IMG/VR virus record: IMGVR_UViG_3300020060_000015 | Span: 1 to 43,871 of that record | Direction: 5' to 3' (one strand) | DNA length: 43,871 nt | DNA from: a virus | Shown here: positions 1-43,871 of the stretch, piece after piece | How the letters are laid out: each line of letters opens with the position of its first letter | Position numbering within the stretch: the first letter of the stretch is position 1 | Translations under genes and position numbers: made by a program | The notes under the pieces: generated by a model | The model's database searches: none | What the model saw: only the letters and a program-made list of their open reading frames with translations | What the model was told of the DNA's origin: nothing

Positions 1-1
1 T

Positions 2-766
2 GGTCGATTGTCAGCTTTCCAACGTCAAGCCTCGGAAGAACGCACCAAGCGACTGGAACTCGAAGCCAAGCTCGCCGGCCTTCAGACCAAGGAAGCACCC
101 AAGCCGTTAAAGGAATCCGCCACTACTCCGCGTCTAAAGGAGCTGGCTGAGAATGATCCGGCTTACCTAGAAGCTCTCGATGAGTTCCGCGCCCTGCAAC
201 GTAAAGAGTGGGAAGAGGAACTGAAGGCTCGTGACGCCAAACTAGACGGATACACCAAACTCGAAGAACAGCATCGAGCAGAAGAATACCAGCGTGAGTT
301 TGTTGAAAAGCTGGATTCAGAGTTCGGTAACTGGCGAGAGGTCGTCTACAAGGTTGACGATAAGGGCGAGATACAGGTCAACGAGAAGAAGCAACCCATC
401 TTCTCTGACGGCTACGCCCACTTCATCACCGATCAGCCCCCCGCCGTACAGAAAGCCATTCTCAATGTAGAGAGTCCAGACGATGCACTCTGGGCGATCA
501 GACAGTACGAGCAGTGGGGTAAAAGCAAAGGCTTCATCAAGACAGAGGACGCGGCTGCAAAAGCCCCCAACCCTCAAGCCGATGCGATCAAGAACAAACG
601 AGAGCAAGACCTAAAGAAGACCTCGGTTCCGAAGTCCAGCTCGACTCCCCTTGCCGTCAACACCCCGTTTGATCCGGGTGATGAGAAGGCAGTGGAGCGA
701 CTGCGACGCGCAGCCCGTGAGGCTCTTCAGAGGGGAGACCCGACAATCTTCAGCAACGCTCGATAG
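2..766 (+). CDS. Scaffolding-like protein (5' end outside window)
   Basis: The open frame is already running at the left edge (first full codon at position 2), so the N-terminus is missing; the TTG at position 8 is only an internal codon. At least 254 residues are visible. They are highly charged, with heptad-like Glu/Lys/Leu stretches (RTKRLELEAKLAGL near the start and KEWEEELKARDAKLDGY in the middle) and a disordered Pro/Ser/Lys-rich C-terminus. It stands directly upstream of the major capsid gene, where podoviruses and siphoviruses place the scaffold that guides procapsid assembly. The function is inferred from composition and position; no catalytic motif is seen. An alternative is a capsid-associated minor head protein. 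Confidence 0.7.
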   Translation, partial: GRLSAFQRQASEERTKRLELEAKLAGLQTKEAPKPLKESATTPRLKELAENDPAYLEALDEFRALQRKEWEEELKARDAKLDGYTKLEEQHRAEEYQREFVEKLDSEFGNWREVVYKVDDKGEIQVNEKKQPIFSDGYAHFITDQPPAVQKAILNVESPDDALWAIRQYEQWGKSKGFIKTEDAAAKAPNPQADAIKNKREQDLKKTSVPKSSSTPLAVNTPFDPGDEKAVERLRRAAREALQRGDPTIFSNAR

Positions 767-805
767 CGACACGCTACGCAGCAACGCGACATCCCACAAC
801 TAGAG

Positions 806-815
806 ACAAGTAACA
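806..815 (+). promoter_or_regulatory. Leader box ACAAGTAACA before capsid gene
   Basis: A one-mismatch copy of a 10-nt box (ACAAGCRACA) that recurs before several genes in this window. Here it ends 6 nt before the capsid ATG. The leader between 767 and 821 is rich in A and C and has no convincing Shine-Dalgarno sequence, which is notable for what should be the most strongly translated gene. Confidence 0.4.
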
Positions 816-821
816 ACAACC

Positions 822-1826
822 ATGACTCAGCTAGTCAATACCTATGGTGGTATTGGTTCGCGTACGAACGTCTTTGCAGACGAGAAGTTCCTTAGCCATG
901 CGCTCCCGCAATTGGTTCTGGAACGGTACGCAACCGTCAAGCCACTCCCGAAAAACAAGACCCTGACGATCGTCTTCCGTCGCTCGATTCCATTCGACGT
1001 TACCGACGTTCCGCTTCAGGAAGGCGTAACCCCCACCCCGCTCGGCATTCAGTTTGAGGATGTCCGTGCAACGATGAAGCAGTACGGCGACTGGGTGCAG
1101 ATCAGTGATGTTATTGCTGATACGCACGAAGACCCGGTGCTTGCAGAACAGACCGAACTGCTCGGCGAAAAGGCCGGCCAGACTCGTGAGCTGATCAACT
1201 GGGGCAACTTCCGCGCTGGTACGTCCGTCTTCTACGCTTCGACGGCCGCTACTCCGACTGTCCGTACCGACGTTAACGCGCCGATCAACCTGAGCCTGAT
1301 TCGTAAGGTTGAGACGTTCCTTGACGCGCAGTACGCCAAGCGCATCACCAAGATGATCAACCCGTCTTCGGACTATGGCACTTCTGCCGTTCCGGAAGGC
1401 TACGTTGCTATCGGCCACACCGATATGCGCGGTGATCTGTACGACATCCCCGGTTTCACCCGGAAGGAGAAGTACGCGTCGGGTAGTCCGGAACCGAACG
1501 AAGTTGGTTCGGCTGACGGTCTGCGCTTCGTCATCTCGGCGTTCCTCAAGCCCCTGCCCGGTGCTGGTTCGGCCACGCTCAACGGTATGCGCAACACCAA
1601 CGCCGCCGTTGACGTGTACTCGACCATCGTCTTTGGTCAGGAAGCAATCGGCACCGTGCCCCTCAAGGGCATGAACGAAGCAATGATCAAGGTGCGCAAT
1701 CCCGGCACGATTGATTCGGGCGACCCGCTGGGTCAGCGCGGCTTCGTGTCCTACAAGATGTACCACTGCTCTCTGATCCTGAATCAGAACTGGATTTCCC
1801 GCATCGAGAGCGGAGCGACCCTGTAA
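822..1826 (+). CDS. Major capsid protein, N4-gp56 family
   Basis: A 334-residue protein with the pattern of the N4-gp56 family of major capsid proteins: an N-terminal segment FADEKFLSHALPQLVLERY, then LTIVFRRSIPF, a TPLQEGVTPTP-like turn (here VPLQEGVTPTPLG), and the QYGDWVQISDVIADTHEDPV region that is very typical of the family. It forms the icosahedral shell. The ATG at 822 is the only sensible start and lies after an A/C-rich leader. It follows the scaffold-like gene by 55 nt and its stop overlaps the next ATG (TAATG). Family assignment is by recognition of motifs; the podovirus setting fits. Confidence 0.88.
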   Translation: MTQLVNTYGGIGSRTNVFADEKFLSHALPQLVLERYATVKPLPKNKTLTIVFRRSIPFDVTDVPLQEGVTPTPLGIQFEDVRATMKQYGDWVQISDVIADTHEDPVLAEQTELLGEKAGQTRELINWGNFRAGTSVFYASTAATPTVRTDVNAPINLSLIRKVETFLDAQYAKRITKMINPSSDYGTSAVPEGYVAIGHTDMRGDLYDIPGFTRKEKYASGSPEPNEVGSADGLRFVISAFLKPLPGAGSATLNGMRNTNAAVDVYSTIVFGQEAIGTVPLKGMNEAMIKVRNPGTIDSGDPLGQRGFVSYKMYHCSLILNQNWISRIESGATL

Positions 1827-2407
1827 TGGCTATCTTTAAATGTGATCTCGTAAAGAACCGGGATCGTGTCAACTGTGTCAACCACGGCTTTCACGTTCCT
1901 TTTGTTGCCACTGTCACCATTCCGGCAGGCACCGTTATTGCCCTGAATGATGTCATTGAAATCATGGACCTCTCGTCCCGCCACCCGGTTGTGGGCCTTC
2001 GCGTCTACACCGATGACCTCGACGATGCGACCACGATGACGTGGGACGTTGGCTTTGCAAAGCTGACTCCCGGTACGGGTTACGGTGGAACGGACGCAAG
2101 CGGTGTTGCTACCGATTTCGACGTTGCTTCCGGCACCACGTACACGTCGCCGACCTCCGATCCGAACTACTACGTTGCGGCCGGTACTTTCGGTCGTGCT
2201 GCGGGCTACACCTCTCCGACTCTGGCTGCGACGGTTCTTGCCGATCCTGCCGGTATCGCGGGGCCGGTCCGTGTCACTGCAACGCAGACCGCCGCCACTC
2301 CGACGCAGACCACCGCGTCGCTGGTTGATCGCGTGATTCGTTTCGAGTTCGATGTTGCTCGTGCTACACCGACTGGTACTCAGACGGTGGATATGGGCGG
2401 CTACTAA
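1826..2407 (+). CDS. Capsid-linked virion protein, unknown role
   Basis: A 193-residue protein whose ATG overlaps the capsid stop (TAATGG), so it is probably translated with the capsid. It is rich in Thr, Ala, Gly and Val with predicted beta-strand character and no coiled coil or membrane segment. It begins MAIFKCDLVKNRDRVN, then an ATVTIPAGTVIALNDVIEI stretch typical of small beta-rich head proteins. A decoration or head-stabilising role is plausible because it is immediately downstream of the capsid gene and shares its terminator, but no family was recognised. Confidence 0.75.
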   Translation: MAIFKCDLVKNRDRVNCVNHGFHVPFVATVTIPAGTVIALNDVIEIMDLSSRHPVVGLRVYTDDLDDATTMTWDVGFAKLTPGTGYGGTDASGVATDFDVASGTTYTSPTSDPNYYVAAGTFGRAAGYTSPTLAATVLADPAGIAGPVRVTATQTAATPTQTTASLVDRVIRFEFDVARATPTGTQTVDMGGY

Positions 2408-2421
2408 GCCCTGTTGTAATC

Positions 2422-2457
2422 GAGAGCCCCAGTCTATCGGGGCTCTCATCTTCTTTG
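2422..2457 (+). terminator. Rho-independent terminator after capsid cluster
   Basis: Perfect 9-bp stem GAGAGCCCC / GGGGCTCTC (2422-2430 and 2439-2447) with an 8-nt loop, followed by ATCTTCTTT. It would end or attenuate transcription after the capsid and its partner, separating them from the downstream tail genes. Confidence 0.85.
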
Positions 2458-2485
2458 ACACTTTTCACGGACGAAACTTAGAGAC

Positions 2486-3145
2486 ATGGCAAAAGGAACC
2501 GTACACGTAAAGGCCGAAGAGGCCAAGGCAAACAGCAAGGATCAGACAGAGTTTCTTGCAAGCATTCCTACCGAAGCACTGCCCGAAGTGGCGGCTGCAT
2601 TCGGAGTTCCGGAAGACAAGATTCCCGAAGACGCAACGCGAGAGCAGCTCATCGAGCTGATCCAAGCAGCGAAGCGCCACGACATCTCCGTCGCCAAATC
2701 AATCATGCAAGACGGCAAGCCAATGGATTGTCCCGTTGGTTACGCAATCATCCGCGTCACGCCGAAGAATGGACAGGAATGGGGCAAGCGCAGTAAGGAA
2801 GTCTTCTTTGCCGCAATGAACGGATCGGCCCTCGTTGGCCGTCGTGGCATCCCCGTTTTGATTCCCGAAAAGTATCTGGCGTGCTTCACCGATGCGGTTC
2901 GCAAGGTGTACGACCAGGATCAGGAGTCGTTGAAGGTGGACTACAACCGCAACGGTGCCAACCTCGTCGAGTCGCAGGAATACGCAGAGGACTTCTCCAT
3001 CCTCGCGCACGCGCCTGACCTCGAAGCTGCGAAAGCCAAGGAAGCCGATCTGAAAGCGGGCTCGGTCAAGTTCTTGAAGAAGAAAGCTGCAATGGCTGCC
3101 TACAAGGAAGCCATGTACGAGCAGAACATGGTCAACCAATCGTAA
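2486..3145 (+). CDS. Hypothetical virion-region protein
   Basis: A 219-residue protein encoded just after the terminator. The first 70 residues look like an acidic, LEM/SAP-like helical segment (PEDKIPEDATREQLIELIQAAKR); the middle contains a beta-rich part (GYAIIRVTPKNGQEWGKRS, then RRGIPVLIPEKYL); the C-terminus is Lys/Ala-rich and helical. I do not recognise the family. Position between capsid and adaptor genes suggests a head-completion or head-fibre role. Its start is an ATG preceded by TTAGAGAC, a weak ribosome binding site. Confidence 0.75.
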   Translation: MAKGTVHVKAEEAKANSKDQTEFLASIPTEALPEVAAAFGVPEDKIPEDATREQLIELIQAAKRHDISVAKSIMQDGKPMDCPVGYAIIRVTPKNGQEWGKRSKEVFFAAMNGSALVGRRGIPVLIPEKYLACFTDAVRKVYDQDQESLKVDYNRNGANLVESQEYAEDFSILAHAPDLEAAKAKEADLKAGSVKFLKKKAAMAAYKEAMYEQNMVNQS

Positions 3146-3154
3146 CAAGCAACA
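3145..3154 (+). promoter_or_regulatory. Leader box ACAAGCAACA before adaptor gene
   Basis: Exact copy of the recurring box, overlapping the last base of the previous stop codon and 23 nt before the AUC codon proposed as the start of the adaptor gene. A possible Shine-Dalgarno (GAGG) lies between them. Confidence 0.45.
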
Positions 3155-3177
3155 CCTGATCTCTTGAGGGTACACGC

Positions 3178-4134
3178 ATCAATTTCCTAGACCTGGTCCG
3201 GAAAGCAATTTCCGAAGCTGGCATATCCCAGACGACCGAAGAACCAGAAACCCTCGAAGGTCTCACTGGTCTCGCTGCCAAGTTCAAGGACTGGGTGCGC
3301 GATGCGTGGGACGAAATCAAGATCGAGAACGATCAGAACGAGTTCACGAAGGCTTGGTTCCAATCCACGGTCAATCCACGCTTCTACTTCGATCTTGATC
3401 AGATCGGCATGACGGAGTGCTTCGCTGGCGATACGCTGGTTGGGCAGTTCTCCGGATGCACGTTTGATGTCACGAACGTCATCATCGTCAACGGTGGGCT
3501 CTGGGCGGATGGCACTGCTCAGGGCTTCATTGAGTTTGAGAACGCGGAAGGCACGCTCCCGTCTGATTCAGAGCCGATGCTCATCGAGGCTTCTGGAGAA
3601 GACTCCTGTCGCTTCCTCCAGTGGGGTGACTACCGTCTCGACTCCCAGACGGAGATGGGCTCGGGATACGTCGCCAACCTGCAAGACGTTTGGTGGCAGT
3701 CGCTCAAGATTGCTTCTGTAGCTTCGGCCACGTCTCCGCAAGGCGAAGTTCCCCTTCCCTATCTCGACTACTCGGGATTTCTTCAGCGCTTCGACACCAA
3801 CGCTCAGACGTTGGGGCAGCCGCAGATTGTCACCGAGACTCCGGATGACGGCACTCGCATCTTCTTCTGGCCCCCTCCGGATCAGCCGTATCGCATACGC
3901 GGCTACTACTACAAGAACATTGATTCACTCATCAATGACACCGACACGCCTGATGGGCTGAAGGCCATCTATCACCCGATGATCGCTTGGCGGGCGGTGA
4001 TGTACTACGGCCAGTACGAAGGCGGCAATCAGGCGATCGTCTCTGAGGCGAAGTCTCGCTACGTGGTCTACAAAAAGAAGCTGGACCGCGAAGGAACGCT
4101 TCCCGTGGTCATGCGCCCTGTCCGTCTCTGGTAA
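3178..4134 (+). CDS. Head-tail adaptor-type protein, likely non-AUG (AUC) start
   Basis: The first conventional start is GTG at 3295 (279 residues), but the same frame is clearly coding further up: NFLDLVRKAISEAGIS and TLEGLTGLAAKFKDWVRDAW, the usual opening of phage adaptor proteins that sit between portal and tail. The frame is open back to a TGA at 3157, with no ATG, GTG or TTG; the codon where M would be expected is ATC at 3178, preceded by GAGG at good spacing. From ATC the protein has 318 residues. The C-terminal half contains the compact TRIFFWPPPDQPYRIRG and LKAIYHPMIAWRAVMYY segments seen in such adaptors. Its stop overlaps the next ATG (TAATGG). Start choice is inference; function is by resemblance and position. 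Confidence 0.7.
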   Translation: MNFLDLVRKAISEAGISQTTEEPETLEGLTGLAAKFKDWVRDAWDEIKIENDQNEFTKAWFQSTVNPRFYFDLDQIGMTECFAGDTLVGQFSGCTFDVTNVIIVNGGLWADGTAQGFIEFENAEGTLPSDSEPMLIEASGEDSCRFLQWGDYRLDSQTEMGSGYVANLQDVWWQSLKIASVASATSPQGEVPLPYLDYSGFLQRFDTNAQTLGQPQIVTETPDDGTRIFFWPPPDQPYRIRGYYYKNIDSLINDTDTPDGLKAIYHPMIAWRAVMYYGQYEGGNQAIVSEAKSRYVVYKKKLDREGTLPVVMRPVRLW

Positions 4135-7100
4135 TGGCAGGCGAGTCCCAATACCAGCAGGTTGTCGTCCCGCTGAGAGGCGGCTTGGACTTGGTGTCGC
4201 CGCGCTACGCAGTGACGCCAGGAACGCTCCAAGACAATCTGAACTACGAAACCTATTCCATCGCCGGATATGGCGTCATGGAGGGCATCGCTCGCTACGA
4301 CGGCACCACCCCTTGCTTCAACAGGGATTGGGTGATTGCTACACGCTCTGACGGCTCTGGGACATTTACTGTCGGGGAATACCTGAAGAACGGGGTCAAC
4401 TTCTTCGGGCAGGCTGTGAGCTGGGACGGTGCCAACGGAGTCCTCTCTTACCTGATCCTCAACCCGGAAGAAGCCCCGAAGGTTGGTGACGAGATCACAG
4501 GTTTCGGTTCCGGCGCAACACTGACAGCCGACACCGGAGGCATTGTTCGCGCCAGTCTCTACTACTCGGACATGGCGTCATTCCTCGACGCGCAGAAAGA
4601 TATCTACGAGACCGTCCGCACTGACAAGAAGTCGATCTACGTCTTTGACACGTACGCCAAGAACATCATCCCCCACGGGCTGCATTGGTATCGCGGCGCG
4701 CTGTACGCAGTTGCGGACGGGTACCAAATTACGTTTGACACGGGTGCGTTTGAAGTGCTGCCCGGCGATCAGATCACACTGACCGGTGCCAAGGAAGGGA
4801 CAATCCTTTCGGTCCTCGTCACATCCGGCTCGTGGTCCACAGGCGATGCTGCTGGAACGATGGTAATCCGCACTGACGGATTCCTCACCACCAATTCTAT
4901 ACAAGCCGGCTCAAAGACGATTCGGAGGCCGGACGGAGCAACGGCGTTCACATCTCATGCTGCGGCTTTCGTTATCACCGATCGCCGCACCCCGGGCAGT
5001 CCTTCAGCGCAACTCTTCCAAGGACCGTTGGATGATGATTTCCAGACTACCGAGCAGATCAACACCAACTCCGCTCGACCTGGAAAGCTGTGGAAGCCGG
5101 TGGACATGGGCTGGGAAATCCAGTTCACCACTGACGACGACACAACGGGCGATGCCCCGGCTACAGTGTTCCGTGGTGAGTTTGCTTCCGACCTGCTGAG
5201 TTCCACGCAGAACATCACGGCTCTCGCCACCAGCGAAACGCTCGATTCGACGGCAACAGTCGCCACCCCGTTCGGCGGGTCATCATTCACCGTTCCGGCT
5301 GCAACAGCACTCCATACAGTGTTGGGGGACGGCTCCTCTGCGACGTTCGCTGCTCTCCCGATCCTCACGGGTCCCGATGAAGCAACGGGAACGTACGCAA
5401 TCCTTAAGGGCTACAACCTAGCTTCCATCCCAGACGGAGCAATCCTGACGGGGATCGAGGTGACGGCAACGATCACCACAGGCGGTTCTACTACAGGCTC
5501 GGCTGACTTCTCCTTGGCCGGAGACGGTTTCGCCGCCAACCCGTCGTCTGTCAAGACTGCCTCTGTCCCCGCTGCCTCCGCCGCTGTTCCCTACGTCTTG
5601 GGCGGTGACGGAGACTTGTGGGGCGTAACGCTTTCTGCAACTAACTTCCTCGCCGCTGTCCGTGATGACGCAACGTTCGGCCTGAAGTTCAAGCTGACCG
5701 AGCAAGTAGGCGGCGGTGCTCAGCGTCTCCAAATCACCGATGTCTCACTGAAGGTCTTCTATAGGACTCCGGTAACGGCGTACTACGCCCACGATCCGGT
5801 GAGCGGGCAAGACCTCCAAGTCACCATCCCGTATTACCACCTGTCGAAAGGCATCTTCAATCCAGGCGCTCCACAAGAGCTGTGGGCCACGGGCTCAATG
5901 GCGGTGTACAGCATCACGCCGTTGGACAGCACAGGCGGTTTGGGGTCGGTTGACTCTACGACGTGGACGATTGGCGGTGGATGGGAACTGCGCACTGCCA
6001 GAGATGGCGGGGGCGATCTCATCGCCAAGTTCTCGTCCCAGATGCAGGCTGCGGTGTTGCCCAACAGGTCTTCACTGGACAACGCTCACAAACGCTTCGA
6101 GATCATCACCGCCAACTACTACGCGAACTCCGATTGGGTTGCGTTCTACGGCGTCTCAGGTGTTGGTCCTTCGTTCCAGTACGACGGCTACTACTTCTAC
6201 AACGTCTACACCGCGCTCCCTTCCACGGAAGACACGCCCTCTCACATCGCCTATCACCGCAACTATGCAGTGCTGGGCTACGACAACGGGCAGTGCATCG
6301 TCTCGTTCCCCGGAGAGCCGACCAACTTCGATCCTGTGGATGGCTCGACCATCTACGCCTTCGGTGATCGCATCACGGGGTTGCTGAGTCTCAACGGCAC
6401 AGCTTTGGGAGTCTTCTGCGAAGCATCTGTTCACGCCCTCGCGGGCGATGTCCTGACAGCGACGGAAGACAACAACGCTGTCCAGCAGGTGATCTCTCCC
6501 TACTCGGGAGCGATTGAGTACACCGTCGTTGATTGTGGTATCCCGCTGTTCGCTGATTTCCGCGGCATCTCGACGATCGACGCCACGAACAAGTACGGCG
6601 ACTTCGAGAACGGGCGTGTGTCCTACCAGATCACGCCGTATCTGATGGACCGGGTGAACGATCGCTTTGCCTACCAGGCTACCAGCCAGAACATCCTCTT
6701 TGCCCTGCCCGTCCGCAACAAGAACCAGTACCGACTTTACTTCGCCGACGGAGCAATCCTGACGTGCGGGTTGCCGACTGGTGACAGAGGCTACGAGTTC
6801 ACGAAGCAGTCGTATCTAGACTCCAACAACCTCGACACGATGATTCCGGTGTTCATGTGTACGGGCACAAGCCGTTCAGGCCGCGATCTCATCTTTGGCA
6901 CGTTTGAACTGAAGACCTTCGACGAGACGAACATCACAACCCCGAAGGTGCCGGAACGGGAAATCTACGTCTACTCGATTGACAAGGGCACGCGGTTTGA
7001 TCTTGCCCCAATCAAGCATTTCGCTCGCCTCAACTTCATGAGCTTGGACGCGCCGGCAGAGTTCACGATTGTCCGTGCGGCACGCATTGAGCTGTTGTCC

Positions 7101-7376
7101 CAGAACTACTTCGACGGCTACACGAACGTTGCTGGCGACTATCAGCCGTTCAACGCCACCAAGCGCCCTGTGGAGATTGATCCGACAGGAAAACCTGTCC
7201 GCATCATCAAAGATTCCGACTACCTGACAGTCCAGCTTGAAGGACGAGGAACCTCAGTCGCAGTCGAAATCGGCGGGGAACACATTTACCCCGGCCACGT
7301 CCTCCAAGCCCTCGTGGTGTTCTTCATGGGCGGCAAGCAGCAACTCGGCAACTCCCCGAATCAGAAGACCAGATAA
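4134..7376 (+). CDS. Large tail protein (T7 gp12 / nozzle-like)
   Basis: A 1080-residue protein overlapping the adaptor stop. The N-terminus (VVPLRGGLDLVSPRYAVTPG, then LQDNLNYE) matches the beginning of T7 gp12-like tail tube B or nozzle proteins, where a GGLDLVTPP-type motif is followed by an NFE/NYE motif. It is longer than T7 gp12 (about 790 residues), with an inserted Thr/Ser/Gly-rich beta region at roughly residues 270-560, which could be an added surface domain. The C-terminal part (RYLYFADG-like KNQYRLYFADGAILTCG) resembles the beta-propeller repeats of these proteins. It should form the tail below the adaptor ring. Confidence 0.7.
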   Translation: MAGESQYQQVVVPLRGGLDLVSPRYAVTPGTLQDNLNYETYSIAGYGVMEGIARYDGTTPCFNRDWVIATRSDGSGTFTVGEYLKNGVNFFGQAVSWDGANGVLSYLILNPEEAPKVGDEITGFGSGATLTADTGGIVRASLYYSDMASFLDAQKDIYETVRTDKKSIYVFDTYAKNIIPHGLHWYRGALYAVADGYQITFDTGAFEVLPGDQITLTGAKEGTILSVLVTSGSWSTGDAAGTMVIRTDGFLTTNSIQAGSKTIRRPDGATAFTSHAAAFVITDRRTPGSPSAQLFQGPLDDDFQTTEQINTNSARPGKLWKPVDMGWEIQFTTDDDTTGDAPATVFRGEFASDLLSSTQNITALATSETLDSTATVATPFGGSSFTVPAATALHTVLGDGSSATFAALPILTGPDEATGTYAILKGYNLASIPDGAILTGIEVTATITTGGSTTGSADFSLAGDGFAANPSSVKTASVPAASAAVPYVLGGDGDLWGVTLSATNFLAAVRDDATFGLKFKLTEQVGGGAQRLQITDVSLKVFYRTPVTAYYAHDPVSGQDLQVTIPYYHLSKGIFNPGAPQELWATGSMAVYSITPLDSTGGLGSVDSTTWTIGGGWELRTARDGGGDLIAKFSSQMQAAVLPNRSSLDNAHKRFEIITANYYANSDWVAFYGVSGVGPSFQYDGYYFYNVYTALPSTEDTPSHIAYHRNYAVLGYDNGQCIVSFPGEPTNFDPVDGSTIYAFGDRITGLLSLNGTALGVFCEASVHALAGDVLTATEDNNAVQQVISPYSGAIEYTVVDCGIPLFADFRGISTIDATNKYGDFENGRVSYQITPYLMDRVNDRFAYQATSQNILFALPVRNKNQYRLYFADGAILTCGLPTGDRGYEFTKQSYLDSNNLDTMIPVFMCTGTSRSGRDLIFGTFELKTFDETNITTPKVPEREIYVYSIDKGTRFDLAPIKHFARLNFMSLDAPAEFTIVRAARIELLSQNYFDGYTNVAGDYQPFNATKRPVEIDPTGKPVRIIKDSDYLTVQLEGRGTSVAVEIGGEHIYPGHVLQALVVFFMGGKQQLGNSPNQKTR

Positions 7377-7379
7377 CGA

Positions 7380-8099
7380 ATGAATGCTTACAACACGAGC
7401 GGCATGTACCGCGCTCCGCAGCCTCGTACCAACGCTCCACTCCCCACTGGATTCTGGGCTTCCCAAGGCGGAGCCTTCACACGCAACACACAAGACAACG
7501 AGTTGGTTTCCAACAACCTCAACGACCTTGTAGCCAACGGCTCTCGCTATCTTGATCAGGCCCGTAGCGGAGCAATGGCTACTGCCGCAGGCCGTGGGCT
7601 CGGCAACAGTTCGTACGCAGCAGGCAACGCTGAGGGTGCAGCCATCCGCGCAGCTCTCCCGATTGCACAGGGCGACGCCAGCGCATTCGGCGCAGCGGCT
7701 ACACAGAATCAGGATGCTTTGAACCAGATTCTCGCTGCGAACAACGCGAACGCTACGTCGATGTCGAACGCCAGAACAGCAGCCGGCGCTTCTCGCTACG
7801 GCTCTGATCGGAGCTATGCAGCCAGCCGCTACGGTCAAGATCAAGAGACTATGCGCTCACGTGAGAACCAGCAGTTTGAACAGTCGCAAATGCAGAATCA
7901 ATATGCGCTTCAGGACTACTACGGCGGGCAGGAGTGGCAGAGGAATCTGTACGGCAACATCATCCAAGGCGCATACGGAACGATGTTTAGCAATCCTGAC
8001 TACTTCAACGATCCCGACGCAGCAATGGGGTTTGTCCAAGGTTTCGGTGACTACGCTGCCGGGCAGATTGATCAGTACATGTACGGAGACGGCCCGTAA
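7380..8099 (+). CDS. Internal virion protein, Ala/Asn/Gln-rich
   Basis: A 239-residue protein starting 3 nt after the tail gene. It is Ala-, Gln-, Asn- and Tyr-rich with a GRGLGNSSYAAGNAEGAAI motif that is common in podovirus proteins carried inside the capsid or in the tail and ejected with DNA. The following region (residues 100-190) is a long Gln-rich helix. No enzyme motif is seen. Its stop overlaps the next ATG (TAATGA). Confidence 0.65.
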   Translation: MNAYNTSGMYRAPQPRTNAPLPTGFWASQGGAFTRNTQDNELVSNNLNDLVANGSRYLDQARSGAMATAAGRGLGNSSYAAGNAEGAAIRAALPIAQGDASAFGAAATQNQDALNQILAANNANATSMSNARTAAGASRYGSDRSYAASRYGQDQETMRSRENQQFEQSQMQNQYALQDYYGGQEWQRNLYGNIIQGAYGTMFSNPDYFNDPDAAMGFVQGFGDYAAGQIDQYMYGDGP

Positions 8100-8425
8100 T
8101 GAATGCCTACGGCGCAGGGTGGGGGCAGGGTTACATCGCCCCGGATACCTCCCAATCAAATTATGTTTCAACCGATCCGTCGTACAACCCGTACTCAAGT
8201 GACACGGGTCTGAGTTCTGGCAACAACTCAATGTGGGGCGCAATCATCGGAGCAGCAGGGAGCTATGCGGGTGCGAAAGCAGACGCTGCGGCCCTTGAGC
8301 AGAATACTAAGCTGAGCATAGAAGCCAAGAAACAAATGCTGGCAGAACAACGTAAGCAAGACTTGGAAGACCGGGGCTACAGACGCACCGCCACCTCGAA
8401 ATGGTCGCAATATTTTGCCGGCTGA
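8099..8425 (+). CDS. Small internal virion-like protein (paralog of 8970 gene)
   Basis: A 108-residue protein. It has a Gly/Ala-rich hydrophobic segment (MWGAIIGAAGSYAGAKADAA) followed by a charged helix (KKQMLAEQRKQDLEDRGYRR) and ends KWSQYFAG. The gene at 8970 encodes the same order: GVAIAAGISAVGAYASSEA, then KELMAEKRKFDLEDRAYRQ and NWAKYAKG. The two therefore look like diverged duplicates now separated by a hydroxylase-like gene. The hydrophobic-then-helical design is usual for podovirus ejection proteins. Confidence 0.65.
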   Translation: MNAYGAGWGQGYIAPDTSQSNYVSTDPSYNPYSSDTGLSSGNNSMWGAIIGAAGSYAGAKADAAALEQNTKLSIEAKKQMLAEQRKQDLEDRGYRRTATSKWSQYFAG

Positions 8426-8960
8426 TCCGATCGAGTTGGTTGCAACGGGATTCAACGTTGCGCTACTGCGTGCGGCCCTGAAAGACCAAAGTCTCTGGGA
8501 TCGCAACAAGGCCCGCACCTCCGATCCAAGATCGCCGCACTACGGATGCTCTGACATTTGGGCGCGCTACGCGCCGATCAGCGAGTACGGCATCGAAGGG
8601 CCTTTCAAATCGGTTTGGTATGACGAGTTGGGCGAGACGCTGTTAAAACCGCTCGGGCTTCTTGCCTACGACATTTTGGAAATGGTGGGAGGCTACGAAC
8701 TTGGCGGCGTTCTCGTGACCCGGATTCCCGCTGGCGGAGAAGTTAAGCCGCATATAGATCGAGGCTGGCACGCCCGACACTACGCAGATAAGTTCTGTTT
8801 GAGCGTCGAAGCCAATGAAGAACAGACATTCTGTTTTGAATCCAAGCAACTCGTATCGAAACCCGGTGATCTATTCTTTTTCGACAATAGTCAGCTTCAC
8901 TGGGTCACTAACAAATCCACTTCAGATCGCGTAAGCGTGATCTTCTGCACTAAAAGATAG
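8415..8960 (+). CDS. Asp/Asn beta-hydroxylase-like 2-oxoglutarate oxygenase
   Basis: A 181-residue protein resembling the aspartyl/asparaginyl beta-hydroxylase family (Fe(II)/2-oxoglutarate oxygenases). The metal-binding pattern is visible: H-x-D in EVKPHIDRGW (about residues 114-119) and a distal His in SQLHWVTNKS near residue 161, followed by an Arg (DRVSVIFC) suited to bind 2-oxoglutarate. TTG at 8415 is used because it overlaps the previous stop; no ATG is available near the N-terminus, and a second TTG at 8436 is possible. The gene splits a pair of related structural genes, so it looks like a later insertion. Its target (virion or host protein) is unknown. Confidence 0.7.
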   Translation: MPADPIELVATGFNVALLRAALKDQSLWDRNKARTSDPRSPHYGCSDIWARYAPISEYGIEGPFKSVWYDELGETLLKPLGLLAYDILEMVGGYELGGVLVTRIPAGGEVKPHIDRGWHARHYADKFCLSVEANEEQTFCFESKQLVSKPGDLFFFDNSQLHWVTNKSTSDRVSVIFCTKR

Positions 8961-8969
8961 GAACAAACT

Positions 8970-9371
8970 ATGCCGTGGGGTGTCGCGATTGCCGCAGGAA
9001 TCAGCGCCGTTGGAGCTTACGCTTCTAGCGAAGCACAACAGAGTGCTTCTGAGGACGCGCAGGAGCGCGAGATCGAGGCTCAGAAAGAGCTGATGGCAGA
9101 GAAGCGCAAGTTCGATCTTGAGGATCGGGCTTATCGCCAAGGCGCTGTCGGCAACTGGGCGAAATACGCGAAGGGCTACACAGCGTCCGAAGGCGAGGCT
9201 GCTACGGCTGGTGCAGCCGGTGAAGACGGTGCATTGAATGGGGGCGCTGTTCCTGTGAACGGTCCTAACATCCCGTGGCAGAAACGTTCTTTGTTCGCCC
9301 GCCCGCAGACCAACGGTCGCGCTCCTGATTCTCTCTGGAACCAATACGTGAGCCCCACTAATGGCGAGTAA
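8970..9371 (+). CDS. Internal virion-like protein (paralog of 8099 gene)
   Basis: A 133-residue protein: N-terminal Gly/Ala-rich hydrophobic stretch (residues 3-18), then a charged helix containing KRKFDLEDRAYRQ that matches the gene at 8099, then a disordered Gly/Ala tail ending with an SLWNQYV segment. ATG is preceded by AGGAACAAACT, a good ribosome binding site. Its end overlaps the next start by 11 nt (AATGGCGAGTAA). Likely part of the ejected internal proteins. Confidence 0.65.
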   Translation: MPWGVAIAAGISAVGAYASSEAQQSASEDAQEREIEAQKELMAEKRKFDLEDRAYRQGAVGNWAKYAKGYTASEGEAATAGAAGEDGALNGGAVPVNGPNIPWQKRSLFARPQTNGRAPDSLWNQYVSPTNGE

Positions 9372-9846
9372 GAAACCAAGCAACGCGCTCTCTCCAGAGG
9401 CTCGGAAGGCCGTTGCAGTCGCTTCGGGAATCGTCTACGGCGATCAAGGCGTGGAGATGCTCCAGCAACAGCTTGCGAACACCAAAAGTCCCGACGCGAT
9501 ACCGGCCGCAGTTTCCACAGCGGCCTCGACGATCCTGTTTCGCATGAAGCCTAAACTCGACGCGCTCCCTCAGAAGGAAGTGTGGGGTGAGATGGGCGTC
9601 GTGCATTTGGTCCTTGATGCAGTATTCGAGGTGGCGAAAGAGCTAGGATACAAGGCACCTCTCTCCGCCCTGCGGCCGGCCTACGAGGCTGTTGAGCAGG
9701 CGCTGGAACAGCAAGCACCAAATGGAGCACCTCCTCAAGATGGTGCCCCCTCTCCCATGCAAGGCGCTCCGCCTCAGCAGGCCCCTCAAGGACAGCAGCC
9801 GATGCCCATGCAGGGCGCAATGCCTGACCAGATGGGTGGCCTGTAA
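9361..9846 (+). CDS. Virion-region protein with Pro/Gln-rich tail
   Basis: A 161-residue protein. Residues 1-115 are helical (KKPSNALSPEARKAVAVASG, then a VFEVAKELGYKAPL segment); residues 120-161 are a low-complexity Pro/Gln/Met/Ala tail with repeats of the type MQGA. This resembles small podovirus proteins encoded next to internal virion proteins, but no family name can be given. It overlaps the previous gene by 11 nt and the next by one (TAATG), consistent with translational coupling. Confidence 0.65.
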   Translation: MASKKPSNALSPEARKAVAVASGIVYGDQGVEMLQQQLANTKSPDAIPAAVSTAASTILFRMKPKLDALPQKEVWGEMGVVHLVLDAVFEVAKELGYKAPLSALRPAYEAVEQALEQQAPNGAPPQDGAPSPMQGAPPQQAPQGQQPMPMQGAMPDQMGGL

Positions 9847-10688
9847 TGTCCGGCTCTGCATGGGCGGCATTGGCAGCGGCGGCAAATTCCGTTGGCGGTA
9901 GTCTCCAGAAGAACGCAGAAGACGAGCGTCAGCTCAAACTTAAGAAACTGGAACTGGACGCGCAGCAGAAACGCGATGAGTTTTTGACACGCATGCGGCA
10001 ACAGCTCTCTGACGAATCAGATGAGAAGAAGCACGAGCGCGAGTCTGGCGACGTAGCCAGCACCTTCACTGATCCTGAGACGGGTAATGTCCTCGGCAGG
10101 ACCAAGGGCGGCAAGACAATCCCGCTTAGTGAAACGAGTCAGGAATACAAAGACGCTCTGGCCGAGACGAAGCGTGGAAAGATTCTCAAGGATCAGGCTG
10201 ACCTAGAGAACGCTCAGTGGCAGCCGCGCATGAATGCTGCTCGTCTTGAAGAGATTCAGTCGAGCACGGAAAAGAACCGTCGTGAGAAGCCTGTATCCGA
10301 CAAGGATGCGATGGCTGACAAGATTCGCTCCGACTACATGCGGCTGTACGAGTCGATTGAGAAGAGCGGTAGTGCGGATGTCCTCGATGACCGCGGCAAG
10401 GTTGATCCGCTGAAGATTGCCGATCAGGTTAAGTCTCAGTTGTATCCGGTGTATGGCGGCGAGAATGTCAACGCTTCGCTGGGCTCTCAGGCAGGCGCGG
10501 GCAGAACTGCTCGTCCCGGTACACCACAGCAGGCACCCCCGCAACAGACATCCCCGTCACAGCCTAATGCCCCTAGTGTCGAAGTGCTGATGCAGCAAGC
10601 CAACGCAGCGGTGAAGGCCGGTGCTGATCCCGCCAAGGTAGAAGCCCGCTTGAAAGAAGCGATGGCTAAATTCGGGTACGTCCAATAG
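9846..10688 (+). CDS. Coiled-coil internal virion-type protein
   Basis: A 280-residue protein beginning with an Ala-rich segment (SGSAWAALAAAANSVGGSL), then a long charged coiled coil (residues 20-70 and 95-165), then a disordered Pro/Gln/Ser region (residues 210-245) and a final Ala-rich helix. The composition is typical for proteins ejected through the podovirus tail. The stop TAG at 10686 overlaps an ATA codon (ATAG) that seems to be the start of the next gene. Confidence 0.65.
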   Translation: MSGSAWAALAAAANSVGGSLQKNAEDERQLKLKKLELDAQQKRDEFLTRMRQQLSDESDEKKHERESGDVASTFTDPETGNVLGRTKGGKTIPLSETSQEYKDALAETKRGKILKDQADLENAQWQPRMNAARLEEIQSSTEKNRREKPVSDKDAMADKIRSDYMRLYESIEKSGSADVLDDRGKVDPLKIADQVKSQLYPVYGGENVNASLGSQAGAGRTARPGTPQQAPPQQTSPSQPNAPSVEVLMQQANAAVKAGADPAKVEARLKEAMAKFGYVQ

Positions 10689-13600
10689 CCAACGTCTTCG
10701 CTGATCTCATTCCGGCTTCACAGCCGCAAGCAGCGTCAGCGCCTCCAACACCTCCTCCGGCAGACGATCTGTTCGGAGACCTGGTGCCCCAGAAGCCGCC
10801 CTCTTTCGGAAACGTAGAGAGCGGCTCTGTCGTGTCTGCTCCTCAAGCTCCCTTCGATCCTACGGGATTGGTGACAGGCGCTACAGGGCTCTTCGATGAT
10901 CTGATCAACTTCCCCGAGAACTTCGCCACCGGTGCAAAGGCCCTCTGGGAAGGCGGCAACTACGAAGGGATTGAAGGCAAGCCTACGGTTGGAATGGGCG
11001 AAGGCTTCCTGCGCAGAGCAGCGAGCGATGTAGCTGCCCTCCCCGGCATGGCTCTGTCTGCCTCTCCGATTGGGATTGGTGAAAAAGCCCTGCGTCTTGC
11101 TGCCGAGAAAGCCGGCTACGATCTGCCCGACTGGGTAACTCCCGCTACGTCAGGTGTAGAGAAGGCTCAGCAGGCAACAGGTGCGGAAGGGATGCAGTAC
11201 GCGAGCCCTCGTGAAGAGGCTATCGCGAACATCTCTGCGGATGTCATCACCAACCTGATTCCTCTAGGCGGAGGTGTCCGAGCCGAGACCAACGCTCGTC
11301 AGGCTTTCCGACAGGCTTCAGCCGAAGGCAAGCCTCACTGGGACGCTACCAAGGACGCCCTCGATGCCATTGCCAACACGGAAGCCAAGCTCCCTGAGCC
11401 GGTAGTTGAACCGCGTGTTGAAGCTCCTGTCGTCGATGAGTTCGACCAAGCCAGGGCTGAGGCGTGGGGCGGAGACCCATTTGCTGACCTCATCCCAGAA
11501 GCCACAGGAAGGCCCCTAGAAGGCGCTACAAGCGATTCTAGTATTGGAGCCGGTGTCAGCGAGCCAGTTAGAGTTGGAGAGGCTCCTACGAGCGCCGGTG
11601 AAGCCGTAGAGGCATCTACAGTTGAACAGCCGCTATCAGCCGCAGCGGAGCGCATACGACAAGCTAACGAAGAGTCTATTCGTCTAACAGGTGAGCCTTT
11701 AGCTCCTGAGGTTATACAGTCTCTTCGGGAACCCGCTGTCGCTGCGCGGGATGGGGCTCTGCCCTCGGCCAAGCCTGCCGGTGTCCCCGAGCTATCCAGC
11801 AGAGCGGGTCAAATCAAATCCGAACTGAGCCCCCAGAAGATACTGGACTTCAGCAAGGAAGCGAACATCCCTCTCCGCGTCATGCGGGAGTACCACGAAG
11901 GGAAGCTGACTACAGGCGGTCTCCTTGATTCCATCGTCAACAACGAAGGGAACAAGTACGGAGAAAGCCCGCAGATTCGTGCTCTGGCCGGATACCTCAA
12001 GGGCGTCGGTGAAAGGCTGGGTGGGTTGGAAGTCCCCATTCAGAAGTTCGATCCCATTGCCCACAAGGCGGATGTCGATCGCTATGCCCACATCACTCCG
12101 GACAAGGCAGCCGGCTACTACGAATCGAAGCAGGACGTAGTTCGCATCCACGGTGAAACCCCGAAGATGCACGTCCTCCTCCATGAGACAGTTCACGGCC
12201 TGACTGCGAGAGCGGTAGCCAACGGCCGCAACGGTAATCTGGCTGGAGAAGCAGGACGCTCCTATCAGCATCTCAACACACTCTTCGATGCAACCAAAGC
12301 CCATCTCGAACAGACAGGGAATGCCAAGCATTACGGCCTGACCAACCTCGACGAGATGATGGCTGAGTTCTTCTCCAACGGACAGTTCCGTCGTGAGTTG
12401 AAGAACACCAAGCTTGACGCTATGCCTCAAAGCACTGTCGGTGCTCTGGGGCGTATGGCTGTGGGCAAGATCAAGAACATGTACGAAGCTGTCGTAAACG
12501 GTGTGCGTGGAATCCTCAACCTGCCGGAGAAAGCGGAGACTGCGCTTGATGCGCTGTTCGCTGCCCAGCACAAGTTCCTTGGAGACCTGCGCCCGCACGA
12601 TCGTCTCATCGGTAAGGAACGCAACGGTGTCTACAACGCCCCTGCGGATGAATACGGCGCAGCGGCTAGTGCGAAGCCATCGGAAACATCGCGAAGCGAG
12701 CCTCCCAAAATAATCCCCTCTTGGAGACGTAAAGCAGCACAGCTCGTCTCTTGGAAAGGCGGAGACCTCTTCGCTAAACAGAAGGAAGAAGCAGCTCTTC
12801 GTGGCGGAGAAGGAGACTTCCTAGCAGACAGGGCTGCCAAGCTCTTCGATAAAGCTGGCTTCAAGAAGCTCGATGACGCTGGAAAGGACGTAGTGCGCAA
12901 GGCCATGCAGGGAGACGACGTTGCTCTCTCGGCCCTTGAGCCCAAGATGCGCGGTGCTGTCACAGACACCCGCTCCCAGATTGCCAAGTACCAGGCTGAG
13001 TTGGCTTCCCAAGGCATCAAGCAAAACGGCAGAGACATGTCCAACATGCTCTACGAGTCGCTGGCCTCCGGCGACTATCTGACGAGGGCGTACGGCGTCT
13101 ACGAGATCAAGCCGAACATCGTCGATCGCATCGGCTATGCCCTCTCAGGAGCAGAAGCTAAGGGCAAGCCCTATTGGCGCTGGAGACAGGAGCAGAAACA
13201 TCCTGAGGCTGTCGCCAACATCACCAAGTTCATTCAAGACAACCTGATTGATCCGGCTTCCAAGCGTCCTGTCGAAGCTCAAGTAGAGGACATCCTCAAC
13301 GACATCTCTGATCCACGAGGGAAGCAGACCTTTGAGGTGACGAAGGAAGCCGCCCGCAACTCGTCGATCCTTGAGCGTCGCTCCAATGTGCCCAAGCCGA
13401 TTAGAGACTTCTGGGGCGAGTTCAAAGACCCGCGTCTGGAGTCGGCTTTCACGCTGTCTCGCCTCGCTGCGCTGACTGCCAAGCAGGGCATGCTTAATCG
13501 CATCTTCAAGGACAATGACGGGAAGCTGTTCTTCGACAAGGAAGACGCTCCGCAGGGTTTCTACAGCAAGCTCCCTGAGAACGACGACTACGGCCCGCTC

Positions 13601-15421
13601 GCTGGTAAGTACACACGCCCCGACGTTGCAGAGAGTCTAGAGACTCAGCTCACGTCAATGAAGGACACGGCGTCCAAGACGTTCAGGGATGCTGTTCTCA
13701 GCGTAGCCAAGTTCGGCTCTCGTGCGTTCCTTGTACCAGCGAAGATGCTGAAGACCGTCGTCTCCCCGATGACGTTCATGGTGAACAACTACTCCAACAT
13801 GGCGCTGATGGCAAAGACCGCCGTTCAGCACGGAATGATGGGGAAGATGCTCGGCATCCCGGAGACGTTCAAAGCTCTGGAGATGAATGTCAAGGACCTG
13901 TTCGGGAAGCTAACACCCGATGAAGCATCGACGCTCATTCGCCACGGCATCCTTCGCGACGGCGCGCAGTTCGGCGAGTTGAAGAAGGTTAGGTCAAGAG
14001 TCGAGAAGGAAGTTGAGTACGACGAAGCCGGTCCTGTCGAGAGAGTAGGACGAGCGACAGCGAACGCGGGTGCCAAGATCATGTCCACGATGACGGACGT
14101 GTATCAGTTGTCTGATAACGCCGCTCGTGCCCAGTTCTTCTACGGCGAGATGACGATACAGAAGAAGCTCCATCCCGAGTGGAGCCGCAAGCAGCTCATC
14201 GAATACTCCGCCAATGTCGCCCGCGATGAAGTGCCCACATGGGGACGCGCTGCACCTGCTGTCAAAGGAACCTCCCAGCTCCTCGGCAACTTCGCTACGT
14301 GGTCGGGAGAAGTGGTTCGCTCGTACAAGAACCAGGTGCAGCGCGGAGCATCCGATCTGTTGAACGGCGCTACACCGGCTCAGAAATACTACGGCTTTGC
14401 TCAGCTCGTCGGGACAGCAACCTCGATGAGCCTTGCCACCTACGTCTATCCGAAGATTCTCTCTTCGATGTTCGGCCTCTCTGGGACCGACGATGACAAG
14501 AAGAACTCGGCGATGACCAAGCTCGTCCCTGACTACCAAGGAGGCGACGCTCTCAACGTAGCGGATGTCGATCCCAAGTCGGGCAAGATTATCTATATGG
14601 ACGCCACACGTCTTGATCCCGCTTCGCCGCTTACGACGTTCGCTCGGCGTGAGATGGAGGCGTGGAAGAAAGACGAGGGCCTACAGAAGACTCTTGCGAA
14701 TCTGGGAGACGCGGGATACGGCTGGCTGAAGGATCAGTTTTTCACTCCGGGCCCTGCCCTGTCAGCCGCTCTCGGAATCGCTACTGGCGAGAACCGCTTC
14801 GGCAAGGAGATTGATACCGAAGGGAAACAGAAGCTCGCCATCGAAGCGTTCAAGCCCGGTGCAGTAGTGACAGCGCAGCGCATCGAGAAGATGCAGAAGC
14901 GTGGTGTCAATCAGAAGGTGGTCCAAGCTCAGAAGGCCGGTCTGCCCATGTATGAGATGGATTCACGCAAGCAGATGCTCTATTCGAGCTACGACCTGAA
15001 GGACAAGGCTGCTGAGTTAAAGACTCTCTTCTCCAAGTCCTTCGGCCGTGAAGACCCGTCCACTGACGCAGAGCTGAAGGAACGCTACACCGACTATCTC
15101 AGCAAAGAGCGTGATCTGTTCCGCGAGCTGAACGACAAGGCCGAGGCCCTCAAGACAATCCTTGGTCCTGACGCAGCGAAAGACATCATTGCTGATACTG
15201 TCAAGGAAGCGAAGCTCCCCAAGTCTCTCGCGAACGGAATCAAGAACGGAAAGTTTGAACCGTCATCCTTCGGTGGGGACGGGGACTTCCTCGATCGGAA
15301 GATGCAGTCAGCGCTTTACAACGACCCACAGCGGGAAGCAGAGATCAAGAAGGACTTTGCGAACCGTCGAAAACAACTAAGCCTGCTTCGCAGGAATTAC
15401 GAACAACTTCTCACGGACTAA
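10685..15421 (+). CDS. Giant virion (ejection) protein with HExxH motif, likely AUA start
   Basis: About 1578 residues, the largest gene. A conventional start is GTG at 10784, but the frame above it is coding: ANVFADLIPASQP, then a Pro-rich linker and DDLFGDLVPQK, echoed later by DPFADLIPEATGR. No ATG, GTG or TTG precedes it; the M position is ATA at 10685, overlapping the previous stop as ATAG. Near residue 500 there is a zinc-protease-like HETVHGLTARAV motif with a downstream LDEMMAEFF acidic segment. The C-terminal half (about 990-1400) has the TFMVNNYSNMALMAKT and NFATWSGEVVRSYKNQV regions usual in large podovirus internal proteins, probably ejected into the host envelope. No lysozyme or transglycosylase motif was recognised. 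Confidence 0.75.
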   Translation: MANVFADLIPASQPQAASAPPTPPPADDLFGDLVPQKPPSFGNVESGSVVSAPQAPFDPTGLVTGATGLFDDLINFPENFATGAKALWEGGNYEGIEGKPTVGMGEGFLRRAASDVAALPGMALSASPIGIGEKALRLAAEKAGYDLPDWVTPATSGVEKAQQATGAEGMQYASPREEAIANISADVITNLIPLGGGVRAETNARQAFRQASAEGKPHWDATKDALDAIANTEAKLPEPVVEPRVEAPVVDEFDQARAEAWGGDPFADLIPEATGRPLEGATSDSSIGAGVSEPVRVGEAPTSAGEAVEASTVEQPLSAAAERIRQANEESIRLTGEPLAPEVIQSLREPAVAARDGALPSAKPAGVPELSSRAGQIKSELSPQKILDFSKEANIPLRVMREYHEGKLTTGGLLDSIVNNEGNKYGESPQIRALAGYLKGVGERLGGLEVPIQKFDPIAHKADVDRYAHITPDKAAGYYESKQDVVRIHGETPKMHVLLHETVHGLTARAVANGRNGNLAGEAGRSYQHLNTLFDATKAHLEQTGNAKHYGLTNLDEMMAEFFSNGQFRRELKNTKLDAMPQSTVGALGRMAVGKIKNMYEAVVNGVRGILNLPEKAETALDALFAAQHKFLGDLRPHDRLIGKERNGVYNAPADEYGAAASAKPSETSRSEPPKIIPSWRRKAAQLVSWKGGDLFAKQKEEAALRGGEGDFLADRAAKLFDKAGFKKLDDAGKDVVRKAMQGDDVALSALEPKMRGAVTDTRSQIAKYQAELASQGIKQNGRDMSNMLYESLASGDYLTRAYGVYEIKPNIVDRIGYALSGAEAKGKPYWRWRQEQKHPEAVANITKFIQDNLIDPASKRPVEAQVEDILNDISDPRGKQTFEVTKEAARNSSILERRSNVPKPIRDFWGEFKDPRLESAFTLSRLAALTAKQGMLNRIFKDNDGKLFFDKEDAPQGFYSKLPENDDYGPLAGKYTRPDVAESLETQLTSMKDTASKTFRDAVLSVAKFGSRAFLVPAKMLKTVVSPMTFMVNNYSNMALMAKTAVQHGMMGKMLGIPETFKALEMNVKDLFGKLTPDEASTLIRHGILRDGAQFGELKKVRSRVEKEVEYDEAGPVERVGRATANAGAKIMSTMTDVYQLSDNAARAQFFYGEMTIQKKLHPEWSRKQLIEYSANVARDEVPTWGRAAPAVKGTSQLLGNFATWSGEVVRSYKNQVQRGASDLLNGATPAQKYYGFAQLVGTATSMSLATYVYPKILSSMFGLSGTDDDKKNSAMTKLVPDYQGGDALNVADVDPKSGKIIYMDATRLDPASPLTTFARREMEAWKKDEGLQKTLANLGDAGYGWLKDQFFTPGPALSAALGIATGENRFGKEIDTEGKQKLAIEAFKPGAVVTAQRIEKMQKRGVNQKVVQAQKAGLPMYEMDSRKQMLYSSYDLKDKAAELKTLFSKSFGREDPSTDAELKERYTDYLSKERDLFRELNDKAEALKTILGPDAAKDIIADTVKEAKLPKSLANGIKNGKFEPSSFGGDGDFLDRKMQSALYNDPQREAEIKKDFANRRKQLSLLRRNYEQLLTD

Positions 15422-15681
15422 AACAGTTTCCATGTGTAACCGGTCTTGATATTGGATATGGTGCCGGGCGAGACGCCGTACTCTTCAGCTAGGATCGGAT
15501 TGGGGCGCGGGTCCGATCTGATCTCCGTCACTTTCTTCCAATCTAACTTGGCATGTCTGTTCGACTCTCCGCCTGCATTAGCACCCGATCTCTTAAAAAC
15601 GAAATGGTGCGGGTTAACACATCGCCCCACGCCACAGGACCGTACGACATTCATCCCCTCTGGGATAGGCCCCCTGTACAT
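15418..15681 (-). CDS. HNH endonuclease, N-terminally truncated, antisense in virion module
   Basis: An 87-residue minus-strand frame inside a plus-strand module, ending tail-to-tail with the giant virion gene (4-nt overlap). It begins directly at MYRGPIPEGMNVVRSC, which in phage HNH_3 endonucleases is the middle of the protein; GRCVNPHHFVF is the HNH-core His/Asn region and the end (AEEYGVSPGTISNIKTGYTW) is the helix-turn-helix-like DNA-binding tail typical of these enzymes. The N-terminal strand normally found before it is not present upstream on this strand. Probably a homing endonuclease remnant or a minimal variant. Its ATG lies within TATAATG, which could double as a -10 element. Confidence 0.7.
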   Translation of the reverse strand: MYRGPIPEGMNVVRSCGVGRCVNPHHFVFKRSGANAGGESNRHAKLDWKKVTEIRSDPRPNPILAEEYGVSPGTISNIKTGYTWKLF

Positions 15682-15717
15682 TATATCACTTTTGTAACAC
15701 TAACGGAACAATAGAAC

Positions 15718-16233
15718 ATGGCAACTTCACAAGGCTACTTGGACTCCCTTCGCGCCGCTCATGGAGCTGGCATGGCAAGTGTCCGCGGTCCGGATCAGCG
15801 GAGTGCCGATCAGGCGAACACCGTCTCCGGCAACCCAGGCTTGGCTAACAATGTCGGAGCCTATCAGGCCCCTCGTCCTCCGGTGTCTGCACTGGCTGCT
15901 TGGAGACTGCGACAGCAGCAACAGCAGCAGAATCCCGGCGTCTATGCCGGTGCTACGCAGCGGAGCGGGTCCCCAATGACGAACGGCTCCTTTGGTACTG
16001 ACGGTGTAGCAGGATTCATGGGGCAGCCCACTGTCGATCAGATGAGCTATCCGGCCCCAATGGCTCAAAGAGACCCGCGTGGACTTCCGCCTGACATCCA
16101 ATACGGCGATCCCCGAGCACGTCCTCCGATACAGACGATGGCTCCTCAGCAGCAACAGCAGCAGATGGGATCACGAGACATCATGGCTGGTGGTGGCAGG
16201 TACATGTTCCCCCGCTCTACGTCTGCTCGATGA
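15718..16233 (+). CDS. Gln/Pro-rich virion-region protein
   Basis: A 171-residue low-complexity protein with two polyglutamine runs (six Gln near residue 66 and six near residue 143) and many Pro, Gly, Ala and Arg residues. It starts at ATG after GGAACAATAGAAC and lies between the giant virion gene and the spanins. Disordered proteins of this type occur among podovirus structural genes, but no function can be assigned. Confidence 0.6.
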   Translation: MATSQGYLDSLRAAHGAGMASVRGPDQRSADQANTVSGNPGLANNVGAYQAPRPPVSALAAWRLRQQQQQQNPGVYAGATQRSGSPMTNGSFGTDGVAGFMGQPTVDQMSYPAPMAQRDPRGLPPDIQYGDPRARPPIQTMAPQQQQQQMGSRDIMAGGGRYMFPRSTSAR

Positions 16234-16273
16234 AGGCGCAAGCGCCGGTCGCTTCGCCGAGTGAGCGAAGCTC

Positions 16274-16645
16274 ATGACCACTAAGCTCATAGCAGCACTC
16301 GTGTTGCTCGTTGCACTGATTGCCGCAGGTTGGCGCATCCATCACAACATCTACCAGTCGGGCTACGACGCTGCGGAAAAGAAGGCTACAGCCGTCATTT
16401 CACAGTTAGAAAATACGGCTACAGCCAGCAAAGATGTGATTGCTCGACTTGAGTCGGACAAGAAGGTCTGCGAGGAAGGTCGTCTCGCCGATGCAAAGGC
16501 TGCGAAGGCTGCCGTTGATGCTGCTGACAAGGCCCGTGTAGCGCTGATCGCGAAGGCTGGCAAGGCGGACAAGACACTGCGAGAGATGATGTCCGGCGAA
16601 TGCAAGATATGGGCGCAGCAGCCCGCGTGTGGGGCACTGCAATGA
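16274..16645 (+). CDS. i-spanin (Rz-like)
   Basis: A 123-residue protein with one N-terminal membrane segment (LIAALVLLVALIAAGW, residues 5-20) followed by a periplasmic Ala/Lys/Asp-rich helical region (residues 30-100), the usual design of inner-membrane spanins. Its last bases overlap the start of a lipoprotein gene (ATGA), the classical Rz/Rz1 arrangement. With the partner it would bridge inner and outer membranes and fuse them in the last step of lysis. A small hairpin (GCTTCGC / GCGAAGC, around 16250-16270) lies just before the ATG. No holin or endolysin is next to it. Confidence 0.8.
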   Translation: MTTKLIAALVLLVALIAAGWRIHHNIYQSGYDAAEKKATAVISQLENTATASKDVIARLESDKKVCEEGRLADAKAAKAAVDAADKARVALIAKAGKADKTLREMMSGECKIWAQQPACGALQ

Positions 16646-16932
16646 GCGCCTACAGAGTGTTCGCACTGGCCGCGCTGGTATGCGTCTCCGGCTGTGCTCC
16701 GCGTACCATCGTCAAGCCCGTTCCGGTTGAAGTGACTAAGTATGTCAAGACACCGATCCCGCCTGAGCTAACCAAGCCCTGCGTCTATCAGCCAGCCGCT
16801 CCCGCCTGCACACGCAACGGGAAGCCGGAACTGTGCAACGACCAGTTGCTCTACGAGCGCAACGCATATCGACTGGAACTCGGCTTGTGCGACGCAGACA
16901 AAACCGAACTGCGCAAGCTCAACGATTCCTGA
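16642..16932 (+). CDS. o-spanin (Rz1-like outer membrane lipoprotein)
   Basis: A 96-residue protein starting at ATG 16642, overlapping the i-spanin stop. Residues 1-20 are a lipoprotein signal (VFALAALVCVSGC) with a lipobox VSGC, so Cys20 should be lipidated after cleavage. The mature part has Pro residues (VKPVPVEVTKYVKTPIPPEL) as is usual for Rz1, and six further Cys residues. Unlike lambda, it is staggered rather than embedded, sharing only 4 nt with the i-spanin gene. It is the last gene of the plus-strand module. Confidence 0.8.
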   Translation: MSAYRVFALAALVCVSGCAPRTIVKPVPVEVTKYVKTPIPPELTKPCVYQPAAPACTRNGKPELCNDQLLYERNAYRLELGLCDADKTELRKLNDS

Positions 16933-16956
16933 AAAAGAAAGAGGGCCCGTAGGCCC
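16931..16956 (-). terminator. Terminator for the minus-strand early module
   Basis: Hairpin GGGCC-TACG-GGCCC (16943-16956 on the minus strand), followed in that direction by TCTTTCTTTTTC. It lies 49 nt after the end of the last minus-strand gene and would stop leftward transcription before the spanin genes. Confidence 0.7.
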
Positions 16957-16975
16957 CCGACAATGCTTCACTTAT

Positions 16976-17003
16976 AGCCCCGCTCAGTCGGGGCTTTTCT
17001 TTT
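16976..17003 (+). terminator. Terminator of the virion/lysis module
   Basis: A 7-bp stem AGCCCCG / CGGGGCT with loop CTCAGT, followed by TTTCTTTT. It terminates rightward transcription about 45 nt after the o-spanin gene; with the preceding hairpin it insulates the two convergent modules. Confidence 0.85.
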
Positions 17004-17004
17004 G

Positions 17005-17250
17005 TCAGCTCCTCCCTTTCCCGTCAGGCCCGTCCCAAAAGATGCGCCATGCGGTCTTCAAAGTTGTCTTAACGTCGCAGTATCTCTCGCCGGGATGTCC
17101 GTCTCTGGACACGTCGCAAACCTTCCCATCCTGCCAATAGACGGTTCGCGTTTTTCCACTGTAATAGTAGTAGGTGACTACCTTCTTCCACTGATTCTCG
17201 TCCGTCCGGATGCGGCTCAACGCACCCCAATCGATCTCGCTCTCGCTCAC
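17005..17250 (-). CDS. Hypothetical protein, last gene of early module
   Basis: An 81-residue Trp- and Tyr-rich protein (WKKVVTYYYYSGKTRTVYW). No family recognised. The GTG start overlaps the stop of the upstream gene as GTGA, the coupling signal used through much of this module. Confidence 0.65.
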   Translation of the reverse strand: MSESEIDWGALSRIRTDENQWKKVVTYYYYSGKTRTVYWQDGKVCDVSRDGHPGERYCDVKTTLKTAWRIFWDGPDGKGRS

Positions 17251-17432
17251 AGCGAACCATCCCCGAGGATGTCGTAGAGCGCTTCTGGACCGGCACTAAG
17301 CCTATAACCCGTATTGCGGATTGCCGTCCCCAGTGCTTCGAAGTCAATCCAGTCCGCCATGCCCGGCGACTTCGCCACGGCCGCAACTAATTCTCCCAGA
17401 ATGAAAAGCTCGTTCGACACAGCTTCTTTCAC
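17247..17432 (-). CDS. Hypothetical small helical protein
   Basis: A 61-residue protein (MKEAVSNELFILGELVAAVA start) with GTG start overlapping the upstream stop as GTGA. Largely helical in character and acidic; no motif recognised. Confidence 0.6.
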   Translation of the reverse strand: MKEAVSNELFILGELVAAVAKSPGMADWIDFEALGTAIRNTGYRLSAGPEALYDILGDGSL

Positions 17433-17794
17433 TTCTTGCTCCTGTCTATGACGCGCATCTCAAGGACCATCTTCTTAGGCAAGGAGAACCCCTCAGAGAC
17501 ATCCGGCTTGCCGTCGATCTGGTAGGACAGAGCTGAGGCTAAGACCACGCACTCCTCCCCAAACTCATTCACTCCGTCGAACACTAGGAACCCCGCTGCT
17601 TCGCATGCGAGCAATCCAGGCTTGTAGTCTTCGCTGGAAGTCCATCCTGAGCCGGGACTATGCGCCGCATCGAGCCACTTGATCCAAACCAGCGGCAGCG
17701 TCTCGAACTCACCAGTCTTCAGCGACGCTGTATTCGCCGCGACCGTACGGGTCTTCTTTTTCACTGATGTTTTCTTTCTTGCTGCTGCTTTCAT
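17429..17794 (-). CDS. Hypothetical protein with Lys-rich N-terminus
   Basis: A 121-residue protein. The first 20 residues are strongly basic (AARKKTSVKKKTRTV), suggesting nucleic acid contact; the rest is mixed alpha/beta (WIKWLDAAHSPGSGW, then an acidic stretch with ECVVLASALSY). ATG is preceded by CACGAGGAATA, a good ribosome binding site. It overlaps the end of the upstream gene by 86 nt in another frame, unusually long for this compact module. Confidence 0.6.
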   Translation of the reverse strand: MKAAARKKTSVKKKTRTVAANTASLKTGEFETLPLVWIKWLDAAHSPGSGWTSSEDYKPGLLACEAAGFLVFDGVNEFGEECVVLASALSYQIDGKPDVSEGFSLPKKMVLEMRVIDRSKK

Positions 17795-17942
17795 TATTCC
17801 TCGTGTTGTGAAAGATAAGGATGATGTCGTCTAGGATGTGTAGGGCTTCTTCAATCTCCACTGCCGCACTGACTCGGAGCATGTTGCACAGGAGAGCTTG
17901 TGCTTCGTGGGCGAGGGCTACGCCTCGGTCTATTTCACTCAT
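17709..17942 (-). CDS. Hypothetical small helical protein
   Basis: A 77-residue protein: a helical N-terminal two thirds (ALAHEAQALLCNMLRVSAAV) and a charged, disordered C-terminus lying over the start of the following gene. The ATG overlaps the upstream stop by 8 nt. No family recognised. Confidence 0.55.
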   Translation of the reverse strand: MSEIDRGVALAHEAQALLCNMLRVSAAVEIEEALHILDDIILIFHNTRNNESSSKKENISEKEDPYGRGEYSVAEDW

Positions 17943-18237
17943 TGTTAGTGGGCTCTACGATGTACGGCGTGCTCCGATAAAACTTGATAGTCACCGGATG
18001 CTCTAGCGGCTTGTTGATAATCTTCGTCTCGTGATTGCTACGCCAAGTAAATGGCAAGTACGACTTGATCTTTTCCCAGCGGGTAAGCGGGACTCGCTCT
18101 TGCCCAGGAAACAGCCGCACCTTGCAGAACTCCTCTAGGAATCTATGCTCCTGCCAGAGTGCAACTGCACTACTAACTTCGGAGTACGTGCCTTTTGCTT
18201 CAGGCGGGGACCGGAACAGGCCGATCATGCTACGCAT
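17935..18237 (-). CDS. Hypothetical protein
   Basis: A protein of 100 residues if started at ATG 18237 (MRSMIGLFRSPPEAKG); a TTG at 18255 would add six. The chosen ATG has a GGGGG run 11 nt upstream. Contains VRLFPGQERVPLTRWEKIKS and HPVTIKFYRSTPYIV. No family recognised. Confidence 0.55.
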   Translation of the reverse strand: MRSMIGLFRSPPEAKGTYSEVSSAVALWQEHRFLEEFCKVRLFPGQERVPLTRWEKIKSYLPFTWRSNHETKIINKPLEHPVTIKFYRSTPYIVEPTNNE

Positions 18238-18259
18238 CGCGAAGCGAGCCCCCAAATAA

Positions 18260-18520
18260 TCACGTAAGACTCTCGTGTTGAACCATAAACTGTACTGCTG
18301 CCAACAGCCCCATAAGCTCCAGTGCTTGCATCTTGGGACCTCCTATCCAAAGGTTGTGCTCTGTGTCCTGCTCTTTGCTGTAGTTCTCTATGACCAGGAC
18401 ATTCACTGGCCTAAGCTCTTCCTTCATCTCTGCAATCAGAGTGGCATAGCCGTACAGCCATTCAGGGAGATTGTCAGGAGAGATGTTCTTCTTGAAGGGG
18501 ACTACGTTGTCGTCGCTCAA
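18260..18520 (-). CDS. Hypothetical protein
   Basis: An 86-residue protein beginning MSDDNVVPFKKN, with a central hydrophobic helix and a second one near the C-terminus (ALELMGLLAAVQFMV). Its ATG overlaps the stop of the upstream gene. The VVPF opening resembles many small phage early proteins but gives no function. Confidence 0.6.
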   Translation of the reverse strand: MSDDNVVPFKKNISPDNLPEWLYGYATLIAEMKEELRPVNVLVIENYSKEQDTEHNLWIGGPKMQALELMGLLAAVQFMVQHESLT

Positions 18521-18726
18521 TAGACCTCCGCCTTGTTCGTAGTCTTGTCCAAGAGGTCCTGAGCAATGCTCCGTACGGCGTAGTGGCTGTCCAACAGATC
18601 ATCGTCTATGAAGTGCTTGGCGTCGTCGTCCATAGACATCCTGTCCAGCAGGTCATGCAGAACATCCATGAAGGCGTGGAACAGCTTGATCTCTCGGCGA
18701 GTGATCTGGTATTGGTGATCGCTCAT
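18517..18726 (-). CDS. Hypothetical acidic helical protein
   Basis: A 69-residue protein (MSDHQYQITRREIKLFHAFM) with a strongly acidic middle (MSMDDDAKHFIDDDLLDS). It overlaps genes on both sides by 4 nt. No family recognised. Confidence 0.6.
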   Translation of the reverse strand: MSDHQYQITRREIKLFHAFMDVLHDLLDRMSMDDDAKHFIDDDLLDSHYAVRSIAQDLLDKTTNKAEVY

Positions 18727-19226
18727 ACGAGGCCCAAGCTCCTTTTGCAGTCCATCTCAGATTTCCAGTTGATAGTTTTCATCCCGATAGAGAAGTTCCA
18801 GTGACGGTCCAGGTTCGCATCAGAGTGTCCCTGCTGAAATAACACGTGCCTGATTTGATCCCGGTTGGTGAGGTCGAAGAGGTTCTCGTAGCTGAAGCGG
18901 TGAATGTGTCGATGGGTGGATTCAAAGGACATCGCTAGAAATTCCTTCCAGCGCTGGTTCAGGACAGACCAGTCGCGTGTACCGAGGAGCTTGTTGATGG
19001 AGGCCATGCGGCCTTCCTCCTCACGATCGAGGATAACCACCGCGTCTTCCGGCGACAGCGACCCCCAGAACTCATTCGGATTCCACAGCCAAGTGGTGTC
19101 TGAGACAGCATCCGGCTTCACTACGTTGTACGGCAGGAACTCGTGGACGACGTTGAGAGAACAAGCGGAGAGGACGTTCGCTAGCCAGGCGGAGCCAGAG
19201 CGGCCGGCACTACAGATTTTGATCAT
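18723..19226 (-). CDS. Sulfotransferase-like P-loop protein
   Basis: A 167-residue protein starting at ATG 19226, which overlaps the upstream stop (ATGA). The N-terminus MIKICSAGRSGSAWLANVLS matches the nucleotide-binding loop of sulfotransferases (GRSGSTWL type, binding the 5'-phosphosulfate end of PAPS). Further on, a short VVILDREEE strand and an RWKEFLAMS helix fit a reduced sulfotransferase fold. It is shorter than cytosolic sulfotransferases (250-300 residues), so it may be minimal or act on another substrate. The substrate is unknown; a kinase-like P-loop role is the alternative. Confidence 0.55.
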   Translation of the reverse strand: MIKICSAGRSGSAWLANVLSACSLNVVHEFLPYNVVKPDAVSDTTWLWNPNEFWGSLSPEDAVVILDREEEGRMASINKLLGTRDWSVLNQRWKEFLAMSFESTHRHIHRFSYENLFDLTNRDQIRHVLFQQGHSDANLDRHWNFSIGMKTINWKSEMDCKRSLGLV

Positions 19227-19567
19227 CCCCAGAACTTCCACCAAGGACGGGACCTCGGCGGGAACAGACTATCTTGGATTTCTTGGCAGGCTCTCTGGTC
19301 TTCCCTGAGCTTCCGAAGCTCCAACGCTCTCTCCGAAACCGCATCAATTCTCTGCGCTGTTGGCGACTTAACGTCGCCCTCCGCGATCTCCACGTTGTAG
19401 ATATCGTGGAAAGCCACGCGAATCAGATAGCGACTACCGTTATTCCAGCAGCGCAAAGGTCCGTTGGAACACCAATTACCGCCGTCAGCCCGCCAGTCAT
19501 CGAGGTTGCTGGACATGAAGGTAAGCAGTGCCGTGAATTTCGTCTCTTCCAGGTCACAGGTATTCAT
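19223..19567 (-). CDS. Hypothetical protein
   Basis: A 114-residue protein started at ATG 19567, preceded by AAGGAACAGTTCG, which decides the start over an upstream in-frame codon. Contains a Trp/Cys/Asn-rich segment (WRADGGNWCSNGPLRCWNNG) and a C-terminal charged helix ending in PRSRPWWKFWG. No family recognised. Confidence 0.6.
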   Translation of the reverse strand: MNTCDLEETKFTALLTFMSSNLDDWRADGGNWCSNGPLRCWNNGSRYLIRVAFHDIYNVEIAEGDVKSPTAQRIDAVSERALELRKLREDQRACQEIQDSLFPPRSRPWWKFWG

Positions 19568-19736
19568 CGAACTGTTCCTTTGTAATGGCGTAGTGGTGTG
19601 CAAGGAGTCTCATGTCTGTGAGGATGTAGCGTTGGATGTTGCGTGTGATGGAGGATGTCTTAGAACTGTTCGTCTCCAGTTGCTCAAGGGCTATGACAGC
19701 ACGGACAGCATCTCGGATCAGGTCGGTGTTGCTCAC
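19554..19736 (-). CDS. Hypothetical small helical protein
   Basis: A 60-residue protein when begun at GTG 19736, which overlaps the stop of the exonuclease gene as GTGA; a longer in-frame extension inside that gene is not supported. Sequence is helical (RDAVRAVIALEQLETN) and ends with HHYAITKEQFDEYL. No function recognised. Confidence 0.55.
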   Translation of the reverse strand: MSNTDLIRDAVRAVIALEQLETNSSKTSSITRNIQRYILTDMRLLAHHYAITKEQFDEYL

Positions 19737-20482
19737 AGGCTCACCAGAATGTTCTGTCGCTTGTCCTTGTCCACTGTGCTTACCCTCTCCGATGACCAGT
19801 GCCCCAGCGGGATGCATTGCAGGCGTTTGTACTTGCCCGTCTTGGTGTAGCGATAGCCCCTCTCTTGCAGATGCTTCGAGCCGCATTCAGGACAGACGCG
19901 GGCCTCAGACATCAGCGAATGGCTCGGGCCGTTCGACAACCACGGCTGAAGCTTGTCGTACAGACGTTCCAAGAGGAGCACGTCTCCCTTGTTGTATTCC
20001 TCAAGCTTCTTCCAGCACTTCGGATCGCCTTCCATACACCCGACCCACAGATCGAACCCCTGGTGCTGTACCTTCTGACCGATGCCCAGCGCTTTCGACA
20101 CGTACTGCAATTTGTTTGAGGGGAAGCGGAAGTTCTTCTTGACGACCTTCAGCAAGTCGATCTGCTTCGTCGGTGCAAGACGGGACAATCCGTACTTGAC
20201 GAACTCTGCATTGATCATCTTGTTGTCGAAGCCCACGCCGTTGTAGGAAACAATTCCGTGAGCGTCTGACAAGAAGGAGTGCAGCTTCTTGACCATTGCC
20301 TTGTGCCCGCCTCGCTGCGTTTCGTCGGCGTAGTGCATCTCTTTCTCGCCGTAGACCTTGGCAGCCCACGACATCACGCGCTGCGGGTTCTTAATCTGAT
20401 TGACGGCGATGAACTGGTTGTGGAGGCCCCATGTGTAGCAAGTGTTAGGCGCGCTTTCGACGTCAAACAGGACGATCCTCAA
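19733..20482 (-). CDS. DEDDy 3'-5' exonuclease with C-terminal zinc-ribbon-like tail
   Basis: A 249-residue protein of the RNase H-like exonuclease superfamily. Motifs: Exo I FDVESAP (D7, E9), Exo II NGVGFDNKMI (D86), Exo III with Tyr163 and D167 (YNKGDVLLLERLY), so the DEDDy set is complete. Residues 195-230 carry CPEC (C197, C200) and a later Cys, a probable partial zinc ribbon. The gene starts at TTG overlapping the previous stop (TTGA). This is a second DEDD exonuclease in addition to the one that goes with the split polymerase. A role in DNA processing or host DNA degradation is possible. Confidence 0.8.
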   Translation of the reverse strand: MRIVLFDVESAPNTCYTWGLHNQFIAVNQIKNPQRVMSWAAKVYGEKEMHYADETQRGGHKAMVKKLHSFLSDAHGIVSYNGVGFDNKMINAEFVKYGLSRLAPTKQIDLLKVVKKNFRFPSNKLQYVSKALGIGQKVQHQGFDLWVGCMEGDPKCWKKLEEYNKGDVLLLERLYDKLQPWLSNGPSHSLMSEARVCPECGSKHLQERGYRYTKTGKYKRLQCIPLGHWSSERVSTVDKDKRQNILVSL

Positions 20483-20811
20483 CTGGTGGCCTCTAGCTCA
20501 ACGGCCATAGCGAGACGCACGAGCGCGTGAACGAGATGGCTCTGACCGCTCTCGCTGTCCGCGGTGTCCCCTGTCTGCCATTGCAGGTAGTGCCTCTGGC
20601 TCGCTGCCAGATGATCTGCGATCGACATCTTCAGCCACGGAGCGCCGGGGTGTTTCTTGTCCCCGAAGGCCAACACATCGCCAGCCAAGAGGTGAGCACG
20701 AGGCATGAAGAGATCAGGGCGAGACTTCTGATTCTGATTAGTTATCGGGACTCCCTCGAATGCACACGCCATCTGCGCGCTACCAGCAAGCTCCCCGTAC
20801 CATGTACCCAC
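20479..20811 (-). CDS. dATP/dGTP diphosphohydrolase-like (DUF5664, MazG-like)
   Basis: A 110-residue protein with the layout of the DUF5664 / MazG-like dATP/dGTP diphosphohydrolase family: RPDLFMPRAHLLAGDVLAFG, then KK and W of the substrate region (KKHPGAPW), then HLAASQRHYLQWQTGD and the acidic helix DSESGQSHLVHALVRLAMA, where the Glu, Asp and His residues would bind magnesium. Such enzymes clean or rebalance the nucleotide pool, and relatives (MazZ) serve phages with base Z in DNA, but no purZ is visible here. GTG at 20811 directly follows the upstream stop; a later ATG is possible. Confidence 0.65.
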   Translation of the reverse strand: MGTWYGELAGSAQMACAFEGVPITNQNQKSRPDLFMPRAHLLAGDVLAFGDKKHPGAPWLKMSIADHLAASQRHYLQWQTGDTADSESGQSHLVHALVRLAMAVELEATS

Positions 20812-21264
20812 TTACTGTGTACTCACGGAGAGGTCCATCCACGCCTCACCACGAGGCTTGTGCTTCACGTCTTGATAGGTCGTCATGCAGTCCTCAGCAA
20901 CGCGGTGCCAAAACAATTTCAAGTCTGCCGGAGCGGAGTCCCAGTCGCCGTAACCCTCCGAACTGAGAGGATGTTTGTTGGTGTAGATTTCAAACAGGAC
21001 ATTCGCCACGTTCCAGAGCTGTAGCTCTTGTGTCTCGTGTGAGTAGCGATCGAATATCATCTCCGCTGCGACAGCCATGTCGGCCAGTAACACCTGCGCT
21101 GCTACGTTCAAATTATCGAAGAACGGAATATCAGAAATTGTCCTGCCTTCGTTGTACTTCCAGCTCGCCCTGTGGATGGCTCTGGCGATGTCCAGCGTTG
21201 AAGTGCCTTCCTGTTGCTGTTGTTCGTCGGCGTTGATGTTCAGCGCCGTGCTAATGACACTCAT
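20812..21264 (-). CDS. Hypothetical all-helical protein
   Basis: A 150-residue protein begun at ATG 21264, overlapping the upstream stop as ATGA. After a Gln-rich linker (five Gln near residue 15) it is mainly helical (FFDNLNVAAQVLLADMAVAA and LQLWNVANVLFEIYTN). It stands directly before the MazG-like gene and could be a partner, but no family is recognised. Confidence 0.6.
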   Translation of the reverse strand: MSVISTALNINADEQQQQEGTSTLDIARAIHRASWKYNEGRTISDIPFFDNLNVAAQVLLADMAVAAEMIFDRYSHETQELQLWNVANVLFEIYTNKHPLSSEGYGDWDSAPADLKLFWHRVAEDCMTTYQDVKHKPRGEAWMDLSVSTQ

Positions 21265-21344
21265 GCGTTCCACATGTAGTGCGCAATGACGAGAAAGATC
21301 AGCCCGCCCAACACCCACACTGCCCACTGTTTAATTCCGCTCAT
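21261..21344 (-). CDS. Tiny single-pass membrane protein
   Basis: A 27-residue frame (MSGIKQWAVWVLGGLIFLVI and a short tail) that is nearly all one membrane helix. A good ribosome binding site (GAGGAAAGG) precedes the ATG, which overlaps the end of the HNH gene by 14 nt; its stop overlaps the following gene (ATGA). Role unknown. Confidence 0.5.
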   Translation of the reverse strand: MSGIKQWAVWVLGGLIFLVIAHYMWNA

Positions 21345-21756
21345 TCCTTTCCTCATTCGTTTTGATCTGGTGACAATCGAGACAGAGTGTTTGCAATCCT
21401 TCCTTCTCGCAGAACAGGCGCTTGGCGAATCCTGCAAGGTCTTCAAAGCACCGGAGGCTTCCGGCCGGGAGGATGTGATCCACGGTGATCTTCGCTAACG
21501 GAAACCAGCCTTGGCACTTGGCGCAGAGCGCTTCCCACTTCAGTCGCTTGTTCGGGCTCTTGCTCGGCCGCTTCGCTGCATTGAGACATTGATAAATCGG
21601 CGCCCACCTCCGGCTCTTTTGGCGAAGCGACGATCTCAGAAATGAGAAGAACGCCGCCTCTGTCATCGTGCCGCCTGCCCTGGTCTTCGCTACTCGTGGT
21701 GCCCTTGGTTTCTTTGGCCCAGCCTTCCTTGGCTTCCTCGGTTTCCTAGCCTTCAT
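21331..21756 (-). CDS. HNH endonuclease
   Basis: A 141-residue protein from ATG 21756, chosen because GGAG lies 4 nt before it and it overlaps the previous stop by 11 nt. A very basic N-terminus (MKARKPRKPRKAGPKKPRAP) is followed by an HNH core: CAKCQGWF zinc knuckle, TVDHILPAG with the catalytic D-H, and LQTLCLDCHQIKT with the second CxxC and final His. The domain order is that of phage HNH nucleases that bind zinc through four Cys. It could be a free-standing homing enzyme. Confidence 0.8.
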   Translation of the reverse strand: MKARKPRKPRKAGPKKPRAPRVAKTRAGGTMTEAAFFSFLRSSLRQKSRRWAPIYQCLNAAKRPSKSPNKRLKWEALCAKCQGWFPLAKITVDHILPAGSLRCFEDLAGFAKRLFCEKEGLQTLCLDCHQIKTNEERNERN

Positions 21757-21976
21757 CCGGCTCCGGAATGTCGAAGGGCTCTGTGGAACATCCGCCGAAA
21801 TCGTGCTCATCAAACACTGTCTCTACGGCGTCATACGGAGGACCGACCATCGCTGACATCTTGGCTTCGATGGCAACCACTACCCTCGTCCCTTTGTCAG
21901 TGCAGTACCACGCTCCTGTACCAGTGAAAAAGAACTGCCCAATCTCGAACTCCTCAAAGCGCATTCCCGTATTCAT
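21746..21976 (-). CDS. Hypothetical protein
   Basis: A 76-residue protein with a compact beta-rich N-terminus (EFEIGQFFFTGTGAWYCTDK, then GTRVVVAIEA) that resembles small phage proteins with a TGAWRCTDVGTR pattern, and an acidic tail. No assigned function. Confidence 0.6.
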   Translation of the reverse strand: MNTGMRFEEFEIGQFFFTGTGAWYCTDKGTRVVVAIEAKMSAMVGPPYDAVETVFDEHDFGGCSTEPFDIPEPDEG

Positions 21977-22224
21977 TCGGCTGTCTCCGGTAAAATCACA
22001 CAGGCCTCGAACAGGCTCTTATCGTACGTAGCAATCTTGCTTCCCTTCGTGAAGTAGTAGAGGCCGTTGCTGTATGTGATGACGCCCCGCCCCATCTCCT
22101 CCGGCTGTCCTGATGACTTGCAGATGAGACGGCTCACATAGGGCGGACTACGCAGGCTGTAGATGGCAGAGCCGAATCCGGAAAGGGCAATGAATCCAAG
22201 AATCCCGTAGGCAACGTGCTTCAT
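21973..22224 (-). CDS. Small membrane or exported protein
   Basis: An 83-residue protein with an N-terminal hydrophobic segment (VAYGILGFIALSGFGSAIY, residues 4-22) and a polar C-terminus with two Cys. It may be anchored or exported. ATG overlaps the upstream stop (ATGA). No family recognised. Confidence 0.6.
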   Translation of the reverse strand: MKHVAYGILGFIALSGFGSAIYSLRSPPYVSRLICKSSGQPEEMGRGVITYSNGLYYFTKGSKIATYDKSLFEACVILPETAE

Positions 22225-22739
22225 GGCAGTAGCTCAGGGCGATACTTCCTCAGAACACCAATGGCGAATGCGATAAGCTCGTCCTCTGTGGCGTCATTCT
22301 TCATTTTGTTAGCCTGATATGAGATGACTTCAATGTTCCCCTTGATATAGCCTTTGCTAGAATCAATCCGATCCACAGAGGGTCCGTATCTATTTCGTTG
22401 ATTCCTTGTCCTCTCAAGATCGATGGGCACCCCGAGATACGGACAAGATTCGGGAATTAGGATGTCGGTGCGTTTTATGTCGTGCTCAAACCCCTTCTTC
22501 TTGGCCGTCGTGCATGTCGCCTTGAACAGTCGTCGATCTGGATTCTCTCCGTAGTATTCCCACATCCTCTCGTTGAACCTGTCGCGGTGCTTATTACGCC
22601 AACGGATCGAGTCTTGTCGGTGGCACTCCTTGCACTTTTTGCAGTTGTACCAGCCGTGTTGGACGAAGAACTCTCGGGTCTTTACACATTTGCATCGATA
22701 GCAAGTCAGCCCCTCTGACTCACTTTCAGCGCCCGTCAT
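22221..22739 (-). CDS. HNH-type endonuclease with zinc finger
   Basis: A 172-residue protein from ATG 22739, which overlaps the 5' nuclease stop as ATGA. Residues 13-45 contain a four-Cys zinc finger (CYRCKCVK, later CKKCKECH). The C-terminal half has the phage HNH variant core: ESCPYLGVPIDL, then PSVDRIDSSKGYIKGNIEVI and SYQANKMKNDAT, in which the D-R-I-D and N residues form the metal site. Placement directly behind a replication nuclease is the usual setting of free-standing homing endonucleases. Confidence 0.8.
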   Translation of the reverse strand: MTGAESESEGLTCYRCKCVKTREFFVQHGWYNCKKCKECHRQDSIRWRNKHRDRFNERMWEYYGENPDRRLFKATCTTAKKKGFEHDIKRTDILIPESCPYLGVPIDLERTRNQRNRYGPSVDRIDSSKGYIKGNIEVISYQANKMKNDATEDELIAFAIGVLRKYRPELLP

Positions 22740-23582
22740 GAAGACCCTTGGGGGATCATAGGAGGGACCCACGCGGTAGACGGGTTCGTTATGTCCTCTT
22801 CTTTCCGCAACAGAAATAACAGTTGCGCGTTCTCCTTCATCGCCGCCCACGCTGTTTTGCCGTAGGCTCGTAAATATTCGGCGTAGGTCAGGGTGAACAT
22901 GAGTTTTTCATTGGTGTGGTTCCCCAGAATTTTGGCTGCTGTCTTAGGCCCCATCCCCGGAACACCACGGATTGCATCTGTCGCGTCGCCCGTTAACAAC
23001 TGTGTGTAGAAGTTCCTCTTGGCTTCTTCCGGACTGACGTATCTGATCTCTTTCTTCTTCCAGTCGTAGAGTCTTATGCCCTCGACTTGAGCCAGGTCCT
23101 TGTCCCGTGTAGCTACGATGGAGTGCTTCGGGTCTTTGAGGAACTCAATCACCAAGGCATCATCTGCCTCGATCCCTTCCACCATCTCCCCGTTGCACTC
23201 TTCGATGAGGAACTGCTGCACCGAGGAAAACCACGTCGGCTTTGCTGCTGTCCGATTTCCCTTGTACGGCTGTATCGTTGCTAGCTCGTAGCGGAAGTTG
23301 CCAGGACCCGTAAGGAATCCTTTGTAGCTCTTGACCGGCGCACACGCATCGAGGATTGACTGAAGGAGTTGACGGCAGTTCTGACGTGCGTGCGACTCGG
23401 GCTGAGCCCTGACGATCGTCTCGATCTGCTCTTCGTCTGCTTCTGGATGTGCTTCCTTTAGCTTTCTCTTCCCTTCGTACTCCGTCCCGTTGTAGCGGTA
23501 GCTGACGGTCTCTGCTGCGCATGCGGCGCTGTAAACACAGATGTCGTTAATAGTCCACGAGCACGATGTTCTCGTTACTCAT
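22736..23582 (-). CDS. 5'-3' exonuclease / flap nuclease, frame changes after codon 10
   Basis: The frame open to 22736 has all core motifs of the T7 gp6/FEN family: GIEADDALVIEF, VATRDKDLAQ and the helix-three-turn-helix TGDATDAIRGVPGMGPKTAA. Its only conventional in-frame start is GTG 23221, which would cut the protein in half, yet coding continues upstream to NDICVYSAACAAE and on to 23579. The first strand with the catalytic Asp is in another frame: ATG 23582 (overlapping the previous stop as ATGA) reads MSNENIVLVDY then TAA at 23549. A +1 shift at that point joins them to about 281 residues, close to T7 gp6 (300). Either recoding, a real mutation or a sequence error. Confidence 0.72.
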
Positions 23583-23869
23583 GGACCGCTACCCTCCTGA
23601 GAACCGCGTTCCCCCTTGTCTACGTACGTGTGTGTGGCGAATCTCCATCGTGCTGGCACCGCCTCTGGATCGTAGGGAATCGTTTCAATCGCCTCGTTGG
23701 CTGGTACGTCTTCGTGAGAGTCGGCGTAGAGAAGCGCTGTCGCCATGCCGTCTGGAATGGTATTGACCCACGCCATGAACCTACTGTCTCGGTCGTACCA
23801 CTGTTCCGATGTAAGTTCATTTCTGCTGCACCACTTGATGTAGAAGTAACAGCGGGTTCGTTCGCTCAC
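23579..23869 (-). CDS. Hypothetical protein
   Basis: A 96-residue protein (MSERTRCYFYIKWCSRNELT start) with MAWVNTIPDGMATALLYADS in the middle. Unknown family. ATG start overlaps upstream stop; its own stop overlaps the ATG of the 5' nuclease. Confidence 0.6.
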   Translation of the reverse strand: MSERTRCYFYIKWCSRNELTSEQWYDRDSRFMAWVNTIPDGMATALLYADSHEDVPANEAIETIPYDPEAVPARWRFATHTYVDKGERGSQEGSGP

Positions 23870-24093
23870 CGCAAACCCATCAAATGCTTCTTCATCCGCT
23901 TCTCTTCGTTACGGCCTACGCGGTACGTTCTGCCTACCGGATCAACGTAGGGAATCTTGGGGAGCAAGGGATCAACAGGGTTATCAATCATCCCTGCCCG
24001 CTTCGATATGTGCAGCCAGCGTCCGTGCTGGGGAGGCATTGCCTTGATCTGAGCCCAGCGCTCCGGGGTCATCCCGTCTTTGCCTTTACTCAT
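23866..24093 (-). CDS. Hypothetical basic protein
   Basis: A 75-residue basic protein with an ERWAQIKAMPPQHGRWLHIS segment and a Lys/Arg-rich end (RNEEKRMKKHLMG), suggestive of nucleic-acid contact only by charge. Overlaps both neighbours. Confidence 0.6.
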   Translation of the reverse strand: MSKGKDGMTPERWAQIKAMPPQHGRWLHISKRAGMIDNPVDPLLPKIPYVDPVGRTYRVGRNEEKRMKKHLMGLR

Positions 24094-24301
24094 CTTGTTT
24101 CGCCGCGATCCGCATGTTTCGTGTCAACTGGTCAAGAGCTACGTCTTCCCAGAAGTACATAAACAATGCGTCCATGCTCAGGTGACGGAGTGCGATTGAG
24201 TCAGAGACTTGGCATAGAGCGGAAGCAGAAGCTTCCTCGCCACCGACATTCTTGATCTTCAGGGTTAGCTCTATGCTGCCTCGATCATTCTGTTTGCTCA
24301 T
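24086..24301 (-). CDS. Hypothetical protein
   Basis: A 71-residue protein: a short beta hairpin at the N-terminus (IELTLKIKNVGG) followed by helices (MDALFMYFWEDVALDQL). TGATG overlap with the upstream stop. No function recognised. Confidence 0.6.
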   Translation of the reverse strand: MSKQNDRGSIELTLKIKNVGGEEASASALCQVSDSIALRHLSMDALFMYFWEDVALDQLTRNMRIAAKQDE

Positions 24302-24492
24302 CAGTTACCGATCAGCCCAGATTCGATGCCGTAGGCTTCGGCGATAGGCACAAACTCCCGACTGCTCTCTGTGTGGACGAAGGCCAGCAAGCCGTTGCTG
24401 GTCAGCGTTTTCAACGCCTCCCAGTGACGGTCGTCTACGTATAAGGTCGTCCCAGAAACAAGCGCGCTGTGAGTGATGCGGACTTTGTTCAT
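24301..24492 (-). CDS. Hypothetical protein
   Basis: A 63-residue protein (MNKVRITHSALVSGTTLYVD, then a helix and LLAFVHTE). Starts and ends in one-base overlaps with its neighbours. No function recognised. Confidence 0.6.
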   Translation of the reverse strand: MNKVRITHSALVSGTTLYVDDRHWEALKTLTSNGLLAFVHTESSREFVPIAEAYGIESGLIGN

Positions 24493-25007
24493 CAGATGTT
24501 GTGTGCGCCTTCGGGCGGCTGCTCACGAACCAGGTCTTCGCACTGAGCCGCAATCTCCGGAAGCACCTTCAGCTTCTCGACGAACTCCTTGGTCTCTGGG
24601 TCCTTCGAGAGCGCTTCCTCGTTCTTGCTGATCCAGCCATTGAGGAACGGCTCATCAGCGAACGTAGAGAAATGCACCTTCTCGAAGATGTCGGGAGTGG
24701 AGGCTACGTTGTAGAGAATGCAGCCAATCCAGTCGTTCGCATACGGTAGCTCCCACACGAACTCGGGCTTGGCAAGCTGAGCCTTGGAGCGCTCTAGTGC
24801 CTGCTGTCGATGAGCATTGACCCAGCCGTTCGCAAGCATGTCTGCGAAGACGTTGAGGTCGGGGAGAGTGTTGGCGCGGTAGAGAGCGTCAGTCTGTGAG
24901 TAGACAGCGCGGTACTGTTCTACGGTGGGTTTTGTGATCGCTGCGCTGCTTGCTGCGGCAGAAGCCGTGAAGAGCGTGAGCGCCATTGCGGCGATTAGAG
25001 CTTTCAT
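24492..25007 (-). CDS. Secreted protein of the early module
   Basis: A 171-residue protein with a clear Sec signal peptide: MKALIAAMALTLFTASAAA followed by a likely cleavage site around residues 19-23. The mature part is helical (RAVYSQTDALYRANTLPDLN, later NVASTPDIFEKVHFS) with two Cys that could pair in the periplasm. No enzyme motif seen. A periplasmic role from an early gene suggests interaction with the host envelope, for example superinfection exclusion, but this is inference. It begins a subset of genes with its own leader containing the recurring box. Confidence 0.7.
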   Translation of the reverse strand: MKALIAAMALTLFTASAAASSAAITKPTVEQYRAVYSQTDALYRANTLPDLNVFADMLANGWVNAHRQQALERSKAQLAKPEFVWELPYANDWIGCILYNVASTPDIFEKVHFSTFADEPFLNGWISKNEEALSKDPETKEFVEKLKVLPEIAAQCEDLVREQPPEGAHNI

Positions 25008-25031
25008 CTGTTGCCTGTTACCTCGTGTGTT

Positions 25032-25041
25032 AGTTGCTTGT
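25032..25041 (-). promoter_or_regulatory. Leader box ACAAGCAACT before secreted-protein gene
   Basis: Nine of ten bases match the recurring box; it lies 24 nt before the ATG, with CGAGG about 13 nt before the start. It is in the 71-nt gap 25008-25078, the first real intergenic space going leftward from the Ref-like and 25079 genes. Confidence 0.4.
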
Positions 25042-25078
25042 TACGGATGTTGCTCATTGGAGCGAAGCGGAAAGCCCC

Positions 25079-25315
25079 CTAATCCCCACTGTATCGGCAT
25101 ATCTTCCTTCCCAGCTCCCAGAGAAAGTCTCCTGGTGCTGCATCTCCTATCACTGCCTTGATGTCTTCGTACTGTTCAAAGTCTCCCAGTGTTGTCTGAT
25201 CTGAGACGAGAGCTTCCGGGTGTCCCATGAGATTTAGCAGGATGTCTATCTCCGTTCTGTATTCGTTACACTGTTTCCTGTCGATGATGTCCACTAGCTG
25301 TACTCGCTGGCCCAT
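25079..25315 (-). CDS. Hypothetical protein
   Basis: A 78-residue acidic protein (MGQRVQLVDIIDRKQCNEYR start, LGDFEQYEDIKAVIGD inside). ATG overlaps the end of the Ref-like gene by 22 nt. Unknown family. Confidence 0.6.
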   Translation of the reverse strand: MGQRVQLVDIIDRKQCNEYRTEIDILLNLMGHPEALVSDQTTLGDFEQYEDIKAVIGDAAPGDFLWELGRKICRYSGD

Positions 25316-25629
25316 GCGGCCAAGTAGCCTCTGACAATGTTCTCCTGTATCTCCAGCAGGAACTCGTCGTCCCCGAACTCCTCCTTAAACTTCCGTGGCT
25401 CCTTGGCAAGTGACGGCCCGTGTATCTCCTTCCATTCCTTGTACGGCAAGTCGCACACTGCTCGGTGGTGTCCGGGGCAAAGGCAAACTGAAAATTCGTG
25501 GCCTCTGCGGCGTCCACCTGAGAGTAGGTGGTGTATCTCTCCCGGTTGTCGGGGATGTCCTCGTAAGAGGCAAGCAACACAGCCGGCGTCGAGCATGGCG
25601 TCAAATCGTCTTTGCTGACCCTTGGTCAC
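25294..25629 (-). CDS. Ref-like (RecA-dependent nuclease family) HNH protein
   Basis: A 111-residue protein from GTG 25629, which overlaps the upstream stop as GTGA with GGGG just before it. The pattern GCVACLLRG, EIHHLLSGGRRRGHEFSVCL, CPGHHRAV and GPSLAKEPRKFKEEFGDD matches the phage Ref family (recombination enhancement function, first known from P1): a CxxC pair, tandem His before a Gly/Arg loop, a second Cys/His cluster, and the GPSLA helix that ends the domain. P1 Ref cuts DNA at RecA-made D-loops. Confidence in the family is fair; activity is not shown. Confidence 0.65.
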   Translation of the reverse strand: MTKGQQRRFDAMLDAGCVACLLRGHPRQPGEIHHLLSGGRRRGHEFSVCLCPGHHRAVCDLPYKEWKEIHGPSLAKEPRKFKEEFGDDEFLLEIQENIVRGYLAAWASEYS

Positions 25630-25994
25630 TTTCCCCGTGCTGGTTTTCGTGTCTTCTCCTTGAGTGCGTTGAGACACTCCTTCGTTAGATGCTCTAGTAG
25701 GTAACAGAACGGCTCACTATTAGCTGCGGACGCCTCTGTTCTTACCCGCTCAAAGATGTAGAAGACAGCGTGTGTCAGTTCGTGTACCAGCACCTCCAGC
25801 CCGCCGTTGAAGTAGCCAACGATCAGTGCTCCGTCTTGGCAAGAAGTGCATTGGCCTTGACACCACTGCACGCGCTCTTCGTCCATGTTCGGGTCGTATT
25901 CCTTGACCGCTGCGATGTACTTGGCCTCGTCCGTGTACAGCCGGAGGTGGTTCTTGTACGGCGTCACCTCGATGTTGAGGACTGGCTGCTTCAC
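25626..25994 (-). CDS. HExxH metallopeptidase-like protein
   Basis: A 122-residue protein with VLVHELTHAVFYIFERV (HELTH, residues about 70-74) and a downstream Glu-containing helix (NSEPFCYLLEHLTKE) that could supply the third zinc ligand. Two CxxC-like Cys pairs (WCQGQCTSC) lie just before it. Phages often encode such small zinc peptidase-like proteins, function unknown. GTG start overlaps the reductase stop (GTGA). Confidence 0.65.
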   Translation of the reverse strand: MKQPVLNIEVTPYKNHLRLYTDEAKYIAAVKEYDPNMDEERVQWCQGQCTSCQDGALIVGYFNGGLEVLVHELTHAVFYIFERVRTEASAANSEPFCYLLEHLTKECLNALKEKTRKPARGK

Positions 25995-28900
25995 GCTATC
26001 TCACAGACGTTACCAACACACGCCAGCTCACGACTTCCTGTCGTTTCATCCTCGATCTCGTACTTCGTCAACTGCGACCAGTCGATTGAGGCGGGCATCT
26101 TCGCTGCCGCTGCTTCGTATTCCTCCTTCGTGATGGCCTGGAACGGAGCTTGCTTATACGTGCCTTGGTCGAATGGCAGGAACGAGATGCCGGTGATGTC
26201 ATCAAAGTGCTTGTAGACCCACGCCCCAACTTCCATCCATTCGTGCTCTCGGACTGAGACTGTCACCGACACCGTATGCTCGGCCCAGTTGGTGTTGTAC
26301 TTCTTCCAAAGCTCCAAGTGATTCAGGGCAGTTAGGTCCTCCTTCGTGGTCGCCCCGTCCGGAGCTTTCATCGGGAAGTAGAAAATCGTCGTGGACTCCG
26401 GCCTCGTGACACATGGCTCGTTCGGGATACCTTGGTCCTTCATGAGCTTCGTTAATGCATCCTTGTTGTCCTGCCGCACAGCTCGGAGATAGAACGGTGC
26501 GTGTCGCGGGTGGATGCCGCTGGCCGTGTTGCTCAGGCTGCTCGTCGTGCCTGCCGGTTTCACGCAGGTTACTGACGTGCTCGGATTGATGCCCAGCTTC
26601 TCTGCCCAAATCTTGTTCGTCTCGATCGCCTTCGCTTTCAGACATTGCTGATTGGCGTCTAGCTCATTCCACTCTTCGCCCCATCCGCTCGTCAGCTTGT
26701 TGTCGTAGATGCCGGTGAAGCTGACGCCTAGCAGACGCTCCTCTTCGATGTTTCGCTTCCACCCCGGCCGTAGGTATCGGAACGTAGTGAACGTGCTCTG
26801 GATCGTGCCGAGGATTGTTGCCAGCTCAACCTTCTCCAACAGCGTTTCAATCTTGTCTTCCGGCCGGACAACTACTTCAGTGAGGTTGCACGTCTGCAAA
26901 GATCGCAGCAGTATTTCCAGGCACGGATTCCCGCCCCACTCATGGTCCGGGTCTCGGCGACCCAGCCGCTTCATCTTTCGCTTCGCGCCGTCGCGGTTGA
27001 AGATGCCTCGCTCCCCCGACTTGCTCTGATAGAGGGCCAGCCACTCCTGCATAAACGCATCGGTGTCGGGCTTCTCCGTGTACGCAACGCTGTTGTTGGC
27101 GAGGCTGTACTCGGGGTGGCTCTCCCACCACTGACCAGACTTCGCGTTGCGCATGCGTTGATCTGTGAGGTTTGAGAGGCTAATGAGAGCTGAGTTGTGA
27201 ACGAGGTAGCCGTTACAGTAGAACTCGTTATACTCGTCAACCTCAATGTCCCAAGTCGGCAACGTCTCGTAGTCCTCCCTCTCCAACACGGCAACGGGGG
27301 TGAAGGGGTATTTCGTCTCCGTCAATTCTTCCCAAAGTTCGATCGGACAGTTGACCTTGTGGTTCTGGTGGTAATGGGTCTTGTGTCGTGAGTCTGCCGT
27401 CTTCTGAATCATCCCCGCAGGAAAGGAATAGGAAAACATTTCCTTGCTGCGTGTTCTTGCGGCCTCTTGTTTGTACTTGAGGAACTTCCCGACCGTTGCA
27501 TAGAACTGCGTTTCTTGTTTAGTCCCTTTCAACAGCACTCGATAGAGCGGCTTCCAGTTTCCCTGTGCCGGGCGATTACAATGGGATCGCGTTGCGAACC
27601 CAAGAGACGCACACAGGGCTTGTAAGTCATGCAGAAACCCCAGATGCACGCACGACATCACCTGTATCGGACGGCTTGACACTGACCCGTCTCCATCCAT
27701 GACCCCGGCCAAATACGCGGATCGCGTTTCCGCCGTGCCCTGTAAGATAAAGTCAGGGACTCGGAACGGCTGGCTCGACTCTTTCATGTTCTCTTGAAAC
27801 CAAAGAGCCAAGGCAACACTTGCGGTTTTCACGATGGAACAGTCACCATCCCCCTTGCCGACACGAACGTTGGTCCCGAAACGTTCAAGCTGTGTCTTAC
27901 AGACTTCCGCCAAACCGGCCGCAGCATTGGGCACGCACACCGAAACAACCGAGTTACGTTTTCCAGGTGATCTATAGCGAATGGCGCTGTGACCGTTTGC
28001 GTGGTAATAGCCCAGAAACCACGCCATCTCGACATCCAGCGTTGGTATAGAGATGCTCTTGGCCGTGTACGCCCTCTCAGGCTTCTCGTAAGTAGACGCG
28101 GGCAGCACTGTGTAGGAGCCATCAATAGCAACCGCAGAGAACAGAAGGCGATCGTTCTCCTGTAGTTCCGATGCCTCTTTCCAAACGTACCCTCCATAAA
28201 CGTCTGTTAGTACGGCCACTCTATGATTTGGCGTACAAACCAGTTGCCCGGTCTGTGTGAGGACTTTGACAGTGGCTTGTTGGCCTTGGTCAAACTTGTC
28301 GCGAATCAGTTTGTAGCCGCCACTAGTAAGCGCTTCATCCTCCCCCGGCACCACGTCCTCGATCGGCACTAGTCCCCGGCGAGTGTGGACAAGTGATCCT
28401 GCGGGCAGACACCTGCGAACCCCGCCAACAACAATCGCCTCGCCGATCTTGCACATGATCCCGTGCGCCTCTAGCGAGTTGAGCTTCCTACCCGCTGCGC
28501 CTTTGAACACACGCACGCAATAGTTCAGAAGATCAACCAACGGCTGCGGCCCAGAGGCCCGACCACCAAACACCTTGAGACGAGCACCAGCAGGACGGAC
28601 AGCAGAGACATCGAACTTGGGAACCTGGCCGTTGTAGAGCAGCCCAATGGTTTCCTTGAGAGACGTGGCCCAGCCAACCTTGGAGTCCCTCACCTTGATA
28701 ACCGTATCGGTGTCGTGGAACTCTTCTGCTACATCCGGCAACTGACTGATGAACTGCCGTTCGACCGAGAACCCCAGCCCCGTGCCACATGACAGGATGT
28801 AGAGCGCTTCGTCGAATGCGCGCGGATGTTCGATTGCCAAATATGAACAGTTGTATCCGGCCATGTGGTCCCGATCCAATGCGGGGCCGGCTGTCATCAT

Positions 28901-29134
28901 TGCCCGCATGCTGGGCAGCACCAGCGTCTTGCGAATGTAGTCAAACGCCTTCTCGCAGACTTCCTCGATCTCCTTTTTCTTGAACCCTGCCTCTGTCAGC
29001 ACGGGGCGGACAACGTTCTCTACATACCGACGAGGGGGTTCAGGCCAAATCTCTCGCCTGCCTTCCTCGTCCAACCATCTGCTGTACTTGCTTGTTGCGA
29101 TGTACTGCTGAAACAGCGTCTCTAGTTCTTCCAA
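25991..29134 (-). CDS. Class II (B12-dependent) ribonucleotide reductase with intein
   Basis: The 1047-residue precursor contains a 406-residue intein; the spliced enzyme would have 641 residues, somewhat shorter than the monomeric Lactobacillus-type reductase (about 740). Extein motifs: GYNCSYLAIE (Cys96, partner of the reducible pair), SCGTGLGFSVERQ, VVGGVRR before and SALISLSNL after the intein, NPCLE (N736, C738, E740: radical site) with LQTCNL (C749), VKPAGTTSSLSNTASGIHPRHA, and C-terminal CVGNVC (C1039, C1044) for re-reduction. These fit the adenosylcobalamin-dependent class, which makes deoxynucleotides without a separate radical subunit. Start is TTG two bases after the previous stop. 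Confidence 0.88.
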   Translation of the reverse strand: MEELETLFQQYIATSKYSRWLDEEGRREIWPEPPRRYVENVVRPVLTEAGFKKKEIEEVCEKAFDYIRKTLVLPSMRAMMTAGPALDRDHMAGYNCSYLAIEHPRAFDEALYILSCGTGLGFSVERQFISQLPDVAEEFHDTDTVIKVRDSKVGWATSLKETIGLLYNGQVPKFDVSAVRPAGARLKVFGGRASGPQPLVDLLNYCVRVFKGAAGRKLNSLEAHGIMCKIGEAIVVGGVRRCLPAGSLVHTRRGLVPIEDVVPGEDEALTSGGYKLIRDKFDQGQQATVKVLTQTGQLVCTPNHRVAVLTDVYGGYVWKEASELQENDRLLFSAVAIDGSYTVLPASTYEKPERAYTAKSISIPTLDVEMAWFLGYYHANGHSAIRYRSPGKRNSVVSVCVPNAAAGLAEVCKTQLERFGTNVRVGKGDGDCSIVKTASVALALWFQENMKESSQPFRVPDFILQGTAETRSAYLAGVMDGDGSVSSRPIQVMSCVHLGFLHDLQALCASLGFATRSHCNRPAQGNWKPLYRVLLKGTKQETQFYATVGKFLKYKQEAARTRSKEMFSYSFPAGMIQKTADSRHKTHYHQNHKVNCPIELWEELTETKYPFTPVAVLEREDYETLPTWDIEVDEYNEFYCNGYLVHNSALISLSNLTDQRMRNAKSGQWWESHPEYSLANNSVAYTEKPDTDAFMQEWLALYQSKSGERGIFNRDGAKRKMKRLGRRDPDHEWGGNPCLEILLRSLQTCNLTEVVVRPEDKIETLLEKVELATILGTIQSTFTTFRYLRPGWKRNIEEERLLGVSFTGIYDNKLTSGWGEEWNELDANQQCLKAKAIETNKIWAEKLGINPSTSVTCVKPAGTTSSLSNTASGIHPRHAPFYLRAVRQDNKDALTKLMKDQGIPNEPCVTRPESTTIFYFPMKAPDGATTKEDLTALNHLELWKKYNTNWAEHTVSVTVSVREHEWMEVGAWVYKHFDDITGISFLPFDQGTYKQAPFQAITKEEYEAAAAKMPASIDWSQLTKYEIEDETTGSRELACVGNVCEIA
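27194..28411 (-). mobile_element. Intein with LAGLIDADG homing endonuclease
   Basis: Residues 242-647 of the reductase precursor. It begins with Cys (CLPAGSLVHTRRGLVPIEDV), has the splicing block B pattern TPNHRVAV, two LAGLIDADG-type motifs (WFLGYYHANG at 372-381, degenerate, and YLAGVMDGDG at 474-483), and ends with WDIEVDEYNEFYCNGYLVHN followed by Ser648. All residues required for splicing are present (Cys1, the block-B His, terminal Asn, +1 Ser); the penultimate His of HN is also present. The first LAGLIDADG motif lacks its acidic residue (Asn instead of Asp), so cleavage activity may be weakened. Confidence 0.88.
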
Positions 29135-29135
29135 G

Positions 29136-29432
29136 TCAGTCCTTCTTGTTGGTGTCTTGTTCCTTGTCCAGTCCGTTCTTTTCGAGCCACTCGTCCACCT
29201 CTGAGTTCATCTCCTTCATGATCTCTAGGTTGTACGTGTAGCTACCGCCTGCTCGAAAGCCGAGAAGACCTACGCTGTAGTTGATGTTCCCTAGACACAC
29301 TTCGTTCTCTATCTGTAGCTCTATGAGAGTGAGGGTGTACCAGTTGCAAGAACCTCGGAGGATGTCTAGCCACTCGGTCTGATACCAAAAGGTCCAGCGA
29401 CTCTCTCCGTCTGAGAGGGGCCTAATATCCAT
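29136..29432 (-). CDS. Hypothetical protein
   Basis: A 98-residue protein with many aromatic residues (SRWTFWYQTEWLDILRG and NINYSVGLLGFRAGG) and an acidic/lysine C-terminus. Overlaps the upstream gene by 11 nt. Not recognised. It lies just before the reductase. Confidence 0.6.
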   Translation of the reverse strand: MDIRPLSDGESRWTFWYQTEWLDILRGSCNWYTLTLIELQIENEVCLGNINYSVGLLGFRAGGSYTYNLEIMKEMNSEVDEWLEKNGLDKEQDTNKKD

Positions 29433-29649
29433 CGTTTGTGGGCTCTTCGATGTTTGCCATCTCTCTTGGCCGTAGTAGTGTGGCGATGCGTAGACCGGCT
29501 ACGTACCAAGCCTTCGTGTAGCCGTACCGTTCGGAGAACAAAGGCTGGTGGCCTTTAGCCAAGCTGACGTGTAGTCCGTAGCCTCGGATGCGGAACCAGA
29601 ATCCCCAGCGCCATCCGTGGCAACAGGTGACGTTGTACATGCTATTCAT
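29422..29649 (-). CDS. Hypothetical aromatic-rich protein
   Basis: A 75-residue protein from ATG 29649, which has AGGGGGG about 8 nt upstream; the frame is open further but without support. Contains CCHGWRWGFWFRIRGYGLHV, a pattern seen in small phage proteins of unknown function, and YTKAWYVAGLRIA. Confidence 0.6.
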   Translation of the reverse strand: MNSMYNVTCCHGWRWGFWFRIRGYGLHVSLAKGHQPLFSERYGYTKAWYVAGLRIATLLRPREMANIEEPTNDGY

Positions 29650-29681
29650 CGAACAGCCCCCCTGGGGCGACCGGGGCCCCA

Positions 29682-29810
29682 TCAAATCCCGTCCCCATGC
29701 TGGCTTCTTGCTCCCTCTTCGTAGCCAACCTCTGAGCCCCAACGAAATCCAAACCTAATGGCAATCGGCAGGGACACCATCCAGAGAATGAAGATGACCA
29801 GAGCGGTCAC
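29682..29810 (-). CDS. Small single-pass membrane protein (42 residues)
   Basis: A short frame starting at GTG 29810, which overlaps the stop of the upstream gene as GTGA. Residues 3-20 form one membrane helix (ALVIFILWMVSLPIAIRF), followed by a short polar tail (GSEVGYEEGARSQHG). The coupling signal, the clean hydrophobic helix and the exact fit into the otherwise empty space 29650-29806 support it. Function unknown. Confidence 0.55.
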   Translation of the reverse strand: MTALVIFILWMVSLPIAIRFGFRWGSEVGYEEGARSQHGDGI

Positions 29811-29995
29811 GCAGTCTTTTCCCAATTACTGCTCAGGTGGTAGCTGCCGACGTACTGATAGACCTCTATGGTATCTTCGCCATTCTCCCAAGCCGCATCG
29901 AGAGCACTCTCAATGCTTGCGTGCGGTTCCGGCCTGTCGGCAGAGGAGATGAACGAAAACAAGCGCGGCGGCTTCAAGGTCTTCTTGGCAGCCAT
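29807..29995 (-). CDS. Hypothetical protein
   Basis: A 62-residue protein from ATG 29995 (TGATG overlap with the upstream stop): a basic opening (MAAKKTLKPPRLFSFIS), then ASIESALDAAWENGEDTIEV and VYQYVGSYHL, a pattern common to small phage proteins that carry an EAFDAAWENG-type helix. No function known. Confidence 0.6.
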   Translation of the reverse strand: MAAKKTLKPPRLFSFISSADRPEPHASIESALDAAWENGEDTIEVYQYVGSYHLSSNWEKTA

Positions 29996-30237
29996 CAGCG
30001 CCACGCCACTACGACAGGGTTGACGACCCGATAGTCACGGGAATCAAAGGACGGGAACACATCGCCCCGTGGGCCTGAAATTTCCGACCAACCGCGTTCA
30101 TGTCCACCACTGGCACGCTTGCGGAAAGTAGCGGTGCCTTGAACCAGGTCTCGACTCTTTGCCCTACGATAAATAGTGGTGTAGCGGCCACTCTTAGCTG
30201 GAACGGACTCGTAGTTGAACTCTCGGAATGTAGCTTT
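29995..30237 (-). CDS. Hypothetical beta-rich protein
   Basis: An 80-residue protein if started at GTG 30237, which has GGGAG 10 nt upstream. A TTG at 30279 would add 14 residues and overlap the previous gene by 10 nt. The sequence (KATFREFNYESVPAKSGRYT, then IYRRAKSRDLVQGTATFRK) looks like a small beta sheet. No family recognised. Confidence 0.5.
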   Translation of the reverse strand, partial: KATFREFNYESVPAKSGRYTTIYRRAKSRDLVQGTATFRKRASGGHERGWSEISGPRGDVFPSFDSRDYRVVNPVVVAWR

Positions 30238-30269
30238 CACTGTTTGGGTGTCTCCCTTTGGGATGTTTG

Positions 30270-30476
30270 TTACGAACAAAACTCACGTAGTGATGTGTCG
30301 AACACTACGTCGGCCTCTTCATACCGCTTCCAAATCGGACTCGTCGCAATCATGTAGTCAACCTCGTCCTCGGTTGATAGGCCGTCCAAGCCATGCCCGA
30401 CGATGTCCTGCCACGCTTTGCGTGCTGCCTGAAGTTCTCCAAACAACTGGTACAACTCACGGCGTGAGGTCTTCAT
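30270..30476 (-). CDS. Hypothetical helical protein
   Basis: A 68-residue protein (MKTSRRELYQLFGELQAARK, later EVDYMIATSPIWKRYEEAD). ATG overlaps the SSB-like stop by one base. Unknown family. Confidence 0.6.
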   Translation of the reverse strand: MKTSRRELYQLFGELQAARKAWQDIVGHGLDGLSTEDEVDYMIATSPIWKRYEEADVVFDTSLREFCS

Positions 30477-30976
30477 CAGTACGGAGGAAGCTCATCGTCA
30501 GGCTCATCCACAGGCGGAGCAACGGGCTTTGGTGCTGCCTTCGGAGCCGGATGCAGGATGTTCAAGAACGACCGCACGAGAGCAGCTACGGACTTGCCAG
30601 GATCAAGCTCTGCGCCGGCATTGATCTGAGCTGCCACGATGCGGGAGGCACTGGCGATGCTCGACTGGATTTCTATGGAGGCTTGGCGTGGGTCGCTGTA
30701 ACTCGGGGCGGGGTTGCCCACGTTACCGCTGCCTGCCGGAAGCGCTGCCTTTTCGCCCGTCACCTTGAAGGACTTCGGATCGGCATCGATGTAGCCACGA
30801 TCGTTGGTCTCTGCGGTGAACGTAACGATGTCACCGACAGCAGCCTTCGGAGGGTTGAAGCCGAAGCCGTACTTCTTGCCATCAACTACGATGGTGTAGA
30901 GCTTCCAGTCTTTGCCGTTCTTGTTGCCGGAGCGGAATGTAAATTCGTCGAACCGGCCCTTGATTGTTTCACTCAC
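30476..30976 (-). CDS. Single-stranded DNA-binding-like protein
   Basis: A 166-residue protein. The N-terminal 75 residues read as an OB-fold-like beta domain with basic and aromatic residues (FTFRSGNKNGKDWKLYTIVV, then KKYGFGFNPPKAAVGDIVTF), and the C-terminus is a Pro/Ala linker ending in an acidic tip (DEPDDELPPY), as in SSB proteins that recruit partners. It lies in the replication module beside the polymerase and phosphoesterase. A GTG start is used, with GGAG 11 nt away. Assignment is by architecture, not by a family signature. Confidence 0.55.
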   Translation of the reverse strand: MSETIKGRFDEFTFRSGNKNGKDWKLYTIVVDGKKYGFGFNPPKAAVGDIVTFTAETNDRGYIDADPKSFKVTGEKAALPAGSGNVGNPAPSYSDPRQASIEIQSSIASASRIVAAQINAGAELDPGKSVAALVRSFLNILHPAPKAAPKPVAPPVDEPDDELPPY

Positions 30977-30978
30977 TT

Positions 30979-30988
30979 GTCGCTTGTC
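30979..30988 (-). promoter_or_regulatory. Leader box ACAAGCGACA at the SSB-like start
   Basis: A copy with G at position 7, only 2 nt from the GTG start, directly after AGGAG. It is the inner one of two boxes in the 183-nt leader. Confidence 0.4.
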
Positions 30989-31037
30989 TCCTGTTGGTTA
31001 TCGCTGTCGCTGTTTAGTATCGGTGTCGCTGTCACGC

Positions 31038-31047
31038 TGTTGCTTGT
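31038..31047 (-). promoter_or_regulatory. Leader box ACAAGCAACA, distal copy
   Basis: Exact copy, 61 nt before the SSB-like GTG start and the outer one of the two boxes in that leader. Confidence 0.4.
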
Positions 31048-31159
31048 AAAGGGTGGAGCTGGGCCGGTGCTGATCTCCGGCTTTGTGGCTTCTCGCCACA
31101 TTCATTCGCCTTCGCGAACTTCAACGCGCATCAGCCTGCGCATTCCAGCTCCGTAGACT

Positions 31160-31414
31160 CTAGTCAGTCCCGCCGTACCGATGCGCTTCGCCCCGCATCC
31201 ACTCCTCAATGAAGTCCATTGTTAGAGCGTTTGCGGCTATGTCGCTGCGCTCCTTCTCTCTTTCTTCACGACTGCGGACATCCGAAGGAGCCACCAAAAT
31301 CTCATCAATCTGATCTCTTGTAGCCGGTCGTCTCACTGCATGGAGCCGATAGACGTAAGTAAGCTCATCCCTCCCTGCATCCTCCGCCATAGCCAGTGCA
31401 GTTTCCTCGGACAC
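31160..31414 (-). CDS. Hypothetical charged protein
   Basis: An 84-residue acidic protein beginning at GTG 31414 (MSEETALAMAEDAGRDELTY); an internal ATG at 31390 is the alternative. Contains ATRDQIDEILVAPSD and a helical end. No ribosome binding site is obvious. The 82 nt upstream hold no gene. Confidence 0.5.
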   Translation of the reverse strand: MSEETALAMAEDAGRDELTYVYRLHAVRRPATRDQIDEILVAPSDVRSREEREKERSDIAANALTMDFIEEWMRGEAHRYGGTD

Positions 31415-31496
31415 TATTTGATCCGTAGAGGGACACAGGCTAATGGGGCGGTTCCAGTCGGAGGCAGAGAGGAGTACGTAGTGAGTTTTGATGGTG

Positions 31497-32024
31497 TTAG
31501 CTCTCCGATGTTTTCAGTGCTTGTTCCAATGGGATCGGCTTGTAGCCTGTCTGTTCCGCACTCACGCACACGTATCGCGGATCATCAAACCACTCCTCGT
31601 CTCGTCCGTAGTGCTGTACCGCACGATCATGGAGGTGCCCGTGGATGTTCAACTTGAATCTGACCAGCTCTGTCGGGTGAACTGGGATGTGGCTCAGAAT
31701 GGCCCTCTCCAACACTGTGTAGGCCCGAATGTCCCTGAAGTACGGCGTGTATTCCTCCAATCGAAAGACATCGTGGTTGCCCTTGATCAGCACCTTGTCG
31801 CCGTTCAGGCGCCCCGCTGTGGGCAGCGCCTTGCGGTTGATACAGAAGTCGCCGAGAACGTACACCTTGTCCTTCGGCCCCACCGTGGCGTTCCAGAGAG
31901 CGACCATAGCCTCGTCCATCTCCTCGGTAGTGTCCCAAGGACGGAGCTTGGAGCCATCGTCCCGAAGGAAGCGGCATACGCCCTTGTGTCCGAAGTGAGT
32001 GTCTGCGATAACGAAATCGGTCAC
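31497..32024 (-). CDS. Calcineurin-like metallophosphoesterase
   Basis: A 175-residue protein with the full set of metallophosphoesterase motifs: IADTHFGH (D-x-H), YVLGDFC (GD), LIKGNHDV (GNHD), ILSHIPVHP and HGHLHD. Length and composition match small phage phosphoesterases related to YfcE/MJ0936-type enzymes. Substrate unknown (phosphodiester, cyclic nucleotide or RNA end). The ATG overlaps the polymerase stop by 4 nt. Confidence 0.85.
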   Translation of the reverse strand: MTDFVIADTHFGHKGVCRFLRDDGSKLRPWDTTEEMDEAMVALWNATVGPKDKVYVLGDFCINRKALPTAGRLNGDKVLIKGNHDVFRLEEYTPYFRDIRAYTVLERAILSHIPVHPTELVRFKLNIHGHLHDRAVQHYGRDEEWFDDPRYVCVSAEQTGYKPIPLEQALKTSES

Positions 32025-33520
32025 TTCAAATCCGCCCAGGTCTGTCCCACTTTCCCTTCCGACAGCAGGGGCACCTTCATCTTGAAGTACTCCCCCGCCC
32101 TCTTGATCGACTCACAGCCGATCTCTAGTATCTGTTCAGCTATCTCTGGGTCGCATTCGTACACATACTCGTCGTGCATCATGAGGACCCGTCTTGCGTA
32201 GAACTGTCCAACTCTGTAACCAGTATAGCACTGTTCAACTGTAGAATCAAGGATTATTCCGCCTAGCTGGCGGTCCATCCAAGCTGCCGAGAAGTCCATC
32301 ACTACCGAGCCCGTGGACTGGATGAGCAGGTTGACCAGGCTGTGGCGGGCTCTGGACCACACCTTGCGGCCGTCTATACCCACGATGTACTTCTTACCGT
32401 TTGCTTCCCAGTGACAGCCTAGCGCCTCGTCTAGGTCCTTCAGGGGCTTGTTCAGGTCCCAATAGTCTTGGTGTCGCTTCGCTGCTTCCGATTGTGAACA
32501 CTTGATCGTGCCAGCCAGCTTCTTGACGCCGCAGAAGTACCCGAGGGCGTACGTGCCATTCTTGGCAATGCTGCGGTCAATGCCCCAGAGGTCTGCGTTT
32601 TCCTGATGTGGGTCGAAGCCTTCGGAAAGAATCTTTTCAGCGTAAGCGCCCCCGTCGTATGAGTAGGTGAAGTGCCCCTTCAGCCTGTCCTCAAGGCTCG
32701 AAGCATCGAACCCCACCAGCACCTTCCCCGGAGCTGCTTTGAACAGCTCCCGCATCTCCTTCCCTAGTAGGACGTGCTCCTTGTTCTTCGGGATGTTTGC
32801 TACTACAGAATGCTTCTGTCTGAATGTCGGCGTGATACCCGCTGACGCTGCTGACAATCGGCCGTCGAACTCCAAGCGTCTGTTACCAAGCCACCCTTCC
32901 AGCACTGACAGCCGGTTCCGATAGGACAGCCACTTCACCACTTGCTTGATCAGATCGCCCTGCATCGAGAGCAGGTTCGGGCATATCTTCCCGTTCTCCT
33001 GCATCTTTGGTGACGACTTGATCGGCTCCTTCGTCTTCGGATCGCGCAGCGGCTTCCCGTCCTCTCCTCGCTCGAAGTTCCACAGCGTGCTTTCCCAGCC
33101 CTCGGCCACCAGCCAGCTCTTGATGTCGTCCTGGTTCCCCAGCTTCATCGGCATGGTGGCAGGAAGCTCCTTGCCGCCTTCTATGCGGTGGAACGTGCCA
33201 TCTAGCCAAAGAATCTGGTTGTCGTTGCAAGCCTCTACTCCGTGCTTCTGTAGCCATTTTAGGAACACTTCGGAGTAGGAGCCATCCTTCTTAAACGGCC
33301 GTGCTGGGATTGTGTATTGGTGGCGCTCCGCTGATTTCAATTTCCGTGGCGGAAGCTGGGGTTCACACTCTGCTTCCAACCTCGTCTGTTCCTTTCTGAT
33401 GTACTCCGTCAGTTCTCTCGCCTTCTCAATGTCGAACCGCACCCCGCACAACTCCTGAGCTGCCTGCAAATAACTGCACCGATGAGCAAGGCGGAGTGCT
33501 TTGTCCCACGAAATTTCCAT
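32021..33520 (-). CDS. T7-like family A DNA polymerase, polymerase domain only
   Basis: A 499-residue protein matching the polymerase part of T7 gp5. Residues 1-60 correspond to the thumb-side helices after the exonuclease domain. Motif A GFDASSLEDR (D272), motif B with R316, K320 and Tyr324 (RSIAKNGTYALGYFCG), GIDGRKVWSRARHSLVN, motif C MMHDEYVYE (H449, D450, E451) and the C-terminal LSEGKVGQTWADLK all align. The Tyr at the Y526 position of T7 gp5 is kept. The 3'-5' exonuclease domain is absent and is encoded by a separate gene at 35144-35614. ATG 33520 follows the previous stop by 3 nt. Confidence 0.9.
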   Translation of the reverse strand: MEISWDKALRLAHRCSYLQAAQELCGVRFDIEKARELTEYIRKEQTRLEAECEPQLPPRKLKSAERHQYTIPARPFKKDGSYSEVFLKWLQKHGVEACNDNQILWLDGTFHRIEGGKELPATMPMKLGNQDDIKSWLVAEGWESTLWNFERGEDGKPLRDPKTKEPIKSSPKMQENGKICPNLLSMQGDLIKQVVKWLSYRNRLSVLEGWLGNRRLEFDGRLSAASAGITPTFRQKHSVVANIPKNKEHVLLGKEMRELFKAAPGKVLVGFDASSLEDRLKGHFTYSYDGGAYAEKILSEGFDPHQENADLWGIDRSIAKNGTYALGYFCGVKKLAGTIKCSQSEAAKRHQDYWDLNKPLKDLDEALGCHWEANGKKYIVGIDGRKVWSRARHSLVNLLIQSTGSVVMDFSAAWMDRQLGGIILDSTVEQCYTGYRVGQFYARRVLMMHDEYVYECDPEIAEQILEIGCESIKRAGEYFKMKVPLLSEGKVGQTWADLK

Positions 33521-33523
33521 CTT

Positions 33524-33742
33524 CTACGGTTTGAGAGTTGGCAGTGGCATCCAAGCTTCTGCTCGCCAACCATCTTCTATTCCGTGCCAATACCCGTTGC
33601 TCACGCCGCTCCATCTGCAATCTGTGAAACGGCGGTATATGAAATCGTCCTCCCGAGTCCTCCAAGCCTTAGCAAGAATGTCGATCTTTGTGTCTCCGGA
33701 CCCACGCGGGGCCGTGCTCATCGGCTGCCATACACTACTCAT
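33524..33742 (-). CDS. DUF551-like protein
   Basis: A 72-residue protein with the DUF551 signature: WQPMSTAPRGSG at the N-terminus and WRAEAWMPLPTLKP at the C-terminus. Such proteins are common in phage accessory regions and have no known function. It sits between the two polymerase pieces. Compare with the interrupted copy at 42054-42698. Confidence 0.75.
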   Translation of the reverse strand: MSSVWQPMSTAPRGSGDTKIDILAKAWRTREDDFIYRRFTDCRWSGVSNGYWHGIEDGWRAEAWMPLPTLKP

Positions 33743-33965
33743 CCGAAGGAGAATCCAAACGCTGCCTTTCGACTACATCCGCCGCATACGCTCCAATGAC
33801 GTACTTGCAGGGTTTGTCTTTGATGGCTAGCCAGAGGACGTGCTTAAGCTCGTCGTGTGTGAGGTCTTCCAGCATCAGGTCTACGTCTTCTTCCCATGCG
33901 TTTAGAAGATCGAGGGATGCATCATCTTCAAAGGGGGGATCAAGACAAGGCTGTACTTTTAGCAT
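33735..33965 (-). CDS. Hypothetical acidic protein
   Basis: A 76-residue acidic protein from ATG 33965 (MLKVQPCLDPPFEDDASLDL, then WEEDVDLMLEDLTHDELKH). Its leader reads AACAGCGGAGCGACACCCAA, similar to the repeat units of the SSB-like leader. Unknown function. Confidence 0.6.
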   Translation of the reverse strand: MLKVQPCLDPPFEDDASLDLLNAWEEDVDLMLEDLTHDELKHVLWLAIKDKPCKYVIGAYAADVVERQRLDSPSDE

Positions 33966-33984
33966 TTGGGTGTCGCTCCGCTGT

Positions 33985-34155
33985 TTAGAATGGACGAAGG
34001 CAGGAATAGATCGAGCATCCCGCAAGGAAAATCGTGAGCACGCTCAGTGGAACCGAGACTTGATCTTTGAACTTCATGCCCCCTGCCAGAGAGGCCACGA
34101 TTAAGAATGCTCCGGGGACAATGCCCAGCCCCGAGATGAGCTCATCAAGTGTCAC
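33985..34155 (-). CDS. Small two-span membrane protein
   Basis: A 56-residue protein from GTG 34155 (GTGA overlap with the upstream stop). Two hydrophobic segments (LGIVPGAFLIVASLAGG and VSVPLSVLTIFLAGCSIYS) separated by a short basic loop. It has the size of a holin or another small membrane protein but is far from the spanins; function not assigned. Confidence 0.6.
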   Translation of the reverse strand: MTLDELISGLGIVPGAFLIVASLAGGMKFKDQVSVPLSVLTIFLAGCSIYSCLRPF

Positions 34156-34637
34156 TGTGCATCCTCCGCATGAGGCGGAGCCGAAGCCACCAAAACACAC
34201 TCCACTATGTAGACAGTGCGATCAGCCATGAGGTCTCGGAAGTCGTGGAAGTTCTCCTTCGCTTCACTCAGCGCTTCTTCCTTGGTCTTTCTCCACTGAC
34301 CGTAGTCAGAAGAAGACGGCTCCCACCAAGTAAAGCGATATTCTTGGGAGGGATCGGAGGCGTAGGATTCAGCGGATGTATTCGGTAGCTCGCCTGCCGG
34401 CGATGTGTCGCGCCCTTGGCGCTCTTCCTGCGGTCGCTGGACAAGCGCGTCCCGCCAGTGCGGCACCATGACAGCGTCATCGGCTCCGCTGCTCACCACG
34501 AGATACAGCCCATTGCGACGCCACCGCCGCCCAACGTCGTACGCAGTGGGCTTAATGGCGAAGAGCATCTCTGCACCATCCTGGTCTACTGCATACCACT
34601 CAGCCCACGAAGGGGCGCGTTCCCAGATACTGTTCAT
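34152..34637 (-). CDS. Hypothetical protein
   Basis: A 161-residue protein (MNSIWERAPSWAEWYAVDQD start), with an N-terminal WAEWYAVDQDGAEMLFAI region and a C-terminal helical DFRDLMADRTVYIVECVLVA. ATG has AGGAG 6 nt upstream. Unknown family. Confidence 0.6.
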   Translation of the reverse strand: MNSIWERAPSWAEWYAVDQDGAEMLFAIKPTAYDVGRRWRRNGLYLVVSSGADDAVMVPHWRDALVQRPQEERQGRDTSPAGELPNTSAESYASDPSQEYRFTWWEPSSSDYGQWRKTKEEALSEAKENFHDFRDLMADRTVYIVECVLVASAPPHAEDAQ

Positions 34638-34661
34638 CTCTGTCTCCTGTACGTGTACACT

Positions 34662-34671
34662 TGTTGCTTGT
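34662..34671 (-). promoter_or_regulatory. Leader box ACAAGCAACA between divergent genes
   Basis: Exact copy on the minus strand, 24 nt before the ATG at 34637. The 47-nt space between the two divergent starts (34638-34684) also contains the palindrome GTGTACAC (34653-34660) and the AAGGAGGT ribosome binding site of the plus-strand gene. Confidence 0.5.
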
Positions 34672-34684
34672 CTAAGGAGGTCCT

Positions 34685-34900
34685 ATGGACAACTCCCTAC
34701 GTGTCTATCCCGTTGCCACCTACGAGGCTGGCCCCATGCTCCGTCTCGGCCTCTTCTGCCTGCGCTTCCACTACTGGGCTACTCCAGAATCCAAGCCCAC
34801 AGTAGGAAGGCGTTACACCATGACGCCTGCTCAGATGAGAACGCTTGCCAAGCAGATGCTCGAAGACGCAGACATGCTGGAAGCTAGGAAGGCTGGCTAG
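34685..34900 (+). CDS. Small plus-strand protein inside the early module
   Basis: A 71-residue protein preceded by a perfect ribosome binding site (AAGGAGGTCCT before ATG). Sequence: YEAGPMLRLGLFCLRFHYWA, then GRRYTMTPAQMRTLAKQMLE and a helical end, which resembles small bacterial proteins of the BssS-like type with a T-x-A/x-QAR-x-LA helix (tentative). It runs against all surrounding genes, diverging from the gene at 34152 and sharing only the CTAG stop tetranucleotide with the convergent gene at 34897. Separately regulated, possibly a lysogenic or moron gene. Confidence 0.65.
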   Translation: MDNSLRVYPVATYEAGPMLRLGLFCLRFHYWATPESKPTVGRRYTMTPAQMRTLAKQMLEDADMLEARKAG

Positions 34901-35130
34901 CGGCCCTTGGCCCACCACTGCGGAGAACCACGCAGCGCCTGCGAGAGCTGCGCCATGCCGAGGTGCTCGGGGAAGAAGCCGACCTTCTCCTGACGCAGGG
35001 CGTTCCTGTAGACAGCCGCTTGCGGGCCGGTGCTCTGTGCTAGCCAAGTCTTGAGTGTTCGTGCCCACCCAGCCGAAACGGGCTTGAGCTTTTCTTTGCG
35101 TGCAGGCTGTTGCTGGTTGCGGTTGTTCAA
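34897..35130 (-). CDS. Hypothetical basic protein
   Basis: A 77-residue basic protein starting at TTG 35130 with AGGAG 7 nt upstream. Contains KLKPVSAGWARTLKTWLAQS and a C-terminal AQLSQALRGSPQWWAK. Its stop (TAG) overlaps the stop of the opposite plus-strand gene through the palindrome CTAG. Unknown function. Confidence 0.6.
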   Translation of the reverse strand: MNNRNQQQPARKEKLKPVSAGWARTLKTWLAQSTGPQAAVYRNALRQEKVGFFPEHLGMAQLSQALRGSPQWWAKGR

Positions 35131-35143
35131 TTGATGTCTCCTG

Positions 35144-35614
35144 TTAGGTGTTTCGTTGTTCCTTGATCAGCGCCTTGTAGACTTCGTGTGTCAGCAAAAC
35201 GTCGTTCTCGCAATACCGTCGCATGTCGTCGCTATACGCGGTGAAGTCCTTGTGATCGAGCTTCGGAAAGCCCAGTACCTCTCCCCATTTTTCTAGCGAA
35301 TGAGCCCCGCCGTTCCTGTCGGCGTGTTGGTAGCGGCTGAGAACCAAGCAGTCTGTGATCTTCACTGGCCGTCCGTTGAATGTGTCCGGGCCAATTGCGA
35401 AGGGCAGATTCCAAAGTAGCCACAGCACGTAATGGTCGAAGCCGACGCCATTAAAGGAAATCAGATGCGTCCATTGCTCGCTGTCTCTGACAAACTCTTC
35501 TCGTTCCGTGTATGTCTTGATGTTGCCTGTTGCTGTCTCTAGAACGCTTATGCAATGTATCTTTGACGTATAGGGAAGGAGATCATCGGTTTCACAATCC
35601 CAAACTATCTCCAA
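35144..35614 (-). CDS. Stand-alone 3'-5' exonuclease domain of the T7-like polymerase
   Basis: A 156-residue protein equal to the N-terminal exonuclease domain of T7 gp5: Exo I WDCETDD (D6, E8), Exo II FNGVGFDHYVL (D60), the family-specific TDCLVLSRYQHADRNGGAHS and LEKWGEVLGFPKLDHKDF, and Exo III with Tyr134 and D138 (YCENDVLLTHEVY). The TTG start at 35614 is supported by GGAGG 6 nt upstream and lies 23 nt inside the end of the GIY-YIG gene. It ends at the domain boundary; the polymerase domain is a separate gene about 1.6 kb downstream. It probably proofreads as a subunit in trans. Confidence 0.85.
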   Translation of the reverse strand: MEIVWDCETDDLLPYTSKIHCISVLETATGNIKTYTEREEFVRDSEQWTHLISFNGVGFDHYVLWLLWNLPFAIGPDTFNGRPVKITDCLVLSRYQHADRNGGAHSLEKWGEVLGFPKLDHKDFTAYSDDMRRYCENDVLLTHEVYKALIKEQRNT

Positions 35615-36233
35615 GCGCAGCCTCCGCTTTCCGTTTTGACCACCACGCCTTCGAGCGCACGGATTGCTGCGCCTTGAACTCGTCCGTATGTCGCATTCCG
35701 AGGGACGGTTTTTTGCCGGCTCTTGCCACACACAATCTTGCACGATGTTCTGCGGAGAGGCTTTTACCTTTATGGGAGATGGATATCTTCTTCCTACTTT
35801 CTTCGCTCACCTCGTGACCCATACGCTTTGCCGACATCTTTGCTCTCGCCTCTGGCGTCCATTGTTTATGGTTCATCCTGGACTTAGACATACGCTGCAA
35901 TGTCTCGGGAGAATGTTTCCTCCCCAGCATCGGCGAATGAGCAGAAGGACTCACGTTATACCCACGGGCAACGGCCGTGCCCAACTGTGTCAAATGAAAC
36001 TGCTCCCGATCAAGGCGCTCTTCTCTCAAGCATTCTTCTATTACCTCAAAAGCGAACGCCAACTCTCCATATTCGTCCCATGCCTTTTGTAATTTTCTAC
36101 TGTGGTGTTTACATCGCCTGAGCGCAGACAGATGACAACGTTTGCGATGTTCAAAGTTCACTGCTGAGCCTATGTATTTATCGTCATTGACCGTGTTTCT
36201 AATTTGATACACGCAACAAACTGCGGAGACCAT
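35592..36233 (-). CDS. GIY-YIG homing endonuclease with NUMOD3-type motifs
   Basis: A 213-residue protein. The GIY-YIG domain is at the N-terminus: VYQIRNTVNDDKYIGSAV, with the usual GIY and YIG reduced to VYQIR and KYIG, then FEHRKRCHLSALRR (catalytic Arg/His region) and LDREQFHLTQL (catalytic Glu in WE/DREQ). The C-terminal half has NUMOD3-like DNA-binding repeats (GRKHSPETLQRMSKS, later HEVSEESRKKISISHKGKS). It is inserted between the primase-helicase (TAATG overlap) and the exonuclease gene, whose start it overlaps. Confidence 0.85.
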   Translation of the reverse strand: MVSAVCCVYQIRNTVNDDKYIGSAVNFEHRKRCHLSALRRCKHHSRKLQKAWDEYGELAFAFEVIEECLREERLDREQFHLTQLGTAVARGYNVSPSAHSPMLGRKHSPETLQRMSKSRMNHKQWTPEARAKMSAKRMGHEVSEESRKKISISHKGKSLSAEHRARLCVARAGKKPSLGMRHTDEFKAQQSVRSKAWWSKRKAEAALGDSLGL

Positions 36234-37894
36234 TAGTAGTCAACCTCGACCGGCTCCAGCGCCCCCTTGTCTGTGTTGTAGAGAAGATAATCCCCCAGTC
36301 CGATCGTCCCTTCTTCCCTGTTCTTAAAGATGCGTGTTCGAGTCAACGGCCTCGCTGTGTCGTCTGCGGGGTCGGTGATCTGCCGCTCGATGCCGATGAT
36401 GTTTGAAACCAAATGCTCAAGACCTCCGCTACCTCGGCCGTCCTGATAGGTCAGAAGCTCCCAATACGGGTACTTCGTCACGCCAGCCTTGTCACGATCT
36501 CGGGTCTTGCGGTTGATATGGACGACGAGGATTAGGTGGATGTCTGTGTCCTCAACGAACTTCGCCAGCTTCGTCATGAGCTGGTCGATCGCCTTTCGTT
36601 CGTCTTTCTCGTCGCGGCTGGAGATGACGTAGCTCATGTGGTCGAGCACGCCTGTCTTACATCCCTTGACCTTGACGAAGAACGCCAGCTTGTTGAGAAG
36701 AGATTCGTCGGTGAGGAGGGACTTCGCATTCGTCAACAGTTCCAGCCTGCTAAGAAGGTTGGTGTTGGCGTCCTCTACGACCTCGCGGGGAATGATGGTT
36801 GGGTCGCGACGGAAACGATTGAGCGCGACGCCACCGTGAAGCGCGATGATCCCTTGCCGGGTCTTCTTCTTTCCTTCCTCCAAGAAAATGTTGAACACCG
36901 GTTCAGACTGTTTGGTCAGTAAGTCGTACGTGACTTGGCGGCAGGCAGTCGTCTTGCCTGTGCCTGTTGGCGCCAGCAACAGAGTGATCTCTCCGCCTCT
37001 AAGGCCTTGTAGCTTCTTCATCGTGTTCGGGAGAAAATCGATGAACACCCCTTTCTTGTTCGGGATGAGCAACTCTCCGATGTCGTCAACCCTGCCGTTC
37101 TCGACAGCCTCGGGCGAGTAGTCTTTCGCACCCAAGAGACAGCTCCACCAACCCTCAACGTCTCCGGCTTCCAGATACTTGCCAGTATCTTTCCGCTTGA
37201 GCGTCATGATTTTGACTTCGCACTGCGAGACTAGGTGCTCTGCGAGAGCCTTCGTGGTAGCCATGCCCGGGCCGTCGTTGTCCAAGCAGATGACCACGAG
37301 CTTGTGCGAGGTGAAGAACTCCAGCTCCTTGCGAGTAGTGGCGTCCAGCTCGCCGGCTTCATTAGCCCCGTTGGGGAGACTGGCGACGTTGTAGTTCTTC
37401 CCTTTTTGACGCAGCATTTCCCACGCCGACATTGCGTCGATCTCTCCTTCAAACACTAGGAGCATCTTGGCGTTGGGTTTGCACTGCTGGGAACCGAAGA
37501 GGCCCTTGATCTTCCCAACCACGGAGAACTCTTTCGGCAGGCGGCGCTTCTTATACCCGACAATCTCTCCTTCACTGGAGTAGTAGGGGTAGAAGTGGTC
37601 AGTGATTTCCTGAGCTGTCTCTTCATCGACAGCAACGCGCACACCAAATCTACGGCAAGTCTCTTCCGATATGCCGCGATCTTCCAAGGCACGGAATGGG
37701 TACTTCTTGATCGCAGATAGTTCTAGACCGCTGTCATTCTTCATTCTGTTCCGTGTTGTGGGTGTTGCTTGTAGCGGGTAGTACTTGTTGCACTTGTGGC
37801 ACATGCCGCCGCGTTCATCGGCGAACACGTTTAGATTGTCACCAGCCGTGTCCTCTCCCCGCTCAGCACAGCCGGGGCACTGCGTCTTCCGCAC
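36233..37894 (-). CDS. T7 gp4-like primase-helicase
   Basis: A 553-residue bifunctional protein, close to T7 gp4 (566). Zinc-binding domain at residues 6-35 (CPGC and CHKC), TOPRIM primase domain with EGEID (149-153) and LDND (204-207), a linker, then a RecA-like hexameric helicase with Walker A APTGTGKTT (308-316), a Walker B region near GVLDHMSYVI (Asp), and RIFKNREEGTIG near the C-terminus. It unwinds the fork and makes primers. GTG start at 37894. An internal ATG at codon 51 (37744), just behind the zinc finger, could give a helicase-only form as T7 does with gp4B. Confidence 0.9.
   Translation of the reverse strand: MRKTQCPGCAERGEDTAGDNLNVFADERGGMCHKCNKYYPLQATPTTRNRMKNDSGLELSAIKKYPFRALEDRGISEETCRRFGVRVAVDEETAQEITDHFYPYYSSEGEIVGYKKRRLPKEFSVVGKIKGLFGSQQCKPNAKMLLVFEGEIDAMSAWEMLRQKGKNYNVASLPNGANEAGELDATTRKELEFFTSHKLVVICLDNDGPGMATTKALAEHLVSQCEVKIMTLKRKDTGKYLEAGDVEGWWSCLLGAKDYSPEAVENGRVDDIGELLIPNKKGVFIDFLPNTMKKLQGLRGGEITLLLAPTGTGKTTACRQVTYDLLTKQSEPVFNIFLEEGKKKTRQGIIALHGGVALNRFRRDPTIIPREVVEDANTNLLSRLELLTNAKSLLTDESLLNKLAFFVKVKGCKTGVLDHMSYVISSRDEKDERKAIDQLMTKLAKFVEDTDIHLILVVHINRKTRDRDKAGVTKYPYWELLTYQDGRGSGGLEHLVSNIIGIERQITDPADDTARPLTRTRIFKNREEGTIGLGDYLLYNTDKGALEPVEVDY
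37763..37772 (-). promoter_or_regulatory. Leader box ACAAGCAACA inside primase-helicase gene
   Basis: Exact copy located within coding sequence, 18 nt before the internal ATG at 37744, with CGGAA 5 nt before that ATG. Same geometry as boxes before true gene starts. Confidence 0.45.
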
Positions 37895-37897
37895 CCG

Positions 37898-38161
37898 TTA
37901 GACGCCCTGTACGCTTTTGGGTGTCTCTTCGATGTTTATCGCGGGGTTCTGGAAGCCGGCCCAAAACTTGCGAGTGCACCCATCCCAGGCCGAACCGGCG
38001 AGGTCTATATCTATACAGTCGCTATCACCATCACAGTATTGGAAGTGCCCTTCTAACATCTCCAGAAACGTCGGAGAATGGCCGCGCAGAACCTCGACGG
38101 CATAGGCGACACGATCCCAGAATGTTGCTTTGTACGGTGCCTCATCGCTGTTTCTTGTCAC
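37898..38161 (-). CDS. Hypothetical acidic protein
   Basis: An 87-residue acidic protein starting at GTG 38161 (GGAG 8 nt upstream). Contains FLEMLEGHFQYCDGDSDCID, DLAGSAWDGCTRKFWAG, an arrangement with three Cys. Unknown family. Directly precedes the primase-helicase. Confidence 0.6.
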   Translation of the reverse strand: MTRNSDEAPYKATFWDRVAYAVEVLRGHSPTFLEMLEGHFQYCDGDSDCIDIDLAGSAWDGCTRKFWAGFQNPAINIEETPKSVQGV

Positions 38162-38175
38162 GTAGAAGTCTCCAA

Positions 38176-38388
38176 TCAGTGTAACGTTGCACTCGTATGT
38201 TTGACGGCAGTACTGCGACTACACACCGGAACAGTCTCAGTTGCTAAGTCGGTTAGGGCGCTCACAATTAATCGCGCCATCGATTCGGCAGGAGTCGGAC
38301 TGTTCAGGTCTGGAGTGCTGTCGGTCTCGGTCTTGAGTTCTACTTCGCCACTGGCCGTATCTTTAAGTGTGAATGTGAGGGTCGTCAT
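38176..38388 (-). CDS. Hypothetical small protein
   Basis: A 70-residue protein from ATG 38388 (TGATG overlap): beta-rich N-terminus (TTLTFTLKDTASGEVELKT), then a helix (ESMARLIVSALTDLATE). Unknown function. Confidence 0.6.
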   Translation of the reverse strand: MTTLTFTLKDTASGEVELKTETDSTPDLNSPTPAESMARLIVSALTDLATETVPVCSRSTAVKHTSATLH

Positions 38389-38723
38389 CACTCGGCCTTC
38401 TGAATAGCATCGCCGCTTTCTTGCGCGGCTTTAGTCGCCCTGTTCATCCGTCTCTCCCTTCGACTGACCATTGATTGAAGCCGCTCCCTGAACGCACCCG
38501 CAGCACGCGGGGAATAGACAAGAAGCGCCCCTATGATGCTCAGAGCCAACACCTCCAGCCCGAAGCAATACCGGCTATTGAAAGCCGTGGAGTCCTCTTG
38601 CGTAAATCGTGCCAAATCTTCACATCCAGCGGCACTTTCTGTCATCTTTACATCACACACTGTTCCATCTTTGGACAAAGTAGCCGTAGGCTGTCTCACG
38701 TTCAGCGACGGATCAGTAGCCAA
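38388..38723 (-). CDS. Membrane protein
   Basis: A 111-residue protein with one membrane segment (CFGLEVLALSIIGALLVYS, about residues 53-71) and a basic cytoplasmic C-terminus (RERLQSMVSRRERRMNRATK). The N-terminal part has three Cys and may be periplasmic. TTG at 38723 overlaps the upstream stop by 11 nt; a GTG at 38699 is an alternative start. Confidence 0.55.
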   Translation of the reverse strand: MATDPSLNVRQPTATLSKDGTVCDVKMTESAAGCEDLARFTQEDSTAFNSRYCFGLEVLALSIIGALLVYSPRAAGAFRERLQSMVSRRERRMNRATKAAQESGDAIQKAE

Positions 38724-38892
38724 TCACAGATACGAAGGTATCTGCGGCAGAGAGGAAGCTCACGTGATCTTCACGGTGGTCGTTGTAGCCGAGCCGTTCT
38801 TCTTCCGAGGCATTCAGCGACAGCGACACCCCTAAGCCGTAAGCAACAAAGCCTTTGAGATGGGGATTGGTATTGCAGGAGGGGGAGGTCAT
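38713..38892 (-). CDS. Hypothetical small protein
   Basis: A 59-residue protein from ATG 38892 (ATGA overlap with upstream stop), sequence MTSPSCNTNPHLKGFVAYGL, later SLSAADTFVSVIGY. Unknown. Confidence 0.5.
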   Translation of the reverse strand: MTSPSCNTNPHLKGFVAYGLGVSLSLNASEEERLGYNDHREDHVSFLSAADTFVSVIGY

Positions 38893-39170
38893 TCGAGGAC
38901 CTCGCGGAACTTGCGGGGGTAGAGCATCCCAGCATCGCCGGTGTACCAAACGCCGCTATCACCCGGCAGCGCGAACGAGGAAATGAATACTTCACGGGGA
39001 ACGGGCTTGATGCGCCATTCCCACTTGCTGTTTTTGAAGTCTGGAGTGAATGTGTGATCGAAATCTTCCCAGTCCTTCCCGTCATAGCGGAGCTGCAACT
39101 CCGATCCTCGCGAGTAGGCTTCGATTGCAACCTGATTACGGATGACGGTTTTCGCTTCGTCTCTTGTCAT
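38889..39170 (-). CDS. Hypothetical protein
   Basis: A 93-residue protein: KTVIRNQVAIEAYSRGSELQ, then WEDFDHTFTPDFKNSKWEW and RIKPVPREV, an arrangement seen in small phage proteins of unknown role. ATG has AGGAAACGACAC upstream and the recurring leader box 20 nt away. It is the first gene to the left of the attachment site. Confidence 0.6.
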   Translation of the reverse strand: MTRDEAKTVIRNQVAIEAYSRGSELQLRYDGKDWEDFDHTFTPDFKNSKWEWRIKPVPREVFISSFALPGDSGVWYTGDAGMLYPRKFREVLE

Positions 39171-39190
39171 GTGTCGTTTCCTGTATGGGA

Positions 39191-39200
39191 TGTCGCTTGT
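39191..39200 (-). promoter_or_regulatory. Leader box ACAAGCGACA next to attP
   Basis: Copy with G at position 7, 20 nt before the ATG at 39170 and just outside the left arm-like repeat of the attachment site. Confidence 0.4.
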
Positions 39201-39202
39201 TT

Positions 39203-39216
39203 CTTGCTCATCAATT
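39203..39216 (+). repeat. Arm-type repeat, left of attP core
   Basis: CTTGCTCATCAATT, identical to 39405-39418. It lies 104 bp left of the proposed core, a distance suited to an integrase arm site. Confidence 0.5.
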
Positions 39217-39267
39217 TCCCCGCCTGCTCAGTTTCCGCTGCGGTAGACTGGCCCTGTATGGAGCCCG

Positions 39268-39276
39268 ATTGATGAG
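39268..39276 (-). repeat. Inverted arm-type repeat
   Basis: ATTGATGAG on the plus strand; its reverse complement CTCATCAAT equals the inner part of the other arm repeats. Short, so support is moderate. Confidence 0.3.
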
Positions 39277-39320
39277 TACGGATGTCGCTCAAACGTTGAT
39301 GTGACGCCGTTTCTCCCTAA

Positions 39321-39375
39321 GACTCAAAATCCAGTTCTGGCAACAGAGTGCGAGTTCGATTCTCGCCTTCGGCAC
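39321..39375 (+). other. attP: attP core: 3' half of a tRNA-Leu(CAA) gene
   Basis: The 55 bp read like the last part of a leucine tRNA: anticodon loop and 3' stem GACTCAAAATCCAG, variable arm, T arm GCGAG-TTCGATT-CTCGC, then the 3' acceptor strand CTTCGGC and discriminator A. The 5' half of the tRNA (acceptor GCCGAAG, D arm, matching CTGGA stem) is absent, so it is not a working tRNA. A tRNA 3' half beside a tyrosine integrase gene and between arm-like repeats is the classical attP of phages that integrate into a tRNA gene and restore it. Confidence 0.8.
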
Positions 39376-39404
39376 AAGCACTTACAGAGTTTCTTGGCGC
39401 CGGA

Positions 39405-39418
39405 CTTGCTCATCAATT
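39405..39418 (+). repeat. Arm-type repeat, right of attP core
   Basis: CTTGCTCATCAATT, exact second copy of 39203-39216, 30 bp right of the core. Confidence 0.5.
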
Positions 39419-39423
39419 CTGGG

Positions 39424-39437
39424 CTTGCTCAACAATT
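39424..39437 (+). repeat. Arm-type repeat overlapping integrase stop
   Basis: CTTGCTCAACAATT, one mismatch to the two other copies and spaced 19 bp from the previous one; it overlaps the integrase stop codon. Confidence 0.45.
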
Positions 39438-40458
39438 ATCGCGTTGCAGTGACTTTCGTACCGATGCGGTTGCGCACATAGCCCTCGGTCGTGGCGACAG
39501 TAGTGTGGCCCAATTGTTTCTGCGCTTGGCGGATGTCCCCGCTCTCTGTCTTGTCTGTTGCAGCCTTCGCACGAAGGTCTCGGAACTGAAAGGCAGCAGG
39601 ATCAATCCCAGCAGCCTCTCGGGCCCTCACAAACGCATCCTGAAGACGCCCCAGTGTCAGCGGCTTGCCCTTGTCATCCACTACTAAGCGGGTTGTGTCA
39701 GCGGCGTAATCGCGCTTCCTGTTCCTGATACGTTCGATCAATCCGGCCAGCGCATCAGACAGAGCAATGCGGAGCTTCTCTCCGGTCTTCCGCTGCTCCA
39801 CTTGCAGAGCACCGTCTTTGATATGAGTCTCTTCCATCTTCAGTACGTCCGAAGGTCTCTGACCGGTCAGATACGCCAGGTCCATCGCATCTCTGAGAGG
39901 CTGCCCGGCTTTCGCCAGAACAGCCTCAACCATCGAATCTTCTATGTAGACCGTCCTGCCCGCCTTTACGCCGTCGATGCCCGTACAAGGATTTGCTAGG
40001 GACGTGTATCCCGCTTCCTCACGAGCCCAGTTCCATATGTGGGACAGCAGAGCCTTCTCTCGCGTAGCTCGTACGTGTCGTGGTGCTCTCCACCGCATGT
40101 ACTGACGAACATCTTGCGGGGTGATGGCCTCAAAGGGACACGGTGGGTCGTTGAAGAACGCGAGCAGCTTTGCCAGTTCCAGCTTGTTGCCGACCTGAGT
40201 AGCAGGCGCCTTGGTCGGTATCACTCTCGCTCGATACTGCTCGGCCACGTAGGCGAACATGATCAACTCGCGAGGCTTCTCGGCTCCAGTGCCTTCAAAC
40301 TCAGCCCACTTCCGTATAGCCAACCCGTAGTCAGCGCCAAGAGGTACGTGCTTTCGTGGCGAACCGCCTGCATCGTAGTAGTAGTAGACCCTGCCAGACG
40401 ACCACGTACGCACCACGAGTCGGCGAATAGCGTTTGGTTTAGTCGGTCTACGTCCCAT
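39436..40458 (-). CDS. int: Tyrosine recombinase (phage integrase)
   Basis: A 340-residue integrase. N-terminal arm-binding-like beta domain (RTWSSGRVYYYYDAGGSPRK), core-binding helices (about 65-155), then the catalytic domain with R201 (TGQRPSDVL), K224 (QRKTGEKLR), box II FRDLRAKAA (R296, with Arg293 where most members have His), H318 (QLGHTTVAT) and the nucleophile Y327 (TEGYVRN). It would recombine attP at 39321-39375 with a host tRNA-Leu gene. ATG at 40458 follows the stop of a DUF4224-like gene by a few bases. Confidence 0.9.
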   Translation of the reverse strand: MGRRPTKPNAIRRLVVRTWSSGRVYYYYDAGGSPRKHVPLGADYGLAIRKWAEFEGTGAEKPRELIMFAYVAEQYRARVIPTKAPATQVGNKLELAKLLAFFNDPPCPFEAITPQDVRQYMRWRAPRHVRATREKALLSHIWNWAREEAGYTSLANPCTGIDGVKAGRTVYIEDSMVEAVLAKAGQPLRDAMDLAYLTGQRPSDVLKMEETHIKDGALQVEQRKTGEKLRIALSDALAGLIERIRNRKRDYAADTTRLVVDDKGKPLTLGRLQDAFVRAREAAGIDPAAFQFRDLRAKAATDKTESGDIRQAQKQLGHTTVATTEGYVRNRIGTKVTATR

Positions 40459-40460
40459 GC

Positions 40461-40667
40461 CTAGGCTGCCTTATTGGATTTCCAGGTTTTGGTTATCGCT
40501 GTCGCTGTTTGTGATCCGTCGATGGCTGACCATGTGACCACGGGCCAGCCGAAGCCATCAACGTAGTGCCTGATACCGTTACGCACGAAGAACTCAATCT
40601 GCTTCTTCCGAAAAGGTGTGCGCGTCATCGCTGCAATGTCTTCTCGGGACAGAAACTGAGCACTCAT
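40461..40667 (-). CDS. DUF4224-like protein (possible excisionase or integrase helper)
   Basis: A 68-residue protein: FLSREDIAAMTRTPFRKKQI, then FFVRNGIRHYVDGFGWPVVT, the signature of DUF4224 proteins that are almost always encoded immediately upstream of phage integrases and have a MerR/Xis-like winged-helix look. Overlaps the upstream gene by 4 nt. A directionality-factor role is inferred from size and place. A 22-bp segment of its 3' end (40489-40510) is repeated in the SSB-like leader. Confidence 0.75.
   Translation of the reverse strand: MSAQFLSREDIAAMTRTPFRKKQIEFFVRNGIRHYVDGFGWPVVTWSAIDGSQTATAITKTWKSNKAA
40489..40510. repeat. 22-bp repeat, second copy at 30995-31016
   Basis: Exact 22-bp direct repeat (starts TTGGTTATCGCTGTCGC on the plus strand) shared with the leader of the SSB-like gene 9.5 kb away. 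This copy is within coding sequence, just before the integrase start. Confidence 0.6.
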
Positions 40668-41266
40668 GCCGCGGCTTCCAAGCGGGCGCTCTCAACCAAC
40701 AGAGGCACGATGTCATCATTGTCGGACTCTGACATCCATGCCGTCGCAAGCAACGGGTGCAGTGCCGATCCACGCCACCATGTGAATCCGAACTTGTCCA
40801 GAATGACCAGCGTCAACGTCTCGTTCTTGCCGGCCAGGTTGCAGGCCAAGGCGGAGTAGCGCCGCGCTTTCTCCAAACTGATGGATTTCCGATTGACTAC
40901 CTCAATTGCTACAACCCCGTCTGCCGTCTTCTGATGGAAGTCGGGTCGGAAGCCAATTGGAAATACGTCGTCGCCCGAGAGTTCACGGATGCACTGTGAG
41001 AACCCTTTTCGCTTTGCCTCTGCAAACTCCCCGACCATTTTGGGCAGCACTTCCACCGGCCGCTTCCTATTCTTCGGTGTCGGGCCTAGCTTGAAGTGCT
41101 TCTTCGCGACCTGCGTTGCCTTCTCCAGATCGCCGGTGCCGCAGCTCTTACGCACCTTCTGACCCTTGGCACGCCATTCCAAATACCAGTTCGGAGAGAC
41201 GCTCCTTTTGACCAGCGAGAACCGATCTGTGAGCCTAACTCGTGAGCTTTGTGTTTCCTGTAGCAC
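40664..41266 (-). CDS. Integrase-type N-domain joined to nuclease-like domain
   Basis: A 200-residue protein. Residues 10-55 (RLTDRFSLVKRSVSPNWYLE, WRAKGQKVRKSCGTG) look like the arm-binding beta domain at the N-terminus of tyrosine integrases, but no recombinase catalytic domain follows. Instead residues 95-175 have a GFRPDFHQKTADGVVAIEVV pattern and a hydrophobic strand (ETLTLVILDKFG), reminiscent of PD-(D/E)xK nuclease folds. The start is GTG 41266, overlapping the upstream gene by 32 nt. Role could be in recombination or regulation at attP; both domain calls are tentative. Confidence 0.55.
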   Translation of the reverse strand: MLQETQSSRVRLTDRFSLVKRSVSPNWYLEWRAKGQKVRKSCGTGDLEKATQVAKKHFKLGPTPKNRKRPVEVLPKMVGEFAEAKRKGFSQCIRELSGDDVFPIGFRPDFHQKTADGVVAIEVVNRKSISLEKARRYSALACNLAGKNETLTLVILDKFGFTWWRGSALHPLLATAWMSESDNDDIVPLLVESARLEAAA

Positions 41267-41423
41267 GTTGCAATTCCCCTTGTAGCTTTGTTACTTGTTC
41301 ATTTAACAGTGTAAGGTCGTGCTTATCTCTTTCCATTCTATCAGTTGAGTAGAAGTAGTGCAACACTAGATATATGAATAGAGCTAAAAGGCAGATTAGT
41401 ATTCCTATAGTACCAGGGTCCAT
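41235..41423 (-). CDS. Small membrane protein with coiled-coil tail
   Basis: A 62-residue protein: membrane segment IGILICLLALFIYLVLHYF (residues 6-24) then a charged coiled coil (RMERDKHDLTLLNEQVTKLQ). GGGAG precedes the ATG. The local sequence is unusually AT-rich for this genome. Unknown function. Confidence 0.65.
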   Translation of the reverse strand: MDPGTIGILICLLALFIYLVLHYFYSTDRMERDKHDLTLLNEQVTKLQGELQRATGNTKLTS

Positions 41424-41433
41424 TTTGGTAGCT

Positions 41434-41476
41434 CCCTACGCGGCTGCGCCGCTCTCGGGATGAGCAGCACGTAGGG
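41434..41476. promoter_or_regulatory. Nested hairpin upstream of small membrane gene
   Basis: CCCTACG (41434-41440) pairs with CGTAGGG (41470-41476), and inside it GCGGC-TGC-GCCGC forms a second hairpin. It occupies the 97-nt gap between the Rmf-like gene and the gene at 41235 and partly covers the latter's ribosome binding site region. Could be a terminator-like or translation-control element. Confidence 0.35.
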
Positions 41477-41520
41477 CTGATTTTACCACCGATCCTGCGC
41501 ATCGAAGAGACACCAAAGAG

Positions 41521-41676
41521 CTACTTAGCCCTGCCCTTGTCCCATTGCTCTGCTGCCTTCAGGCCCTTAAGCCACTCATTCGCTTCCTCTGAGTCTGCCG
41601 GATAGGGATTGATCCTCTCCTGATCCGAGAAGAAGTAGAAGTCATAGCCCTCGTTGTACGCTTTGCTCTGATTCAC
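41521..41676 (-). CDS. Rmf/CrpP-like small protein
   Basis: A 51-residue protein starting at GTG 41676, with AGGAGG 6 nt upstream and directly after the stop of the previous gene. The sequence AYNEGYDFYFFSDQERINPY, then PADSEEANEWLKGLKAAEQW has the pattern of ribosome-modulation-factor-like / CrpP-like small proteins (a Gly-aromatic start, the NPYP turn, an acidic segment and an EWxxG helix), frequent in phages and plasmids. Function in phage unknown. Confidence 0.65.
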   Translation of the reverse strand: MNQSKAYNEGYDFYFFSDQERINPYPADSEEANEWLKGLKAAEQWDKGRAK

Positions 41677-42054
41677 TTAGTCCTCCTCGGGACATTCGCC
41701 AGGTCGCGGTGTGGAGGTGTCGGGGTGGAGTGCGGCTTCCAACATCGCCCGCGCTTCCGGTATTGCACGTCGCCAGTGCTTCCGATGTTCCAGCGCTGCA
41801 TCGAGAGATCGGCAACTCTGAGACTCTTTGTCGTAGATGAACATTGCCAATCTTTCGACTCTCGCGTCTGTCACACCAGCATCCGCCTCCAACGCGCTGA
41901 CCCTCGCGGTTAGTTGACGGATCACGTCTGCTGCTTCGTGCACTCGGTCATGGAACTTACTTTTCGGGTCAGAGCCGCAGTACGCATCCAAGTAGTTCGC
42001 CAGTTCCAAGGGAGTGCGACCATCAACCAGCCTTTCCCTCTCGCTCGCATCCAT
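41677..42054 (-). CDS. Hypothetical helical protein
   Basis: A 125-residue protein from ATG 42054, chosen for GGAG 7 nt upstream and because it overlaps as TGATG the second stop of the interrupted upstream gene. Helical with coiled-coil propensity (DVIRQLTARVSALEADAGVT) and a Pro-rich acidic end. Unknown family. Confidence 0.6.
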   Translation of the reverse strand: MDASERERLVDGRTPLELANYLDAYCGSDPKSKFHDRVHEAADVIRQLTARVSALEADAGVTDARVERLAMFIYDKESQSCRSLDAALEHRKHWRRAIPEARAMLEAALHPDTSTPRPGECPEED

Positions 42055-42221
42055 CAGGCGTCTCCGGTTGGTGGTGGCGGGAGTGGTTGCCAGTGGGTTG
42101 GTGTGCAGCACGGGTTTCCCCAATGATTCGCCCAGGGCTTCGCGCGGCCTGTCTTATGGTGACTCAAGTCGCGCTTATAACCGGCTGACACTCCGAGCAC
42201 TCCGGGCCAATAGGTGATCAC
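42054..42221 (-). other. Coding extension beyond amber codon (DUF551 C-terminal half)
   Basis: In frame with the upstream gene after its TAG, 55 further codons continue to TGA at 42054: VITYWPGVLGVSAGYKRDLS at the beginning and NPCCTPTHWQPLPPPPTGDA at the end. The THWQPLPPPP ending is the conserved end of DUF551 domains, whose beginning (WRDIESAPTGQ) lies just before the TAG. The final TGA overlaps the next ATG as TGATG. It therefore was, or is, translated as one protein with the upstream part. Confidence 0.7.
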
Positions 42222-42227
42222 CTATTG
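42208..42227. promoter_or_regulatory. Perfect 20-bp palindrome at amber codon
   Basis: CAATAGGTGATCACCTATTG, a complete 20-bp dyad. On the minus strand it begins with the last sense codon (CAA) and the TAG of the interrupted gene. It may be an operator for a dimeric regulator, a hairpin in the mRNA around the stop codon, or the trace of an insertion. No terminator T-run follows. Confidence 0.55.
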
Positions 42228-42698
42228 TCCGGTAGGCGCACTCTCAATATCCCGCCACCCGCCAGATCGCAGCATCTGAAACTCAGCCTCGATAGCGCGC
42301 TGCTCATGTTCCGGCAGGGACGCGATGTACTGTTCAAGATTCACTCCCCATCCCCCCTCTGCAATCACAGGCTGCGGATCGCACCCCGGTAAGACCGTTC
42401 CTACGGCGAGATACTCCGGGACCGTGCAATCCTTGTGGCCGTTGCGGGCTTCGTCATCCGTTCGTAAGGCGGTGCTACGTGCCCAGTTGATAAGGTCATC
42501 GACCGTTGCGCGTGGCGATTCGTAATAGTCCGGACGAAGTTTCCCAGCGATCATGAGATGACCGATAACCACTTCCTGCCACATGCCTAATGCCTCACAC
42601 CTTGCCCGCAGCTCGGCGAGCTCACGCCGCAGTGCCAAATTCTCTCGCGCCTGCTCCGCGATGATTTGCCGATCCCGCTCAGCCGTGTCGGTGGTCAT
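42222..42698 (-). CDS. Accessory protein with DUF551 start, ending at an amber codon
   Basis: A 158-residue product from ATG 42698 (ATGA overlap with the upstream stop). N-terminal coiled coil (DRQIIAEQARENLALRRELA), a middle HLMIAGKLRPDYYESPRATV region found in phage accessory proteins, and a C-terminus GGWRDIESAPTGQ, which is the opening of a DUF551 domain, then TAG. The rest of the domain follows in the same frame (42054-42221), so full length would be 214 residues with the amber position decoded. Either a nonsense mutation, stop readthrough, or host suppression. Confidence 0.65.
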   Translation of the reverse strand: MTTDTAERDRQIIAEQARENLALRRELAELRARCEALGMWQEVVIGHLMIAGKLRPDYYESPRATVDDLINWARSTALRTDDEARNGHKDCTVPEYLAVGTVLPGCDPQPVIAEGGWGVNLEQYIASLPEHEQRAIEAEFQMLRSGGWRDIESAPTGQ

Positions 42699-42913
42699 GG
42701 CTGCGGCTCCCATCCGACTACATGGTCAATTTGACCGGCATCGGCGACTGAGAAAACAGTCACCTTGTGGTAGGTGCTTTCAACAATCGCTATCGCTTCC
42801 CCAAGGGATTTTGCAATCACGCCCACCACCTCTCCGCGTGACCAGTTCTTGTCCTTGTCGTAGACAAACTGAATGCGCAACCGCCAGTGTCGGAACTTAC
42901 CAATGGTATGCAT
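42695..42913 (-). CDS. Hypothetical protein
   Basis: A 72-residue protein from ATG 42913 (TGATG overlap with the upstream stop): RHWRLRIQFVYDKDKNWSRG, then EVVGVIAKSLGEAIAIVEST, likely a small alpha/beta fold. No function known. Confidence 0.6.
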   Translation of the reverse strand: MHTIGKFRHWRLRIQFVYDKDKNWSRGEVVGVIAKSLGEAIAIVESTYHKVTVFSVADAGQIDHVVGWEPQP

Positions 42914-43871
42914 CACCCCTCCCCACGCGACTCTGCGCTGGTGGGCGGAGGGGGTGCTGCGGCGATCATCGTTCGGTAAATGTGCTTGACCGTCTCGAAA
43001 CCGGTACGCATGTCATCAGCGTCTACACCAGCATTGACCTGCACAACAGTCGGCTCCCTCGGCACCACCACACACTCCGCAGGTACGGCGGCTGGTTGTG
43101 CGGCTGTGGGTGGCTGGGAGGAACGGGCGCGTTCTGCTAGCACACGCTCAGCTAATCGTTGGATGCGTTCCACTCCGGTTCCTGTTTCATGGTCCGGCCA
43201 ATCCGCATCACGAATCTCTACCAAGCACATAATTAGTTCATCCGTCACCGCCTGCGCTGGTTGTGCATCGGCCTCTCCAACATCGTCATACGCCCATGCG
43301 TCAGGATGGCAATCAGGGCACGGATATCCGGGGCAAACGTGTGCATCGGACGGGGCGGAGAGGGCGGCTAGAACTTCGACCAATGCCTGCCGCGATACGC
43401 CGACTTCTACACCTTCGAGGTCAAGCTGCCGCTGGTGATTCGTAAGTGCATCAATCGCACGCGGATCAATGCCACCAACCCCGCTTGCGGGCGCAACGGC
43501 AGGTGCGGCGGCGGGGAGGGATTCGAGGGCGGCTTTGGCTACCTTCTCAGCCTCCCAAATCATGGCGTCCCATATCGGGCGAATTTCACCTTCCATGCGG
43601 ACAGCATTGTTGCTCTCAGGAAACATGTCGCGAACCGGAGCGTAATATCCAGCGCTTAGAATTTCGTGCGTGGCCTTACGCGGAACGATCACATACTCAT
43701 CCCCAATCCGGCGATCACCTGCGGAGGGGTGGTGGTGTTCCGCTCCCGCGCGATGCCACATCTCGGCCGACTTCACGACGACATGGCCGGAAATTTCGAT
43801 CCCAATTCCGCCGGCCAGCGTAACGAAGACTCGATACCCGTCTCCATGCCATACGGTCTTGTCGGTGTTGG
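42913..43871 (-). CDS. Accessory protein with duplicated VPRE/K-type motif (5' end outside window)
   Basis: The frame is open to the right edge, so the start lies outside; GTG 43776 (287 residues) is internal. The visible part has a beta-rich opening (TVWHGDGYRVFVTLAGGIGI, then EISGHVVVKSAEMWHRAG), then EYVIVPRKATHEILSAGYY with a following WDAMIWEA helix, an Ala/Pro linker, a CPGYPCPDCHP Cys cluster, and near the C-terminus ECVVVPREPTVVQVNAG with IYRTMIAAAP. The VPR(K/E)-T module thus occurs twice. This module is common in phage accessory proteins with no known function. Confidence 0.6.
   Translation of the reverse strand, partial: NTDKTVWHGDGYRVFVTLAGGIGIEISGHVVVKSAEMWHRAGAEHHHPSAGDRRIGDEYVIVPRKATHEILSAGYYAPVRDMFPESNNAVRMEGEIRPIWDAMIWEAEKVAKAALESLPAAAPAVAPASGVGGIDPRAIDALTNHQRQLDLEGVEVGVSRQALVEVLAALSAPSDAHVCPGYPCPDCHPDAWAYDDVGEADAQPAQAVTDELIMCLVEIRDADWPDHETGTGVERIQRLAERVLAERARSSQPPTAAQPAAVPAECVVVPREPTVVQVNAGVDADDMRTGFETVKHIYRTMIAAAPPPPTSAESRGEG

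Follow-up and report, generated by a model that had tools for sequence, protein, structure and literature searches.

Our analyses support the fission of a T7-type DNA polymerase into two genes in the virus of IMG/VR record IMGVR_UViG_3300020060_000015, of which the whole stretch of 43,871 nucleotides (hereafter the window) was analysed. In the account that we favour, to which we assign a probability of roughly 0.7, a one-chain polymerase would have acquired a stop and a start codon in the linker that joins its exonuclease domain to its polymerase domain, and would thereby have been broken in two. Small accessory genes would then have gathered in the gap, and the exonuclease, now a protein of its own, most likely continues to dock on the polymerase, or to act at the primer end that the polymerase uses, and to edit mismatches in trans. 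The order of these steps, with the stop and start codons first and the genes later, is derived from present-day forms and not from a dated series. The split arrangement is not categorically new, since phages of the LUZ24 and phiEco32 groups already carry the same split; what is new here, judging from the comparison of sequences, is that the window lineage split its polymerase independently of those groups.

Two genes and the gap between them

The genes for both halves of the polymerase run in the same direction, downstream of a phage helicase gene (see table). The smaller product had been read in the first-pass annotation as a gp5-type exonuclease ending at the domain border, and this is borne out by its catalytic residues (D6, E8, D60, Y134 and D138; Exo I-III motifs, DEDDy) and by its match to positions 673-827 of PHROG 17, the T7-type polymerase family (E = 1e-23). 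A better fit to unrelated exonucleases, which would have spoken against that reading, was not observed, the match to PHROG 403 reaching only E = 1.5e-9. Its kinship with gp5 rests on profiles, because a phmmer search of the PDB with the 156-aa protein as single query was too weak and returned nothing relevant. The five catalytic residues are invariant in an alignment of six split and fused exonucleases, and nearly all split exonucleases keep the catalytic residues in a wider alignment. In the exonuclease of the closest split relative (L009:6078-6536), GHGILSFD stands in place of the window's SFNGVGFD, the Exo II asparagine being missing and the catalytic Asp kept. The TTG start codon lies at 35614, with GCGGAGG about 6 nt upstream; a longer reading of 199 aa from a GTG is possible, in which the extra N-terminus is without homology and the exonuclease match starts at residue 45.

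The larger product corresponds, as had also been described, to thumb, palm and fingers with motifs A to C, starting after the border. It matches PHROG 17 at positions 834-1233 (E = 6e-71), and its polymerase motifs are conserved (motif A, D272/E277; motif B, the O helix with its Tyr, R316-K320-Y324; motif C, H449-D450-E451). The predicted model of this protein has a mean pLDDT of 89.2, and PDB ranks 1 to 26 are all T7 DNA polymerase (E down to 6e-25). T7 gp5, the best structural match, shares its fold and motifs at about 21% identity in the structural alignment; unlike gp5, which is one chain, the 499-aa chain begins after the linker and carries no proofreading exonuclease. In the thumb of the model, two long helices are separated by about 130 residues, enough to accommodate a binding insert. 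The thioredoxin processivity factor of T7 is supplied by its host, and no thioredoxin gene was found on the contig; nor was a second family A polymerase, fused or other, found on its 43,871 bp.

Both halves fit adjoining stretches of the single PHROG 17 profile end to end, a match that is not due to chance. In the predicted model of a fused relative (L013; 701 aa, pLDDT 91.8), whose best PDB match is also T7 polymerase, the end of the window exonuclease and the start of the window polymerase flank the linker KDVYGK, located between the helices at 156-184 and 192-210. Relative to this fused protein, about six linker residues are missing at the break, and neither domain is damaged. The separation of some 1.6 kb with six small genes, one of them on the opposite strand, stands as first described: the gap measures 1,623 bp and holds six plausible ORFs, one on the plus strand. 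None of them turned up between the two genes of the closest relative, L009.

Features of the window that bear on the split polymerase, in order of position
Feature	Position	Strand	Remarks
Second DnaQ-like exonuclease, 249 aa	19733..20482	-	DEDD-type, other family (PHROG 403 'DNA polymerase exonuclease subunit'), E = 6e-80
Separate family A DNA polymerase gene, 499 aa	32021..33520	-	Thumb/palm/fingers, without exonuclease domain
Stretch between exonuclease and polymerase	33521..35143		1,623 bp, six small ORFs
72-aa ORF	33524..33742	-	Ends 3 nt before the polymerase start (ATG 3 nt after its stop); without family match
Small ORF, up to 96 aa	33735..34025	-	Without family match
Small ORF, at most 71 aa	33985..34200	-	Without family match
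161-aa ORF	34152..34637	-	Weak PHROG match
71-aa BssS-like ORF	34685..34900	+	Opposite strand; PF13991, E 6e-7
77-aa ORF	34897..35130	-	Homologue in L009 at 2708-2878, upstream of the L009 helicase gene, outside the L009 gap
Separate 3'-5' exonuclease gene, 156 aa	35144..35614	-	T7 gp5 N-terminal domain homologue, DEDDy; TTG start
GIY-YIG/NUMOD3 homing endonuclease	35592..36233	-	Overlaps exonuclease start by 23 bp; helicase side, outside the break
T7-type primase/helicase, 553 aa	36233..37894	-	Upstream of exonuclease or fused gene in relatives

Several other features of the contig were observed. A ribonucleotide reductase gene (25991-29134, minus strand) is interrupted by an intein that carries a LAGLIDADG-type domain (PF14528, PF14890). 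Within 22221-23221 (minus strand), the match of a 161-aa ORF to the phage exonuclease family PHROG 107 is confined to the middle of the profile (positions 210-376 of 542; 5'-3' exonuclease C-terminal fold). This ORF also overlaps one for an endonuclease (PHROG 3322 / endonuclease VII-like); the gene may be interrupted. Besides its T7-type replication module, the contig carries a tyrosine integrase (PF00589; 39436-40458, minus strand), and a temperate or integrating life style of the phage is possible. A DNA-level search of phage records with the window gave no match, and a scan of bacterial genomes for prophage or host traces yielded only three distant loci, in metagenome-assembled genomes.

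Split and fused relatives and the number of origins

The first-pass annotation took a single chain, as in T7 gp5, for the known state, which is true of T7 and misses the separate exonuclease and polymerase genes of two phage groups. Passages of PMC3517423 and PMC3890496 report such genes in LUZ24-group and phiEco32-group phages, the phiEco32-group precedent being given by way of the phage tf paper, and the database records of oldone, BroderSalsa and MLP3 show the split directly. In the LUZ24 group (Bruynoghevirus: LUZ24, PaP3, tf, UFV-P2, oldone) and in BroderSalsa, the genes are labelled '3'-5' exonuclease / DNA polymerase part I' and 'part II'; they resemble those of the window in the break at the same domain border, in the order helicase, exonuclease, small genes, polymerase, and in a gap of about 1.6-1.9 kb, but belong to another polymerase lineage. 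Their exonuclease is also without the segment around GPDTFNG, which is common to the window and L009 and has a related form in a fused homologue, that of phage vB_PsaM_M1. The phiEco32 group (Kuravirus MLP3, examined here, and Salmonella phage 7-11) likewise has separate genes for an exonuclease subunit and a family A polymerase; in MLP3, however, these lie about 8.3 kb apart, and its polymerase falls in a clade with the LUZ24 group and apart from the window. The OM43 phages MEP401 and MEP402 also encode their family A polymerase in two ORFs (PMC10580990), although there the break lies inside the polymerase domain, away from the exonuclease border.

Further phages with the same arrangement, a search for which had been suggested at the outset, were found among IMG/VR contigs recovered by profile scans and classified with exonuclease and polymerase HMMs (L-numbers; the loci are pieces of contigs). 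The split relatives comprise L009, L016/L039, L021, L023, L025/L037, L017, L024, L034 and L112, together with the more distant L118, and fused relatives include L013, L018, L020 and L026-L032 as well as the named phage vB_PsaM_M1. In the relatives, the exonuclease gene, or the fused gene where there is one, has the helicase gene on its upstream side. The closest split relative, L009, is 67% identical to the window in the polymerase and 52% in the exonuclease, with 1,461 bp between its two genes. Across the split members, the gap ranges from a 1-bp overlap of exonuclease stop and polymerase start in L034 (junction sequence TACTGATGACC) through one small gene (L017, L024, L016) and two (L023) to the six of the window. 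L021 holds the two genes of the L023 gap plus a 268-aa ORF (L021:4727-5533), which with its DPPY motif looks like a DNA methyltransferase and is probably a recent gain or loss, because it is absent from the near-identical gap of L023.

Two of these loci show additional peculiarities. At L034:2557-4784 the polymerase gene is broken again inside the thumb region, giving three polymerase pieces with the exonuclease, and a 214-aa ORF that by eye resembles an endonuclease spans this second break. At L118:4766-6876 a distant T7-like polymerase is split at the exonuclease border into two genes, for proteins of 225 aa and 436 aa, with 122 bp between them; since it clusters with T7 at the end of a long branch, it may represent a further independent split.

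Gene fission from a fused ancestor, as first proposed, is the best account of the arrangement. The nearest named homologue of the window polymerase, that of Pseudomonas phage vB_PsaM_M1, is 40% identical, colinear and directly preceded by a helicase gene, but is fused in one chain of 698 aa. In the polymerase-domain tree (48 rows), the window and L009 form a pair (support 100/100) near the M1-like fused clade, and the LUZ24-group and Kuravirus polymerases are placed near T7. Forcing all split polymerases into one clade costs 86 log-likelihood units and is rejected (AU p = 2.2e-7). Because the window lineage and the LUZ24/Kuravirus group are thus rejected as one clade, the split arose more than once, and the split state changed at least twice overall. 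When only the window and its split kin are constrained to a single clade, the test does not reject it (p = 0.186, or 0.178 with L112 added), although the tree does not recover such a clade; within this group, one fission may have been followed by a later re-fusion.

The trees of exonuclease and polymerase are largely congruent and agree in their main groups. Exonuclease and polymerase distances are correlated in split (Spearman 0.62) and in fused members (0.67), values that we use only as a sign of co-inheritance because the pairs are not independent. We give an even chance to a wider reading, in which T7-type polymerases would have lost the covalent tie to their exonuclease several times, on each occasion at this linker. 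Two lineages at the least, and perhaps three or more, would be concerned (the window's group, LUZ24/Kuravirus and possibly L118), the reason being that the exonuclease works in trans; the forms preserved in the window's group would be intermediates, leading from a simple stop/start break to a gap with six genes.

Function of the separate exonuclease and cause of the break

We infer that the separate exonuclease likely proofreads for the polymerase in trans, because its catalytic residues persist despite large divergence, the two genes are co-inherited and share one orientation, and neither folded domain is touched by the break; it would presumably dock on the polymerase. Alternatively, the second DnaQ-like exonuclease of the contig could carry out the proofreading or take part in it, the gp5-type fragment being a relic or having moved to DNA degradation or repair. 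This second protein matches PHROG 403 (see table), full-length homologues of it occur in the split L021, L023 and L025, and some of its phage homologues are annotated as a DnaQ-like polymerase III subunit. However, PHROG 403 proteins are also found beside intact fused exonuclease-polymerases (A7_1, L027 and L029) and hence do not look like a stand-in for a lost domain, while the gp5-type exonuclease, which keeps its catalytic residues and tracks the polymerase phylogeny, fits poorly with a relic. We consider this alternative unlikely.

As to the cause of the break, the simplest path would be a point mutation creating a stop codon with a start codon nearby, as in L034. The first-pass annotation had instead suspected that insertion of the GIY-YIG endonuclease broke the polymerase gene, given that this GIY-YIG/NUMOD3 gene abuts the exonuclease gene; polymerase genes of the window's group are, moreover, also broken inside the polymerase domain in L034, L038 and L040. 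Yet the endonuclease gene lies on the wrong side, upstream of the exonuclease and outside the break, and no GIY-YIG gene was found at the loci (contig pieces) of the split relatives L009, L016, L017, L021, L023-L025, L034 and L112, L034 being split by a mere stop/start overlap. The endonuclease is therefore probably not the cause of the split, and fission driven by it is very improbable.

Still less credible is a model that treats the two ORFs as exons of a single gene with an intron between them, removed by trans-splicing or long cis-splicing, as proposed for the LUZ24-type phage UFV-P2 by its authors, who read its 'DNA polymerase part I' and 'part II' genes as exons (PMC3890496). In the window, both ORFs have start and stop codons of their own, a strong ribosome site precedes the exonuclease start, a gene on the opposite strand lies between the two, and no Rfam family matched within 31900-36400, even at E up to 5. 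An assembly chimera or sequencing error can be set aside, misassembly being ruled out by a separate IMG/VR contig that matches the window over 13,279 bp at 99.99% identity (one gap, zero mismatches), and relatives share the layout.

In family A polymerases that proofread, the exonuclease normally resides on the same chain as the polymerase, and the primer end can thus shuttle between both sites. That the domain break arose more than once, with the catalytic residues kept, suggests that the covalent tie is dispensable, and L034, with its 1-bp overlap, and its fused relatives constitute natural pairs for assessing the share of this tie in fidelity and processivity.
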